Origin: Geodermatophilus saharensis
Lineage (GTDB): Bacteria; Actinomycetota; Actinomycetes; Mycobacteriales; Geodermatophilaceae
Direction: 5' to 3'
Assembly (NCBI RefSeq): GCF_900188205.1
Contig: NZ_FZOH01000006.1
Coordinates: 1-64,000 of the forward strand
DNA length: 64,000 bases
The stretch's first letter is position 1; each line of letters opens with the position of its first letter. A program made the translations under genes and the position numbers. Shown here in pieces: positions 1 to 64,000 of this stretch. Under the pieces are notes generated by a model, which saw nothing but the letters and a program-made list of their open reading frames with translations, did no database searches and was not told where the DNA came from.

Positions 1-185
1 CAGCAGTGAACATCCGGTATTAGCCCCAATTTCTTGGAGTTATCCCAGAGCCGGGGGCAGGTTGCCCACGTGTTACTCACCCGTTCGCCACTAGGAACAC
101 CCCCGAAGAGGCGCCCTCGTTCGACTTGCATGTGTTAAGCACGCCGCCAGCGTTCGTCCTGAGCCAGGATCAAACTCTCCGTAGA
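1..185 (-). rRNA. rrs: 16S ribosomal RNA, 5' part (continues beyond the window edge)
   Basis: The reverse strand carries the universal bacterial 16S start: the AGAGTTTGATCCTGGCTCAG primer site maps to 159-178, followed by the conserved helix leading to the GGCGAACGGGTGAGTAACAC segment. Placing that primer site at 16S position 8 puts the mature 5' end near 185. Only the first ~185 nt are present; the gene runs out of the window at base 1. It is downstream of, and co-oriented with, tyrS, and has its own promoter at 453-481. The fragment is actinobacterial in character but too short to name a genus. Confidence 0.97.
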
Positions 186-446
186 TGAACTTGATACCAG
201 GCCGAGAACCGCGAGCTGACACTCGCGGAATCAATCAACCAAAGGAATCCCATCCGGACCCGAAGATCCGGAACGGGGTATTACTTGGCACTGACTTTCG
301 GCACGCTGTTGAGTTCTCAAGGAGCGGACGCACACCAACTCGACCCTCGCGGGTTCTGCTGGAGGCTTGTTGTCCAACCCTGCGCCCGCCGGAGGTGTTC
401 CCTGTCGGGTCCCTCGCTCCGGCCCTCCCGGGCCGTGCGGCGCGCA
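186..446 (-). other. 16S rRNA precursor leader with antitermination-like motif and processing stems
   Basis: The 260-nt leader holds no gene. At 306-321 the reverse strand reads CTTGAGAACTCAACAG, followed by a GTGCC-type segment; this motif is conserved in actinobacterial rrn leaders and is usually linked to antitermination or processing. Two hairpins follow. One at 254-271 has a 7-bp stem (including one G-U pair) closed by a TTCG tetraloop. The other at 209-228 has arms CCGCGAG and CTCGCGG. These probably shape RNase III cleavage. Motif recognition is from memory; the stems are read directly. Confidence 0.6.
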
Positions 447-452
447 GAGAGA

Positions 453-481
453 AAGTTACGTGGCTGTCGTGACCGTGTCAA
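453..481 (-). promoter_or_regulatory. rrn promoter (sigma-A type)
   Basis: On the reverse strand a perfect -35 TTGACA (476-481) is followed by a 17-bp spacer and a TAACTT -10 (453-458). Transcription would start near 446, giving a ~260-nt leader before mature 16S. This is the most consensus-like promoter in the window, as expected for rRNA. It lies between the tyrS stop (558) and 16S, so rRNA synthesis need not depend on the arg operon. Confidence 0.85.
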
Positions 482-557
482 ACCGGTGGTCCGTGACGCC
501 AGACACCGTTCCGGAACCGGCGTGTCACCTGGCGTTCACACGCGCCGGCCTCCTCGG

Positions 558-1844
558 CTACCGGTCCGCGGGCACCCGCTGGACCCCGGCGACCGACCGC
601 TTCCCGCGGCGCAGGACCAGCCACCCGCCGGGCAGCCAGGCCTCCTCCCCCGGCACCGCGTCGGCGTCGGTCACCCGCTCGTTGTTGAGGTAGGCGCCGC
701 CCTCCCTCACGGTGCGGCGCGCCTCGGAGAGGCTCCCGACCAGGCCGGTGCGCTGCAGCAGCTGGGCGACCGTCGGGGTGTCGCCGTCGACGGTGACGCT
801 GCCGGCCTCGCGCAGGGCGGCGGCGAGGGTGTCGGCGCCCAGTGCCGTGAGGTCGTCCCGGCCGAACAGCGCGCGGCCGGCCGCCTCGGCCTGCCGCAGC
901 TCCTCGGGCCCGTGCACCAGTGCGGTCAGCTCCTCGGCCAGGGCGCGCTGCAGCGCGCGGGCGGCGGGCCGCTCCACCGACTCGGCCACCAGGGCGTCGA
1001 CCTCCTCTGCCGGGCGCTCGGAGTACAGCGGCAGCCAGGCGCGGGCGTCGGCGTCGTCGGCGTTGAGCCAGAACTGGAAGAACGTGTAGGGCGAGGTCAG
1101 CGAGGGGTCGAGCCAGACGGCACCGCCCTCGGACTTGCCGAACTTGGTGCCGTCGGACTTGGTGACCAGCGGCGTCGACAGCGCGTGCACGCGCGCTCCC
1201 TCGGTGCGGCGCACCAGGTCGATGCCGGCGGTGAGGTTGCCCCACTGGTCCGAGCCGCCGGTCTGCAGCGTCACCCCGTGCCGCCGGTGCAGCTCGCGGA
1301 AGTCGTTGGCCTGCAGGATCTGGTAGCTGAACTCGGTGTAGCTGATGCCGGCCTCGGAGTTCAGCCGCGCGGACACCGCCTCCTTGGCCAGCATCTGGCT
1401 GACCCGGAAGTGCTTGCCGAGGTCGCGCAGGAAGTCGATGGCCGAGACCGGCGCGGTCCACTCGAGGTTGTCGACGTAGACCGGGCGGGCCAGTCCGTCG
1501 GTCTCGGCGGGGACCTCGAGGAAGGGCGCGACCTGCTCGCGGATGCGCTGCACCCAGCCGGCGACGGTCTCGCGGTCGTTGAGCTGGCGCTCGGCCGACG
1601 GCCGCGGGTCCCCGATGAGGCCGGTGGCGCCGCCCACCAGCACCACCGGCCGGTGCCCGGCGCGCTGCAGGGCGCGCAGCACCATGAACTGCAGCAGGTG
1701 GCCGACGTGCAGGCTCGGCGCGGTCGGGTCGAAGCCGGCGTAGTAGCTGACCGGCCCCTCGGCGAGGTGCGCCCGCAGCGCCTCCTCGTCGGTGCTCTGG
1801 GCGATCAGCCCACGGCGGTGCAGCTCGGACAGGACGTCGGTCAC
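558..1844 (-). CDS. tyrS: Tyrosyl-tRNA synthetase
   Basis: Charges tRNA-Tyr with tyrosine in the cytoplasm. The 428-residue protein is the normal length for bacterial TyrRS. The class I HIGH signature is HVGH (46-49) and the KMSKS loop is KFGKS (234-238). A C-terminal S4-type RNA-binding domain includes SLSEARRTVREGGAYLNNE near 370-390. The GTG start at 1844 gives the standard N-terminus before the YYAGFDPTAPSLHVGH block and overlaps the mpg stop by 4 bp (GTGA), so the two are translationally coupled. It is the last gene of the arg operon, directly before the 16S promoter. Longer upstream readings in this frame run through mpg and are not real starts. Confidence 0.97.
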   Translation of the reverse strand: MTDVLSELHRRGLIAQSTDEEALRAHLAEGPVSYYAGFDPTAPSLHVGHLLQFMVLRALQRAGHRPVVLVGGATGLIGDPRPSAERQLNDRETVAGWVQRIREQVAPFLEVPAETDGLARPVYVDNLEWTAPVSAIDFLRDLGKHFRVSQMLAKEAVSARLNSEAGISYTEFSYQILQANDFRELHRRHGVTLQTGGSDQWGNLTAGIDLVRRTEGARVHALSTPLVTKSDGTKFGKSEGGAVWLDPSLTSPYTFFQFWLNADDADARAWLPLYSERPAEEVDALVAESVERPAARALQRALAEELTALVHGPEELRQAEAAGRALFGRDDLTALGADTLAAALREAGSVTVDGDTPTVAQLLQRTGLVGSLSEARRTVREGGAYLNNERVTDADAVPGEEAWLPGGWLVLRRGKRSVAGVQRVPADR

Positions 1845-2467
1845 GGGTGACCATCCTGCCCGGCGGCGCGGCGGCGGCGCGGCCCGCCCGGGCGGAACGC
1901 GCTCACCGACGGCGCGCCGGTCTCCCAGAACCGCCACGGCAGCTCCGTCGCCCGGGTGATGCCGACCCGCGGCCCGGTCGAGACGGCGGACGGCGGTTCC
2001 CCGGCGTGCAGCCGCACGGAGGACGCCGGGTCGAGGACGTCGGCGCCGCCGTCGCCGGGCCCGATGCCCAGGGACGCCGTCAGCCGGGCCGGGCCGCGGG
2101 CGAGGTCGCGCGGCACCTTCGCCGACGGCCGGCGGGTGGCGGCCAGCGACTCCCCGGCCACGACCTCCCCGGCGCGCAGCAGCACCGCCGAGCCGCGGCC
2201 GGCGGGGCCGACGACGACGTTGGCGCACCAGTGCACGCCGTAGCTGAAGTAGACGTAGAGCCGGCCGGGCGGGCCGAACATGATCGCCGCGCGCGGCGTG
2301 GGCCCGCGGTGGGCGTGCGAGGCCGGGTCCTCCCCCTCCCCCGAGTACGCCTCGACCTCGGTGAGCCGCACCGCGACGGTGCCCTCCGGCCGGTCGGTGA
2401 CGAGCAGGCAGCCCAGCAGCGCCGGCGCGACGACGTCGACCGGCCCGAGCAGCTCGTCGGCCGTCAC
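1841..2467 (-). CDS. DNA-3-methyladenine glycosylase (AAG/MPG family)
   Basis: Base-excision repair glycosylase that removes alkylated purines. The 208-residue product has the AAG fold signatures: GCLLV near the N-terminus, the catalytic region TEVEAYSGEGEDPASHA, MFGPPGRLYVYFSYGVHWC and the DLARGPARL segment. The GTG start lies 17 bp after the argH stop; the end overlaps tyrS by 4 bp. The mpg-tyrS pairing is common in actinobacteria (Mycobacterium has the same order). Here the pair is appended to the arginine operon, so it is probably co-transcribed with arg genes, although an internal promoter cannot be excluded. Confidence 0.93.
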   Translation of the reverse strand: MTADELLGPVDVVAPALLGCLLVTDRPEGTVAVRLTEVEAYSGEGEDPASHAHRGPTPRAAIMFGPPGRLYVYFSYGVHWCANVVVGPAGRGSAVLLRAGEVVAGESLAATRRPSAKVPRDLARGPARLTASLGIGPGDGGADVLDPASSVRLHAGEPPSAVSTGPRVGITRATELPWRFWETGAPSVSAFRPGGPRRRRAAGQDGHP

Positions 2468-2484
2468 CAGGCGGCCGGCAGCGC

Positions 2485-9879
<7,395 letters not shown>

Positions 9880-9902
9880 TCAGGAGGTGCTCCGCGGCGC
9901 AG

Positions 9903-9990
9903 TCGTGCTCTGCCTACGGACGTGGGCAGAGCGCGAGGTCTCGGTGCCGCGCGGCTCGTGCTCTGCACACGGGTGTGTGCAGAGCACGAG
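9903..9990 (-). repeat. Two tandem hairpins sharing a stem sequence (terminator region of the pheST-SDR unit)
   Basis: Hairpin one (9903-9936) has arms TCGTGCTCTGCCTAC and GTGGGCAGAGCGCGA with a GGAC loop and two G-U pairs. Hairpin two (9955-9990) has perfect 16-bp arms, CTCGTGCTCTGCACAC and its complement, around a 4-nt loop. Both share the TCGTGCTCTGC core, so the second looks like a diverged copy of the first. They sit after the SDR stop (10010) and before the argC operator, and probably insulate the two operons. No U-tract follows. Confidence 0.7.
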
Positions 9991-10009
9991 CGAGCGCAGG
10001 AGGACCGGC

Positions 10010-10808
10010 TCAGGCCAGCGGGTCGCCGTCGCCGTAGGGCCGCAGCCGCAGCTTCCGCGCGTCGCCGGCCGGCGTGGTGGCGCGCAGGGTGTCCAGGGAG
10101 TCGACGCCGGCGCGGACGAACCGCCCCGACCACTGGTCGAGCTCGCCGGTGGCGATGGCGACGACGAGCTCGACGACGTCCTCCGGGCGGGTCCACTCGG
10201 TGCGGCCGGCGTGCATCGGCATGGCGCGGGTCATGGCGGTGTCGACCACGCCGGGTGCCAGGTCGAACGCCCGCACGCCGTGCGCGGCGCCGGCCAGGTC
10301 GAGGGACTCGGTGAGGCGCATCTGCGCGGTCTTGCCCGCCGAGTAGGCGCTGTAGTGCGGGTTCGCGCGGGTGCCGATGCCACTGGCCAGCCCGACCACC
10401 CGCCCGCCGCCGGCCGCGACCATCCCGGGCAGCACGGCGCGGACGAGCAGGAACGGGCCGCGCACCTGGCTCTCCACCACCGCCCACCACTGGTCGGGGT
10501 CGGCCTCCCACGGCGGCACCTCGGCGGCGTCGACGAGCCCGGCGTTGTTGACCAGCAGCCCCACCGGCCCGAGCTCCCCGGTCACCCGCGCGACGGCGGC
10601 GTCGACGGCGGCGGGGTCGGTGACGTCGGCGGGCACGGCGAGGGTGCGCGCGCCGGTGGCCGCGGCGACGTCGTCCATCGCCGCCCGCAGCCGATCGCCG
10701 CCGCGGGCCAGCCCGGCGACGGCGGCGCCGCGGGCGGCCAGCCCCTCGGCGAGGTGCCGGCCGATGCCCGCCGACGCCCCGGTGACGAGCGCGACGAGCC
10801 CGGTCAGG

Positions 10809-10819
<11 letters not shown>
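10010..10819 (-). CDS. SDR family oxidoreductase
   Basis: Classical short-chain dehydrogenase/reductase of 269 residues. The cofactor motif TGASAGIG is at 14-21, NNAG near 91, and the active-site YSAGK motif follows the LASGIG Ser region. The substrate is not predictable. The GTG start overlaps the pheT stop by 11 bp, so it is the third gene of a pheS-pheT-SDR unit. The link to tRNA charging is probably only positional. The double hairpin at 9903-9990 follows its stop. Confidence 0.9.
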
Positions 10820-15411
<4,592 letters not shown>

Positions 15412-15504
15412 CCTGCCCCCTCGGGGTGACCGGCGGGCCGCCGGGGTGCGCCCGGCGCCGTCGCTGCCGAGAACTCCCCCGTGACCCACCTCGAGGAGGC
15501 ACCG

Positions 15505-17841
15505 GTGCCGCCCGGATTCACGACCGCGCACGACCCCGTCCTCCGGGACGCCATCCGGGGCGTGCACAGCGTCTTCCAGCCCATCGTGGAGATCGACACC
15601 GGCCGTGTCGTCGCCTACGAGGCGCTGGCCCGGGGCCCGGTCGGGCCGCTGCAGCGGCCCGACGCGCTGTTCGCCGCCGCCCGCGCCGCCGGCCGGCTCG
15701 CCGAGCTCGACGAGGCCTGCCGCGCCGCCGCCTTCCGCGGCGCGGTCGACGCCGGGCTGGTCGCGCCGCTGACGGTCTTCGTCAACGTCGAGCCCGAGGT
15801 CCTCGACACCGCGCCGCTGGCCGACCTGCTGGCCATCGCCGAGAGCGCCCCCGGGCAGCTGCGCGTCGTCATGGAGATCACCGAGCGGGCCATCGCCGCC
15901 CGGCCGGCCGAGCTGCTGCGCACCGTCGAGCGGGTCCGGGAGCTGGGCTGGTCGGTCGCGGTCGACGACGTCGGCGCCGAGTCGATGTCGCTGGCGTTCC
16001 TGCCGCTGCTGCGCCCCGACGTCGTCAAGCTGGACCTGCGGCTGGTGCAGGAGCGCCCCGGCCCGCAGATCGCCGAGATCATGAACGCGGTCAACGCCTA
16101 CGCCGAGCGCAGCGGCGCGGTCGTGCTGGCCGAGGGCATCGAGGACGAGCGCCACCTGCGCACCGCCCGGGGGCTGGGCGCCACGCTCGCGCAGGGCTGG
16201 CTGTTCGGCCGCCCGGGCCCCGGCGCGGCGCCGGACCTCCCCGTGGGCGAGCTCGTGCTGCCCGGCGCGGGCCTGCCCGCGGGCGCGCTCGGCGCGGTGT
16301 CGCCGTTCGCCTGCCTGCCCGACGGCACGCCACTGCGCCGCGCCCCCAAGGCGCTGCTCATCGAGCTGTCCAAGCAGCTGGAGCGGGAGGCGATGCGCCT
16401 GGGCGAGACCTGCGTCGTCGCCGCGACCTTCCAGGAGGCGCGCCACTTCACCGTCTCGACCACCCAGCGCTACCGCGACCTGGTCGAGCGCACCGGCTTC
16501 GTCTGCGCCCTCGGCGAGGACCTGCCGGTGGAGCCGCTGCCCGGCCTGCGCGGTGCCCACCTCGACCCGGCCGACCCGGTCCGCGGCGAGTGGGACGTCG
16601 CCGTCCTGTCGCCGCACTTCAGCGCCGCGCTGCTCGCCCGCGACCTCGGCGAGGACGGCCCCGACGCCGACCGCACCTTCGAGTACGCGCTCACCTACGA
16701 CCGGGACACCGTGTCGCGCGCGGCGTCGTCGCTGCTGTCGCGGGTGGCGCCCCGGGCCGGCGCGGAGCCGGTGCACCCGGCCGCGGAGGCCGCCGCCCCC
16801 GCCGCCCCGGCGAGCCGCCCGGCCGGCGGGCTCGCCGTGGGGACCACGACCGCCGAGGTGCTGCTGCGGCGCGCGCTCGAGGCCACGCCGAGCGGGGTCA
16901 CCATCGTGGACATGCGGCTGCCCGACCAGCCGATCGTCTACGCCAACGCGGCGTTCCGGGAGCTGGCCGGCCTGCCGCCGGAGGAGATCCTGGGCCGCAA
17001 CTGCCGGCTGCTGCAGAGCCCCGACACCGACCCCGGCGCCGTGTCCCGGATCCGCGCGGCCGTCGAGGCGGGCCGGCCCTGCCGGGAGACGGTGCTCAAC
17101 CTGCGCGGCCCGGAGCGCACCCCGTGGTGGAACGAGCTGCACCTGGCGCCCGTGCACGACTCCGACGGCTCGGTGGTGCAGTACATCGGGGTGCAGGTCG
17201 ACGTGACCGCGCGGGTGGAGGCCGAGCGGGCGCTGGTCCGCGAGCGGGACCGCACGCAGGCCGCGCTGGCCCGCATCCAGGAGATGGCCTTCACCGACCC
17301 GCTGACCGGCCTGCCCAACCGGCGGCGCCTGGAGGAGCAGGTCGAGGCCGCGATCTGGGAGGCACGCGCCCGCGGCGACGCGCTCGGCCTGCTGTTCGTC
17401 GACCTCGACGGCTTCAAGGCGGTCAACGACGCCCTGGGCCACGCCGCCGGCGACGAGCTGCTGCAGGTGGTCGCCGGGCGGCTGCGCGACCGCGTCCGCC
17501 GTCGCGACCTGCTGGCCCGGCTCGGCGGGGACGAGTTCCTCGTCGCCCTGCCCGACCTGCGGCCGGAGACCGCGGCGGCCGAGGCGTCGCGGGTCGCCGA
17601 CGAGCTGGCCGCCTCGATCCGCCGGCCGGTGGCGCTGCGCGGCACCGAGGTCGCGCTGGGCGCGAGCATCGGGGTGAGCGTGTGCCCCGAGGACGGCGTG
17701 GTCTTCGCCGACCTGCTGCACCGGGCCGACCTGCGCATGTACGACCGCAAGGCCGTCACCCGGGTCGCCGCGTCCCGGGCGGCGACCGCCCGCGCGGCGG
17801 CGGCCTCGGTGCCCCCGCCGGCGGCGCCGGTGCCGTCCTGA
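15505..17841 (+). CDS. EAL-DICT-PAS-GGDEF cyclic-di-GMP signalling protein
   Basis: Predicted bifunctional c-di-GMP enzyme of 778 residues. An N-terminal EAL phosphodiesterase domain (about 5-245) keeps the EAL motif (39-41), FVNVEPEVL, MEITERA, VDDVGAE, KLDL and LAEGIED. A DICT-type sensory domain follows (about 275-412), then a PAS domain (450-570) and a GGDEF cyclase (600-760) with an intact GGDEF at 674-678. No transmembrane segment is seen, so it should be cytoplasmic. Domain order is reversed from the usual GGDEF-EAL. The GTG at 15505 has GAGGAGG 5 nt upstream; a GTG at 15481 is in frame but lacks a good site. Both catalytic sets look competent, and DICT and PAS probably decide the balance. 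Confidence 0.92.
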   Translation: MPPGFTTAHDPVLRDAIRGVHSVFQPIVEIDTGRVVAYEALARGPVGPLQRPDALFAAARAAGRLAELDEACRAAAFRGAVDAGLVAPLTVFVNVEPEVLDTAPLADLLAIAESAPGQLRVVMEITERAIAARPAELLRTVERVRELGWSVAVDDVGAESMSLAFLPLLRPDVVKLDLRLVQERPGPQIAEIMNAVNAYAERSGAVVLAEGIEDERHLRTARGLGATLAQGWLFGRPGPGAAPDLPVGELVLPGAGLPAGALGAVSPFACLPDGTPLRRAPKALLIELSKQLEREAMRLGETCVVAATFQEARHFTVSTTQRYRDLVERTGFVCALGEDLPVEPLPGLRGAHLDPADPVRGEWDVAVLSPHFSAALLARDLGEDGPDADRTFEYALTYDRDTVSRAASSLLSRVAPRAGAEPVHPAAEAAAPAAPASRPAGGLAVGTTTAEVLLRRALEATPSGVTIVDMRLPDQPIVYANAAFRELAGLPPEEILGRNCRLLQSPDTDPGAVSRIRAAVEAGRPCRETVLNLRGPERTPWWNELHLAPVHDSDGSVVQYIGVQVDVTARVEAERALVRERDRTQAALARIQEMAFTDPLTGLPNRRRLEEQVEAAIWEARARGDALGLLFVDLDGFKAVNDALGHAAGDELLQVVAGRLRDRVRRRDLLARLGGDEFLVALPDLRPETAAAEASRVADELAASIRRPVALRGTEVALGASIGVSVCPEDGVVFADLLHRADLRMYDRKAVTRVAASRAATARAAAASVPPPAAPVPS

Positions 17842-17872
17842 CCGTGGGGTGCACCCCGGGCGGACGGGGGTA

Positions 17873-17908
17873 GGGCGGGGGACGGCGCAGCGGCGCCGTC
17901 TTCCGCCC
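17873..17908 (+). terminator. Long hairpin after the EAL-GGDEF gene
   Basis: A 16-bp stem with two G-U pairs: arms 17873-17888 (GGGCGGGGGACGGCGC) and 17893-17908 (GCGCCGTCTTCCGCCC), 4-nt loop. No T-tract follows, as is common for actinobacterial I-shaped terminators. It lies 32 bp after the stop at 17841 and 20 bp before the exchanger start at 17928, so it could instead sit in that gene's 5' UTR. Confidence 0.6.
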
Positions 17909-17927
17909 GCACCTCTGGAGACCGCCC

Positions 17928-19259
17928 GTGCCCGATCCCGCTCGCCGGCCGCCGGTCCCCCTGGCGGCCGCGGCCCTGGTGACCGTCCCCGGCACGTACC
18001 TGGGCGCGGCGGCGTACCTGGGCCTGCCGGCGCCGGACCTGCCCGCCCCGTTGATGGCGCTGCTGTACGGGACGGCGATCGTCGGGGCGGCGTTCCTGCT
18101 GTCGTGGGCCGCCGAGGCCGCGCAGGTCGACATCAGCGCGGGGCTGGCGCTGGCCCTGCTCGCGCTGCTGGCCGTGCTGCCCGAGTACGCCGTCGACTTC
18201 GTCTTCACCTGGACGGCGGGCACGACCTTCGGCGACACCGGCTCCTGCACCCCACCCGACGGCGGGGAGGACGCCTGCGCGCTCGCGCTGGCCAACATGA
18301 CCGGCGCCAACCGGGTGCTGGTCGGCGTCGGCTGGCCGCTGGTGGTGCTGGTGGCCGCGGTCGCCGTCGCCCGCCGCCGCCGTGCCGGGGACGGCGCGGC
18401 CGCCCGCGCGCCCCGGGGTGAGGTGCGGCTGTCGCCGGCCATGTCCCCCGAGGTCGTCTTCCTCGGCATCGCGACGCTGTACTCGCTGCACCTGCCGCTG
18501 CGGTCGAGCCTCACGCTGGTCGACTGCGCGGTGCTGGTGACCGTGTTCGTGCTCTACGCCCGCCGGCTGGCGCAGGCCCCGGCCGAGGACCCGGACCTGA
18601 TCGGCACCTCGCGCTGGCTCGGCGAGCAGCCGCGGCGGCGCCGTCGCACCTGGGTGGCCGCGGTGTTCGCCGTCGCGGCCCTGGTGATCCTGGCCAGCGC
18701 CGAGCACTTCGCCGAGTCGCTGGTGGAGACCGGGACCACGCTCGGGGTGGACGAGTTCCTGCTCGTGCAGTGGGTGGCGCCGCTGGCCAGCGAGGCCCCC
18801 GAGCTGATCGTGGCCTGCCTGTACGCCGCGCGGCTGCGGGCCTCGGACTCCCTGGGCACGCTGCTGTCGAGCAAGGTCAACCAGTGGACGCTGCTGGTCG
18901 GCACCATCCCGCTGGCGTTCGCGATCAGCTCGACGTCGTTCTCGGGGCTGCCGCTGGACACCCAGCAGCGCACCGAGCTGCTGCTGACCGCCGCGCAGTC
19001 GCTGTTCGCCGTCTCGCTGCTGGTGGGCCTGCGGCTGACCACCGGCGGGGCGGGCGCGCTGTTCGTGCTGTTCGCCGTGCAGTTCGTCGGCAGCATCGTG
19101 CTGCCGGCCGACGCCGACCGGGTGCTGGTGCTGGTCCTGTCGGGGGTCTACGTGGCGCTCGCGCTGGCACGCTTCGCGCTGCGCGCCCGCACCACGGGCC
19201 GGCTGGCCCGCGACGGCGTGGTCACGCCCTTCGACGAGCTCGAGCCCGCGGTCACCTGA
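17928..19259 (+). CDS. Sodium/calcium exchanger family (CaCA) membrane protein
   Basis: 443-residue polytopic protein with about 10-11 hydrophobic helices in two halves. The alpha-repeat signatures of cation/Ca2+ exchangers are visible: LPEYAVDF with NMTGANRVLVG in the first half, and SEAPELIVACLY with SSKVNQWTLLVGTIPLA in the second. The acidic and Asn residues in these repeats form the ion site in the family. The transported ion is not determinable. GTG start; a weak TGGAG precedes it by about 7 nt. Confidence 0.88.
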   Translation: MPDPARRPPVPLAAAALVTVPGTYLGAAAYLGLPAPDLPAPLMALLYGTAIVGAAFLLSWAAEAAQVDISAGLALALLALLAVLPEYAVDFVFTWTAGTTFGDTGSCTPPDGGEDACALALANMTGANRVLVGVGWPLVVLVAAVAVARRRRAGDGAAARAPRGEVRLSPAMSPEVVFLGIATLYSLHLPLRSSLTLVDCAVLVTVFVLYARRLAQAPAEDPDLIGTSRWLGEQPRRRRRTWVAAVFAVAALVILASAEHFAESLVETGTTLGVDEFLLVQWVAPLASEAPELIVACLYAARLRASDSLGTLLSSKVNQWTLLVGTIPLAFAISSTSFSGLPLDTQQRTELLLTAAQSLFAVSLLVGLRLTTGGAGALFVLFAVQFVGSIVLPADADRVLVLVLSGVYVALALARFALRARTTGRLARDGVVTPFDELEPAVT

Positions 19260-19271
19260 CCGCGGCGGGGG

Positions 19272-20072
19272 TCAGCGCTGCGCGAGCTGGGTGGCGTAGA
19301 GGCAGATCGCGGCGGCGGCGGCGAGGTTGAGGCTCTCGGCGCGGCCGCGCATCGGGATCCGCACCCGCGCGTCGGCGGCGGCGGCCAGCTCGGGCGGCAC
19401 GCCGCGGGCCTCGTTGCCGAACAGCCACAGCACCGGCCCGGCCAGCGCCGTCCCGAGCTCGTCGAGGGGCGTCTCCCCGCCGCCGTCGGCGGCCAGGACG
19501 GTCACCTCCCGCGCCTGCAGGTCGGCGACCAGCGGGCCCAGCGGTGCGCCGCGGACGACGTCGAGGTGGAACAGGCTGCCGGCGCTGGAGCGCACCGCCT
19601 TGCCGCCGTAGGGGTCGGCCGACCCGGCGCCGAAGACGACCGCGCCGGCGCCGCAGGCGTCGGCGGTGCGCAGCACGGTGCCGGCGTTGCCGGGGTCGGC
19701 GAGGCCGGCCAGGGCGACGGCCAGCGCCGGCGGGTCGGCGGCCAGCCGGTCGGCGGGGACGTCGCGCAGCGCGCAGACGGCGACCAGGCCCTGCGGCGTC
19801 ACCGTCTCCGACAGCGCGGCCGCGGCCCGCTCGGTGACCAGCCGGACCGGGACCGCGGTCGCCGCCAGCAGGTCGCGGTGCGCGGCGGCGGCGGCCTCGG
19901 TGGCGAACACCTCGCGGACGGCGGCGGGGTCGGTCCCGGCCAGGGCGAGCGCCTCGGACACCGCCTGGCGGCCCTCGGCGAGGAAGGCGCCGGCGTCGTC
20001 GCGGCCGGCGCGGCGGGTCAGCCGGCGCGCGGCGGCCACCCGGCCCGACCGCTCGGTCAGCAGCTCGGCCAC
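19272..20072 (-). CDS. TrmH/SpoU-family RNA methyltransferase (TsnR-like)
   Basis: SAM-dependent SPOUT 2'-O-methyltransferase of 266 residues. An N-terminal RNA-binding substrate domain (1-105) precedes the knotted SPOUT domain, with motif 1 LADPGNAGTVLRTADACGA, motif 2 LWLFGNEARGVP and motif 3 IPMRGRAESLNLAAAAAI. GTG start at 20072 with GGGAGGG 8 nt upstream. Next to rplT, as in Mycobacterium (tsnR beside infC-rpmI-rplT), so the target is probably rRNA. It is separated from rplT by a terminator-like hairpin and palindrome pair B. Confidence 0.92.
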   Translation of the reverse strand: MAELLTERSGRVAAARRLTRRAGRDDAGAFLAEGRQAVSEALALAGTDPAAVREVFATEAAAAAHRDLLAATAVPVRLVTERAAAALSETVTPQGLVAVCALRDVPADRLAADPPALAVALAGLADPGNAGTVLRTADACGAGAVVFGAGSADPYGGKAVRSSAGSLFHLDVVRGAPLGPLVADLQAREVTVLAADGGGETPLDELGTALAGPVLWLFGNEARGVPPELAAAADARVRIPMRGRAESLNLAAAAAICLYATQLAQR

Positions 20073-20118
20073 GTCGTCGTCCCTCCCCTGCTGCGTCCTG
20101 CTCCTGTGCTCGTCCCGT

Positions 20119-20178
20119 CGAGATCGCGTGATCTCGGCGTCTCCGGCGCCCTCAGCCGCCGAGATCACGTGATGTCGG
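20119..20178. repeat. Paired GATC palindromes, copy B
   Basis: CGAGATCGCGTGATCTCG (20119-20136) and CGAGATCACGTGATGTCG (20160-20177) have centres 41 bp apart, the same as copies A and C. The first has an imperfect centre and the second one arm mismatch. The inner halves also pair with each other: GATCTCGGCG and CGCCGAGATC flank a 17-nt loop, so one larger hairpin is an alternative fold. It lies between the TrmH-type gene start and the rplT terminator. Confidence 0.8.
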
Positions 20179-20203
20179 CGGGCAGGGGCGGCCCCCGCAC
20201 ACG

Positions 20204-20251
20204 CCGACGCCGCCGGCGCCGGCCCGAGGGACCGGACGCCGGCGGCGTCGG
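20204..20251 (-). terminator. Terminator-like hairpin after rplT
   Basis: Perfect 15-bp arms, CCGACGCCGCCGGCG (20204-20218) and its complement (20237-20251), around an 18-nt loop that itself holds CCGG/CCGG. It starts about 10 bp after the rplT stop (20261). No U-run follows. It is a good candidate for the end of the infC-rpmI-rplT transcript. Confidence 0.75.
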
Positions 20252-20260
20252 AGGGGTGGG

Positions 20261-20647
20261 TCAGGCGGCCTGCTCGCCGCCGGCGGGAGCCGCGGCGACG
20301 GCGGCGCGGGCGGTCTCCACCAGCGCGGCGAAGGCGGCCGGCTCGTTGACCGCGAGCTCGGCGAGCACGCGTCGGTCGAGCTCGATGCCGGCCAGCTTCA
20401 GGCCCTGCATGAACCGGTTGTAGGTCATGTCGTTCTGGCGCGCCGCGGCGTTGATGCGGGTGATCCACAGCTTGCGGAAGTCACCCTTGCGCACCTTGCG
20501 GTCGCGGTAGTTGTAGGTGGCCGAGTGGAGGATCTGCTCCTTGGCCTTGCGGTACAGGCGCGAGCGCTGGCCCCGGTAGCCGCTGGCGGCCTCGAGGACG
20601 CTCCGGCGCTTCTTCTGGGCGTTGACCGCCCGCTTCACGCGTGCCAC
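20261..20647 (-). CDS. rplT: 50S ribosomal protein L20
   Basis: 128-residue basic protein; binds 23S rRNA early in 50S assembly. Signatures: [45 protein letters not shown] and NRFMQGLK. The Ala-rich acidic C-terminal tail is slightly longer than average. GTG start with AAAGGAG upstream (7-nt spacing). Third gene of infC-rpmI-rplT. In other bacteria L20 represses this operon through its leader. Confidence 0.98.
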
Positions 20648-20682
20648 GTGAGTACTCCTTTATCGGTGCTGGAGGCGGGGGC

Positions 20683-20877
20683 TCAGATGCCCAGCAGCTT
20701 CTTGAGGGTCTTGGTGTCGGCCGGGCTCAGGACCTGGTCCTTCTCCAGCCGGCGCTTGCGCCGCGAGGACTTGTGCTCGAACTTGTGCTGGTTGTTGGCC
20801 TGCTCGCGCATGAGCTTGCCGGTGCCCGTCACGCGCACCCGCTTGGCGGTGCCCTTGTGGGTCTTCTGCTTCGGCAT
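20683..20877 (-). CDS. rpmI: 50S ribosomal protein L35
   Basis: 64-residue basic ribosomal protein beginning [14 protein letters not shown], with the conserved [14 protein letters not shown] core and the C-terminal LKKLLGI. The ATG at 20877 gives the normal L35 N-terminus; a longer upstream reading adds 15 unrelated residues. It lies between infC and rplT, 35 bp before the rplT start. Confidence 0.97.
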
Positions 20878-20977
20878 GTCCTCGTCGTCCTGTTCGTGGG
20901 TGTCGGCGCCGCGCGGCAGCACGGGGCTGCCGCGACGGCGCCGGCCGTCTCGGTGGTGCGGTCCTGCGTGCGACCGG

Positions 20978-21559
20978 TCAGGCCGTCGGGGTCTGTCCCT
21001 CGGCGGCCCGCTCGGCCTTGGCCTGACGGCGGGCGCCGTCGGTCGCGGCCTGGTTCCGGTGCGGGGCGATCACCATGACCATGTTGCGGCCGTCCTGCTT
21101 GGGGTTGGACTCGACGACGCCGAGCTCGGCGACGTCGGCGGCCAGCCGCTGCAGCAGGCGGTAGCCCATCTCCGGCCGCGACTGCTCGCGACCGCGGAAC
21201 ATCACGGTGATCTTGACCTTGTCGCCGCCCTTGAGGAAGCGCTCGACGTGGCCCTTCTTGGTCTCGTAGTCGTGCGGGTCGATCTTCAGGCGCAGCCGCA
21301 TCTCCTTGATGACGGTGAGCGCCTGGTTCCGCCGGGCCTCGCGGGCCTTCTGGGCGGACTCGTACTTGAACTTCCCGTAGTCCATCAGCTTGACGACCGG
21401 CGGACGGGCCATCGGCGCGACCTCGACGAGGTCCAGCTCGGAGTCCTGCGCCAGGCGCAGCGCCTCGCCGATCGGCACGATGCCGACCTGCTCGCCCTCG
21501 GGTCCGACCAGGCGGACCTCGGGGACGCGGATACGGTCGTTGATACGGGGCTCGGTGAT
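20978..21559 (-). CDS. infC: Translation initiation factor IF-3, probable ATC start
   Basis: Binds the 30S subunit and checks start-codon selection. Core motifs: [17 protein letters not shown] at the N-terminus, [41 protein letters not shown] and [12 protein letters not shown] place the start at the ATC at 21557-21559. It directly precedes the conserved TEPRIND block and has a strong GAGGAG (21565-21570) 5 nt upstream, whereas the GTG at 21580 and an earlier ATG-like reading have no site. infC with AUU/AUC starts is known in E. coli, where IF-3 rejects its own weak start codon. Result: 193 residues. A C-terminal low-complexity tail is present. Confidence 0.9.
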
Positions 21560-21853
21560 GGCCTCTCCTCTGCTCTTCACACGGGAGGAGTCGCGCCCAC
21601 CCGGCACCGGAGACGACTCGGGCCCCGTGAGCTGCGCTCACAGGGCCCGTTCTCGCCGGTGGGGCACGGACCCGTCGCCGGGACGTGCACGTCGCGAGGC
21701 GCCGGCCGGGGCGGGCCGGTCCTCCGCGAACCGGGACCTGGGCGCCTCGACGGCGCCAGGTGGGAGCGGGCTCCTCTTGGTCAGCGGCCCGGGGCGGGGC
21801 CGCTGGGTTGGTGGTTCACGCGCCTCGTGTAGCGGGGAGGCACGCCCATGCTA
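21560..21853 (-). promoter_or_regulatory. infC operon promoter and ~280-nt structured leader
   Basis: A candidate promoter on the minus strand has -10 TAGCAT (21848-21853) and -35 ATGACC (21872-21877, 18-bp spacer). From there to the ATC start is a long gene-free leader with several hairpins. One at 21620-21648 has 13-bp arms with one mismatch. Another has CAGCGGCCC paired with GGGCCGCTG at about 21781-21804. A third pairs ACCTGGCGCC with GGCGCCCAGGT around 21752. A 12-codon reading (21781-21819, GTG start) overlaps the second hairpin but has no other support. Layout resembles L20/IF-3-controlled leaders; function is inferred. Confidence 0.55.
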
Positions 21854-21887
21854 CAGCGTCAGGCGGAGCGCGGTCATTCCCACCCGT

Positions 21888-21960
21888 GACGTGCTGGAAC
21901 GGCCACCCTTCAGGGGCCCGCGCCGAGCGTGCGAGGCGAGGGGGGAAGGGTGGTCCTTCG
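21888..21960 (-). repeat. Stop-abutting terminator-like repeat, copy R1
   Basis: The element begins at the base after the bPH gene stop (TGA, 21961-21963). It reads CGAAGGACC on the minus strand, then a stem pairing GAAGGGTGG (on the plus strand) with CCACCCTTC, a loop with CTCGCACGCTCG, and ends GTTCCAGCACGTC. A close relative with a different but equally paired stem follows the nuclease gene (48267-48338), and a third follows mmuM (35770-35820). It probably acts as terminator or 3' stabiliser. Confidence 0.8.
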
Positions 21961-22452
21961 TCAGTCGTCGTAGAGCAGCGGAGGTGGCGCGGGCTGGGCG
22001 GCCCGGTGCGCGGCCAGCAGCGCGCGCAGCCCCTCGACGGCGTCGAGGGCGCGCTCCCGGTCGGCGGCCTGGACGGCGAGCAGCGAGACCTCGTCGCCGT
22101 TGGTGAGCTCCAGCGAGGCCCACGAGGAGTGCCGGTCGAAGCGCACCGCACCGACCGCCGACCACGGCAGCTCGTGCCGCACCAGCACGTTGCGCACCCG
22201 CACCCCGGCCGCGTCGGCGTCGACCCGCGAGGCGCCGACGAGCAGCACGCCGGCCCCCACGAACACCCCCAGGCCGGCGACCGCCACCTGGTCGGCGAGG
22301 CCGAAGCTGACCACCCCCGTCGACGACGACGTGAGCAGCACGGCCACGACCACCATGACGCCGACGACCAGCGCGGCGGCGAGCGCGCAGACCAGGCGCA
22401 GCCGGCGCGGGACGGCGGTCACGGCGGCGGGGACGGCGGGCGTCGTCGGCAC
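21961..22452 (-). CDS. PH-domain (bPH) membrane protein
   Basis: 163 residues. Two hydrophobic segments (about 18-40 and 48-68) are followed by a bacterial PH-like domain (about 75-145, with RVRNVLVRHELPWSAVGAVRFDR, typical of the actinobacterial bPH_6 family). It is likely anchored in the inner membrane with the PH domain in the cytoplasm; function unknown. The GTG start has GACGAT (22459-22464) ending 6 nt upstream, so it is probably leaderless. Divergent from the hydrolase at 22527. Confidence 0.8.
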   Translation of the reverse strand: MPTTPAVPAAVTAVPRRLRLVCALAAALVVGVMVVVAVLLTSSSTGVVSFGLADQVAVAGLGVFVGAGVLLVGASRVDADAAGVRVRNVLVRHELPWSAVGAVRFDRHSSWASLELTNGDEVSLLAVQAADRERALDAVEGLRALLAAHRAAQPAPPPLLYDD

Positions 22453-22526
22453 GCCCCCATCGTCCCAGGCCCGGGGAGGTCCCCGGGCCGCGGAGGGCCG
22501 GGACGGCGCCTGGCAGAGTGCCCGGC

Positions 22527-23576
22527 GTGGAGGTCACCGGCCCGGCGCAGCAGGCGGCCTGGCGCGAGCGGACGGTGCCCCCGGTCGAGCGGGTGCGGCC
22601 GGGCCTGTGGTCGGTGCCGGTGCCCATGGCCGGGCCGCTGCGGTGGGTGAACGCCTACGTGCTGGAGCTCGCCGGCGGCGGGCTGGGCCTGGTCGACACC
22701 GGCTGGGACGCCGACGACAGCTGGGCGGCGCTGTGCGCGGGCCTGGCCGAGCTCGGCGGCGACGTCGCCGACGTGCGGGGCGTCCTGGTCACCCACATGC
22801 ACCTGGACCACGTGGGGCTCGCCGCCCGGGTGCGGGAGGCCTCCGGCGCGTGGATCGCCATGCACCCGGCCGACGCGGTGGCGCTGACCTCGCTCACCGA
22901 GCGCTCCCCCGAGGACTCCACCGAGCACGAGGTGGCCTTCCTCGTCGGCCTCGGCGCACCCGAGGCCGACGCCCGCGACGACGCCGGCACCCCCGAGCAG
23001 CGGGCCCGGTGGCGGCGGCTGGCCCGGCCCGACCGGCTGCTCGAGGACGGCGACCGCGCGGACCTGCCGGGCTGGTCGCTGCGCGCGGTGCACACCCCCG
23101 GTCACACCCCCGGTCACCTGTGCTTCGCCGAGGAGGACGGCGGCCTGTTCTTCGCCGGCGACCACGTGCTGCCGCGGATCAGCCCGAACATCTCCACGAC
23201 CCCGGCCGGCGCGCCCGACCCGCTGCGCGACTACCTGGCCTCGCTGGAGTCGGTCGCCGGGCAGCCGGCCGGGGAGGTGCTGCCCGGGCACGAGTGGCGC
23301 TTCCGCGGGCTGGCCGAGCGGACGCGGGAGCTGCGCGAACACCACGAGCGCCGGCTGGCCGAGCTGCTGGCCGCCGTCCGCGCGCACCCGGGCGGCACGC
23401 CGTGGGAGCTGGCCGCGCACCTCACCTGGTCGCGGCCGTGGTCGCAGTACGCCCGGCGGATGCGGATCTTCGCCGTCACCGAGACCGACGCCCACCTGCG
23501 GCTGCTGGCCGGCCGGGGGCTGGTCGTCGGGGACGGCGGTCGGGTGCCGCGCTTCTCGGCGGCGCGGCTGCGCTGA
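22527..23576 (+). CDS. MBL-fold metallo-hydrolase
   Basis: Metallo-beta-lactamase-fold hydrolase of 349 residues. The metal ligand motif THMHLDH (HxHxDH) is near 92-98, HTPGHTPGH supplies the next His, FAGDH the bridging Asp, and PGHEW the last His. A C-terminal winged-helix-like extension (about 265-349) is common in this subfamily. The substrate is not predictable; thioesterase and lactonase activities are known relatives. GTG start at 22527 is preferred because CAGAGT ends 7 nt upstream; a GTG 9 bp earlier is also in frame. Confidence 0.88.
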   Translation: MEVTGPAQQAAWRERTVPPVERVRPGLWSVPVPMAGPLRWVNAYVLELAGGGLGLVDTGWDADDSWAALCAGLAELGGDVADVRGVLVTHMHLDHVGLAARVREASGAWIAMHPADAVALTSLTERSPEDSTEHEVAFLVGLGAPEADARDDAGTPEQRARWRRLARPDRLLEDGDRADLPGWSLRAVHTPGHTPGHLCFAEEDGGLFFAGDHVLPRISPNISTTPAGAPDPLRDYLASLESVAGQPAGEVLPGHEWRFRGLAERTRELREHHERRLAELLAAVRAHPGGTPWELAAHLTWSRPWSQYARRMRIFAVTETDAHLRLLAGRGLVVGDGGRVPRFSAARLR

Positions 23577-23646
23577 CGCGGCACTATCCTGGGTCCGCGG
23601 CCGGGCGCCTGGAGACGACGGGACCGCCACGGCCGGTACCCGCGAG

Positions 23647-24384
23647 GTGTCCGTGCGCCAGGACCTCACCCGATCCCTCCCCCTCGCCGACGAGCTGTCG
23701 GTCGTCTCGGCGCGGGTGTCGGGCCTGCTGCTGTCCGAGGAGACCGTGGCCACCGCCCTGGGCCTGGTCAGCTCGCTGCTCCTCGAGACCGTCCCGGCGG
23801 CCGTCGGCGCCGGCGTCTCGATCGTGGACCCCGCCGGGCGCCGGACCGCGGGGGCGACCGACCCGCTGGTCGAGCGCGCCGACGCGCTGCAGTACGAGCT
23901 CGACGAGGGCCCGTGCCTGGCCGCGGCCGCCGGCCGGGCGCTGGTGCGCGCCGACGACCTGCGGGCCGACCCCCGCTGGCAGCGGTGGGCGGCCGAGGCC
24001 GTCGACCTCGGGCTGCTGTCCACCATGAGCGCGCCCCTGCTGGCCGGGGACCGCACGCTGGGCGCCCTCAAGGTCTACGGCGGCGCCCCGGGCGTGTTCA
24101 CGCCCCACGACGCCCACGTGCTCACCCTCTCCGCCGCGCAGGCCGCCCTCCTGGTCACGCACGTCACCGCCCGGGAGCGGGCGCGCCGGGCCAGCGACGA
24201 CCTGCGGCAGGCCGTGGCGGCCCGGGACGTGGTGAGCACGGCGAAGGGGGTGCTGATGGCCCGGCACGGGGTCGGCGAGGAGACGGCGCTGGCCATGCTG
24301 CTGTCCCGCTCCGGAGGGGACGCCGGCACGCTGCGGCAGGCGGCGCGCGCGGTGGTCGACTCCGCCGTCCGCCGGCTCCGGTGA
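23647..24384 (+). CDS. GAF and ANTAR domain protein (first)
   Basis: 245 residues: GAF sensor domain (about 20-170, with the YELDEGPCL motif typical of GAF-ANTAR proteins) and C-terminal ANTAR RNA-binding domain (about 185-240, with AVAARDVVSTAKGVLMARHGV). ANTAR proteins bind paired hexanucleotide loops in nascent RNA and prevent termination, so this is a ligand- or redox-sensitive antiterminator. GTG start at 23647; a GTG at 23653 with GAGG 5 nt upstream is equally likely. The stop overlaps the phosphatase start by 4 bp (GTGA). Confidence 0.9.
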   Translation: MSVRQDLTRSLPLADELSVVSARVSGLLLSEETVATALGLVSSLLLETVPAAVGAGVSIVDPAGRRTAGATDPLVERADALQYELDEGPCLAAAAGRALVRADDLRADPRWQRWAAEAVDLGLLSTMSAPLLAGDRTLGALKVYGGAPGVFTPHDAHVLTLSAAQAALLVTHVTARERARRASDDLRQAVAARDVVSTAKGVLMARHGVGEETALAMLLSRSGGDAGTLRQAARAVVDSAVRRLR

Positions 24385-25868
24385 CCGGGCCGGCCGCCGG
24401 CGTGCCCGCCGAGGACCGGCGGGCACGGCTGCGGGCCGCCCTCCGGCACGCCGACCTCACCCTGGACCAGCTGTGGCTGCGGTACTTCGAGCTCGGCGGC
24501 AACGCCGACCTGTTCGACCTCGAGGCGCACCTCGACGGGCTGGGCTGCCTGCCCGACCTCGACGGCGACCTGCTGGCCGTCGTCGTCAACGAGCGCCTCG
24601 ACGAGCTCTTCGCCGCCCGCCGGGTGCCCTACTCCCGGCCGCTGCGCCCGCCGCGTCCCACCACCGGCCCGCTGGCGGCACTGCTGCGGCTGCTCGACGC
24701 CACCCGCACCGCTCCTCCCGACCGGCTGGCGCCGCTGGCCGCGGAGGCCGGCCGGGCGCTCGGCGTCGACGTCAGCGTGCACGTCGTCGACCACGAGCAG
24801 CGGGAGCTGGTCCGGCTCCCCGACGGCCGGGCGGGCACCGACCCGGTCGCCGTCGACGGCACCCTGCCCGGGCGCGTCTTCCAGTCCGGGCAGCCGCTGC
24901 CCTCGGAGGCCGGCGGGGTCCCGCGCCTGTGGGTGCCGCTGCTCGACGGCGCCGACCGGATGGGCGTCCTGGAGGTGCGGGTGGCGACCGCCCGCGACCT
25001 CGAGGACCCCGGCCTGCGGGAGCAGTGCCGGTGGCTGGCCGCGATGGTCGCCCACCTGGTCACCGCCATGGGCCTGCACGGGGACCTGCTGGAGCGCACC
25101 CGGCGCAGCCGGCCGCGGTCGCCGTCGGCCGAGCTGGTCTGGCAGCAGCTGCCGCCGCTGACCGCCGCGAGCGACACGTTCGTCCTGGCCGGCTCCCTGG
25201 AGCCCAGCGCCGCGGTCGGCGGGGACGCCTTCGACTACGCCCTGACCGAGCACACGGTGTCGATGACCGTCCTCGACGCGGTGGGCCACGGGCTCGGGGC
25301 CGGGCTGATGGCCGCCGCGGCGCTGGCGGCCTCGCGGGCGGCCCGACGGGAGGGGCGCGGGCTGCACGACCAGGCCCGGGCGGTCGACGAGGTGGTCGCG
25401 ACCACCTTCTCCGGCAGCGCGTTCGTCACCGGGGTCCTCGCGGAGCTGGACCTGACCTCGGGGCTGCTGCGCTACGTGCGGGCCGGTCACCCGCCGCCCC
25501 TGCTGCTGCGCTCCGGCCGGGTGGTCAAGGAGCTCGCCGGGAGCGGGCGCGTGCCGCTGGGCCTGACGGTGGAGGGGTTCTCCGTGGCCGAGGAGGCGCT
25601 GGAGCCCGGCGACTGGCTGGCCCTCTACACCGACGGGGTCACCGAGGCCCGCGACGGCCTGGGGCGCTGGTTCGGCGAGCAGCGGCTCATCGAGTTCCTG
25701 ACCCGGGCGGTGGCGGCCGGGCAGCCGCCACCGGAGACGGTCCGCCGCCTCATGCACGCGGTGCTCGACCACCAGGGCGGGGTGCTGCAGGACGACGCGA
25801 GCATCCTGCTCGCCTGCTGGAGCGCCGGGGAAGCGGGGACGACGGGACCCGGGACGATGGACCGGTGA
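24381..25868 (+). CDS. PP2C-type serine phosphatase (SpoIIE domain) with GAF-like region
   Basis: 495 residues. N-terminal helical region (20-80, LDQLWLRYFELGGNADLF), GAF-like domain (about 95-230) and SpoIIE/PP2C_2 phosphatase domain (about 260-480). Metal-binding residues are intact: GGDAFDYA, LDAVGHG, YTDGVTEARDG and DDASILL. Such RsbU-type enzymes usually dephosphorylate anti-sigma-factor antagonists. No such antagonist or kinase is adjacent, so the target is elsewhere. It overlaps GAF-ANTAR upstream and the HemD-like gene downstream, both by 4 bp. Confidence 0.9.
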   Translation: MTGPAAGVPAEDRRARLRAALRHADLTLDQLWLRYFELGGNADLFDLEAHLDGLGCLPDLDGDLLAVVVNERLDELFAARRVPYSRPLRPPRPTTGPLAALLRLLDATRTAPPDRLAPLAAEAGRALGVDVSVHVVDHEQRELVRLPDGRAGTDPVAVDGTLPGRVFQSGQPLPSEAGGVPRLWVPLLDGADRMGVLEVRVATARDLEDPGLREQCRWLAAMVAHLVTAMGLHGDLLERTRRSRPRSPSAELVWQQLPPLTAASDTFVLAGSLEPSAAVGGDAFDYALTEHTVSMTVLDAVGHGLGAGLMAAAALAASRAARREGRGLHDQARAVDEVVATTFSGSAFVTGVLAELDLTSGLLRYVRAGHPPPLLLRSGRVVKELAGSGRVPLGLTVEGFSVAEEALEPGDWLALYTDGVTEARDGLGRWFGEQRLIEFLTRAVAAGQPPPETVRRLMHAVLDHQGGVLQDDASILLACWSAGEAGTTGPGTMDR

Positions 25869-26971
25869 GCTCCTCCCCCGACGCCGCGGACGGGGTCGCC
25901 CCGCTGGCCGGTTACACGGTCGCGGTCACCGCCGAGCGGCGCCGGGAGGAGCTGGGCGCGCTGCTGCAGCGCCGGGGCGCCCGCGTCCTGTACGCGCCGG
26001 CCCTCCGGATCGTGCCGCTGGCCGACGACGCCGAGCTGGCCGCCGCGACCGCGGCCGTGCTCGCCGCACCGGTCGACCTCGTCGTCGCCACCACCGGCGT
26101 GGGGTTCCGCGGGTGGCTGGAGGCGGCCGACGCCCGGGGCCTGCCGCTGGTCGAGCACCTGAGCACCGCCCGGGTCCTCGCCCGCGGGCCCAAGGCGCGC
26201 GGCGCCATCCGCGGTGGCGGGCTGGTCGACGCGTGGTCGCCGCCGTCGGAGTCCTCGGCCGAGGTGCTCGAGCACCTGCTCTCGGGCGCGGAGGGGCCGC
26301 TGGCCGGCCGCCGGGTCGCCGTCCAGCTGCACGGCGACCCGCTGCGGGAGTTCGTCGCCGCGCTGCGCGCGGCCGGTGCGCAGGTGCTGACCGTGCCGGT
26401 CTACCGGTGGGTGCCGCCCGCCGACGTCGCCCCGCTGCACCGGCTGGTCGGCGCGGTGGCCGCGTGGGAGGTCGACGCGGTGACCCTCACCAGCGCGCCG
26501 GCCGCGGCCAGCCTGCTCGCGGCGGCCGGGGAGCTGGGCCTGCGCGGGGAGGTGGTGGCGGCGCTGCGGGACGGGGTGCTGCCGGTCGCCGTCGGCCCGG
26601 TCACCGCGGCGCCGCTGGTGGCCGCCGGGATCACCCCCGTGCAGCCGGAGCGGGCGCGGCTGGGCGCGCTGGCCCGCGAGGTCGCCACGGCGTTGGCCGC
26701 CCGCGACCCGGTGCTGCGGGCCGGCGTCGCCGCCCTGCAGGTGCGCGGGCACGCCGCCGTGCTCGACGGCCGGCTGGTGGAGCTGCCGCCCGGGCCCGCG
26801 GCGGTGCTGCGCGCGCTGGCCGAGCGGCCCGGGACCGTGGTGACCACGGCCGAGCTGGCCCGGCGGCTGCCCGCCGGCACCGACGTCGAGGCGGCCGTGG
26901 CCCGGCTGCGCGCCGCGCTCGGACCGGGCCCGGTGACGTCCGTGGAGGGCGGCGCGCGCCTCGGGGGGTGA
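25865..26971 (+). CDS. Uroporphyrinogen-III synthase-like protein with C-terminal winged helix
   Basis: 368 residues. HemD domain (about 15-265, with VVATTGVGFRGWLEAAD, GPKARGAIRGGG, VQLHGDPLREF and TLTSAPAAASLL) fused to an OmpR-type winged-helix domain (about 290-365, with LVELPPGPAAVLRALAERPGTVVTTAELARRL). This architecture is known in actinobacteria (Mycobacterium Rv0260c type) and is often regulatory, not the main heme-pathway HemD. No other heme gene is nearby. The GTG overlaps the phosphatase stop; GACGAT (25853-25858) ends 6 nt before it, so an internal leaderless promoter is possible. Confidence 0.85.
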   Translation: MSSSPDAADGVAPLAGYTVAVTAERRREELGALLQRRGARVLYAPALRIVPLADDAELAAATAAVLAAPVDLVVATTGVGFRGWLEAADARGLPLVEHLSTARVLARGPKARGAIRGGGLVDAWSPPSESSAEVLEHLLSGAEGPLAGRRVAVQLHGDPLREFVAALRAAGAQVLTVPVYRWVPPADVAPLHRLVGAVAAWEVDAVTLTSAPAAASLLAAAGELGLRGEVVAALRDGVLPVAVGPVTAAPLVAAGITPVQPERARLGALAREVATALAARDPVLRAGVAALQVRGHAAVLDGRLVELPPGPAAVLRALAERPGTVVTTAELARRLPAGTDVEAAVARLRAALGPGPVTSVEGGARLGG

Positions 26972-27047
26972 CCCGGCCTGCCCCGCTGTGGGGACCGCGC
27001 CGCTCCCCGGCCGACGGCGGACGCCGCGCCGGGCGATGATCGGCGCC

Positions 27048-27839
27048 GTGGCGGAGTACACGGAGACGGCACCGGGACGCGCACTGGTGGAGTCCGGCGA
27101 GCTGGTGGCCGGGACGATGGCGCGCACGGCCGCCGCCCTGCTGTTCGACGACGGGTCCGCGCGGGTGCGCCTGGACGGCGCGCTGGCCGCCTGGCTGCGC
27201 CGCACCGCGACGGCGGCCGACGCCGCCCCCCCGCCCCCCGTCTCCCCCCGGGCCCGCTGCCGCGCGGGTGCCGCGCTGGCCTTCGCCGCCGAGCTGTCGG
27301 TGACCCGCGCCGCGGAGGGCCGGGCGGTGCGCACCGACGGCTTCCTCACCCCCGGCCCCGGCGGCCGCGCGCCGGCCGACGAGGTCGGCGAGGGTGTGGT
27401 GCTCGCCGCGCAGGCGGCCACCGAGGAGTGGCGGGTGCGGCACCTGGGCTACCTGCTCGCCGAGTCGGCGGTCTCCGCCGACCTCGACGTCGCCGTCGTC
27501 TCCCGCGGGCTGCGGCTGGGCGCCGCCCTGACCGGGCGCCAGCTGGTGCTGCTGGCCGCCGTCGGCCGGCGCGAGCGCGCGCCGCTGCCGATGACGCCGG
27601 TGCCGCAGGACCCGCGCGGGTGGACCGCCTGGGGCGCACTCGAGGACCTCGGCGAGCTGCAGCGCGGCGGGCTGCTCGACCCGCCGCCGGCCACCCCGCG
27701 CCCGGGCGGCTCCGCGCTGCCCCGGCTGCGGCCGGCCGACCTGCGGCTGACCCGCCGCGGCGTGCTGGTGCACCGGCTGCTGGCGCTGGACTTCGTCCGC
27801 GACCAGGCGGTCACCGCGGCGCTGGCCGACCTGGCCTGA
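27048..27839 (+). CDS. Protein of unknown function
   Basis: 263 residues, not recognised. Ala- and Arg-rich, no signal peptide and no clear membrane helix. The C-terminal half (about 150-255) includes a region like a helix-rich winged fold (WTAWGALEDLGELQRGGLL, then LRLTRRGVLVHRLLALDFV). I considered a Golgi-phosphoprotein-3-like (GPP34) fold and could not support it. GTG start at 27048, with GATGAT (27035-27040) ending 7 nt upstream. Convergent with the ammonia-lyase-like gene, with an inverted repeat between them. Confidence 0.7.
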   Translation: MAEYTETAPGRALVESGELVAGTMARTAAALLFDDGSARVRLDGALAAWLRRTATAADAAPPPPVSPRARCRAGAALAFAAELSVTRAAEGRAVRTDGFLTPGPGGRAPADEVGEGVVLAAQAATEEWRVRHLGYLLAESAVSADLDVAVVSRGLRLGAALTGRQLVLLAAVGRRERAPLPMTPVPQDPRGWTAWGALEDLGELQRGGLLDPPPATPRPGGSALPRLRPADLRLTRRGVLVHRLLALDFVRDQAVTAALADLA

Positions 27840-27856
27840 CCTCCGGCGCGGCGGTC

Positions 27857-27905
27857 CGTGCACGCACCGTCGTCGCGGGCGCCCGCCGACCGCGCTGCGT
27901 GCACG
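27857..27905. terminator. Bidirectional hairpin between convergent genes
   Basis: Arms CGTGCACGCA (27857-27866) and TGCGTGCACG (27896-27905) enclose a 29-nt loop that contains the 12-bp palindrome GCGGGCGCCCGC. It lies between the stops at 27839 (plus) and 27936 (minus), so it may end both transcripts. Confidence 0.6.
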
Positions 27906-27935
27906 AACGGTCCGGTGCGGCGGTACCTCCGGCCC

Positions 27936-29402
27936 TCACCGCCCGCCGGGGAAACGCGCCCGCAGGGCCGCGTGGACGGCGTCGGGGTACGGGTCGGCGG
28001 CGGCGACCGCCTCCCGCACCAGCGCCAGCGCCGCCGCGGTGCCGGTGCCGAGGGCGGCGGGCTGCGGCGCCGTGGCGAGGACGTCGGAGGCCAGCAGCAG
28101 CTCGACGGCGAGGAGGTCCTCCAGCAGCCCGAGCGCGGTGTCGGCCTTGCGGACGCTGAGCGGCGCGCCGGTCGCGTGGTCCTCGACGCCGAGGTCCAGC
28201 GGCGGGACGTCGAGGGTCGCCGGTGCGGCCAGCTGCACCAGCTCCGCGACGACGGCCGCCGCGGGGTAGCGCAGCGCCAGCCCGTACGCCGCCGCGGCCG
28301 GCGGGCCGGTCGGCTGCCGGAAGAACGCCTCCCACAGGTGGGCCATCCGCCGGTCGGCGAGCTGCCCGACCTGCGCGACGGCGATGCGCAGGGCGTCGGC
28401 GGCCAGCGCCAGCACCATCGGGTGGAAGTTGCCGTTGCTCAGCAGCGTGCCGTCCTCGACCGACACCAGCGGGTTGTCGGCGGCGGCGGCCAGCTCGCCC
28501 TCGACGGCGGAGCGCAGGGCGCCGACGTACTCCCGCAGCGCCCCGTGCACCTGCGGCACGACCCGGAAGGACAGGGCGTCCTGCACCGACGCGGCGCCGT
28601 CGGGGCCGAGCAGCGCGCTGCCGGTGAGCAGCCGGCGGAGGTGGTCGGCGGCGGCGAGCTGCCCGGGGATCGGCTTGGCGCGGCCCACGGCGGGGTGCAG
28701 GACCGACGGGTTGGCCCGTGTGGCCTCCATCGACACCGCCGCGGCGACGTCGGCGGCGTCGGCCGCGCGCGCCGCCCGGGCGGCCACCAGCGCCGCCTGG
28801 CCGACCGACACCCCGTTGGCCGAGATCAGCGCCAGCCCGTCCTTGCCGGCGAGGACGAGGGGCGCGATGCCCGCCCGCCGCAGCGCCTCCCCGCCCGGCA
28901 GGACCTCCCCCCGGTACTCGGCCCGGCCGAGCCCGACGGCGACCTGCGCCATCCCGGCCATCTGGCCGACGTCGGCGGCGCCCACCGAGCCGGTCGCGGG
29001 CACCACCGGGTGGACGCCGGCGTCGAGCATCGCCGCCAGCGTCTCGGCGACCGCGGGCGAGGCACCCGAGCCGCCGCGGGCGATGCCGGCCAGCCGCACG
29101 GCGAGGGCGGCACGCACCACGGGCACCGGCAGCGGCGGCCCGATCCCGCCGGCGTGGGAGAGCACGAGGAACTGCTGCTCGCGGTGGATCTCCTCCGCGC
29201 TCAGCCGGGTGTCCCGCAGGTGGCCGACCTGGGTGGTCAGGCCGTAGACCGCGGCGCCGGACGCGAGGGCGTCGTCGACGAGGGCCCGCGCGGCGGCGAT
29301 GCGCTCCCGGGCGGACCCGTCGAGCTCCACCCGGGCGCCGGAGACGACGGCGAGCAGGTCGTCGACCGACATCGGTGCGGTGCCGATCCGCACGGTGGTC
29401 AT
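27936..29402 (-). CDS. Aromatic amino acid ammonia-lyase-fold protein lacking the MIO tripeptide
   Basis: 488 residues and collinear with histidine/phenylalanine ammonia-lyases: AVYGLTTQVG aligns with the catalytic Tyr53 loop, VPATGSVGAADVGQMAG with the MIO loop, KDGLALISANG with the NGTQ region, QDALSFRVVPQVHGA with QDPYSLRCxPQV, SNGNFHP with NGNFHG, and VEDHATG with QEDHVS. The Ala-Ser-Gly triad that self-condenses to the MIO electrophile is Ala142-Ala143-Asp144 here, at the same positions as in HAL. The Tyr of the QDPYS motif is Leu277. An MIO group cannot form from AAD, so standard lyase activity is unlikely. ATG start with GGGAGG 5 nt upstream. Divergent from the TetR gene at 29595, which may control it. 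Confidence 0.85.
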   Translation of the reverse strand: MTTVRIGTAPMSVDDLLAVVSGARVELDGSARERIAAARALVDDALASGAAVYGLTTQVGHLRDTRLSAEEIHREQQFLVLSHAGGIGPPLPVPVVRAALAVRLAGIARGGSGASPAVAETLAAMLDAGVHPVVPATGSVGAADVGQMAGMAQVAVGLGRAEYRGEVLPGGEALRRAGIAPLVLAGKDGLALISANGVSVGQAALVAARAARAADAADVAAAVSMEATRANPSVLHPAVGRAKPIPGQLAAADHLRRLLTGSALLGPDGAASVQDALSFRVVPQVHGALREYVGALRSAVEGELAAAADNPLVSVEDGTLLSNGNFHPMVLALAADALRIAVAQVGQLADRRMAHLWEAFFRQPTGPPAAAAYGLALRYPAAAVVAELVQLAAPATLDVPPLDLGVEDHATGAPLSVRKADTALGLLEDLLAVELLLASDVLATAPQPAALGTGTAAALALVREAVAAADPYPDAVHAALRARFPGGR

Positions 29403-29594
29403 GGGCGCCTCCCGGGCCGCGCCGAGCCTACGACCGGCGGAGCCGGCCGGGCAGCCCACCGCGTGCCGACGACGACCGTCACGACACGTTCCGGCGCACC
29501 CTCGTGCGGGCACCGTCCCCGGAGCGGGCGACGAGCGAGGAGGGCACACCGGGTGCCGGGAGGGACCCGGGCCACGAGACGGCGGGAGGTGCGC

Positions 29595-30389
29595 GTGGAC
29601 GGCGAGGACACCATCCCGATGCGGCGTCCCGACCCCGACTCCCCGGAGGGGCGCGGGGGCGCCGGCATCGTGGTCCCGGCCGGTCCCCCGAGCACCGGCC
29701 GGGCCGGCCTCGACCGCCGGCGCATCCTGGGCGCCGCGATCGAGTACATCGACCGGCACGGCCTGGCCGCGCTCACCATGCGTCGCCTGGGCGCCCACCT
29801 CGGCGTGGAGGCGATGGCGCTCTACCGCTACGTGCCCGGCCGCGAGCAGCTGCTCGACGGCGTCGTCGAGACCGTGGTCGACGAGCTGTACGGCGACCCG
29901 GAGGTGCACCTGCGCGCCGCCCACGGCTGGCAGGACTACGCGCAGCGCCTCGCCCACGGCGTCCGGCGGATCGCGCTCGCCCACCCGGAGGTCTTCCCGC
30001 TGGTGGCCACGCGGCCCCCGGCCGCCCCGTGGGTCCGCCCGCCGCTGCGCAGCCTGCGCTGGATCGAGTCCTTCCTCACCGTGATGACCGACAGCGGCTT
30101 CAGCCCGGAGGCGGCGGTGGCGGCCTACCGCGCCTACTCCAGCTTCCTGCTCGGACACCTGTTGTTGGAGGTGTCGCAGAAGGGGGTACAGATCACCCCG
30201 GAGGACGCGCCGGAGGGCGTCCCGGACACGGGGACCGACCTCGGCCAGTACCCCCTGGTGGTGGAGCTGGAGGAGCTGCTGTCCCGCGACGAGTCGGCCG
30301 CCGAGTTCGAGGAGGCCCTCGAGAACCTGCTCGACCGGCTGGAGTCGGTGCGGGCGGAGGGCCGGGTCCCCGGGGAGAGATCCGAGTGA
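29595..30389 (+). CDS. TetR-family transcriptional regulator
   Basis: 264 residues. N-terminal HTH (about 45-95: LDRRRILGAAIEYIDRHGLAALTMRRLGAHLGVEAMALYRYVPGREQLL) and a C-terminal ligand domain of the TetR_C_1 type. The first ~40 residues are a charged, Pro-rich extension. The GTG at 29595 has GGGAGG (29584-29589) 5 nt upstream. Divergent from the ammonia-lyase-like gene; a palindrome directly after its stop (30392-30410) is a candidate operator for it or another regulator. Confidence 0.9.
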   Translation: MDGEDTIPMRRPDPDSPEGRGGAGIVVPAGPPSTGRAGLDRRRILGAAIEYIDRHGLAALTMRRLGAHLGVEAMALYRYVPGREQLLDGVVETVVDELYGDPEVHLRAAHGWQDYAQRLAHGVRRIALAHPEVFPLVATRPPAAPWVRPPLRSLRWIESFLTVMTDSGFSPEAAVAAYRAYSSFLLGHLLLEVSQKGVQITPEDAPEGVPDTGTDLGQYPLVVELEELLSRDESAAEFEEALENLLDRLESVRAEGRVPGERSE

Positions 30390-30391
30390 AC

Positions 30392-30410
30392 GGGTTTACG
30401 CCGTAAACCC
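30392..30410. promoter_or_regulatory. Operator-like palindrome upstream of the PRC/DUF2382 gene
   Basis: GGGTTTAC (30392-30399), spacer GCC, GTAAACCC (30403-30410): perfect 8-bp arms. It is conspicuously A/T-richer than the surrounding DNA. It lies 2 bp after the TetR stop and about 90 bp before the PRC-barrel gene start. Size and symmetry fit a TetR dimer site. No T-tract follows, so a terminator role is less likely. Confidence 0.55.
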
Positions 30411-30501
30411 TGCGGGCATGCCGGGAGTGGCCCGCTGACCCCCGGTACACCGCCGCACGAGGGAGCCGGCCACGACCAGTCCCCTTCCGCGAGGAGCACA
30501 C

Positions 30502-31449
30502 GTGATCACCGAGCAGCAGATCAGCACCGTCATCGGCAGCACCGCCGTCGACCGCGACGGCGACAAGTTGGGCAAGATCTCCGAGGTCTACCTCGACGAC
30601 GAGACCGGCCGCCCCGAGTGGGCCACCGTGCACACCGGCCTGTTCGGCACCAAGGAGACCTTCATCCCCCTGGCCGAGGCCGAGGTGGGCAGCGGTCAGG
30701 TCCGCTTCCCGTACGAGAAGGCCCGGGTGAAGGACGCCCCGCGCGTCGACGCCGACGGCCACCTGTCCCCGCAGGAGGAGCAGGAGCTGTACCGGTACTA
30801 CGGCCTGGGCACCACGGGCACCACGACCGGCCAGCAGGCCATGACCACCGGGACCACCACCGGGACCACCACCGGCACCGCGGGCGTGGGCGTCGACCGT
30901 GACCGCGACGGAGTCCGCGACGACCTCGAGACCCGCGGCACCGTGGGTCACGACACCTCCGGTCCCACCACCGACCGCGCGATGACCCGCTCCGAGGAGC
31001 ACCTCAACGTCGGCACCCAGCAGGTCGAGGCCGGCCGCGCCCGGCTGCGCAAGTACGTGGTGACCGAGAACGTCAGCACCACCGTGCCGGTCTCCCACGA
31101 GGAGGTCCGCGTCGAGCGCGAGCCCATCACCGACGCCAACATCGGCAACGCCCTCGACGGGCCGGCCATCTCCGAGGAGGAGCACGAGGTCGTCCTGCAC
31201 GCCGAGCGCCCCGTGGTGGAGAAGGAGGCCGTGCCGGTCGAGCGCGTCCGCCTCGACACCCAGACGGTGACCGAGCAGGAGACCGTCAGCGGCGAGGTCC
31301 GCAAGGAGCAGATCGAGGTCGACGGCGGCACGACCGGCGTCGCCGGCACCGGCACCACGACCGGCACCACCGGCCGCGACGAGCGCGGGTTCGTGCAGAA
31401 GGCCAAGGACGCCCTCGACCGCGACAACGACGGCAAGATCGGCCGCTGA
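30502..31449 (+). CDS. PRC-barrel and DUF2382 domain protein
   Basis: 315 residues. PRC-barrel (about 1-85: TVIGSTAVDRDGDKLGKISEVYLDDE), then a Thr/Gly repeat linker (about 100-130), then DUF2382 (about 165-290: RSEEHLNVGTQQVEAGRARLRKYVVTE and VSHEEVRVEREPI). The C-terminus has an EF-hand-like DRDNDGKIGR. This pairing is common in stress-tolerant actinobacteria and associated with general stress; the biochemical role is unknown. GTG start with GAGGAG (30491-30496) 5 nt upstream. Hairpin terminator at 31500-31532. Confidence 0.9.
   Translation: MITEQQISTVIGSTAVDRDGDKLGKISEVYLDDETGRPEWATVHTGLFGTKETFIPLAEAEVGSGQVRFPYEKARVKDAPRVDADGHLSPQEEQELYRYYGLGTTGTTTGQQAMTTGTTTGTTTGTAGVGVDRDRDGVRDDLETRGTVGHDTSGPTTDRAMTRSEEHLNVGTQQVEAGRARLRKYVVTENVSTTVPVSHEEVRVEREPITDANIGNALDGPAISEEEHEVVLHAERPVVEKEAVPVERVRLDTQTVTEQETVSGEVRKEQIEVDGGTTGVAGTGTTTGTTGRDERGFVQKAKDALDRDNDGKIGR
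30800..30890 (+). repeat. In-frame Thr/Gly codon repeats in the PRC/DUF2382 linker
   Basis: The 12-bp unit ACCACCGGGACC is repeated almost exactly from about 30844 to 30880, after degenerate copies from 30808. It encodes TTGTTTGTTTG. A shorter related tract lies at about 31334-31370. Such tracts are prone to slippage in 12-bp (4-residue) steps, which would change linker length without a frameshift. Confidence 0.7.
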
Positions 31450-31499
31450 TCCACCGGCCCCTCCTGCGCGGGGGGCCACCGCGGCACAGCAACACCCTC

Positions 31500-31532
31500 G
31501 ACGGGGCCGGTCCACCGCGGACCGGCCCCGTC
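31500..31532 (+). terminator. Terminator hairpin after the PRC/DUF2382 gene
   Basis: Perfect 14-bp arms, GACGGGGCCGGTCC (31500-31513) and its complement (31519-31532), 5-nt loop. It lies 51 bp after the stop at 31449 and before the GNAT gene at 31577. Confidence 0.8.
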
Positions 31533-31576
31533 GCCGTGTCCGGGCCCGCCCGCGGCGCCCGTGGTGTCATGGCGGC

Positions 31577-32221
31577 ATGAGCGAGCAGGGGCCGACGGTC
31601 CACCTCGGCGTCCCCGTGGTGCGGCCGGCCGAGCCCCGCGACGTCCCGCGCATCGCGGTCACGCTGACCGTGGCGCTGGCCGAGTCGCGCTGGGTGCGGT
31701 GGGCGCTGCCGGTCGACGGCCGGACCCAGCGGCTGACCCGGCTCGCCGAGCTCGACGCGCACCGCGGCATCGCCACCGGCACCACCTGGGTGAGCGAGGA
31801 CGTCGACGCCGTCGCCTCCTGGCAGGCCCCCGACGGGGCGGCGGCCCCGCTGCCCGGCGACGTCGCCGCGGCGCTGGAGCGGGAGGTGCCCCGGCTGCAC
31901 GCCGACCGCGCCGACGACGTCGCCGCCACCGAGGCGGCCCTGGCCGCGGCGCTGCCCGCCGGACCGCACTGGCGGCTGCGGGCGCTGGCCACCCGGCCGC
32001 GGTCGCGCCGCCGCGGGCTCGGCGGCGCGGTGCTCGCCCCGGTGCTCGACCGCTGTGACCGCGACGGCGTCCCCGCGGCGCTGGTGGCCCCCGCGTGGGC
32101 GGTGGTGCGCTTCGCCCGCGCCCTGGGCTTCGAGGTGGTGCAGGCGACCCGTTCCACCGACGACCGGCTGCCGCTGTGGGTGGCGGTCCGCCCGCCCCGG
32201 GTCCCGATGCCGGAGCTGTAG
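31577..32221 (+). CDS. GNAT-family N-acetyltransferase
   Basis: 214 residues with a GNAT fold: an N-terminal strand-helix block (VRPAEPRDVPRIAVTLTVALAES) and the acetyl-CoA P-loop-like LATRPRSRRRGLGGAVLAPVLDR near 135-158 (the R/Q-x-x-G-x-G/A motif is RRRGLGG). The substrate is unknown. The ATG has TGTCAT ending 6 nt upstream and no Shine-Dalgarno. Flanked by the terminator at 31500-31532 and the YCII gene. Confidence 0.85.
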   Translation: MSEQGPTVHLGVPVVRPAEPRDVPRIAVTLTVALAESRWVRWALPVDGRTQRLTRLAELDAHRGIATGTTWVSEDVDAVASWQAPDGAAAPLPGDVAAALEREVPRLHADRADDVAATEAALAAALPAGPHWRLRALATRPRSRRRGLGGAVLAPVLDRCDRDGVPAALVAPAWAVVRFARALGFEVVQATRSTDDRLPLWVAVRPPRVPMPEL

Positions 32222-32309
32222 GAGCGGCACTGTCGATCCGGGCGCTCCCCGTTCGTCCAGGAGGTGAGCGGCCGGTACGGTGCCGGCCGCCGTCCGACGG
32301 GAGGACACC

Positions 32310-32660
32310 GTGCCGCAGTACCTGCTCAGCCTCCAGCAGCCCGACGGCGACCCGCCGCCACCGGAGGTCCTCGACCCGATCATGCGCGACCTCGCGGCGG
32401 TCTCCGCCGACATGCGCGCGGCCGGCGCGTGGGTGTTCACCGCCGCGCTGCACCCCGCCGACACCGCCACCGTGCTGCGTCCCGACGGGGACGACGTCCT
32501 CGTCGTCGACGGGCCCTACGCCGAGGGCAAGGAGCACGTCGGCGGCTTCACCGTCGTCGAGGCGCCCGACCTCGACGCCGCCCTCGAGTGGGGCCGGCGG
32601 ATGGCGCGGGCCAGCACGCTGCCGGTCGAGGTGCGCCCGGTCGCCGGTGGCGGGGTCTGA
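32310..32660 (+). CDS. YCII/DGPF-domain protein
   Basis: 116 residues. It has the YCII-related fold with the DGPF-type motif VVDGPYAEGKEHVGGFTVVEA (split around residues 70-90) and a C-terminal VEVRPV strand. The GTG at 32310 has GGGAGG 5 nt upstream. It ends 8 bp before the sigma factor at 32669. DGPF proteins are the standard neighbours of ECF42 sigma factors; their biochemical role is unclear. Confidence 0.9.
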   Translation: MPQYLLSLQQPDGDPPPPEVLDPIMRDLAAVSADMRAAGAWVFTAALHPADTATVLRPDGDDVLVVDGPYAEGKEHVGGFTVVEAPDLDAALEWGRRMARASTLPVEVRPVAGGGV

Positions 32661-32668
32661 CGACGGCG

Positions 32669-33880
32669 GTGCCCGACGTCGAGGCGGTCTTCCGCGAGTC
32701 CTACGGCCGCGCGGTCGCCATCCTCACCCGCCTCCTCGGCGACGTCGACGCCGCCGAGGAGGCGGTGCAGGACGCCTTCACCACCGCCGTCGCCCGCTGG
32801 CCCCACGACGGCGTGCCGCCCAGCCCCGCCGGCTGGATCGTCACCACCGCCCGCAACCGCGCGATCGACCGGCTGCGGCGCGAGGCGGGCCGCGACGAGC
32901 GGCACCGTGCCGCGGCCCTGCTGACCGTCCCCGACGAGCCGCCCGAGGAGGGCGCGGTGCGCGACGACCGGCTGCGCCTGCTGTTCACCTGCTGCCACCC
33001 CGCCCTGGCCCCCGCGGCGCGGGTCGCGCTGACGCTGCGGCTGGTCGGCGGCCTCACGACCGCCGAGATCGCGCACGCCTTCCTCGTGCCCGAGGCGACG
33101 ATGGCCCAGCGGCTGGTCCGCGCCAAGGGGAAGATCCGCGCGGCGCGCATCCCCTACCGGGTGCCGCACGAGGCCGACCTGCCCGACCGGCTGCGCGGCG
33201 TCCTCGCGGTGGTCGCCCTGGTCTTCACCGAGGGGCACACCGCGTCGTCCGGGCCGGGGCTGGTCCGCACCGACCTGTGCGCGGAGGCGGTCCGGCTGGG
33301 CCGGGAGCTGGCCGAGCTGATGCCCGACGAGCCGGAGGTGCTCGGCCTGCTGGCGCTGCTGCTGCTGGTGGAGTCGCGCCGCGCCGCGCGGGTGTCGGCG
33401 ACCGGTGAGCTGGTGCCGCTGGCCGAGCAGGACCGGACGCGGTGGGACGCCGCGCTCGTCGCCGAGGGGCAGGAGCTGGTGCGGCGCTGCCTGCGCCGCG
33501 GTGCCCCCGGGCCGTACCAGGTGCAGGCGGCGATCCAGGCGGTGCACAGCGACCCGCCCACCGACTGGCGGCAGGTCGTCGCGCTCTACGACCTGCTGCT
33601 GGCGCTGGCCCCCTCCCCCGTCGTGGCGCTGAACCGGGCGGTGGCGGTGGCCGAGGTCGACGGGCCGGCCGCGGGGCTGGCGCTGGTCGACGCGCTCGAC
33701 CTGCCGCGGCACCACCTGCTGCCCGCGGTCCGGGCCGACCTGCTGCGCCGCCTGGGCCGGGACGCCGAGGCGGCCGCCGCCTACGGCGCGGCGATAGCGC
33801 TGGCCGGCAACGCCACCGAGCGCGCGTTCCTCGAGCGCCGCCGGGCGGAGGTCAGTCCCAGCGGCGGCGGGAGCGCTTGA
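32669..33880 (+). CDS. ECF sigma factor with long C-terminal extension (ECF42-type)
   Basis: 403 residues. Sigma region 2 (about 5-75: DAAEEAVQDAFTTAVARWP, then GWIVTTARNRAIDRLRRE) and region 4 (about 105-165: RVALTLRLVGGLTTAEIAHAFLVPEATMAQRLVRAKGKIR) are followed by a ~230-residue helical extension with TPR-like features. This layout plus an adjacent YCII/DGPF gene defines the ECF42 group, which lacks a classical anti-sigma factor; the extension is thought to regulate activity. The first GTG in frame after the YCII stop is at 32669 with a weak ribosome site. The 3' end overlaps arfB by 29 bp on the opposite strand. Confidence 0.9.
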   Translation: MPDVEAVFRESYGRAVAILTRLLGDVDAAEEAVQDAFTTAVARWPHDGVPPSPAGWIVTTARNRAIDRLRREAGRDERHRAAALLTVPDEPPEEGAVRDDRLRLLFTCCHPALAPAARVALTLRLVGGLTTAEIAHAFLVPEATMAQRLVRAKGKIRAARIPYRVPHEADLPDRLRGVLAVVALVFTEGHTASSGPGLVRTDLCAEAVRLGRELAELMPDEPEVLGLLALLLLVESRRAARVSATGELVPLAEQDRTRWDAALVAEGQELVRRCLRRGAPGPYQVQAAIQAVHSDPPTDWRQVVALYDLLLALAPSPVVALNRAVAVAEVDGPAAGLALVDALDLPRHHLLPAVRADLLRRLGRDAEAAAAYGAAIALAGNATERAFLERRRAEVSPSGGGSA

Positions 33881-34292
33881 GCTCGCCGCGCTGCTTCTTG
33901 GCCTGGATCCGCCGCTCCTGCGAGCCCCGGGTCGGCTTCGTGCGGCGGCGGGCGGCCGGCGGCGCAGCGAGGGCGGCGCGCAGCACCGCGGCCAGCCGCT
34001 CGCGGGCGGCCTGCCGGTTGCGCAGCTGCTGGCGGTGCTCGCTCGCGGTGACGGTCAGGACGCCGTCGACGAGCCGGCCGGCCAGCCGCTGGGCGAGCCG
34101 GTCGCGCTGGACGTCGGTCAGGCCCGGGAGCTGCAGCGGCGCCACCGACAGCTCCACGCGCGAGTCGGCGGTGTTGACGCCCTGACCGCCCGGTCCCGAC
34201 GAGCGGGAGAACCGCCAGCCCAGCGCGGCCGCGGGGACGACGAGCGAGCCGGTGACCGGCAGGTCACCGGAGGTCTCGTCGCTGCCGGGCAC
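33852..34292 (-). CDS. arfB: Alternative ribosome-rescue factor ArfB (peptidyl-tRNA hydrolase domain)
   Basis: 146 residues. Class-I release-factor-like domain with the catalytic GGQ motif in SRSSGPGGQGVNTADSRVEL and a Lys/Arg-rich C-terminal tail (RRIQAKKQRGELKRSRRRW) that enters the empty mRNA channel in the family. It frees ribosomes stalled without a stop codon. GTG start at 34292; CAGACT (34300-34305) ends 7 nt upstream, so probably leaderless. Convergent overlap of 29 bp with the sigma-factor gene. Confidence 0.92.
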   Translation of the reverse strand: MPGSDETSGDLPVTGSLVVPAAALGWRFSRSSGPGGQGVNTADSRVELSVAPLQLPGLTDVQRDRLAQRLAGRLVDGVLTVTASEHRQQLRNRQAARERLAAVLRAALAAPPAARRRTKPTRGSQERRIQAKKQRGELKRSRRRWD

Positions 34293-34315
34293 GCGGTCCA
34301 GTCTGCCCGGGGCGC

Positions 34316-34816
34316 TCAGGCCGCCGCGGGCACCGGGTCGGCGCCGCCGGCCGCGCGCGGGTGGCAGCGCAGCAGCCGGCGCAGGGTCAGCCAGGTCCCG
34401 CGGCGGGCGCCGTGCCGCTCGAGCGCCTCGACGGCGTAGGCCGAGCAGGTGGGCGTGAACGCGCAGCACGGTGGGCGCCGCGGGCTGACCTCGCGCTGGT
34501 AGACGCGCACGGCGGCCACCAGCCGCTCGGCCGCGCGCGAGCCCGCGGCGCCGGTGCCGGAGGCGTGCACGTGCCGGACCGTCGTCGGCAGGAGGAACAG
34601 GCCGTCGACGCCGCAGCCGATCGCGTTGGCCAGGCAGCACCCGGTGTTGAGGAACAGCAGGTCGCGCAGGCAGCCGCCGTCGCGGTCGTAGCCGCGGCGG
34701 TAGCGCCCCGGCGGCGGCCCGTAGCCGTACCCGTACCCGGGGCCCCAGCCCGGCCGGGGGCCGTACCCGCGCCGTCGACGGCGGGGACCCCAGCCGCTGC
34801 TCCAGATGAACACCAC
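34316..34816 (-). CDS. YidD-family protein with N-terminal Gly/Tyr/Arg-rich and Cys-rich extension
   Basis: The C-terminal half (about 90-166) is a YidD domain: [49 protein letters not shown] and PVPAA. The family helps YidC-dependent membrane insertion. The protein is ~166 residues against 70-115 usual. The first 45 residues are Gly/Tyr/Arg-rich, followed by [20 protein letters not shown], a hydrophobic Cys-rich segment. Its neighbours are not rnpA or yidC, so this is a stand-alone copy. Start at GTG 34816, CAGGAT (34823-34828) ending 6 nt upstream. The extension could be a fused upstream gene, but the frame is open throughout. Confidence 0.85.
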
Positions 34817-34869
34817 GGGCCGATCCTGCGGGTCGCGGCGGCCGGGCGCAGGGCGGGGAGGATGGGCGG

Positions 34870-35769
34870 GTGCCCCCGCCGCTCGCCGACGCGCTCGCTG
34901 CCGGTCCCGTCGTCCTCGACGGCGGGCTGTCCACCGAACTGGAGGCCCGGGGGCACGACGTGTCCTCGGCGCTGTGGTCGGCGCGGCTGCTGCGCGACGA
35001 CCCGGACGCCGTCGTCGCCGCGCACGCGGCCTTCGCCGCCGCCGGCGCGCAGGTGGCGACGACAGCGAGCTACCAGGCGACCGTCGAGGGGTTCGCCGCG
35101 GCGGGGATCGACCGCACCGAGGCGCTCGCGCTGGTCGCCCGGTCGGTGCAGCTCGCCCGGCGCGGGGCGCCCGGGTCGTGGGTCGCGGGGTCGGTGGGGC
35201 CCTACGGCGCCGCGCTCGCCGACGGCTCGGAGTACACCGGCGGCTACGTCGAGGAGGTCGGCGTCGCCCGGCTGCGCGCGTTCCACCGGCCGCGGATGGC
35301 CGCGCTGGCCGAGGCCGGCGCCGACGTCCTGGCCTGCGAGACGGTGCCGGCCGCCGCCGAGGCCGAGGCGCTGCTGGCCGAGGCCGACGCGCTCGGCGTG
35401 CCGGTGTGGCTGTCGCTGACCACCGTCGTCGGCGGCGACGGCGTCGCCCGCACCCGCCGCGGCGAGCCGGCGGCGGAGGTGTTCGCGATGGCGCGCGGGG
35501 TCGGTGCGGTGGTCGCCGTCGGGGTGAACTGCACCGACCCGGCCGCCGTCGGCCCGTCGCTGGACGCCGCGGCGACCGCCGGGCTGCCGCTGGTCGCCTA
35601 CCCCAACAGCGGGGAGGGGTGGGACGCCGCGGCCCGGGCGTGGACCGGTGCCGGCGGGGTCGACCCGGCCGCCGTCCCGGGGTGGGTGGCGGCCGGCGCG
35701 CGGCTGGTCGGCGGCTGCTGCCGGGTGCGCCCGTCCGACGTCGCCGCGCTCGCGCGGACGATCAGGTGA
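34870..35769 (+). CDS. mmuM: Homocysteine S-methyltransferase
   Basis: 299 residues. Zinc-dependent homocysteine methyltransferase (TIM barrel): [13 protein letters not shown] at the start, [23 protein letters not shown] (first Zn Cys) and GGCCR (the Cys pair near 280). It methylates homocysteine to methionine, typically from S-methylmethionine. The GTG at 34870 has GAGGAT (34858-34863) ending 6 nt upstream. Its TGA is immediately followed by repeat copy R3. Confidence 0.93.
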
Positions 35770-35820
35770 AGGCCTCCCCTGCCCCCCACTGCTCGCAGGC
35801 TCGCAGCGGACCCTGCAGGG
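35770..35820 (+). repeat. Stop-abutting terminator-like repeat, copy R3
   Basis: Begins right after the mmuM TGA with AGGCC, then CCCCTGC pairing with GCAGGGG across a loop containing GCTCGCAGGCTCGCAGC. Flanks and loop match copies R1 (21888-21960) and R2 (48267-48338) read in their own transcript direction. It lacks their distal CAGCACGTC end. Confidence 0.7.
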
Positions 35821-35839
35821 GGGCCGCCGGCGTCGTGCT

Positions 35840-35916
35840 GCGTCCTGGCTCACCGCCGGAGGTGAGCCAGGACGCGTCACGGTGATCTCACCTGGTCATG
35901 CGCGCAGCGAGATCAC
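35840..35916. terminator. Two hairpins between mmuM and the convergent SDR
   Basis: The first is a perfect 15-bp stem: GCGTCCTGGCTCACC (35840-35854), 6-nt loop, complement (35861-35875). The second has GTGATCTC (35882-35889) and GAGATCAC (35909-35916), whose 3' arm runs over the SDR stop (35913-35915). The second resembles the inner halves of the paired GATC palindromes but lacks the outer halves. With repeat R3 this 140-bp convergent gap is almost all hairpin. Confidence 0.7.
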
Positions 35917-36770
35917 AGGATCGGGTTGCCGCCGGTCACCGCGACCCGCGCGCCCGAGACGTAGGACGCCTCGTCGCTGGCCAGCAGCACGTACACCGGC
36001 GCGAGCTCGGCCGGCTGCGCGGCGCGGCCCAGCGGCACCTGCTGACCGAAGCTGGCCACCTTCTCCTCGGGCATGGTCGCCGGGATCAGCGGTGTCCACA
36101 CCGGGCCCGGCGCGACGCTGTTGGCCCGGATGCCCTTGTCGGCGTACATCTGCGCGAGGCTCGCGGTGAAGTTGGCGATGCCCGCCTTGGTCATCGCGTA
36201 GGGCGCCAGGCTCGGGCTGGGCATGTCGGAGTTCACCGACGACGAGTTGATGATCGACCCGCCCGAGGGCATGTGCGGGATCGCGTCCTTGCACAGCACG
36301 AACATCGCCGTGAGGTTGGTGGCGACGGTGTGGTCCCACTCCTCGTCCGGGACCTCCTCCAGCGTCTCGTGGGTCATCTGGAAGGCGGCGTTGTTCACCA
36401 GGACGTCGACCTTGCCGAACTCCTCGACGGCCTTCGGGATGATCGTCTTCGCGTGCGCCCGGTCGGAGATGTCCCCGGGGACCAGCACGCACTTGCGGCC
36501 GGCCTCCTCGACGTACTTCTTCGTGTCCTCGGCGTCCTCGTGCTCGTCCAGGTAGCTGATGAGGACGTCGGCGCCCTCGCGGGCGAAGGCGATGGCGACC
36601 GCGCGGCCGATGCCGCTGTCACCGCCGGTGATGACGGCGGCCTTGCCGGTCAGCTTCCCCGACCCGCGGTAGCTGTCCTCGCCGTGGTCGGGCTTGGGGT
36701 CCATCTCGCCCAGCGTGCCGGGCGTGCTCTGGGACTGCTCGGGCTGGGACTCGGGGCGGGGTGACGACAC
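35913..36770 (-). CDS. SDR family oxidoreductase (general-stress type)
   Basis: 285 residues with an N-terminal hydrophilic extension (1-40, PRPESQPEQSQSTPGTLGEM) before the SDR core: TGGDSGIGRAVAIAFAREGA, NNAAFQ, SSSVNSD, and the YAMTK catalytic motif. Close in layout to the Gsp39/YghA group of NAD(P)-dependent SDRs induced by general stress. The GTG at 36770 has GAGGAG 5 nt upstream. The gap above it holds a long hairpin and a 45-codon gene. Confidence 0.9.
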   Translation of the reverse strand: MSSPRPESQPEQSQSTPGTLGEMDPKPDHGEDSYRGSGKLTGKAAVITGGDSGIGRAVAIAFAREGADVLISYLDEHEDAEDTKKYVEEAGRKCVLVPGDISDRAHAKTIIPKAVEEFGKVDVLVNNAAFQMTHETLEEVPDEEWDHTVATNLTAMFVLCKDAIPHMPSGGSIINSSSVNSDMPSPSLAPYAMTKAGIANFTASLAQMYADKGIRANSVAPGPVWTPLIPATMPEEKVASFGQQVPLGRAAQPAELAPVYVLLASDEASYVSGARVAVTGGNPIL

Positions 36771-36782
36771 GGGTTCTCCTCG

Positions 36783-36855
36783 GTGCACGGACAGGCGGAC
36801 GGCGACGCGTCGGGTGGTCTCCCCGCGCGGCGTCGCCGTCCGCCTACCCGTGCAC
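36783..36855. terminator. Long imperfect hairpin (26 bp) upstream of the SDR
   Basis: Outer arms GTGCACGG / CCGTGCAC (36783-36790, 36848-36855), a 3x3 internal loop, then inner 15-bp arms GGCGGACGGCGACGC / GCGTCGCCGTCCGCC (36794-36808, 36830-36844) with a 21-nt loop. It lies between the stop of the small minus gene (36880) and the SDR start (36770), so it probably ends the small transcript. Confidence 0.7.
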
Positions 36856-36879
36856 CCGGCTGCGGAACCCGACCGGCCG

Positions 36880-37017
36880 TCAGGCGCTGCGGCCCGGCCG
36901 GACGGCCTCGGCCGGCGCGCCCAGCGCGGCGGCGTCCCAGCGCATCTCCAGGTGCCGGTGACCGTGCCGGTCCACCACGGGCACCCACCGGATCAGCGGT
37001 CGTTCCTCTACGCGCAT
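36880..37017 (-). CDS. Small hypothetical protein (45 aa)
   Basis: An ATG at 37017 opens 45 codons to TGA (36880-36882). The product starts MRVEERPLIRWVPVVDRHGH and continues with an LEMRWDAAA segment; not recognised. GGGAGG (37029-37034) lies 11 nt upstream of the ATG; an in-frame GTG at 37029 overlaps it. The long hairpin follows its stop, and an A/T-rich GTTAAC/AACAAT patch precedes it, as for an independent transcript. It partly fills an otherwise gene-free 395-bp gap. Confidence 0.5.
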   Translation of the reverse strand: MRVEERPLIRWVPVVDRHGHRHLEMRWDAAALGAPAEAVRPGRSA

Positions 37018-37165
37018 CGTCGCATCCACCTCCCGTTAACCCATTGTTCACCTTCTGTCCCGAGGTCGGCCACCGGACACGCCAGCTGGACCGCTCGTTG
37101 CCGTTCCGTGACCTGCCGGTGCCCCGCCGGGAAGGTCGCGGCCGTCGGGCACGCTGTCCCCCACG

Positions 37166-39742
37166 ATGACGACCACCACGACGGCGGGGACCGCACCCCT
37201 CCCCCTCCTCGACGGCCCCGGCGACCTCGCCGCGCTGCGGGCCCGCGGCGACGACGCCGACGAGCTGTTCACCTCCTTCGCCGCCTGGGCCGAGGCGGGC
37301 GGCACACCGCTGTACCCGCACCAGGAGGAGGCGCTGATCGAGCTGGTCAGCGGCGCCAACGTCGTCCTGGCGACGCCGACCGGCTCGGGCAAGTCGCTGG
37401 TGGCCACCGGCGCGCAGTACGCGGCACTCGCGGCCGGCCGGCGCAGCTGGTACACTGCGCCGATCAAGGCGCTGGTCAGCGAGAAGTTCTTCGCGCTGTG
37501 CGGGGTCTTCGGCGCGGCCAACGTCGGCATGCTCACCGGCGACGCGAGCGTCAACCGGGACGCGCCGATCATCGCCTGCACCGCCGAGGTGCTGGCCAAC
37601 ACGGCGCTGCGCGAGGGCGCCGACGCCGACATCGGCCTCGTCGTCATGGACGAGTTCCACTTCTACGGTGACCCCGACCGGGGCTGGGCCTGGCAGGTGC
37701 CGCTGCTGGAGCTCCCGCGCGCGCAGTTCCTGCTCATGAGCGCGACGCTGGGTGACACCACCCGGCTGCGCGAGGACGTCACCCGCCGCACCGGCCGGCC
37801 GACGGCGCTGGTCGCCTCCGCCGAGCGGCCGGTGCCGCTGCACCACTGGTACGCCACGACCCCGGCGCACGAGACGATCCAGGAGCTGCTCGACACCCGG
37901 CAGGCGCCGGTCTACGTCGTCCACTTCACGCAGGCGCAGGCCCTGGAGCGGGCGCAGGCGCTGATGAGCGTCAACGTGTGCTCCAAGGAGGAGAAGGCGG
38001 CCATCGCCGAGGCCATCGGCGGCTTCCGGTTCACCAGCGCCTTCGGGCAGACGCTGTCGCGGCTGGTGCGCCACGGCATCGGCGTGCACCACGCCGGGAT
38101 GCTGCCGAGGTACCGGCGGCTGGTGGAGACCCTCGCCCAGGCCGGCCTGCTCAAGGTCATCTGCGGCACCGACACCCTCGGCGTGGGCATCAACGTGCCC
38201 ATCCGCACGGTCGTGTTCTCCGCGCTGAGCAAGTACGACGGCACCCGGACCCGGCTGCTCAACGCCCGCGAGTTCCACCAGATCGCCGGGCGGGCCGGGC
38301 GCGCCGGGTACGACACCGCGGGCACCGTCGTGGTGCAGGCGCCCGAGCACGAGGTGGAGAACCTGCGGCAGTTCGCGAAGGTGGCCGACGACCCGAAGAA
38401 GCGCCGCAAGCTGGTCCGGAAGAAGGCGCCCGAGGGCATGGTGCCGTGGTCGAAGGCGACCATGGAGCGCCTGGTCGCCGCCGAGCCCGAGCCGCTGTCG
38501 AGCTCCTTCCGCGTGACGACGGCGATGCTGCTCGACGTCGTCGACCGGCCCGGCGACCCGTTCCGCGCGATGCGCCGGCTGCTCACCGACAACCACGAGC
38601 CGCGCAAGCGGCAGCTGCGGCACGTCCGCGAGGCGATCGGCATCGCCCGCTCGCTGCTGCAGGCCGGTGTGCTCGAGCGGCTGCCCGAGCCGGAGCCCGA
38701 CGGACGGCGCTACCGGCTGACGGTCGACCTGCCGCCGGACTTCGCGCTCAACTCGCCGCTGTCGACCTTCGCGCTGGCCGCCGTCGACCTGCTCGACCCG
38801 GCCTCGGACACCTTCGCCCTCGACGTCGTCAGCGTCCTGGAGGCCACCCTCGACGACCCGCGGCAGGTGCTCGCCGCCCAGGCCAACAAGGCGCGCGGCG
38901 AGGCGGTCGCGCAGATGAAGGCCGAGGGCATCGAGTACGAGGAGCGCATCGAGCTGCTCGAGGACGTCACCCACCCCAAGCCGCTGGAGGAGCTGCTCGA
39001 GCACGCCTTCGACGTCTACGTCCGCAGCAACCCGTGGGCCCGCGACGCGCACCCCTCGCCGAAGTCGGTCGTGCGCGAGATGTGGGAGCGGGCGATGACG
39101 TTCCGGGAGTTCGTCTCCGCCTACGGCCTGACCCGCTCCGAGGGCGCGGTGCTGCGCTACCTGTCCGACGCGGTGAAGGCGCTGCGCTCCGGCGTCCCGG
39201 CCGCGGCGCGCACCGAGGAGGTCACCGACGTCGTCGAGTGGCTCGGCGAGCTGGTGCGGCAGGTCGACTCGAGCCTGCTCGACGAGTGGGAGCAGCTGAC
39301 CAGCCCGGACCAGCCGCTCGACGAGCCGGTCGCCGTCCCGGCCCGCGCCCGGCCGCTGACGGGCAACGAGCGGGCGTTCACCGCGATGGTCCGCAACGCG
39401 CTGTTCTCCCGCGTGCAGCTGTGGGCCCGGCGGCGCTGGTACGACCTCGGCGAGCTCGACGCCGGCTCCGGCTGGGACGCCGAGCGCTGGGGCGAGGTGG
39501 TGCGCGGCTACTTCGCCGAGCACGGCGAGGTGGGCACCGGCGCCGACGCCCGCGGGCCCGGCCTGCTGGTGTGGGACCGCAGCACGCCGGGGCTGTGGCG
39601 GGTGCGGCAGATCGTCGACGACCCGGCCGGCGACCACGACTGGGGCATCGACGCCGAGGTCGACCTGGCCGCCTCCGACGAGGCCGGCGAGCTGGTGCTG
39701 CGGGTCGTGGCCGCCGGCCGGAGGGACGACGCGTGGACCTGA
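37166..39742 (+). CDS. DEAD/DEAH-box helicase, Ski2-like with DUF3516 C-terminus
   Basis: 858 residues. Helicase core (about 45-430) with Walker A ATPTGSGKS (69-77), DExH motif MDEFHFY (D162), LLMSATLGD, and C-terminal motifs GTDTLGVGINVPIRTVVF and HQIAGRAGRAGYDT. The C-terminal half matches the actinobacterial DUF3516 region (about 450-850). A role in RNA or nucleic-acid remodelling is likely; the target is unknown. ATG start at 37166. Overlaps the GNAT gene by 10 bp. Confidence 0.92.
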   Translation: MTTTTTAGTAPLPLLDGPGDLAALRARGDDADELFTSFAAWAEAGGTPLYPHQEEALIELVSGANVVLATPTGSGKSLVATGAQYAALAAGRRSWYTAPIKALVSEKFFALCGVFGAANVGMLTGDASVNRDAPIIACTAEVLANTALREGADADIGLVVMDEFHFYGDPDRGWAWQVPLLELPRAQFLLMSATLGDTTRLREDVTRRTGRPTALVASAERPVPLHHWYATTPAHETIQELLDTRQAPVYVVHFTQAQALERAQALMSVNVCSKEEKAAIAEAIGGFRFTSAFGQTLSRLVRHGIGVHHAGMLPRYRRLVETLAQAGLLKVICGTDTLGVGINVPIRTVVFSALSKYDGTRTRLLNAREFHQIAGRAGRAGYDTAGTVVVQAPEHEVENLRQFAKVADDPKKRRKLVRKKAPEGMVPWSKATMERLVAAEPEPLSSSFRVTTAMLLDVVDRPGDPFRAMRRLLTDNHEPRKRQLRHVREAIGIARSLLQAGVLERLPEPEPDGRRYRLTVDLPPDFALNSPLSTFALAAVDLLDPASDTFALDVVSVLEATLDDPRQVLAAQANKARGEAVAQMKAEGIEYEERIELLEDVTHPKPLEELLEHAFDVYVRSNPWARDAHPSPKSVVREMWERAMTFREFVSAYGLTRSEGAVLRYLSDAVKALRSGVPAAARTEEVTDVVEWLGELVRQVDSSLLDEWEQLTSPDQPLDEPVAVPARARPLTGNERAFTAMVRNALFSRVQLWARRRWYDLGELDAGSGWDAERWGEVVRGYFAEHGEVGTGADARGPGLLVWDRSTPGLWRVRQIVDDPAGDHDWGIDAEVDLAASDEAGELVLRVVAAGRRDDAWT

Positions 39743-40317
39743 GGCACCGCACGACGGCGCGGTTGCGGCTCGACGCCGTCGTCACGGCCGACGCCGACGA
39801 GCACCTCACGCTGCTCAGCGACCCCGGCACCTGGACGCACCTGCCCTCGGGCCGGGTGACCTCGCCCGAGGAGGTGGCCACCCGGATCGGGCACTCCCTG
39901 GAGGACTGGGCGCACGTCGGGCTCGGCTACTGGACCGCGCGGCTGCGCGAGGACGCCGACGTGCCGGGGCTGCGGCCCGGGCAGGTGGTGGGCACCGGCG
40001 GCTGCGCCTGCCCGCCCGGCCGCTCGTGGTGGAACCTCTACTACCGCTTCACCCCGCCGGCGTGGGGCCACGGCCTGGCCGCCGAGCTGGTGACCGCGGC
40101 GCTGGACGCCGCGCACGCCGTGGCGCCGGACCGCCCGGTGGTCGCCCACCTGCTCGAGCACAACGAGCGCTCCCGCGGCCGGGCCGAGCGGGCCGGGCTG
40201 TCGCTGGTCTGGCGCGGCCCGGACGCCGGCAACCCGGACCCGGACGCCGTCCGGCTGGTGTACGCCGACCGGCCGCTCGACGACGTCCTGCTCGCCGCGG
40301 TCACCGGCCCGGCGTGA
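39733..40317 (+). CDS. GNAT-family acetyltransferase
   Basis: 194 residues resembling RimJ/RimL-type acetyltransferases: an N-terminal TTARLRLDAVV strand, SDPGTWTHLPSGRVTSPEE, YYRFTPPAWGHGLAAELVTAAL (acetyl-CoA-binding loop) and a conserved NERSRGRAERAGL helix. GTG start within the helicase 3' end (10-bp overlap), so the two are coupled. Substrate unknown. Confidence 0.88.
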   Translation: MDLRHRTTARLRLDAVVTADADEHLTLLSDPGTWTHLPSGRVTSPEEVATRIGHSLEDWAHVGLGYWTARLREDADVPGLRPGQVVGTGGCACPPGRSWWNLYYRFTPPAWGHGLAAELVTAALDAAHAVAPDRPVVAHLLEHNERSRGRAERAGLSLVWRGPDAGNPDPDAVRLVYADRPLDDVLLAAVTGPA

Positions 40318-40338
40318 GGGCCCGGCGGCGGTGACCGG

Positions 40339-41112
40339 GTGACCCCGCCGGAGGCGCTCGCGGTCGCCGCGGCGGGACTGGCCGCGGGCGCGGTCAACGC
40401 CGTCGTCGGGTCGGGGACGCTGGTCACCTTCCCGGTGCTGCTGGCCACCGGGCTGCCGCCGGTGACGGCGAGCGTGTCCAACAGCCTCGGCCTGGTCCCC
40501 GGCAGCGTCGGCGGGGCGTTCGGCTACCGCCGGGAGCTGGCCGGTCAGCGCCGGCTGCTGCTGCGGCTGGTGCCGGCCTCGGCGCTGGGCGCGCTCACCG
40601 GCGCCGTCCTGCTGCTGACCCTCCCGGCGGCGGCGTTCGAGGCGGTGGTGCCCGTGCTGGTCGGGCTGGCCGTCGTGCTGGTCGCCGTCCAGCCGCTGCT
40701 GACCCGCCGGCTGGCCGCCCGCCGCACCGACCCGGGCACCGTGCCGCGCGGGCCGCGGCTGGCCGGGCTGGTCGCCGCCGCCTACGCCACCGGCAGCTAC
40801 GGCGGGTACTTCGCCGCCAGCCAGGGCGTGCTGCAGGTCGGCCTGTTCGGGCTGCTGCTCGCCGAGCCGCTGCAGCGCCTCAACGCCCTCAAGAACGTGC
40901 TCAGCTCGACGGTCAACGCGGTCGCGGCGCTCGTCTACGTCCTCGTCGCCACCGACCGGGTGGCGTGGGCCGCCGCGGCGCTGGTCGCCGCCGGCTCCGC
41001 GGCGGGCGGTCCCCTCGGCGCCCGGTACGGCCGGCGGCTGCCGCAGGCGGCGCTGCGGACGGCGATCGTCGTCCTCGGCGTGGTGGCGGTCGCCGTGCTG
41101 CTCGCCCGGTGA
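40339..41112 (+). CDS. TSUP (TauE/SafE) family permease, first of tandem pair
   Basis: 257 residues, about 8 membrane helices. TSUP signature LLATGLPPVTASVSNSLG in helix 2 and SYGGYFAASQGVL in the second repeat. The family exports sulfite, sulfonates and related anions; the substrate here is unknown. GTG start 21 bp after the GNAT stop, without a clear ribosome site; a three-codon GTG reading at 40331 ends in a TGA that overlaps this start. The next gene is a paralogue. Confidence 0.88.
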   Translation: MTPPEALAVAAAGLAAGAVNAVVGSGTLVTFPVLLATGLPPVTASVSNSLGLVPGSVGGAFGYRRELAGQRRLLLRLVPASALGALTGAVLLLTLPAAAFEAVVPVLVGLAVVLVAVQPLLTRRLAARRTDPGTVPRGPRLAGLVAAAYATGSYGGYFAASQGVLQVGLFGLLLAEPLQRLNALKNVLSSTVNAVAALVYVLVATDRVAWAAAALVAAGSAAGGPLGARYGRRLPQAALRTAIVVLGVVAVAVLLAR

Positions 41113-41135
41113 GCCGCGCGAGCCGGCGGCCGTGA

Positions 41136-41178
41136 CAGGCTCGTCCCGATGCGCGCCCTCCGGCCCCGGTGCCCGTGA
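41136..41178 (+). other. Possible leaderless 9-codon upstream ORF before the second TSUP gene
   Basis: CAGGCT (41136-41141) ends 7 nt before an ATG at 41149 that opens the reading MRALRPRCP. Its TGA (41176-41178) overlaps the GTG of the permease (41175) in a 4-bp GTGA junction. The geometry fits a leaderless leader peptide coupled to the transporter. A Cys near the end is notable beside a possible sulfur transporter, but a single Cys is weak evidence and chance is not excluded. Confidence 0.35.
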
Positions 41179-41939
41179 CCGTCCTCGAGTGGGCCCTGCT
41201 GGTGCTGGCCGGGGTGGGCGCGGGCCTGTCGGGCAGCATCGCCGGGCTCGCCTCGCTGGTGAGCTACCCGGCGCTGCTGGCCACCGGGCTGCCCCCGGTG
41301 ACGGCCAACGTCACCAACACCGTCGCGCTGGTGCTCACCAGCGTCGGGTCGGTCAGCGCCTCGCGGCCGGAGCTGTCCGGGCAGGGCCGCCGGCTGCTGC
41401 CCCTGGTGGCCGGCGGGGTGCTCGGCGGCGCGGCCGGCGCCGGGTTGCTGCTGGTCACGCCGGCCGAGGCGTTCGAGCGGCTGGTGCCGGTGCTGATCGG
41501 CGCGGCCGCGCTGGCCATCGTGCTGCAGCGCCCGCCGCGCGAGCTGGCCGCCGAGGGGGCACGCCGGCACGGGCGGCGCGACCCGTGGTGGCTGGCCGCC
41601 GGGACGGCGCTGGTCGCGGTGTACGGCGGGTACTTCGGTGCCGCGGCCGGGGTGCTGCTGCTCGCGCTGTTCCTGCTGGGCACCGGTGAGGGACTGCCAC
41701 GCAGCAACGCGTTCAAGAACGTGGTCCTGGGGGTGGCCAACGCCGTGGCCGCCGTCGGCTTCGTGGTGCTGGCACCGGTGGTGTGGAGTGCGGTGCTGCC
41801 GCTGGCCCTCGGCTGCCTGGCCGGGGGCCGGCTCGGGCCGCGGGTGGTGCGCCGCGCGCCGCAGGCCCTGCTGCGCCGGCTGATCGGCCTCGCCGGGCTG
41901 GGCCTGGCGGTGGTGCTGGCGCTGGACGCCTACCGCTGA
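41175..41939 (+). CDS. TSUP (TauE/SafE) family permease, second of tandem pair
   Basis: 254 residues, about 8 membrane helices. Shares LLATGLPPVTANVTNTVAL and the VYGGYFGAAAGVLLL block with the upstream gene, so the two are tandem paralogues, possibly forming a heteromer or serving related anions. I place the start at the GTG at 41175 because it couples to the short upstream reading; the GTG at 41169 is also in frame. Confidence 0.87.
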   Translation: MTVLEWALLVLAGVGAGLSGSIAGLASLVSYPALLATGLPPVTANVTNTVALVLTSVGSVSASRPELSGQGRRLLPLVAGGVLGGAAGAGLLLVTPAEAFERLVPVLIGAAALAIVLQRPPRELAAEGARRHGRRDPWWLAAGTALVAVYGGYFGAAAGVLLLALFLLGTGEGLPRSNAFKNVVLGVANAVAAVGFVVLAPVVWSAVLPLALGCLAGGRLGPRVVRRAPQALLRRLIGLAGLGLAVVLALDAYR

Positions 41940-42007
41940 GACCACCCGGGTGGTGCCGGGCGGGGCGAGGCACCATGGTGGGCGGCGGACAGGGAGGACG
42001 ACAGACG

Positions 42008-42748
42008 GTGACGACCAACGACGCGGCAGGACGGTTTCTCGAGGCGCTGCAGGAGCCGGCGTCGGCGAGCGAGGACGGGCCGGAGATGGTGCCCTCCCGG
42101 CTGGCCCGGGCGTTCGCGCAGGCGGTGGGCGTGGACGGCGCCGCGCTGAGCATCCACGAGGGCGCGGGGCTGCGGACGCCGATCGGCGCCAGCGACCGGA
42201 CCACCTCGCACGCCGAGCAGCTGCAGTTCACCGCCGGTGACGGACCGTGCCTGCGCGCCCACGACACCGGCCGGGCGATCGTCTTCGACATCGAGGACAT
42301 CAACCGCAACTGGCCCGAGCTGCACGGCGCGCTGCTCGGCGAGACCCCCTACCGGGCGGTGTTCTCCCTGCCGCTGGCCCCGCCGCTGGGGCCGACGGTG
42401 ATCGTCGACCTCTACGCCCGCGAGCTGGACACGCTCACGTCCGTGCCGCGCGACGACGTCGAGGCCGCGCTGCTGGTGCTCACCGAGGAGCTGGTGCGCT
42501 CCTCGGGCGCGGCGCCGGTCGACGAGGGAGCCCGGTGGTGGGACTCCCCCGACGCCCGCCGCCGCAGCCGCGTCTGGCAGGCCACCGGCGTGGCCACCGT
42601 GGCGCTGGGCCTCGACGTCGTCGACACGCTGACGGTGCTGCGCGCGCACGCCTTCGCCACCGGCCGGGTGGTCGACGACGTCGCCGACGACATCGTCGAG
42701 GGCCGGCTGGACCCGGCCACGCTGCGCGACCCCGACAGCGTGTCCTGA
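42008..42748 (+). CDS. GAF and ANTAR domain protein (second)
   Basis: 246 residues: GAF domain (about 15-150, with LQFTAGDGPCLRAHDTGRAI) and C-terminal ANTAR-like domain (about 190-240, QATGVATVALGLDVVDTLTVLRAHAFATGRVVDDVADDIV). A predicted RNA-binding antiterminator under sensory control. The ANTAR part diverges from the first copy (23647) and keeps the helix pattern more than the sequence. GTG start with GGGAGG about 12 nt upstream. Confidence 0.87.
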   Translation: MTTNDAAGRFLEALQEPASASEDGPEMVPSRLARAFAQAVGVDGAALSIHEGAGLRTPIGASDRTTSHAEQLQFTAGDGPCLRAHDTGRAIVFDIEDINRNWPELHGALLGETPYRAVFSLPLAPPLGPTVIVDLYARELDTLTSVPRDDVEAALLVLTEELVRSSGAAPVDEGARWWDSPDARRRSRVWQATGVATVALGLDVVDTLTVLRAHAFATGRVVDDVADDIVEGRLDPATLRDPDSVS

Positions 42749-42761
42749 GCCGGCCGGCCGC

Positions 42762-43337
42762 TCAGCGGCCGGTGTAGGCGGCCAGGAACAGCACGAACGC
42801 CGCGGTGGCCAGCAGCAGCCGCGCCGGCGTCAGCCCGTTGACCAGCCCCGCGGTGGCCTCCACCCAGGACGGGCGGACGCCGGCGTCGCGCGTGCCGCGG
42901 CGGACCAGCCGCACCTCGTCGGCCAGCAGCACGCCGGCCGCGCCCAGCAGCGTCAGCCCGACGACGAGCAGCACCAGCGACAGCTCCTCGGCGAAGGCCT
43001 CGGCCCGGCCGGCCAGGAGCAGGGCGGCGACCAGCCCGGCCACCAGGCCCAGCGCGGCGCCGGCGACCGGCGCCCACGGGCCCATCCGCGTCATCGGCCC
43101 GGTGCGCCGGCGGGGGGCGGGTGCCGGCGGCGCCGGGGGGCGCCCGGTGACCGGGCCGGTGGCCAGCTGACCGGCCGGCAGCGGCTCCCCCTCCGCGGCG
43201 GGCGGCGCGGAGGGGACGGCGGCCTGCACGGCCGGCTGGACAGCGGGCTGGACGGCGGTGGCGCCGGCCGCGGCGCGTGGCGCACCAGGACTGCCGGGCG
43301 GGACGGGGGGCTGCGGGGGAACGGTCGGCTCGGTCAT
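42762..43337 (-). CDS. Pro-rich membrane protein of unknown function
   Basis: 191 residues. The first ~90 are Pro/Ala-rich and probably disordered; three hydrophobic helices follow (about 100-120, 128-148 and 168-188). Not recognised. ATG start at 43337; TAGCCT (43346-43351) ends 8 nt upstream and no ribosome site is seen, so a leaderless transcript is likely. Confidence 0.7.
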   Translation of the reverse strand: MTEPTVPPQPPVPPGSPGAPRAAAGATAVQPAVQPAVQAAVPSAPPAAEGEPLPAGQLATGPVTGRPPAPPAPAPRRRTGPMTRMGPWAPVAGAALGLVAGLVAALLLAGRAEAFAEELSLVLLVVGLTLLGAAGVLLADEVRLVRRGTRDAGVRPSWVEATAGLVNGLTPARLLLATAAFVLFLAAYTGR

Positions 43338-43389
43338 CGCACGTCAGGCTAGGGGGGAGCCCCGACCGTGCCCGGGCTGCCCCGGGCCG

Positions 43390-45057
43390 TCAGGGCAGGC
43401 GGCGGCTGTCCTCGGTGACCACCCGCAGCCAGCGGTACCCGTAGCCGTCGAGGGTCAGCTCCACCGCGCCGCCCTCGCCCAGCGGCGTCGTCCCCGCCTG
43501 CAGCAGGTCCTCCAGCGCGGCGGAGGGGGCGCAGCCGTCGAGGGTCAGCGGCACGGTGACCGGCTCGGGGCCGAGGTTGTGCACCGCGAGCAGCACGCCG
43601 TCGTCCCACTCGCACACGTGCGCCAGCACCGCCGCGTGTGGCTGCTCCAGCACCCGGAACGACCCCCAGCCCAGCTCCGGCGACTCGCGGTAGCGGCGGA
43701 TGAGCAGCTTCAGGAACGACAGCAGGGAGTCGGGGTCGCGGCGCTGGTCGGCGACGTTGACGAACTCCGGCGCGAACCCGCCGCTGACCACCGGGCCGGG
43801 CAGCCGGTCGGGGTCGGCGGTGGAGAAGCCGCCGTTGCGGCCCGGCGTCCACTGCATCGGCGTGCGCACGGCGAGGCGGCCCTCGGCGTCGAGGTCCTCT
43901 CCCATCCCGATCTCCTCGCCGTAGAACAGCACCGGCGTGCCGGGCAGGCTGAACAGCAGGCTGTAGACCATCCGCACCCGGCGCGGGTCGCCGTCGAGCA
44001 TGGGCGGCAGCCGGCGGCGCAGCCCGCGGCCGTAGACCTGCATCCGCTCCTCGGGACCGAAGGCGGCGAACACCTCGGCCCGCTCGTCGTCGGAGAGCTT
44101 GCCGAGGGTGAGCTCGTCGTGGTTGCGGACGAAGGTCGCCCACTGGCTGTCGGGGTCGACGAACGGGCGCGCGGTCAGCGCCTGCACCAGCGGGCCGGCG
44201 TCGGCGCGCGCCAGCGACAGGTACGTCGCCTGCATGCCGACGAAGTCGAACAGCATGGTCAGCTCGTCGCCGTCGTCCCCGCCGAAGAACTCCCGCTGCT
44301 GCTCGTGCGGCAGGTTCACCTCACCGAGCAGGACGCCGCTGCCGCTGCGCCGGCCGAGGAAGGACCGCAGGTCGCGCAGGTACTCGTGCGGGTCGGGGAA
44401 GTCGGGGTCCTCGCCCTGCGTCTCGAGGAAGAACGGGACGGCGTCGACCCGGAAGCCCGACAGCCCCAGCTGCAGCCAGAAGCCCATGACCTTCGCGACC
44501 TCGTCGCGCACCCGCGGGTTGGTGACGTCGAGGTCGGGCTGCTCCTTGTAGAAGCGGTGCAGGTACCACTCCCCCGTCGGCTCGTTGAACGTCCAGGTGG
44601 AGTCCTCCTGGTCGGGGAAGACGACCTGGTCGGAGGTGTCCGGCGGCTCGTCGTCGCGCCAGACGTAGAAGTCGTGGAACGGCGCGTCGCGCGCCTGCCG
44701 GCCCTGCTCGAACCACGGGTGGCGGACGGAGGTGTGATTGACCACCAGGTCGGCGATCACCCGGATGCCGCGGTCGTTGGCGGTGCGGATGACCTCGACC
44801 AGGTCACCGTGGCTGCCCAGCCGCGGGTCGACGCCGTAGAAGTCGGTGATGTCGTAGCCGTCGTCGCGCTCGGCGGTCGGGTAGAAGGGCATCAGCCACA
44901 GGCAGGTGACGCCGAGGTCGGCCAGGTGGTCGATGCGCTGCGCCAGGCCCTCGAAGTCGCCGACGCCGTCGCCGTTCCAGTCGAGGTAGGTCTCGACGTC
45001 GAGGCAGTACACGACCGCCGTCTTCCACCACAGGTCCGCGGTGTCGGTGATCTTCAC
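43390..45057 (-). CDS. GH13 alpha-glucan enzyme (trehalose synthase-like)
   Basis: 555 residues. TIM-barrel GH13 with motif order ADLVVNHTS (region I), GFRVDAVPF (region II, nucleophile Asp near 201), LLGEVN (acid Glu) and FVRNHDE (region IV Asp), plus the C-terminal beta domain. The N-terminal AVVYCLDVETYLDWNGDGVGDF resembles GH13_16 trehalose synthases, where residues 1-20 start WWK.AVVY. Maltose-to-trehalose isomerisation is plausible but hydrolysis cannot be excluded. GTG start; GAGGGG lies about 8 nt upstream. Near malQ, it points to a small alpha-glucan cluster. Confidence 0.88.
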   Translation of the reverse strand: MKITDTADLWWKTAVVYCLDVETYLDWNGDGVGDFEGLAQRIDHLADLGVTCLWLMPFYPTAERDDGYDITDFYGVDPRLGSHGDLVEVIRTANDRGIRVIADLVVNHTSVRHPWFEQGRQARDAPFHDFYVWRDDEPPDTSDQVVFPDQEDSTWTFNEPTGEWYLHRFYKEQPDLDVTNPRVRDEVAKVMGFWLQLGLSGFRVDAVPFFLETQGEDPDFPDPHEYLRDLRSFLGRRSGSGVLLGEVNLPHEQQREFFGGDDGDELTMLFDFVGMQATYLSLARADAGPLVQALTARPFVDPDSQWATFVRNHDELTLGKLSDDERAEVFAAFGPEERMQVYGRGLRRRLPPMLDGDPRRVRMVYSLLFSLPGTPVLFYGEEIGMGEDLDAEGRLAVRTPMQWTPGRNGGFSTADPDRLPGPVVSGGFAPEFVNVADQRRDPDSLLSFLKLLIRRYRESPELGWGSFRVLEQPHAAVLAHVCEWDDGVLLAVHNLGPEPVTVPLTLDGCAPSAALEDLLQAGTTPLGEGGAVELTLDGYGYRWLRVVTEDSRRLP

Positions 45058-45167
45058 GTTCGGGTCCCCTCAGCTCGGGCGAGACGTCGAGTGGTCGGTC
45101 GCTGCCGCCGACACGCGCGGACACGCCGCGGCGACCGGCACCGGGTGCGCACCCGGCGGTGGAGGCG

Positions 45168-46241
45168 TCAGCGCGCCGGCGGCCGGCCCGCGGGCAGCAC
45201 GGCGGGCGGCGCGGGCTCGGGCTCCTGCCGCGGCCGGCGCGGGCCCCCCGGCCCGTCCAGCGCGACGGCCGGCTGCGGCCGGGTGACGCCGAGCTGCGGC
45301 AGCACGTGCTCGCCGAACGCGTCGAGGAAGGGCCGCTGCTCCTTGCCCACGTGGTGCACGTAGATCTCGTCGAACCCGAGGTCGACGTACTCGGCCAGCC
45401 ACGCCGCGTGCTGCCCGAGGTCGGAGCTCACCAGCACCGCGCCCTCGACCGCCTCCTGCGGGGTGTACGCGCTGGCCTGCTCGAACGCCTCCGGCCCGTC
45501 GAGGTCCCAGCACAGCGGCGGCGGGAACGTGTTCGTGTACCACTGCTCGTAGGCGGTCTTCCGCGCCTGCTCGGGATCGGGGTCCCAGCACAGGTGCACC
45601 TGCAGCACGAGCCGCCCCTGCCCGCCGGCGTCGCGGTAGGCGCCGGTGAGCTCGCGCAGCGTCTCGTGCGGCTGGTTGATCGTGATCATCCCGTCGGCCC
45701 AGTCGGCGTGCCGCCGCGCCGTGGGCACGCTCATCACCGGCCCGATCAGCGCCGGCTGCTGCTCCGGCAGCGACCAGATCCGGGCCCGCTCGACGTCGAC
45801 CAGCCCGCGGTGGGTCACCTCCTCGCCGGCGAGCAGGGCGCGGATGACGTCGACGCACTCGCGCAGCCGGGCGTCGCGGACCCGCTTGGGCGGCCACGGC
45901 GTGCCGGTGATCCGCTCGTTCATCACCTGCCCGCTGCCCAGCGCCATCCAGAAGCGGCCCGGGAACATCGCCGCCAGCGTCGCCGCGCCCTGGGCGATGA
46001 TCGCCGGGTGGTAGCGCTGCCCGGGGGCGTTGACCACGCCGCAGGGCAGGCCGGTGGTGGCCAGCGCGGCCCCGAGCCAGGACCAGGCGAAGCCCGAGTG
46101 CCCCTGCGCGGAGTTCCAGGGGGCGAAGTGGTCGGAGCACATGGCCGCGGTGAAGCCGACCTCCTCCGCGTGCCGGACGGCGGTCAGCAGGTCGGCCGGG
46201 TGCACCTGCTCGTGGGAGTTGTGGAAGCCGATCACGGTCAC
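45168..46241 (-). CDS. LLM-class flavin-dependent oxidoreductase (TIGR03885-like)
   Basis: 357 residues. Luciferase-like monooxygenase TIM barrel: IGFHNSHEQVHPADLL, AAMCSDHFAPWN, GQRYHPAIIAQGAATL, GRFWMALGSGQVMNE and WADGMITI. The pattern matches the TIGR03885 group, described as probably not F420-dependent, so FMN is more likely. A proline-rich tail (about 325-357) is extra. The GTG start at 46241; a second GTG lies 6 bp in. Divergent from malQ. Confidence 0.87.
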   Translation of the reverse strand: MTVIGFHNSHEQVHPADLLTAVRHAEEVGFTAAMCSDHFAPWNSAQGHSGFAWSWLGAALATTGLPCGVVNAPGQRYHPAIIAQGAATLAAMFPGRFWMALGSGQVMNERITGTPWPPKRVRDARLRECVDVIRALLAGEEVTHRGLVDVERARIWSLPEQQPALIGPVMSVPTARRHADWADGMITINQPHETLRELTGAYRDAGGQGRLVLQVHLCWDPDPEQARKTAYEQWYTNTFPPPLCWDLDGPEAFEQASAYTPQEAVEGAVLVSSDLGQHAAWLAEYVDLGFDEIYVHHVGKEQRPFLDAFGEHVLPQLGVTRPQPAVALDGPGGPRRPRQEPEPAPPAVLPAGRPPAR

Positions 46242-46373
46242 CGGTCGTGCCTACCGCAGCGCAGCGGCCCGCGCCCGGCGGACGGCGGGGTTCCGCGTCC
46301 GGGACGGCCGACGAGACCGGCACCACGTCGCCGCTGCGCTGCGCGCGGACCGGCCCACCGTGAGGATCGGGGG

Positions 46374-48212
46374 GTGACACGCACCCCCAGCACCGACCGG
46401 TGGGGCATCGACGCCACCTGGCTCGACGCCCTCGACGAGGAACACGAGGTCGCCTCGGCCACGATCGACCGCCTGCGGGAGGTGATCGGCGAGCCGCCGG
46501 AGGACCTCGAGGACCGGGCGCCCATCGTGGCCCGACCCGGCGACGTCCTCGAGGTCGACGAGGCCGAGGTGACCCTCGAGGACGGTTCCACCCGGCACGT
46601 CGACGGCGAGCTGCCCGAGGACTTCCCGCTGGGCTACCACCGGCTGCGGACGCCGGGAGGCCCCGAGCGGCGGCTGGTCGTCTCGCCGGGCCGCTGCTGG
46701 CTGCCCGCCGACCGCGCGTGGGGCTGGGCGGTGCAGCTCTACGCCGCCCGCGGCCGGGGCAGCTGGGGCATCGGCGACCTCGCCGACCTGCGCACCGTGC
46801 GCGAGACGGCCGCCGGCCAGGGCGCCGGGTTCGTGCTGATCAACCCGCTGCACGCCGTCGCGCCCACCCCGCAGCAGGAGGCCAGCCCCTACCTGCCGGC
46901 CACCCGCCGCTTCCGCAACCCGGTGTACCTGCGCGTCGAGGAGGTCCCCGGCGCCGACCGGGTCGACGTCGACGGCGACGCCGGCCGGGCACTGTCCGAC
47001 GGCGACCTCGTCGACCGGGACGCGATCTGGGCGCGCAAGCGGGAGGCGCTGCGCCGGGTCTTCGACGCCACCGGCCGCGACGACCCCGCCTTCCCCGACT
47101 GGTGGTGGCACCAGGGGCAGAAGCTGCAGGACTGGGCCACCTGGTGCGCGCTGGCCGACGTCCACGGCCCCGACTGGCACACCTGGCCCGGGGAGCTGCG
47201 CGACCCGCGCAGCGAGGCGGTCGGCCGGTTCGTCGCCGAGCACGAGCGCGACGTCGCCTTCCACGCCTGGCTGCAGTGGTGCCTGTCGCTGCAGCTGGAG
47301 CGGGCCACCGAGGGCATGACCGTCATCCAGGACCTGCCGATCGGCGTGGCCGGCGGCGGCGCCGACGCGTGGACCTGGCAGGGCGTGCTGGCGCAGGGCG
47401 CGTCGGTGGGCGCGCCCCCGGACGCGTTCAACTCCCAGGGCCAGGACTGGGGCTCCCCGCCGCTGGTCCCCTGGCGGCTGCGCGACGCGGACTACGAGCC
47501 GTTCGTCGAGTCGATCCGCGCCACGATGGCCGGTGCCGGCGGGCTGCGCATCGACCACGTCATGGGCCTGTTCCGGCTGTGGTGGGTGCCCGCCGGCGGC
47601 AGCGCCGCGGACGGCGCCTACGTCCGCTACCCCGCCGAGGACCTGCTCGACATCGTCGCGCTGGAGAGCCACCGGGCGCAGGCGGTCGTCGTCGGCGAGG
47701 ACCTCGGCACGGTCGAGGACGGCGTGCGCGAGGCCCTGGCCGACCACGGGATCCTCAGCTACCGGCTGCTGTGGTTCGAGGAGGACGACCCGGCCGAGTG
47801 GCCGGAGGCGGCGATGGCCGCCGTCACCACCCACGACCTGCCCACCGTGGCGGGCCTGTGGAGCGGCGAGGACGTCGAGGAGCAGCGCGAGTACGGCACC
47901 GGCACCGGCGAGGAGCTCGAGCGGGGCCGGGCGTCGCTGCTGGCGAAGCTGCCCGGGCTGCGGCGCAACGCGAAGCCGGAGACGGCGGTGAAACGGGCCC
48001 ACGAGCTGCTGGCGCGGGCGCCGTCGCTGCTGCTGTCGGCCACCCTCGACGACGCCCTCGGCGTCCGGCACCGCCCCAACGTGCCCGGCACCACCGAGCG
48101 TCCCAACTGGTCGCTGCCGCTGCCGGTGCCGGTGGAGGAGCTGGCCGGGCACCCGCTGCTGCGGGACGTCGCCCGCGTGCTGGCCGACGGCGTGCGGCGC
48201 ACCGGCGCCTGA
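46374..48212 (+). CDS. malQ: 4-alpha-glucanotransferase (amylomaltase)
   Basis: 612 residues, GH77. Transfers alpha-1,4-glucan segments; acts in maltodextrin and glycogen turnover. Motifs: VQLYAARGRGSWGIGDLADL, NPLHAVAPTP with SPYLPATRRFRNPVYL, QDLPIGVAGGGADAW, LRIDHVMGLFRLW (Asp nucleophile near 393), VVGEDLGTVEDGVR (Glu acid near 442) and TTHDLPTVAG. Somewhat shorter than ~700-residue actinobacterial MalQ, mainly at the N-terminus. The GTG at 46374 has GAGGAT (46362-46367) ending 6 nt upstream. Confidence 0.94.
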   Translation: MTRTPSTDRWGIDATWLDALDEEHEVASATIDRLREVIGEPPEDLEDRAPIVARPGDVLEVDEAEVTLEDGSTRHVDGELPEDFPLGYHRLRTPGGPERRLVVSPGRCWLPADRAWGWAVQLYAARGRGSWGIGDLADLRTVRETAAGQGAGFVLINPLHAVAPTPQQEASPYLPATRRFRNPVYLRVEEVPGADRVDVDGDAGRALSDGDLVDRDAIWARKREALRRVFDATGRDDPAFPDWWWHQGQKLQDWATWCALADVHGPDWHTWPGELRDPRSEAVGRFVAEHERDVAFHAWLQWCLSLQLERATEGMTVIQDLPIGVAGGGADAWTWQGVLAQGASVGAPPDAFNSQGQDWGSPPLVPWRLRDADYEPFVESIRATMAGAGGLRIDHVMGLFRLWWVPAGGSAADGAYVRYPAEDLLDIVALESHRAQAVVVGEDLGTVEDGVREALADHGILSYRLLWFEEDDPAEWPEAAMAAVTTHDLPTVAGLWSGEDVEEQREYGTGTGEELERGRASLLAKLPGLRRNAKPETAVKRAHELLARAPSLLLSATLDDALGVRHRPNVPGTTERPNWSLPLPVPVEELAGHPLLRDVARVLADGVRRTGA

Positions 48213-48266
48213 ACTCCTCCGAACACGCGACCGGCGCGGCCCCCGAGGGGACCGCGCCGGTCGGAC

Positions 48267-48338
48267 GACGTGCTGGACCGGCCCTCCTGCCGGGGCCCGC
48301 CGCGAGCGTGCGAGCGGTGGGGGCAGGAGGGTCCTTCG
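48267..48338 (-). repeat. Stop-abutting terminator-like repeat, copy R2
   Basis: Begins at the base after the nuclease TGA (48339-48341) on the minus strand: CGAAGGAC, then CCCTCCTGCC pairing with GGCAGGAGGG, loop CCGCTCGCACGCTCGCGGC, and GTCCAGCACGTC at the far end. Flanks and loop match R1 (21888-21960), while the stem sequence differs at several positions and stays fully paired. It also follows malQ at 48212 on the other strand and could serve both transcripts. Confidence 0.8.
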
Positions 48339-50993
48339 TCAGGACTCCGCGCCCTCCTGCTCGGCCGTGCCGGTGCCGCGGCCCTGGGTCAGGACGTCGC
48401 CCTCGCCCGGGCCGCCGACCAGCGTGTCGTCGCCGTTGCCGCCGTCGAGGGTGTCGACGCCGAAGCCGCCGAACAGCACGTCGTCGCCGTTCTCGCCGGA
48501 CAGCCGGTCGTCCCCGGCGCCGCCGCAGATCACGTCGCCGGCGTTGCCGCCGGTGATCGTGTCGTTCCCGCCGAGACCCATGATCACGTCGACGCCGGTG
48601 GTGCCGCGCAGGGTCTCCCCCGCCTCGGTGCCGCGGATGGTCGGGACCAGCCCGTTGCAGCGCTCGTCCAGGTCGATCCCGAGGACCAGCGGGTCGTGGT
48701 CGCTGGACCGGTAGGGGTCGGCCGCGTAGAGCGCCGGGTCGCCGTCGTACTGGTAGGCCGACGACTCGACGGCGTTGATGTTCCAGTGCGCCAGCCCGGT
48801 GACCTTCTCCTCCAGCGCGGCGGTGGCCAGCGCGTGGTCGAGCGAGCCGGACAGCCCGTCGAACACGTAGCTGTAGCGGCCCGGGTCGAGCTGCTCGCCC
48901 AGGTCGGCGTAGCCGCCCTCGCGGAGGGCGACGATCGGGTCCTCCTGGCTGTAGGCGTTGAAGTCGCCCAGCAGGACGACGTCGTCGTCCCCGGTCTCGG
49001 TGCGCAGCCGGTCGGCGAACGCGGCGAGGGACGCGGCCTGCCGCGTGCGGTCGCCGTTGTAGGCGCCCTGGCCGTCGCCGGCGTCGACGTTGTCGCCGGT
49101 CGCCCCGCTCGCGCCCTTGGACTTGAAGTGGTTGGCGACGACGGTGAACGCGTCGCCGTCCTTGACGAAGGTCTGCGCCTGCGGCTCGCGGGCGTTGTCC
49201 CAGACCTCCTCGTCGACCAGGCCCACCGGGTCGCCGACCGGCTGCACGACGTCGTCCTGGTAGATGATCGCGCTGCGGATCACGTCGCGGTCGACGGCGT
49301 AGAGCTCCTCGGGCAGCGGCACGTAGGCCCACTTGTCGTACCCGGCGGCCGTGTTCAGCCGGCCGACGAGGTCGGCGAGGGCGCCGTCGGCGTTCCCCGG
49401 GCTCGCGCCGGTGGAGTCGGTGTCCTCGATCTCCATGAGGGTGACGACGTCGGCCCCGAGCGCCTCGATGGCGCTGACGATCTTGGCCGCCTGCTCCTCG
49501 AACTCCGCCGGGCTGCTCGCGCCGCGGGCGTCGGGCCCGGTGAGGGTGGTGAAGTAGTTGAGCACGTTGAACGCGCCCACCTGGACGTCACCGCCCACCG
49601 CGTCCGGCGCCTCCGGGCGCTCGCCGGTCGTGCCGATCGTGCCCTCGGGGGTGCCGTCGGCGGGCTGCAGCCGCCAGTTGCCGAACCCGTAGCCGAGCAC
49701 GGTCGGGGCGGTGAAGGTGACGGTCTCGCCGACACGGATCGGGTCGGCCGCCGTCAGGTAGGGGTGGTTGGTCACGCCGGTGCGCGCGTTGGAGGCGTCG
49801 TCGAGGACGATCCGGCGGCGGGCGTTGTCCGAGGCGACGGCGGCGGCCTCCGGGGTGCCCGGCCGGGCCACCTCGGTGGGCTGCAGGAGCACGCCGTCGG
49901 CCGCAAGCAGCAGCTCCCCGAAGCCGCCCTGGGCGCCGCCGACGAGCTGGAAGACGTCGCTGACGACGAGGTCCTCGTCGGGGGCCACCAGCATGCCCTC
50001 GAACCGCTCCCGCTCGGCGTCGGTGGCCGGGAGCGGCAGCGCCACGGCGGTCGGCAGGTCGCCCTCGTCGCCGTCGGCGCACACCGCGACGTCGGTCTGG
50101 GAGGTGATCTGCGTCTGGCCGCCGAACTCGTTGGCCCGCCCGGTCACCGCGACGGTGTCGCCGAGGTCCACCGCCACGGGGCTGAACACGAAGACCCCGT
50201 CGGAGGTGGCGGCGTTCCCGTCGCCGTCGGGGTCCTGCAGGTAGAAGCCGGACAGCCCGGGCAGGTCGCCGACGACGACGCCGCGGACGGTGACCGTCGC
50301 CCCGTTCACCGGCGTGGTGGCCCCGGTCCCCTGCACGGCCCCGATCTCGTGTGTCGGGGTGGTGTCGCAGACGGAGGTCGCCGGGGGCGGCGGGGTCGTG
50401 GTGCCGCCGCCGTTGACCGTGCCCTTGCTGCTCGGACCGAGCGCCCAGGTGCCGGTGACGTCGCCGGCCGAGGCGAAGGTCCGGGACAGCGACTGGCCGA
50501 CCGGCGTCGTGTTCGTCTCGCCGACGCCGGTGTCGACGCTGGTGATCCCGGCCGCCACGCCGCCCGCGGGCGTGATGACGCCCTCGTAGGAGACGAACTC
50601 CGCGACGGTGCCGTCGGGGCGGACGAGGGCCACGCCGTCACGGGGGCCGTTCTGCAGGCCGTTGGCGGGGTAGTCGAGCACCGCGGTGGCCGGTGCACCG
50701 GTCGCCGTCACGGCGGGCAGGTCGTCGATGTCGTACTGGACGACGTTCGACGCGTTGTCGCCGTTGTAGAGGGCGATCCGCCAGCCCGTCGAGGTCGTGC
50801 CGGGAGGGAGGGTGACCTCGACGAACTCGCCGGTGTCGTCGCCGACGTTGTCGTAGTGGATCTCGGAGACGTACGGCGTCGTCGGCGCGGCCGAGGCGGC
50901 CGTGGGCAGACCCACGACGGCGAGGGAGGCGGCGGCGGTGCCGAGGGCGGCGCGGCGCGCGAGCACGCGCCGGGAGCCGGGGGATGAGCGCAC
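48339..50993 (-). CDS. Secreted ExeM/NucH-type endonuclease with LTD, EEP and RTX repeats
   Basis: 884 residues. Sec-type signal peptide (1-32: VLARRAALGTAAASLAVVGL then an ASA site), lamin-tail-like LTD domain (about 35-170), OB-like region (about 215-310, GATVTVRGVVVGDLPGLSGFYLQDPDG split), and an endonuclease/exonuclease/phosphatase domain (about 475-790: FNVLNYFTTL, VTLMEIEDTDS, NHFKSKG, LLGDFNAY, SDHDPLVLGI). The C-terminus (about 800-870) has Ca2+-binding RTX nonapeptides (GGNDTITGG, GGAGDDRLSG, GGNGDDTLVGG). Predicted extracellular DNase that folds outside with Ca2+. GTG start; AGGG about 6 nt upstream. Confidence 0.9.
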   Translation of the reverse strand: MRSSPGSRRVLARRAALGTAAASLAVVGLPTAASAAPTTPYVSEIHYDNVGDDTGEFVEVTLPPGTTSTGWRIALYNGDNASNVVQYDIDDLPAVTATGAPATAVLDYPANGLQNGPRDGVALVRPDGTVAEFVSYEGVITPAGGVAAGITSVDTGVGETNTTPVGQSLSRTFASAGDVTGTWALGPSSKGTVNGGGTTTPPPPATSVCDTTPTHEIGAVQGTGATTPVNGATVTVRGVVVGDLPGLSGFYLQDPDGDGNAATSDGVFVFSPVAVDLGDTVAVTGRANEFGGQTQITSQTDVAVCADGDEGDLPTAVALPLPATDAERERFEGMLVAPDEDLVVSDVFQLVGGAQGGFGELLLAADGVLLQPTEVARPGTPEAAAVASDNARRRIVLDDASNARTGVTNHPYLTAADPIRVGETVTFTAPTVLGYGFGNWRLQPADGTPEGTIGTTGERPEAPDAVGGDVQVGAFNVLNYFTTLTGPDARGASSPAEFEEQAAKIVSAIEALGADVVTLMEIEDTDSTGASPGNADGALADLVGRLNTAAGYDKWAYVPLPEELYAVDRDVIRSAIIYQDDVVQPVGDPVGLVDEEVWDNAREPQAQTFVKDGDAFTVVANHFKSKGASGATGDNVDAGDGQGAYNGDRTRQAASLAAFADRLRTETGDDDVVLLGDFNAYSQEDPIVALREGGYADLGEQLDPGRYSYVFDGLSGSLDHALATAALEEKVTGLAHWNINAVESSAYQYDGDPALYAADPYRSSDHDPLVLGIDLDERCNGLVPTIRGTEAGETLRGTTGVDVIMGLGGNDTITGGNAGDVICGGAGDDRLSGENGDDVLFGGFGVDTLDGGNGDDTLVGGPGEGDVLTQGRGTGTAEQEGAES

Positions 50994-51059
50994 GGAGAAC
51001 CCTTCGAGAGGTGCCGGGGACGTCCACATGGTGGGCACGCGGGGTGCCCGGGCCGACAA

Positions 51060-51081
51060 CAGGATGTGACCAACGGATGAC
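51060..51081 (-). promoter_or_regulatory. 11-bp direct repeat upstream of the nuclease (possible PhoP-type box)
   Basis: On the minus strand GTCATCCGTTG (51071-51081) is followed without a gap by GTCACATCCTG (51060-51070). The 11-bp period with a conserved GTCA start resembles actinomycete PHO boxes. Extracellular nucleases are often phosphate-regulated. About 70 bp upstream of the gene start. Only two units are seen and conservation is modest. Confidence 0.3.
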
Positions 51082-51200
51082 TGTTGGCGCGGACTGTGAC
51101 CCGGATCACACGGGCATCGGCGTGTCCCCGATCCGACACGCCGTCCTCCGGCACCGCCGTCGACCGAACGCGTGTTCGACCGGCGTGCCAGACTGCGCAG

Positions 51201-51506
51201 GTGGCAGGCGGGATGCACCGGGGGTCGTCGCGGCCCTCGCTCGGCGAGCGCGCCGCCGACTCCGGCGTCCGCCCGGGCGGCCCGCCCCCGGCGGCTCCCC
51301 CACCGCGCCCGCGGCAGGAGGACGCCGGGCGGCACTGCTGGGTGCACGACCCGCCGGGTGCCTCCGGCCGGCTCCCCGGCCTGCTCGTCGAGTGGCGGCA
51401 GCGGCCCGGGGGCTGGCAGGGCCGGGTGGCCTACGCCGTCCCCGGTCCGCACGGGCCGGTGCTCGTCGAGGCGTGGCTGCCCGCCGCCGCCCTGCAGCAG
51501 CGGTGA
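51201..51506 (+). CDS. Small hypothetical protein (101 aa)
   Basis: Not recognised. The first half is Pro/Arg-rich; the second half (about 45-98: HCWVHDPPGASGRLPGLLVEW then VAYAVPGPHGPVLVEAWLP) looks like a small beta domain. The GTG at 51201 has CAGACT (51189-51194) ending 6 nt upstream, so leaderless is likely. Longer upstream reading has no ribosome site. Confidence 0.65.
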   Translation: MAGGMHRGSSRPSLGERAADSGVRPGGPPPAAPPPRPRQEDAGRHCWVHDPPGASGRLPGLLVEWRQRPGGWQGRVAYAVPGPHGPVLVEAWLPAAALQQR

Positions 51507-51570
51507 GGCGTTTCCCCGGCGGCGGGACGGCTATGGGCTCCCGCGGAGAACCGACCACGGAGGTACCGCG

Positions 51571-51774
51571 ATGACCACCCCACCCGACCGACCGACCCTC
51601 GACGACGTCATGGACACCGAGGAGTCCGCACCCCGGGACCGCCAGCAGCACGGCAAGGCCGAACCCCGGCCCGACGACGACGCACTCCAGCACCGCACCG
51701 AGCAGGAGCGGCAGGCCGTCGGCTCCGACGACGCCGACCCGGCCGGGGCGGACTTCCACGCCGCGACCGACTGA
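51571..51774 (+). CDS. Small acidic hypothetical protein (67 aa)
   Basis: ATG at 51571 with ACGGAGG 7 nt upstream. Highly charged and hydrophilic (LDDVMDTEESAPRDRQQHG), no membrane segment; probably disordered. Not recognised. The strong ribosome site supports it as a real gene. Located between two other small genes. Confidence 0.65.
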   Translation: MTTPPDRPTLDDVMDTEESAPRDRQQHGKAEPRPDDDALQHRTEQERQAVGSDDADPAGADFHAATD

Positions 51775-51812
51775 ACGGCGCTCCCCGAGCCCGCCCCCCG
51801 TGGACGCCGCCG

Positions 51813-52235
51813 GTGACCCGGCTCGGAGCGGACGGCGTCGGCTGCTGGGTGGTCAAGACCGCCCGGCCGCCGGACGCCGTCGTCCCCGGCTGGCGCCCCG
51901 GGCAGACGCACGAGGTGACCCGCTGCCTGCGGCCCTCCTACCGGCTGGGTCTCATGCGGCCCGGGCAGCCGGTGCTGCTGTGGCTCAGCGGCCGCGACCG
52001 CCCCGGGGTGCACGCCACCGGCGTGCTGGCCGCCGAGCCGGCGGCGGGTGACGGCGGCCCGGTCGCCGTCGTCCGGCTCACGCTGCTGCCCGACCCGCTC
52101 CCCCGCGCCGACCTGCTGGCCGACCCGGCCGCCCGGGACGCCGAGGTGCTGCGCATGCCGGCCGGCAGCAACCCCTCCTACCTCACCCCGGCGCAGTACG
52201 CCGCCGTCCTCGCCCACCTCCCTCGGTGCCATTAG
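51813..52235 (+). CDS. EVE/PUA-like domain protein
   Basis: 140 residues. The sequence begins with a strand (CWVVKTARPPD), then RCLRPSYRLGLMRPGQPVLLWLSG, a GVLAAEP turn, and a C-terminal VRLTLLPDPLPRADLLADPA run with AEVLRMPAGSNPSYLTPAQY. This pattern resembles EVE/PUA-superfamily domains, which read modified bases. The assignment is by eye and not certain. GTG start at 51813, no strong ribosome site. Confidence 0.55.
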   Translation: MTRLGADGVGCWVVKTARPPDAVVPGWRPGQTHEVTRCLRPSYRLGLMRPGQPVLLWLSGRDRPGVHATGVLAAEPAAGDGGPVAVVRLTLLPDPLPRADLLADPAARDAEVLRMPAGSNPSYLTPAQYAAVLAHLPRCH

Positions 52236-52277
52236 CGCGACAAAGGCACCTCCGGGCGGGCTGGGACGATGGGACGC

Positions 52278-53090
52278 GTGTCGAGGAAGCGGATCACCTG
52301 GGGCGCGCTGGCCTGGCTGCTGACCCTGCAGTTCTTCGTCGTCGAGACGATCGCGCAGCTGAGCTCGGAGGTGCCCTACTCGCGCTCGGCGGAGGTCATC
52401 AGCGCGCTGGGCGACCCCACCCGGCCCGGCTCCACCCTGATGAACGCCTCGTTCGTCGTGCAGGCCGCGCTGATCGGCGCGGGCGCGGTGGCGCTGCTGC
52501 CGGCGCTGCGCGGCCGCGCCGCCCGGCCGGCCGTGGCGCTGCTCGGCGCCGCCGCGCTCGGCGTGCTGCTCGTGGGGGTCTTCCCCCGCCTGACCGACCC
52601 CTCGCTGCACACCACCGGCGCGGTGCTGTACCTGGCCGGCGGCGGGCTGGGCCTCATGGCGCTGGCCTACGCCGTGCGGCCGTGGTCGGAGGCGCTCGGG
52701 ACCATGGTGGTGCTGCTCGGCCTGTTCGGCACCGCGATGACCGTCTTCTACGCCGCCGGGGTCGTCGGGCTGCTCGGCGAGGGCGGTACCGAGCGGGCCG
52801 CGGCCTACGTGCTGCCGATCGGCCTGGCGCTGGCCGGCCCCGCCCTGTGGTGGCTCACCCGCACCCGCGACGAGCCGGTCCCCGGCCGCCGCCGGCTGCG
52901 CGCCGAGGCGCGGGAGCAGGAGCGGCTGGCCCGCGCCCGCAGCGCCGCGGAACGCGACGACGCCCTCGAGGCCGCCGCCCGCCGGGCGGAGGCGGCGCAG
53001 CCGCGCGGCACCACCGGATCGACCGCCGACGACGCCGCCGACGACGACCTGGACCCCGACGACCCCTGGGCCGGCCCGCGGCGCCGCTGA
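52278..53090 (+). CDS. DUF998-family membrane protein
   Basis: 270 residues with about six membrane helices (10-200) and a charged C-terminal tail rich in Arg, Glu and Ala (205-270), probably cytoplasmic. The helix pattern and ALGDPTRPGSTLMNASFVVQ match DUF998. Function unknown. I place the start at the GTG at 52278, with GACGAT (52265-52270) ending 7 nt upstream; an ATG at 52269 overlaps that element. Confidence 0.8.
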   Translation: MSRKRITWGALAWLLTLQFFVVETIAQLSSEVPYSRSAEVISALGDPTRPGSTLMNASFVVQAALIGAGAVALLPALRGRAARPAVALLGAAALGVLLVGVFPRLTDPSLHTTGAVLYLAGGGLGLMALAYAVRPWSEALGTMVVLLGLFGTAMTVFYAAGVVGLLGEGGTERAAAYVLPIGLALAGPALWWLTRTRDEPVPGRRRLRAEAREQERLARARSAAERDDALEAAARRAEAAQPRGTTGSTADDAADDDLDPDDPWAGPRRR

Positions 53091-53130
53091 ACCGGTCGCG
53101 GCCGCCCCCGCCCGCCGCCACGATGGGCAC

Positions 53131-53580
53131 GTGAGCTCCGAGACCGCGCTGCAGGAGATCCCCGTCGACGAGTGCTACCGGCTGCTGGCCTCCTCCGAGA
53201 TCGGCCGGCTGGCCGTCAACGCCGAGCACCACCCGCTGGTCTTCCCGGTCAACTACGCGATGGACGGCACCACCGTGGTCATCCGCACGTCACCGGGCAC
53301 CAAGCTGGCCGCCGCCGACCACGCCAACGTGACCTTCGAGGTCGACGAGATCGACCGGCGCACCCGCAGCGGCTGGAGCGTCCTGGTGCGCGGCGTCGCC
53401 GAGGAGGTCGGGCCCGAGCACCGCGCCGACCTCGTGGCCCGCACCCACGCCACGGGCCTGCAGCCGTGGGCGCCCGGCGAGCACGGGCACTGGCTGCGGC
53501 TGATCCCGACCGCGGTCACCGGCCGGCGGATCGTGCCCGGCGAGCTGCCGCCGGCGGTCGACCCGCGCGCCTACCTCTAG
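53131..53580 (+). CDS. Pyridoxamine 5'-phosphate oxidase-family (split-barrel flavin) protein
   Basis: 149 residues: CYRLLASSEIGRLAVNAEHHPLVFPVNYAMDG then VVIRTSPGTKL and WSVLVRGVAEEV, the split-barrel FMN-binding fold of the PPOX superfamily. The cofactor may be FMN, F420 or heme; substrate unknown. GTG start; CACGAT (53119-53124) ends 6 nt upstream. Its TAG shares the CTAG at 53577-53580 with the stop of the convergent transporter. Confidence 0.87.
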   Translation: MSSETALQEIPVDECYRLLASSEIGRLAVNAEHHPLVFPVNYAMDGTTVVIRTSPGTKLAAADHANVTFEVDEIDRRTRSGWSVLVRGVAEEVGPEHRADLVARTHATGLQPWAPGEHGHWLRLIPTAVTGRRIVPGELPPAVDPRAYL

Positions 53581-54485
53581 ACCGGCTGCCGGACGGGCGC
53601 CGGTGGACGCACCGGCCCGCGCCGGCGCGAGAGCGCCACCCCGGCCAGGCACACCACCCCGCCGGCCACCGCCAGCGGCGCCGGGACCTCGTCGAGCAGC
53701 AGCCACGACAGGAGCACCACCAGCGGCGGCACCAGGTAGGTGGTGACGCCGAGCCGGCCGGCCTCGGTGCGCGCCAGGGCGTAGGCCCAGGTGCTGAACG
53801 CCAGCGCCGTGGGCACCACCCCGAGGTAGACCGTGCCCAGCACCGACGACGCCGGCGCGGTGGCCAGCTCGGTCACCAGCGCGCCGGCCCACGGCAGGCA
53901 GCACACCGCGCCGATGGCGCAGGCGGTGGCGGTGACCTGCAGCGGCGGCAGCCGGCGCAGCACCGGCTTCTGCGCCACCACGCCGACGGCGTAGGTCACC
54001 GCCGCCACCACGCACAGCAGCACGCCGAGCGGGTCACCGCCGCCCTGCCGGCCGGCGACCCCGATGAGCAGCACCCCGGCGAAGGCGACGGCGAGACCGG
54101 CCACCAGCCAGCGCGGGAAGCCCTCCTGCAGCCAGACGCCGGCCAGGACCGCGATGAGGATCGGCCCGACGTTGACCAGCATCGCCGTCGTCCCGGCGTC
54201 GAGGTGCCGCTCGGCAGCGTTCAGTGCCACGTTGTAGACGGCGAACCAGCCCACCCCGCAGACGGCCAGCAGCCGCCACTCCCGCGGCGTCGGCGCCACC
54301 CACCCGCGGCCCACCGACAGCAGCGCGAGCACCGCGGCGCCGACCAGCAGCCGCCCCAGCGCCAGCGCGCCGGGTGAGAGGTCGGCGCCCACCGCGCGGA
54401 TGCCGACGAAGGCCGACGCCCAGGCCAGCACGGTGACGGTGACGGCGGCGAGGACGGGCAGGGAGACCGGGCGGGCTGCGGGCAC
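53577..54485 (-). CDS. EamA/DMT-family transporter
   Basis: 302 residues, ten hydrophobic helices in two EamA repeats (about 10-140 and 150-285), with FVGIRAVGADLSPGALALGRLLVG near the start. Substrate unknown. I chose the GTG at 54485: TAGGTT (54493-54498) ends 7 nt upstream. A further-upstream reading to 54542 crosses this element. Convergent with the PPOX gene, sharing overlapping stop codons in CTAG. Confidence 0.87.
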   Translation of the reverse strand: MPAARPVSLPVLAAVTVTVLAWASAFVGIRAVGADLSPGALALGRLLVGAAVLALLSVGRGWVAPTPREWRLLAVCGVGWFAVYNVALNAAERHLDAGTTAMLVNVGPILIAVLAGVWLQEGFPRWLVAGLAVAFAGVLLIGVAGRQGGGDPLGVLLCVVAAVTYAVGVVAQKPVLRRLPPLQVTATACAIGAVCCLPWAGALVTELATAPASSVLGTVYLGVVPTALAFSTWAYALARTEAGRLGVTTYLVPPLVVLLSWLLLDEVPAPLAVAGGVVCLAGVALSRRRGPVRPPAPVRQPV

Positions 54486-54587
54486 GTCCCCGAACCTAGG
54501 GACCGGCACCGACGCTCCGCTGGCGACTTCCGGACACCGCACCGGGACCGGCAGCCCCGGTGCGGGAAACGGCAGGATCGCCGCGGT

Positions 54588-55340
54588 TCAGGCGCCCCGC
54601 AGGTGCTCGGCGTAGGTGCGCCGCCCCCGCGCGGCCCCCGGGCCGGGCAGCACGCCGCCCTCGCGGAAGGCCGCCGAGAGCCGCCCCGGCAGCGGCGTGG
54701 CCACCACCCGCACGCCGGGCTCGCGGGCGGCCGCCCAGGCGCGGGCGAGATCGGCGGCCGACAGCGCCTCCGGCCCGCCGAACTCGACGACGTCGCCGGT
54801 CGCCGCGCCGGAGGCGACCTCGGCCACGAAGGCGGCCGCCTCCCCGACGTCGACCGGTGCGGCCTGCCAGCCCATGGGCACCGGCAGCACCGGGCCGCGG
54901 CGGGCGGTGGCCAGCATCTCGTCGACGAAGTGGTGGTACTGGGTGATCCGCAGCAGCGTCACCGGCAGCCCGGAGGCCAGCAGCACCTGCTCGGCGGCGA
55001 ACTTGGCCCGGTAGTAGTTCCACGGCACCCGGTCGACGCCGACGATCGAGACGTACACCAGGTGCTGCAGCCGCCCGCGGTCGAGCGCCTGCACCAGGCG
55101 GCGCGTGCCGGCGACGTCGACCTGCCACGGGTCCCCCCGCGGGTCGCTGGCGGCGTGCACGACGACGTCGACGCCGCGGACCGCCGCCGGCAGGTCGCGG
55201 CCGGTGGCGAGGTCGGCGCGCACCCCGCCGGGACCCGCGCCACGACGCGACATCTGCCGCACCGCGTGCCCCGCCTGCTGCAGGAGGGGCACCACCCTCC
55301 GGCCGAGCTGACCGCTTCCCCCGGTGACCAGGACGTCCAT
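54588..55340 (-). CDS. NAD(P)-dependent extended SDR (NmrA-like)
   Basis: 250 residues. N-terminal Rossmann motif TGGSGQLGRRV (7-17), HAASDPRGDPW, VSIVGVDRVPWNYYRAKFAAEQ with the YYxxK motif, and LRITQYHHFVDEML. Such proteins modify sugars or quinones or act as redox sensors; function unknown. ATG start; CAGACT (55347-55352) ends 6 nt upstream. Divergent from the XRE-MurA gene. Confidence 0.87.
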   Translation of the reverse strand: MDVLVTGGSGQLGRRVVPLLQQAGHAVRQMSRRGAGPGGVRADLATGRDLPAAVRGVDVVVHAASDPRGDPWQVDVAGTRRLVQALDRGRLQHLVYVSIVGVDRVPWNYYRAKFAAEQVLLASGLPVTLLRITQYHHFVDEMLATARRGPVLPVPMGWQAAPVDVGEAAAFVAEVASGAATGDVVEFGGPEALSAADLARAWAAAREPGVRVVATPLPGRLSAAFREGGVLPGPGAARGRRTYAEHLRGA

Positions 55341-55400
55341 GCCGACAGTCTGCCGTCCGCCCCGGGCGGACCGGTCCTTCCCGGCGCGCCTCGCCGGTGC

Positions 55401-55429
55401 ATCTCATCTGCGAGATACCGTGGCCTCCC
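55401..55429 (+). promoter_or_regulatory. Inverted repeat and -10-like element before the XRE-MurA gene
   Basis: ATCTC and GAGAT (55401-55416) flank ATCTGC, forming a small inverted repeat directly upstream of TACCGT (55416-55421), which ends 8 nt before the GTG at 55430. The fused XRE domain could bind here and control its own gene. Only 5-bp arms, so modest support. Confidence 0.35.
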
Positions 55430-57010
55430 GTGACCGCGACCGAGTTCCCGGCCGAGACGACGGCCCCCTCGCCCGCCCTGCCCTCCTCCAGCGGCGCCGC
55501 CGTCCGCATCGGCGCGCTGGTGCGCGACGCCCGCCGGCACCGCGGCCTGACCCAGCAGCAGCTCGCCGAGCGCCTGGGCACCAGCCAGAGCGCCGTCGCC
55601 CGGATCGAGCAGGGCGGCCAGAACCTCACCCTGGACCTGCTCGGCCGGCTGTCGGAGGCGCTGGAGAGCGCACTGATCAGCGTGGGGCCGGCCGGGCCCA
55701 CGCACCTGCGGGTCACCGGCGGCACCCCGCTGCGCGGCTCCGTGACGGTGAAGTCGTCGAAGAACGCCGCGGTGGCGCTGCTGTGCGCCGCGCTGCTCAA
55801 CCGCGGCCGGACGACGCTGCGCAACGTCGCCCGCATCGTCGAGGTGGACCGGATCCTCGACGTGCTGCGCTCGATCGGGGTCTCGGCCACCTGGGACGCC
55901 GCCGGCCGCGACCTGACCCTGCAGGTCCCGGACGAGCTGGACCTGGCCGGCATCGACGCCGACGCCGCCCGCCGCACCCGCAGCATCATCATGTTCCTCG
56001 GCCCGCTGCTGCACCGGGCCCGCGAGTTCCGGCTGCCCTACGCCGGCGGCTGCGACCTGGGCACCCGCACCGTGGAGCCGCACATGATCGCGCTGCGGCC
56101 CTTCGGGCTGGCGATCGAGGCGCACGCCGGTGAGTACCAGGCCACCGTCGCCCCGACGGCGACCGAGCGGCGCACCATCGTGCTGACCGAGCGCGGCGAC
56201 ACCGTCACCGAGAACGCGCTGCTGGCCGCCGCCCGCGCCGAGGGCACCACGGTCATCCGCAACGCCAGCTCCAACTACATGGCCCAGGACCTGTGCCTGT
56301 ACCTGCAGCTGCTCGGCGTCGGCGTCGAGGGCCTCGGGACGACGACGCTCACCGTGACCGGCCGAGCGGTGCTCGACGCCGACGTCGACTACACGATCAG
56401 CGAGGACCCGGTCGAGGCGATGAGCCTGCTGACCGCCGGCATCGTGACCGGCTCGGAGCTGACCGTGCGCCGCGCGCCCGTGGAGTTCCTCGAGATCGAG
56501 CTGGCCGTGCTGGCCGAGATGGGCCTGCGGTACGAGCTCTCGGCGGAGTACCTGGCCGACAACGGCCACACCCGGCTGGCCGACGTCACCATCCACCCCT
56601 CGCAGCTCAAGGCCCCGATCGACAAGATCCACCCGATGCCGTTCCCGGGCCTCAACATCGACAACCTGCCCTTCTTCGCCGTCATCGCCGCCTCGGCCAC
56701 CGGCTCGACGCTCATCCACGACTGGGTCTACGACAATCGCGCCATCCACCTGTCGGACCTGACCCGGCTGGGCGCGGACGTGCGGCTCATGGACCCCCAC
56801 CGGGTGCTGGTGACCGGCCCGACCCGCTGGCGCAGCGCCGAGGTGGTCTGCCCGCCGGCGCTGCGGCCGGCGGTGTGCATCCTGCTGGCGATGCTGGCCG
56901 CGCGCGGCACGTCGGTGCTGCGCAACGTCGACATCATCGCCCGCGGCTACGAGCACCTCTACGAGCGGCTGGTCGAGATGGGCGCCTCCATCGAGGTCTT
57001 CTCCGACTGA
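55430..57010 (+). CDS. UDP-GlcNAc 1-carboxyvinyltransferase (MurA) with N-terminal XRE HTH domain
   Basis: 526 residues. Residues 27-82 form an XRE/Cro-type HTH (RIGALVRDARRHRGLTQQQL, AERLGTSQSAVARIEQ). Residues 92-520 form a full EPT domain: KSSKNAAVALL (K111, N112, equivalent to MurA K22 and N23), PYAGGCDLGTRTVEP with the catalytic Cys208 in the C115 position, and the C-terminal GASIEVF. MurA catalyses the first step of peptidoglycan precursor synthesis; ordinary MurA has no HTH. It may be a second, specialised MurA or a regulator. No frameshift between the domains. GTG chosen because of the -10-like element; an ATG at 55397 lies within the inverted repeat. Confidence 0.92.
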   Translation: MTATEFPAETTAPSPALPSSSGAAVRIGALVRDARRHRGLTQQQLAERLGTSQSAVARIEQGGQNLTLDLLGRLSEALESALISVGPAGPTHLRVTGGTPLRGSVTVKSSKNAAVALLCAALLNRGRTTLRNVARIVEVDRILDVLRSIGVSATWDAAGRDLTLQVPDELDLAGIDADAARRTRSIIMFLGPLLHRAREFRLPYAGGCDLGTRTVEPHMIALRPFGLAIEAHAGEYQATVAPTATERRTIVLTERGDTVTENALLAAARAEGTTVIRNASSNYMAQDLCLYLQLLGVGVEGLGTTTLTVTGRAVLDADVDYTISEDPVEAMSLLTAGIVTGSELTVRRAPVEFLEIELAVLAEMGLRYELSAEYLADNGHTRLADVTIHPSQLKAPIDKIHPMPFPGLNIDNLPFFAVIAASATGSTLIHDWVYDNRAIHLSDLTRLGADVRLMDPHRVLVTGPTRWRSAEVVCPPALRPAVCILLAMLAARGTSVLRNVDIIARGYEHLYERLVEMGASIEVFSD

Positions 57011-57017
57011 ACCCCCC

Positions 57018-57080
57018 GTCGAGATCGCGCGATCTCGACCGTCCCGGGCCTCCCGGCGGTCGAGATCGCGCGATCTCGAC
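57018..57080. repeat. Paired GATC palindromes, copy C
   Basis: Two perfect 22-bp palindromes, both with the core CGAGATCGCGCGATCTCG, at 57018-57039 and 57059-57080, centres 41 bp apart. The inner halves also pair across the gap: GATCTCGACCG and CGGTCGAGATC around a 15-nt loop. It starts 7 bp after the XRE-MurA stop and precedes the glyoxalase-like gene. It could terminate or could serve as a cruciform or protein site. Confidence 0.85.
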
Positions 57081-57104
57081 GGTGCAGCGGGGCCGGGGGT
57101 CGAC

Positions 57105-57121
57105 CCTGACGCGACGTCAGG
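57105..57121. promoter_or_regulatory. Small palindrome upstream of the glyoxalase-like gene
   Basis: CCTGACG (57105-57111), spacer CGA, CGTCAGG (57115-57121), perfect 7-bp arms, 17 nt before the ATG at 57138. The position suits an operator; the regulator is unknown. Confidence 0.35.
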
Positions 57122-57137
57122 CGCTTCGCTCGCGGGC

Positions 57138-57671
57138 ATGACCGACACCGCAGCCCCCGGCGTGGACCGGGACGTCTACCCCATGCCCGCGTTCGTCACC
57201 TTCCCGGTGACCGACCTGAGAGCGAGCACGCGCTGGTACGAGGCCCTCGGGTTCGTCGTGCTGGCCACCCTGCCCGGCCCCGGCGGCGGCGACGGGCTGG
57301 TCCACCTGCGCCGGCAGCGTCACCAGGACCTGCTGCTGGTCCCCGGCCCGCCCACGCCGGGCCCGCGCGTCACCTTCGCCGCCGGGGAGGAGGACCTCGA
57401 CGAGCGGGCCGCGCAGCTGCGGAGGCGCGCGGCCGGGGGGTCGGTCGAGGGACCGGTGGACACGCCGTGGTCCACCCGCGACCTCGTGGCGACCGACCCG
57501 GACGGCTACGTCGTCGTCCTCACCGCGCCGCGGCTCGCCGACGTCGCGGCGGCCCCGGAGTGGACCGACGCGGTCACCGGCTCCCTGGGCCGCCGGCCCG
57601 GCGAGGGCGGGTGGCGCAGCGGCGGGGAGCTCAGCGCTCCTGGTCGGTGGGCCGGACGAGGACCTCGTTGA
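57138..57671 (+). CDS. Glyoxalase/bleomycin-resistance (VOC) superfamily protein
   Basis: 177 residues. VOC fold: MPAFVTFPVTDLRASTRWYEALGFVVL at the N-terminus, GLVHLRRQ, and the C-terminal DTPWSTRDLVATDPDGYVVVLT. It may bind a metal; function unknown. ATG start. The 3' end overlaps the convergent SDR by 41 bp, so the C-terminal tail may be longer than the functional protein. Confidence 0.83.
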   Translation: MTDTAAPGVDRDVYPMPAFVTFPVTDLRASTRWYEALGFVVLATLPGPGGGDGLVHLRRQRHQDLLLVPGPPTPGPRVTFAAGEEDLDERAAQLRRRAAGGSVEGPVDTPWSTRDLVATDPDGYVVVLTAPRLADVAAAPEWTDAVTGSLGRRPGEGGWRSGGELSAPGRWAGRGPR

Positions 57672-58389
57672 CCGCCACGTGCCGCGGCTGGCTGACGACG
57701 TAGACGATCGCCCGGGCGACGTCCTCGGCCTGCAGCGGCGTCATCCCGCCGACCATCTGCTGCGTGGCCGCCTTCGCCTCGGGCTGGGTGATGTGGTCGG
57801 TGAGCTCGGTGGCCACCGCGCCGGGCTCGACGAGCGAGACCCGCACGCCGCGGGTGGTCACCTCCTGGCGCAGCGACTCGCTGAACGCGTTCACCGCCCA
57901 CTTGCTGGCGTTGTAGACGCCGGCGCCCTTGCGCGCGGTGCGCCCGGCGACGCTGGAGACGTTCACGACGTCGCCGGAGCCCTGCTCCAGCATGCCGTCG
58001 ATCGCCGCGTGCGTCGTGTACATCGGGCCGAGCACGTTGGTGGCCATCATCCGCCGCCAGTCCTCGACGTCGGCGCCGACGATGGTGCCCAGCAGCATCA
58101 CGCCGGCGTTGTTCACCAGGACGTCGAGGCCGCCGAGGTCCGCGCGGGTCCGGGCGACGGCGGCGCGGCAGGACGCCTCGTCGGTGACGTCGAGGTCGAG
58201 GGCCAGCACGCGGGCGCCCTCGCCGCGCAGCCGCTCGGCCAGGGCGGAGAGGCGGTCGGCGCGGCGGGCGCCGACCGCGACGGCGGCACCGGCCCGGGCG
58301 AGCGCGACCGCCGTCGCCTCGCCGATCCCCGACGACGCCCCGGTGACCAGGGCGACCCTCCCGGACAGTGGTCGGCCGGCGTCGGTCAT
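57631..58389 (-). CDS. SDR family oxidoreductase (YdfG-like)
   Basis: 252 residues. NADP-type SDR: TGASSGIGEATAVALARAGA, the basic ARRADR after strand 2 favouring NADPH, NNAGVML, VSSVAG, YNASKWAVNAFSESLRQEV. Close to serine/3-hydroxy-acid dehydrogenases of the YdfG group. The ATG at 58389 has GGAGGAGG 5 nt upstream. Convergent overlap with the VOC gene. Confidence 0.9.
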   Translation of the reverse strand: MTDAGRPLSGRVALVTGASSGIGEATAVALARAGAAVAVGARRADRLSALAERLRGEGARVLALDLDVTDEASCRAAVARTRADLGGLDVLVNNAGVMLLGTIVGADVEDWRRMMATNVLGPMYTTHAAIDGMLEQGSGDVVNVSSVAGRTARKGAGVYNASKWAVNAFSESLRQEVTTRGVRVSLVEPGAVATELTDHITQPEAKAATQQMVGGMTPLQAEDVARAIVYVVSQPRHVAVNEVLVRPTDQER

Positions 58390-58511
58390 GCGGTCCTCCT
58401 CCCGCGCCACGGGGTGCGGCACCCCCGACAGCCTGCGACCGGACGCGGGATCCGGCAGCGCGGGGAACGGGCGGCTTCCCAGCCGCCCGCTCCCGGGTCT
58501 AGACCGTTCCC

Positions 58512-59408
58512 ATGACGACGAGGCGAGGGTTCCTGCTGGGGGCCGGGGCGGGCGTGGCCGGCCTGGCGGTGGGCGCGACGGGCGGCGCGCTGGTCACCGC
58601 CGGCGACGACGACGTGCGGCGCCGGGCGACCGCGAGCGCCGAGAAGCGCTTCTTCGAGGCCGCCGGCGCCGCCGACGAGGGCGAGGGGGTGGCCCGGCTC
58701 GGCACCCGCCGGGTCGTCTGGAACACCACGGTGACCGAGCCGGTCGCCGCGATCACCTTCGACGACGGCCCGACCCCGGAGTACACCCCGCGCATCCTCG
58801 ACGCGCTGGAGCGGGCGGGGCTGACCGCGACGTTCAACGTCATGGGCTGGAACGGCGTCCACCACCCCGAGGTGCTGCGCGACGTGGTGGCCGCGGGGCA
58901 CGAGATCGGCAACCACACCTGGACCCACCGGGACCTCACCACGCTCACCCAGGAGCAGACCCGGGAGGAGATGGTCCGCTGCAAGGACGAGATCGAGGCC
59001 CTGCTGGGCCGGCCGTTCACCAGCTTCCGGCCCCCGCGCGGGGAGCTCACCGGCTACGCGCTGCGCATCGCCGCCGAGCTCGGCTACGACACCTACATCT
59101 GGTCGGTCACCCGCGGCCCGGGCGACAAGAAGGAGGTCGGCGAGATCGAGGACTACATGGGCCGGACGGTCCAGGCCGGCGACGTCCTGGGCCTGCACGA
59201 CGGCATCGGCCGCGGCACCTTCGACCCCGAGGCGGCCTTCGCGGTGGCGCTGGCGCAGCGGCGCGAGCTCGAGGTGGCGGCGCTGCCGACCGCGCTGCAG
59301 CAGATCGCCGACCGCGGGATCACCCTGGTCAGCGCCAACCGGCTGCTCGAGCGCAGCGTGCCCGAGCCCATCGGGGGCAGCCCGCCACCGCCGTCCGACG
59401 GCGACTGA
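58512..59408 (+). CDS. Tat-exported polysaccharide deacetylase (NodB, CE4)
   Basis: 298 residues. Tat signal MTTRRGFLLGAGAGVAGLAV with twin Arg. NodB domain (about 75-270): catalytic TFDDGPT (near 82), HTWTH metal ligands (134-138), RPPRGE (the Arg/Pro motif) and LGLHDG. Predicted to deacetylate peptidoglycan or another polymer outside the membrane. ATG start; a TCTAGACC stretch precedes it. Ends 7 bp from the convergent acyltransferase. Confidence 0.9.
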   Translation: MTTRRGFLLGAGAGVAGLAVGATGGALVTAGDDDVRRRATASAEKRFFEAAGAADEGEGVARLGTRRVVWNTTVTEPVAAITFDDGPTPEYTPRILDALERAGLTATFNVMGWNGVHHPEVLRDVVAAGHEIGNHTWTHRDLTTLTQEQTREEMVRCKDEIEALLGRPFTSFRPPRGELTGYALRIAAELGYDTYIWSVTRGPGDKKEVGEIEDYMGRTVQAGDVLGLHDGIGRGTFDPEAAFAVALAQRRELEVAALPTALQQIADRGITLVSANRLLERSVPEPIGGSPPPPSDGD

Positions 59409-59415
59409 GCGGGCG

Positions 59416-60459
59416 TCAGACCCGGACGACGATCCCGCGGCGCAGCAGCGCGGCGCACAGCGCCCAGACCACCGCGACCGACAGCACCGGGTAGAGCCAG
59501 GCGGACACGACCGCACCGGCGACCGAGGTCACCCAGCCGTCGACCGCGGGCTGCACCGCGTGCGACAGGACCGCCCGGAACACGATCTCGGAGAACACGA
59601 ACGCCACGACCGCGTTGACCCCGAGCACCTCCAGCGGCCGGAACGGGCGGACGACGCCGCGGACGTCGACCACCCAGTGGCACAGGGCCAGGGCCAGCAG
59701 CGCGATGCCGCCGGTGACGAGGACGAACGACGGCGACCACAGCCGCTTGTTGAGCGGGACGACGGGCGCGAGCGCCAGCCCGGCGACCACCAGCCCGGTC
59801 CCGCCGGCCACCAGCCGGGTCAGGGCCGCCCGCCCGGGGTGGGAGGCCAGCACGCGCCCGGCGAGCACGCCGAGGAAGACGGTGACGGCGCTGCCGAGGT
59901 AGGAGTGCGGCGCCTCGGCGGAGAAGGACACCCCGAGCGCGTCGTCCACGGTCCGCCCCCACGACCGGTCCGGTCCCGCCCCGAGGGTGACGGTCAGGAC
60001 GCTCAGCGTGGCCAGCACTCCCGCGGCGACCGGCACCTGCACCGGGCGGGGCAGCCGCAGCAGCAGCCAGCACAGCAGGTACGCGCCGGCGATGTGCCCC
60101 AGCACGCCCACCCCGGCGGTGAGCGACCAGTACTTCGCCGTCACGACCAGCCAGCCCAGGGCGGCCAGGCGCAGCACCCGGCGCAGCGCCTGCCGCGGCT
60201 GCTGGGCCCGCCGGGAGAACGGCACGGACACGCCGACGACCAGCAGGAAGACCGGGAAGACGACGTCGGCCACGCGCAGCCCGTCCCAGGCCGCGTGCTC
60301 GAGCTGGTCGTGGATCGCCGCGTTGCCGCGGTTGTCGACGAGCAGCATCCCGACGACGGCGAGCCCGCGCAGCACGTCGACCCCGCGCAGCCGCGACCGC
60401 GCCCGCTGCGGCGGCGGCGCGCCGGCCTCCACGCGGGGGGCGCCCGGGCCCGTGGTCAC
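59416..60459 (-). CDS. Heparan-alpha-glucosaminide N-acetyltransferase-like membrane protein
   Basis: 347 residues, about ten membrane helices. N-terminal RLRGVDVLRGLAVVGMLLVDNRGN with a conserved helix-1 motif, FPVFLLVVGVSVPFSRR, and FRPLEVLGVNAVVAFVF near the end, as in the HGSNAT/NagX family, which moves acetyl groups across the membrane to sugars. A GTG start at 60459; TAGCGT (60466-60471) ends 6 nt upstream. It faces the polysaccharide deacetylase gene, so opposing acetylation activities may be linked. Confidence 0.85.
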   Translation of the reverse strand: MTTGPGAPRVEAGAPPPQRARSRLRGVDVLRGLAVVGMLLVDNRGNAAIHDQLEHAAWDGLRVADVVFPVFLLVVGVSVPFSRRAQQPRQALRRVLRLAALGWLVVTAKYWSLTAGVGVLGHIAGAYLLCWLLLRLPRPVQVPVAAGVLATLSVLTVTLGAGPDRSWGRTVDDALGVSFSAEAPHSYLGSAVTVFLGVLAGRVLASHPGRAALTRLVAGGTGLVVAGLALAPVVPLNKRLWSPSFVLVTGGIALLALALCHWVVDVRGVVRPFRPLEVLGVNAVVAFVFSEIVFRAVLSHAVQPAVDGWVTSVAGAVVSAWLYPVLSVAVVWALCAALLRRGIVVRV

Positions 60460-60478
60460 CCCTCCACGCTAGGGCCGC

Positions 60479-61222
60479 TCACCCCTCCGGCAGGAGGACG
60501 CCGAAGCCGCGGACGGCCAGCCGCAGCAGCACCGGCCCGGACCGGCGCAGGTCGGCCACCCGGGCGGCGCTGACCGCCTCGAGCTGGGCCTCCCGGCGGG
60601 CGTAGGCGGCGGGGCCCTCGAGCCGCGCCGCGTGCAGCGCCAGGGTGTTGACCCACACCTTGCGCCGCGACTCCCGCAGCACCACCCGGACGGCGGCGCG
60701 GTTGACCCCGCCCATGACGCGGTCGAGCGCGGTGCGCCGGCTGCCCGCCGCCGCCAGCGCCCGGTCCTCCGCGCCCACCCGCGCCACGAGGACCTCGTCG
60801 ATGCGCTCGTGGTCGCGGCGGCGGCTGTCCAGCAGCGGCGGGTCGGCGAAGTCGGCCGGGCCGATCACCCGCACCAGCGACCGGGGCAGGTCGTAGTTGA
60901 TGTGCGCGTTCATGCCCAGCAGCACGTGGCCCTCGGGCCGGGTGCCCTCGCCGGTGTCGAAGGCCGCCCGCCACGGCGCCGGCGGGGTGGCCGGGTCGCG
61001 GCGGTGCGCCTCCAAGGCGTCGAGGTAGAGCCCGGCGAAGTCGACGTCCCAGTCGGTGACCCAGTCCGGGTCCTCGAACCGCCCGGCGTCGATCGCCGCG
61101 CCGACGGCCTGCGTGGTGCGCAGGTAGGTGCCGAGGAAGTGACGCGCGGGATCACCCTCGGCGGTCAGCCCGTCGAGCAGCCCCTGCATGCGGTCGATGA
61201 GCTCGTCCACCGGCGCGGTCAC
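60479..61222 (-). CDS. DUF5995-family protein
   Basis: 247 residues, mainly helical, no signal peptide or membrane segment. The conserved core LLGMNAHINYDLP, FLGTYLRTTQAVGAAI and FAGLYLDALEAHRRD matches DUF5995, an actinobacterial family of unknown function. GTG start at 61222; CACCAT (61230-61235) ends 7 nt upstream. The stop lies 20 bp from the acyltransferase start. Confidence 0.85.
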   Translation of the reverse strand: MTAPVDELIDRMQGLLDGLTAEGDPARHFLGTYLRTTQAVGAAIDAGRFEDPDWVTDWDVDFAGLYLDALEAHRRDPATPPAPWRAAFDTGEGTRPEGHVLLGMNAHINYDLPRSLVRVIGPADFADPPLLDSRRRDHERIDEVLVARVGAEDRALAAAGSRRTALDRVMGGVNRAAVRVVLRESRRKVWVNTLALHAARLEGPAAYARREAQLEAVSAARVADLRRSGPVLLRLAVRGFGVLLPEG

Positions 61223-61270
61223 GCCCGCGATGGTGCCGCGCGAGGGCCGGCTCCGCAGGCCGGCTCCCCG

Positions 61271-61795
61271 TCAGCGGTCCAGCAGGCCGGAGAGCCGGTC
61301 GAGGGCGGCGGTGAGCAGGGCGGGCAGGTCGCCGGCCGTGCCGGCGAGCCAGTCGGCCTGCGCCACCTCGAAGCACCCGAGCGCCAGCTCGGCCAGCAGC
61401 AGCGCGTCGCCGGGCGCGACGCCCCGGGCGGTCAGCCCGTCGGCCAGCGCCGACTCCCACCGCCGGTGCTTGGCGGCGGCCCGGGCGGCCAGCGCCGGCA
61501 CCGTGGCCACCACCTGCTCGCGGGCCAGCAGCAGGTCCCGCAGCGGGGCCACCTGCTCGGCGATGCGCACCGCGGCCGCCCGCAGCGCCGCCCAGGGCGG
61601 CAGCTCCGGCGGCACGTCGGCGACGGCGGCCGAGGCAGCCGCGAGCAGGTCGTCCTCGAGCCCGAAGAGCAGGTCCTCGTCGGCGAAGAGCCGGAACAGG
61701 GTGCTGCGCGAGAGGTCGGCCGCCGCCGCGACCTGCTCGGTGCTGGTCGCGGCGTACCCCTGGGCGGCGAACAGCGCGACGGCGCGGCAGGTCAC
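61271..61795 (-). CDS. TetR-family transcriptional regulator
   Basis: 174 residues with an HTH near the N-terminus (VALFAAQGYAATSTEQVA, AAADLSRSTLFRLFADED). The GTG at 61795 with GGGAGG 6 nt upstream gives a short helix 1; a longer reading lacks a start codon with a site. The C-terminal ligand domain is helical. It is divergent from the SDR at 61825 with only 29 bp between starts, so it probably regulates it. Confidence 0.85.
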   Translation of the reverse strand: MTCRAVALFAAQGYAATSTEQVAAAADLSRSTLFRLFADEDLLFGLEDDLLAAASAAVADVPPELPPWAALRAAAVRIAEQVAPLRDLLLAREQVVATVPALAARAAAKHRRWESALADGLTARGVAPGDALLLAELALGCFEVAQADWLAGTAGDLPALLTAALDRLSGLLDR

Positions 61796-61824
61796 CTCGG
61801 TCCTCCCGAGCCGCAGGAGCCGTC

Positions 61825-62725
61825 GTGGACAGGACCCGCACCGCACTCGTCACCGGCGCCACCTCCGGGCTCGGCCGGGCCACCGCCGGCCTGCTCGCCG
61901 CCACGCCGGGCTGGCGGGTCCTGCTCGGCGTCCGCGACGTCCCCCGGGGCGAACGGGTCGCCGCAGCGCTCGGTGCGGGGACGGGCGTGGTGGAGCGGGA
62001 TCTCGCGTCGCTGGCCTCCGTCCGCGCGGCCGCCGCCGAGATCGCCGCCGAGATCGCCGCCCGGAGGCCGCTCGACGTCCTCGTGCTCAACGCCGGCGTC
62101 CAGGTGCGCAGCACCGAGGCCGCCTCCGCCGACGGGTACGAGCTCACCTTCGCGGTCAACCACCTCGGCAACCACCTGCTCACCCGGCTGCTGCTGCCGC
62201 ACCTCGCGCCGGGGGGCCGCGTGGTGGTGCTCAGCAGCGGCACCCACGTCGGCACGCTGCGGAGGTCCGGGCCCTTCCCCCGGCCGCGCTGGGAGTCGCC
62301 GCGGGTGCTGGCCACCCCGCGCCCGGGGTCGGGCCAGGTGGCCTACGCGACGTCGAAGCCGGCCACCGTCTACTTCGCCCGGGAGCTGGCCCGCCACTTC
62401 CCCGACGTCGACGCGGTCGCCGCCGACCCCGGCCTGGTGCCGGCCACCGGCCTGGCCCGCGCCCACCCGGCCTGGGCCCGCGCGGTTTACCGCACGCTCA
62501 CACCGCTGCTCGAGCGGCTCCCGGGGGCGCAGACCGACCCCGGGGCGGGCCGCCGCCCAGCTCGCGGCGGTGGCGACCGGCCCGGGCGGGACCAGCGGCC
62601 GCTACGTCGAGCGCGGCGTCGAGGCGCCGTCGTCGCCGGAGAGCCTCGACCCGGTCCGGGCGCGCGAGCTGTGGAACGTCAGCGACGAGCTGGTGGGGGC
62701 GGCGCCCGCCGGCCGCAGCGCCTAG
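61825..62725 (+). pseudogene. SDR oxidoreductase interrupted by a +1 frameshift
   Basis: The N-terminal part from GTG 61825 (CAGGAG 5 nt upstream) is a normal SDR: ALVTGATSGLGRATA, VLVLNAGVQ, VVLSSGTHVG and YATSKPAT. Near 62538-62545 (CCCCGGGG) the frame changes by +1; the C-terminal AAAQLAAVATGPGG and RYVERGVEAPSSPESLDPVR reads on in the next frame to the TAG at 62723-62725. Removing one base from that run restores a continuous protein of about 299 residues. Either a sequencing error or a recent inactivation. The stop shares CTAG (62722-62725) with the convergent PucR gene. Confidence 0.82.
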
Positions 62726-64000
62726 ACGAGGGCGTCGAACCCGTCGTCGGGCGGGAGCAGGCCGGCGTCGACCGGCGGCCGGTGCGGCTGGTCGAGGCCG
62801 CGCATCCGGGCCGCGTGCAGCGCCAGCAGCAGGTTCAGCCGCAGCGTCGGGTCGGTGGTGAAGGGCCCCAGCAGCCGCTCGAGCTTGCCGATGCGGTAGC
62901 GCATCGTGTTGTAGTGGAAGTGCAGCCGGCGGGCGGACTCGGCGACGTTGAGGTTGGTCTCCAGCAGCACCCGCAGCGTCTCGCGCAGGTCGGCGGAGTC
63001 GGGGTCGGCGGCGTCGGCCAGCGAGCCGAGCACCTCGTCGACGTAGCTGCGCAGCTCGGTGCTGTCGGGGATGAGCGACAGCAGCCGGAACACGCCCAGC
63101 TGGTCGAAGTGGGTGACGGTGGCCGGGCCGTGGATCTCCTGGCCGACGCCGAGCGCCCGCTGCGCCTGCTGGTAGGCCTCCCCCAGCGCCGACAGCGACC
63201 CCGCCGGGCGGCCGATGCCGGTGGCCAGCACGCGGCCCACCCGCCGGACCCGGGCGTTGACCCGGCTGGTGACCGCGGTGACCAGGGCGGTGATCTCCTC
63301 GGGGGTGCGGCCGTCGAGCGGCAGCACGGTGACGATCTCGGTGGACAGGCCCGCCACCGCGGCCCCGGAGACCTCCGACTCCAGCGCGGCCCGCCAGCCG
63401 TCGGCCAGCCGGTCGAGGACGTCGAGGGCGCGGGTGGGGTCGGCGGCGGGGTCGGCGGCGGTCTCGGTCGCCGTCACCAGCACCACGACCGGGCCGTCGA
63501 GGCGCCAGCCGAAGGACCGGGTCTGCGCCAGCGCGCGCTCGGTGTGCCGCAGCGACCCGGCGACCAGCCGGCGGACCAGGTCGCCCTGGAACCGCAGCTC
63601 CACCGAGTGCACGGCCTGCTGCCGGATGACCGACAGCGCCGAGACGACGGCGGCCCGCTCGAGGACACCGCCGGCGCCGACCACCATCTGCCCGGTGCGG
63701 TGCACCGCCACCAGCCAGCCGTGCCGCTGCTCACCGGCCATGATCGGCGCGACGGCGTACTCCCCCACTCCGCCGGGCAGCTCGTGGTGGCCCGGGACGA
63801 GCAGGATGCCGTCGGCCGGGGACAGGTCGGCGTCGGCGAGCACGTCGGCCGGGGTGACGACGGTCTGGTCGGCGCGCACCCCCGAGAGCCGGTTGGCCGG
63901 CGCCATCATCGCCAGCTCGTCCTCGGCCTCGGCGTCGAGGAGCCACAGCCAGTCGCTGATCTCGGCGACGTCCTCGGGCGGCCCGGCGGAGGTGACGATG
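62722..64000 (-). CDS. PucR/CdaR-type transcriptional regulator (N-terminus beyond the window)
   Basis: At least 426 residues; the start lies outside the window. The C-terminal HTH_30 (about the last 90 residues: LRETLRVLLETNLNVAESARRLHFHYNTMRYRIGKLERLLGPF) and a GGDEF-like middle domain (including VLATGIGRPAGSLSALGEAYQQAQRALG) are typical of PucR-family activators, which sense metabolites such as purines or sugar acids. The N-terminal part (QTVVTPADVLADADLSPADG) is the sensory region. Frame stays open to base 64000. Confidence 0.9.
   Translation of the reverse strand, partial: IVTSAGPPEDVAEISDWLWLLDAEAEDELAMMAPANRLSGVRADQTVVTPADVLADADLSPADGILLVPGHHELPGGVGEYAVAPIMAGEQRHGWLVAVHRTGQMVVGAGGVLERAAVVSALSVIRQQAVHSVELRFQGDLVRRLVAGSLRHTERALAQTRSFGWRLDGPVVVLVTATETAADPAADPTRALDVLDRLADGWRAALESEVSGAAVAGLSTEIVTVLPLDGRTPEEITALVTAVTSRVNARVRRVGRVLATGIGRPAGSLSALGEAYQQAQRALGVGQEIHGPATVTHFDQLGVFRLLSLIPDSTELRSYVDEVLGSLADAADPDSADLRETLRVLLETNLNVAESARRLHFHYNTMRYRIGKLERLLGPFTTDPTLRLNLLLALHAARMRGLDQPHRPPVDAGLLPPDDGFDALV

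Follow-up and report, generated by a model that had tools for sequence, protein, structure and literature searches.

The protein encoded at positions 27936 to 29402 on the minus strand of the analyzed window, a 64,000-nucleotide stretch of Geodermatophilus saharensis DNA, is probably a lyase of the histidine ammonia-lyase (HAL) fold that operates without MIO and splits off trimethylamine from a betaine of the histidine type, such as ergothioneine, hercynine or a compound derived from them. The open reading frame starts with ATG and translates without internal stops into 488 residues, hereafter P0001. In a profile search, P0001 matches the Pfam family Lyase_aromatic (PF00221) end to end over residues 12-464, with 414.9 bits. 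Its score against the curated hutH model (TIGR01225) is 329.9 bits, far under the cut-off of 539.15 bits, and an identity as histidine ammonia-lyase was rejected on this basis; the curated model set used here contains no ergothionase model. The AlphaFold2 model of P0001 (pLDDT 93.1, pTM 0.93) gave its top TM-score among the hits listed with ergothionase 6s7j (TM 0.92/0.91, rmsd 2.4, 25% identity), the Treponema denticola enzyme that is the only MIO-free relative in the PDB set. Superposition on PpHAL (1b8f) yielded TM values of about 0.90/0.87 and an rmsd of 2.7-2.8 at 30% identity, making ergothionase the better structural match although its sequence identity to P0001 is lower.

To follow individual positions, P0001 was aligned with 39 relatives that are 37-88% identical, giving a family alignment of 40 rows. 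Where MIO enzymes read A-S-G-D, the original prediction had reported Ala142-Ala143-Asp144 (codons 28971-28979, minus strand), as well as Leu277 in the position of a conserved tyrosine. Both are as stated, and the former can be refined: the loop reads GSVGA-AD against GSVGASGD in PpHAL, so that one residue is deleted, Asp144 corresponds to the conserved Asp145 of HAL, and the apparent triad reflects this deletion plus drift. Homologues restoring ASG, which were to be sought as a refutation, are absent (0 of 40 rows). Residue 143 varies among A, G and S, Asp144 is present in 40 of 40 rows and position 277 is always L, I or V, a pattern too consistent to be a chance effect. Several relatives from Chloroflexota carry the loop GSVGASD, in which Ala-Ser is retained and only the glycine is missing. 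Leu277 (codon 28572-28574, minus strand) replaces Tyr280 of HAL, as seen in VQDALSFR versus VQDPYSLR. The third change concerns HAL position 195, which is asparagine in all MIO rows and serine in MIO-less rows, the latter with an asparagine at 196; in P0001 this segment is Ser194-Ala195-Asn196 (codons 28815-28823, minus strand), with the new conserved asparagine two residues further on. Both the Asn195 to Ser and the Tyr280 to L/V/I replacements extend throughout the MIO-less clade; the residue table lists one Tyr and one Thr among the MIO-less rows, and both come from a duplicate MIO row (L102) placed in that column. Because ASG/CSG, Tyr280 and Asn195 are all replaced, P0001 is, as read from its sequence, unable to form MIO, which confirms the earlier claim and adds the loss of Asn195 to its grounds.

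The remainder of the active site is retained. Tyr53, Asp144, Asn196, Gln274, Arg280, Glu303 and Glu407 are invariant in the family alignment (40/40), and HAL Tyr53, Gln277, Arg283, Phe329 and Glu414 are common to MIO and MIO-less rows. Tyr53 (codon 29244-29246, minus strand) is the catalytic tyrosine of HAL and PAL, and its presence within a full Lyase_aromatic fold bears out the HAL/PAL-like layout first proposed. His83 (29154-29156, minus strand; 36/40) is the imidazole-side residue of HAL, Arg280 (28563-28565, minus strand) is equivalent to HAL Arg283, which binds the substrate carboxylate, and Glu407 of the EDH motif (28182-28184, minus strand) is equivalent to HAL Glu414. In Geobacillus HAL, mutation of Y52, H82, N194 or E411 abolishes activity, with Y52F, H82L and E411D among the inactivating changes (PMC11432326); P0001 keeps the three of these residues that are not tied to MIO. 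Arg378 (codon 28269-28271, minus strand), within an LRY motif, is specific to the subfamily, being arginine in 32 of 40 rows and glutamine in most MIO enzymes. The adjacent Tyr379 (LRYP) aligns with Lys383 of the ergothionase chain 6s7j.

In HAL the electrophilic MIO is needed to expel ammonia, which leaves poorly. Trimethylamine is released from its quaternary form as a neutral molecule, for which catalysis by acid and base can be enough, as has been suggested for ergothionase. We infer the reaction, substrate class and residue roles of P0001 as follows. The enzyme would catalyze a beta-elimination converting an L-histidine-type betaine into trimethylamine and a urocanate-type acid, with Arg280 gripping the substrate carboxylate, His83 and Glu407 holding the imidazole ring, and Tyr53 removing the beta-proton. 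Since trimethylamine would depart as a neutral amine from the quaternary nitrogen, MIO would be unnecessary. A urocanate product could feed the hut pathway, HutU being present in the same genome.

The phylogeny was reconstructed without the MIO-loop and QDxYS columns. A single branch with support of 100/99 separates MIO from MIO-less rows and places ergothionase on the MIO-less side. P0001 belongs to a 32-row clade (100/99) together with L067, L071, L078, L079 and L111, which leaves out ergothionase and the Polaromonas lyases; these branch at other places on the MIO-less side. No group was recovered that unites P0001 with 6s7j alone among the MIO-less lyases, and the position of 6s7j, on a long branch, is unsure. 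The trees are unrooted; MIO-bearing enzymes occupy one side of the branch, and in another comparison MIO-less groups fall on more than one side. The lyase gene occurs in some, not all, Geodermatophilus, in Blastococcus, Georgenia, Arthrobacter, Pseudarthrobacter, Tersicoccus and Phytoactinopolyspora, in uncultured Actinomycetota and Chloroflexota, and more distantly in Chelativorans and Polaromonas. Within a sample of the phylum, 8 of 396 genomes besides that of G. saharensis carry it (E <= 1e-100). Another Geodermatophilaceae genome contains what is probably a broken copy (G027:C43:19305-19792), in which two overlapping frames cover the C-terminal half only, at 70-77% identity to the lyase.

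The genome of G. saharensis encodes a second PF00221 protein, a HutH with a CSG triad located on another contig (G000:C12:362861-364249) and directly followed by HutU, so that histidine deamination is already covered by an MIO-type enzyme. No match to ErtD was found in this genome at 1e-100, and the search for thiourocanate hydratase returned only HutU; thiourocanate would thus be without a dedicated outlet. The presence of HutU together with the absence of ErtD and thiourocanate hydratase slightly favours hercynine over ergothioneine as the substrate. EgtD, the first enzyme of ergothioneine biosynthesis, is absent from this genome and from three other lyase-bearing genomes. Among complete Geodermatophilaceae genomes that carry the lyase, 3 of 5 lack EgtD, versus 0 of 6 lyase-free Geodermatophilus; it is present in 2 of 4 lyase-carrying Geodermatophilus genomes. 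An inverse relation between lyase and EgtD was considered too weak, the cases being few and many other lyase-free genera also lacking EgtD, and the distribution of EgtD gives no clear direction on the substrate.

The lyase gene of G. saharensis has no pathway partners beside it, and in close relatives (Geodermatophilus, Georgenia, Arthrobacter) the lyase genes likewise stand alone among unrelated neighbors. The divergent TetR-family gene from which ligand control had originally been suggested is real (29595-30389, plus strand; TetR_N and TetR_C_1 matches), but control by its product is not supported. In G. amargosae, G. aquaeductus and G. obscurus (L041-L043), the same regulator lies at least 1.4 kb from the lyase, separated by an AraC regulator and a DUF2000 gene and, in L041 and L042, also by apparent nitrate/nitrite reductase genes. 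Because the orthologues lie apart, the adjacency in the window is likely incidental and the regulator is probably not functionally linked to the lyase; TetR control was accordingly rejected as a conserved link. Downstream of the lyase, a gene at 26988-27839 without a Pfam match keeps its synteny in several Geodermatophilus. A molybdopterin oxidoreductase was also considered as a partner common to the Geodermatophilus loci and L079, and was rejected because the enzymes differ: judged from N-terminal sequences only, those of Geodermatophilus look like an assimilatory nitrate reductase accompanied by nitrite reductase, and that of L079 is an S/N-oxide reductase.

The gene context of more distant MIO-less lyases points to histidine-type betaines as substrates and urocanate-type acids as products. 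In L071 the lyase is followed by an ErtD-like amidohydrolase and a thiourocanate-hydratase-like protein; in L067 the corresponding genes diverge from the lyase and are joined by a peptide-type ABC transporter; and L131, a further member of the P0001 clade, has close homologues of both beside its lyase. The neighbors in L067 and L071 score best against ergothioneine-utilization models, yet remain below the curated cut-offs. In the ergothioneine-utilization-type cluster of Chelativorans multitrophicus (L079), S-methyl-thiourocanate hydratase (980 vs 880 bits) and ErtD (775 vs 600 bits) exceed their cut-offs, and the cluster includes a glycine-betaine-type (OpuAC-type) ABC transporter. In L078 the lyase lies between HutI and HutU within a hut cluster, with a canonical HutH nearby. 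The lyases of Polaromonas and Chelativorans that carry a QKT motif are found with betaine-type ABC transporters in hut clusters whose hydratase is a plain HutU (935 and 960 bits).

Further arrangements were observed among these loci. Hut clusters at L121:13635-18534 and L122:6473-11304 combine a QKT-type MIO-less lyase with an OpuAC-type binding protein, two permeases and an ATPase, and are predicted to import a betaine and convert it to urocanate. At L120:1-7713 and in L131, two different MIO-less lyases share one cluster with ErtD-like and thiourocanate-hydratase-like genes, which suggests a division of substrates. A second MIO-less branch, with the loop GAGEI and the motif QAPVSYR, is encoded directly after HutU at L094:5167-8565 and L095:8033-11296, in clusters that also hold a HutC-type GntR regulator, HutG and HutI. 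No other MIO-type PF00221 gene was found in these two genomes, which are metagenome bins in which absence is not proof, and the lyase is a candidate MIO-free replacement of HutH. A gene of the ornithine cyclodeaminase/mu-crystallin family recurs near MIO-less lyases in several phyla (L121, L122, L081, L089, L090, L091). Hydantoinase A/B beside L065 was dropped as a possible partner, as its neighbors suggest an unrelated cluster.

Several other readings of P0001 must be weighed, and they differ in whether the protein is an enzyme at all and, if so, in its substrate. Loss of the ASG triad might indicate a decaying histidine ammonia-lyase, but there is practically no chance of this: pairwise dN/dS of the lyase against six congeners is 0.18-0.32, frames are open across phyla, and the genome also holds a separate functional-looking HutH. 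This purifying selection, together with the conserved family, rules out decay, in agreement with the original view of an open, non-decaying frame, and P0001 with its relatives forms a conserved subfamily. That view had left a choice between a repurposed enzyme and a binding protein. A non-catalytic, ligand-binding role would fit the missing electrophile and the stand-alone genes of Actinomycetota, but is very improbable given that Tyr53, Arg280, Gln274 and Glu407 are invariant and that ergothionase, an MIO-less relative, is an active enzyme. The repurposed enzyme is supported: P0001 retains Tyr53, His83, Arg280 and Glu407, which serve in general acid/base catalysis and in anchoring the substrate, it has lost the residues that form MIO or touch it, and an MIO-free ergothionase is known.

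With regard to the substrate, an ergothionase proper would convert ergothioneine into thiourocanate and trimethylamine, as the MIO-less group and motifs common to 6s7j and the ErtD-like and thiourocanate-hydratase-like genes adjoining the relatives L067, L071 and L131 would suggest. This identity is rather unlikely, because the QKT lysine is missing, the genome lacks both downstream enzymes, and half of the carrier Geodermatophilus genomes (2/4) have EgtD and make ergothioneine, which would create a futile cycle unless regulated. A trimethylamine-lyase acting on hercynine (histidine betaine) and yielding urocanate for the hut pathway is a tentative possibility; it is consistent with HutH and HutU lying together on another contig, with the location of L078 inside a hut cluster, with the association of distant Polaromonas and Chelativorans lyases with betaine-type transporters and plain HutU, and with retention of the HAL imidazole-side residues His83 and Glu414. 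The gene nevertheless lies outside the hut cluster in Geodermatophilus, and no report of a hercynine trimethylamine-lyase was found in the literature searched. It is unlikely that the substrate is ergothioneine in an oxidized (sulfonate) or S-substituted (S-methyl) form, or a different aromatic betaine, and that Arg378 recognizes an additional acidic group on it: the LRY motif is subfamily-specific and the same-clade L079 lies beside an S-methyl-thiourocanate hydratase above cut-off, but the motif is missing from L079 itself, and the function proposed for Arg378 is putative. Under the favored MIO-independent betaine lyase, the LRY subfamily may, though the balance is against it, be a distinct group whose substrate is not ergothioneine, for example a hercynine trimethylamine-lyase supplying urocanate to the hut pathway in soil and desert actinobacteria.

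Databases label such proteins histidine or aromatic ammonia-lyases, and with no ergothionase model in the curated set, MIO-free lyases are likely misannotated. A recent survey judged ergothionase to be rare and did not count divergent homologues (PMC13405746); the clade of P0001, which spans Actinomycetota, Chloroflexota and Proteobacteria, is such an uncounted set. If its members release trimethylamine from histidine betaines, they would constitute an overlooked source of trimethylamine in soil and a sink for ergothioneine-related compounds. With this clade one can also test which changes in the active site go along with the absence of MIO.

Among known enzymes, P0001 shares with HutH (PpHAL 1b8f and the HutH of its own genome) the fold, the collinear layout and the equivalents of Tyr53, His83, Gln277, Arg283, Phe329 and Glu414, and differs in lacking ASG/CSG, Tyr280 and Asn195, at about 30-40% identity. 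The C. multitrophicus L079 lyase is 41% identical, belongs to the same clade and is likewise MIO-less (loop SVGASD, motif QDPVSFR), but unlike P0001 it has no LRY motif and is clustered with ErtD, S-methyl-thiourocanate hydratase, an OpuAC-type transporter and the S/N-oxide reductase. The absence of MIO from ergothionase is stated in a 2026 paper (PMC13405746), and this precedent, unnamed in the original prediction, makes the loss of MIO in P0001 less exceptional. A second ergothionase (BAM63550) has been characterized from Burkholderia sp. HME13; the comparison here uses the T. denticola sequence (6s7j/6s7q). Like that enzyme, P0001 has the HAL fold without MIO and a loop shortened by one residue; of the ergothionase motifs SSIGEGD, KDGLSIVSCN (SCN) and QDPLSFR, it has KDG..S.N and QD.LSFR in common, and both proteins keep Tyr53, the arginine and EDH. 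The two differ in overall sequence (about 25% identity), in the QKT of ergothionase versus the LRY of P0001, and in the known downstream genes of ergothionase, which are missing from the G. saharensis genome. The QKT lysine, which we take to have a catalytic role in ergothionase, is found in 6s7j and in the Polaromonas and Chelativorans L103 lyases and is missing from P0001, where Tyr379 stands instead. By sequence, therefore, P0001 resembles ergothionase in the absence of MIO, a likeness that does not establish its identity as one.
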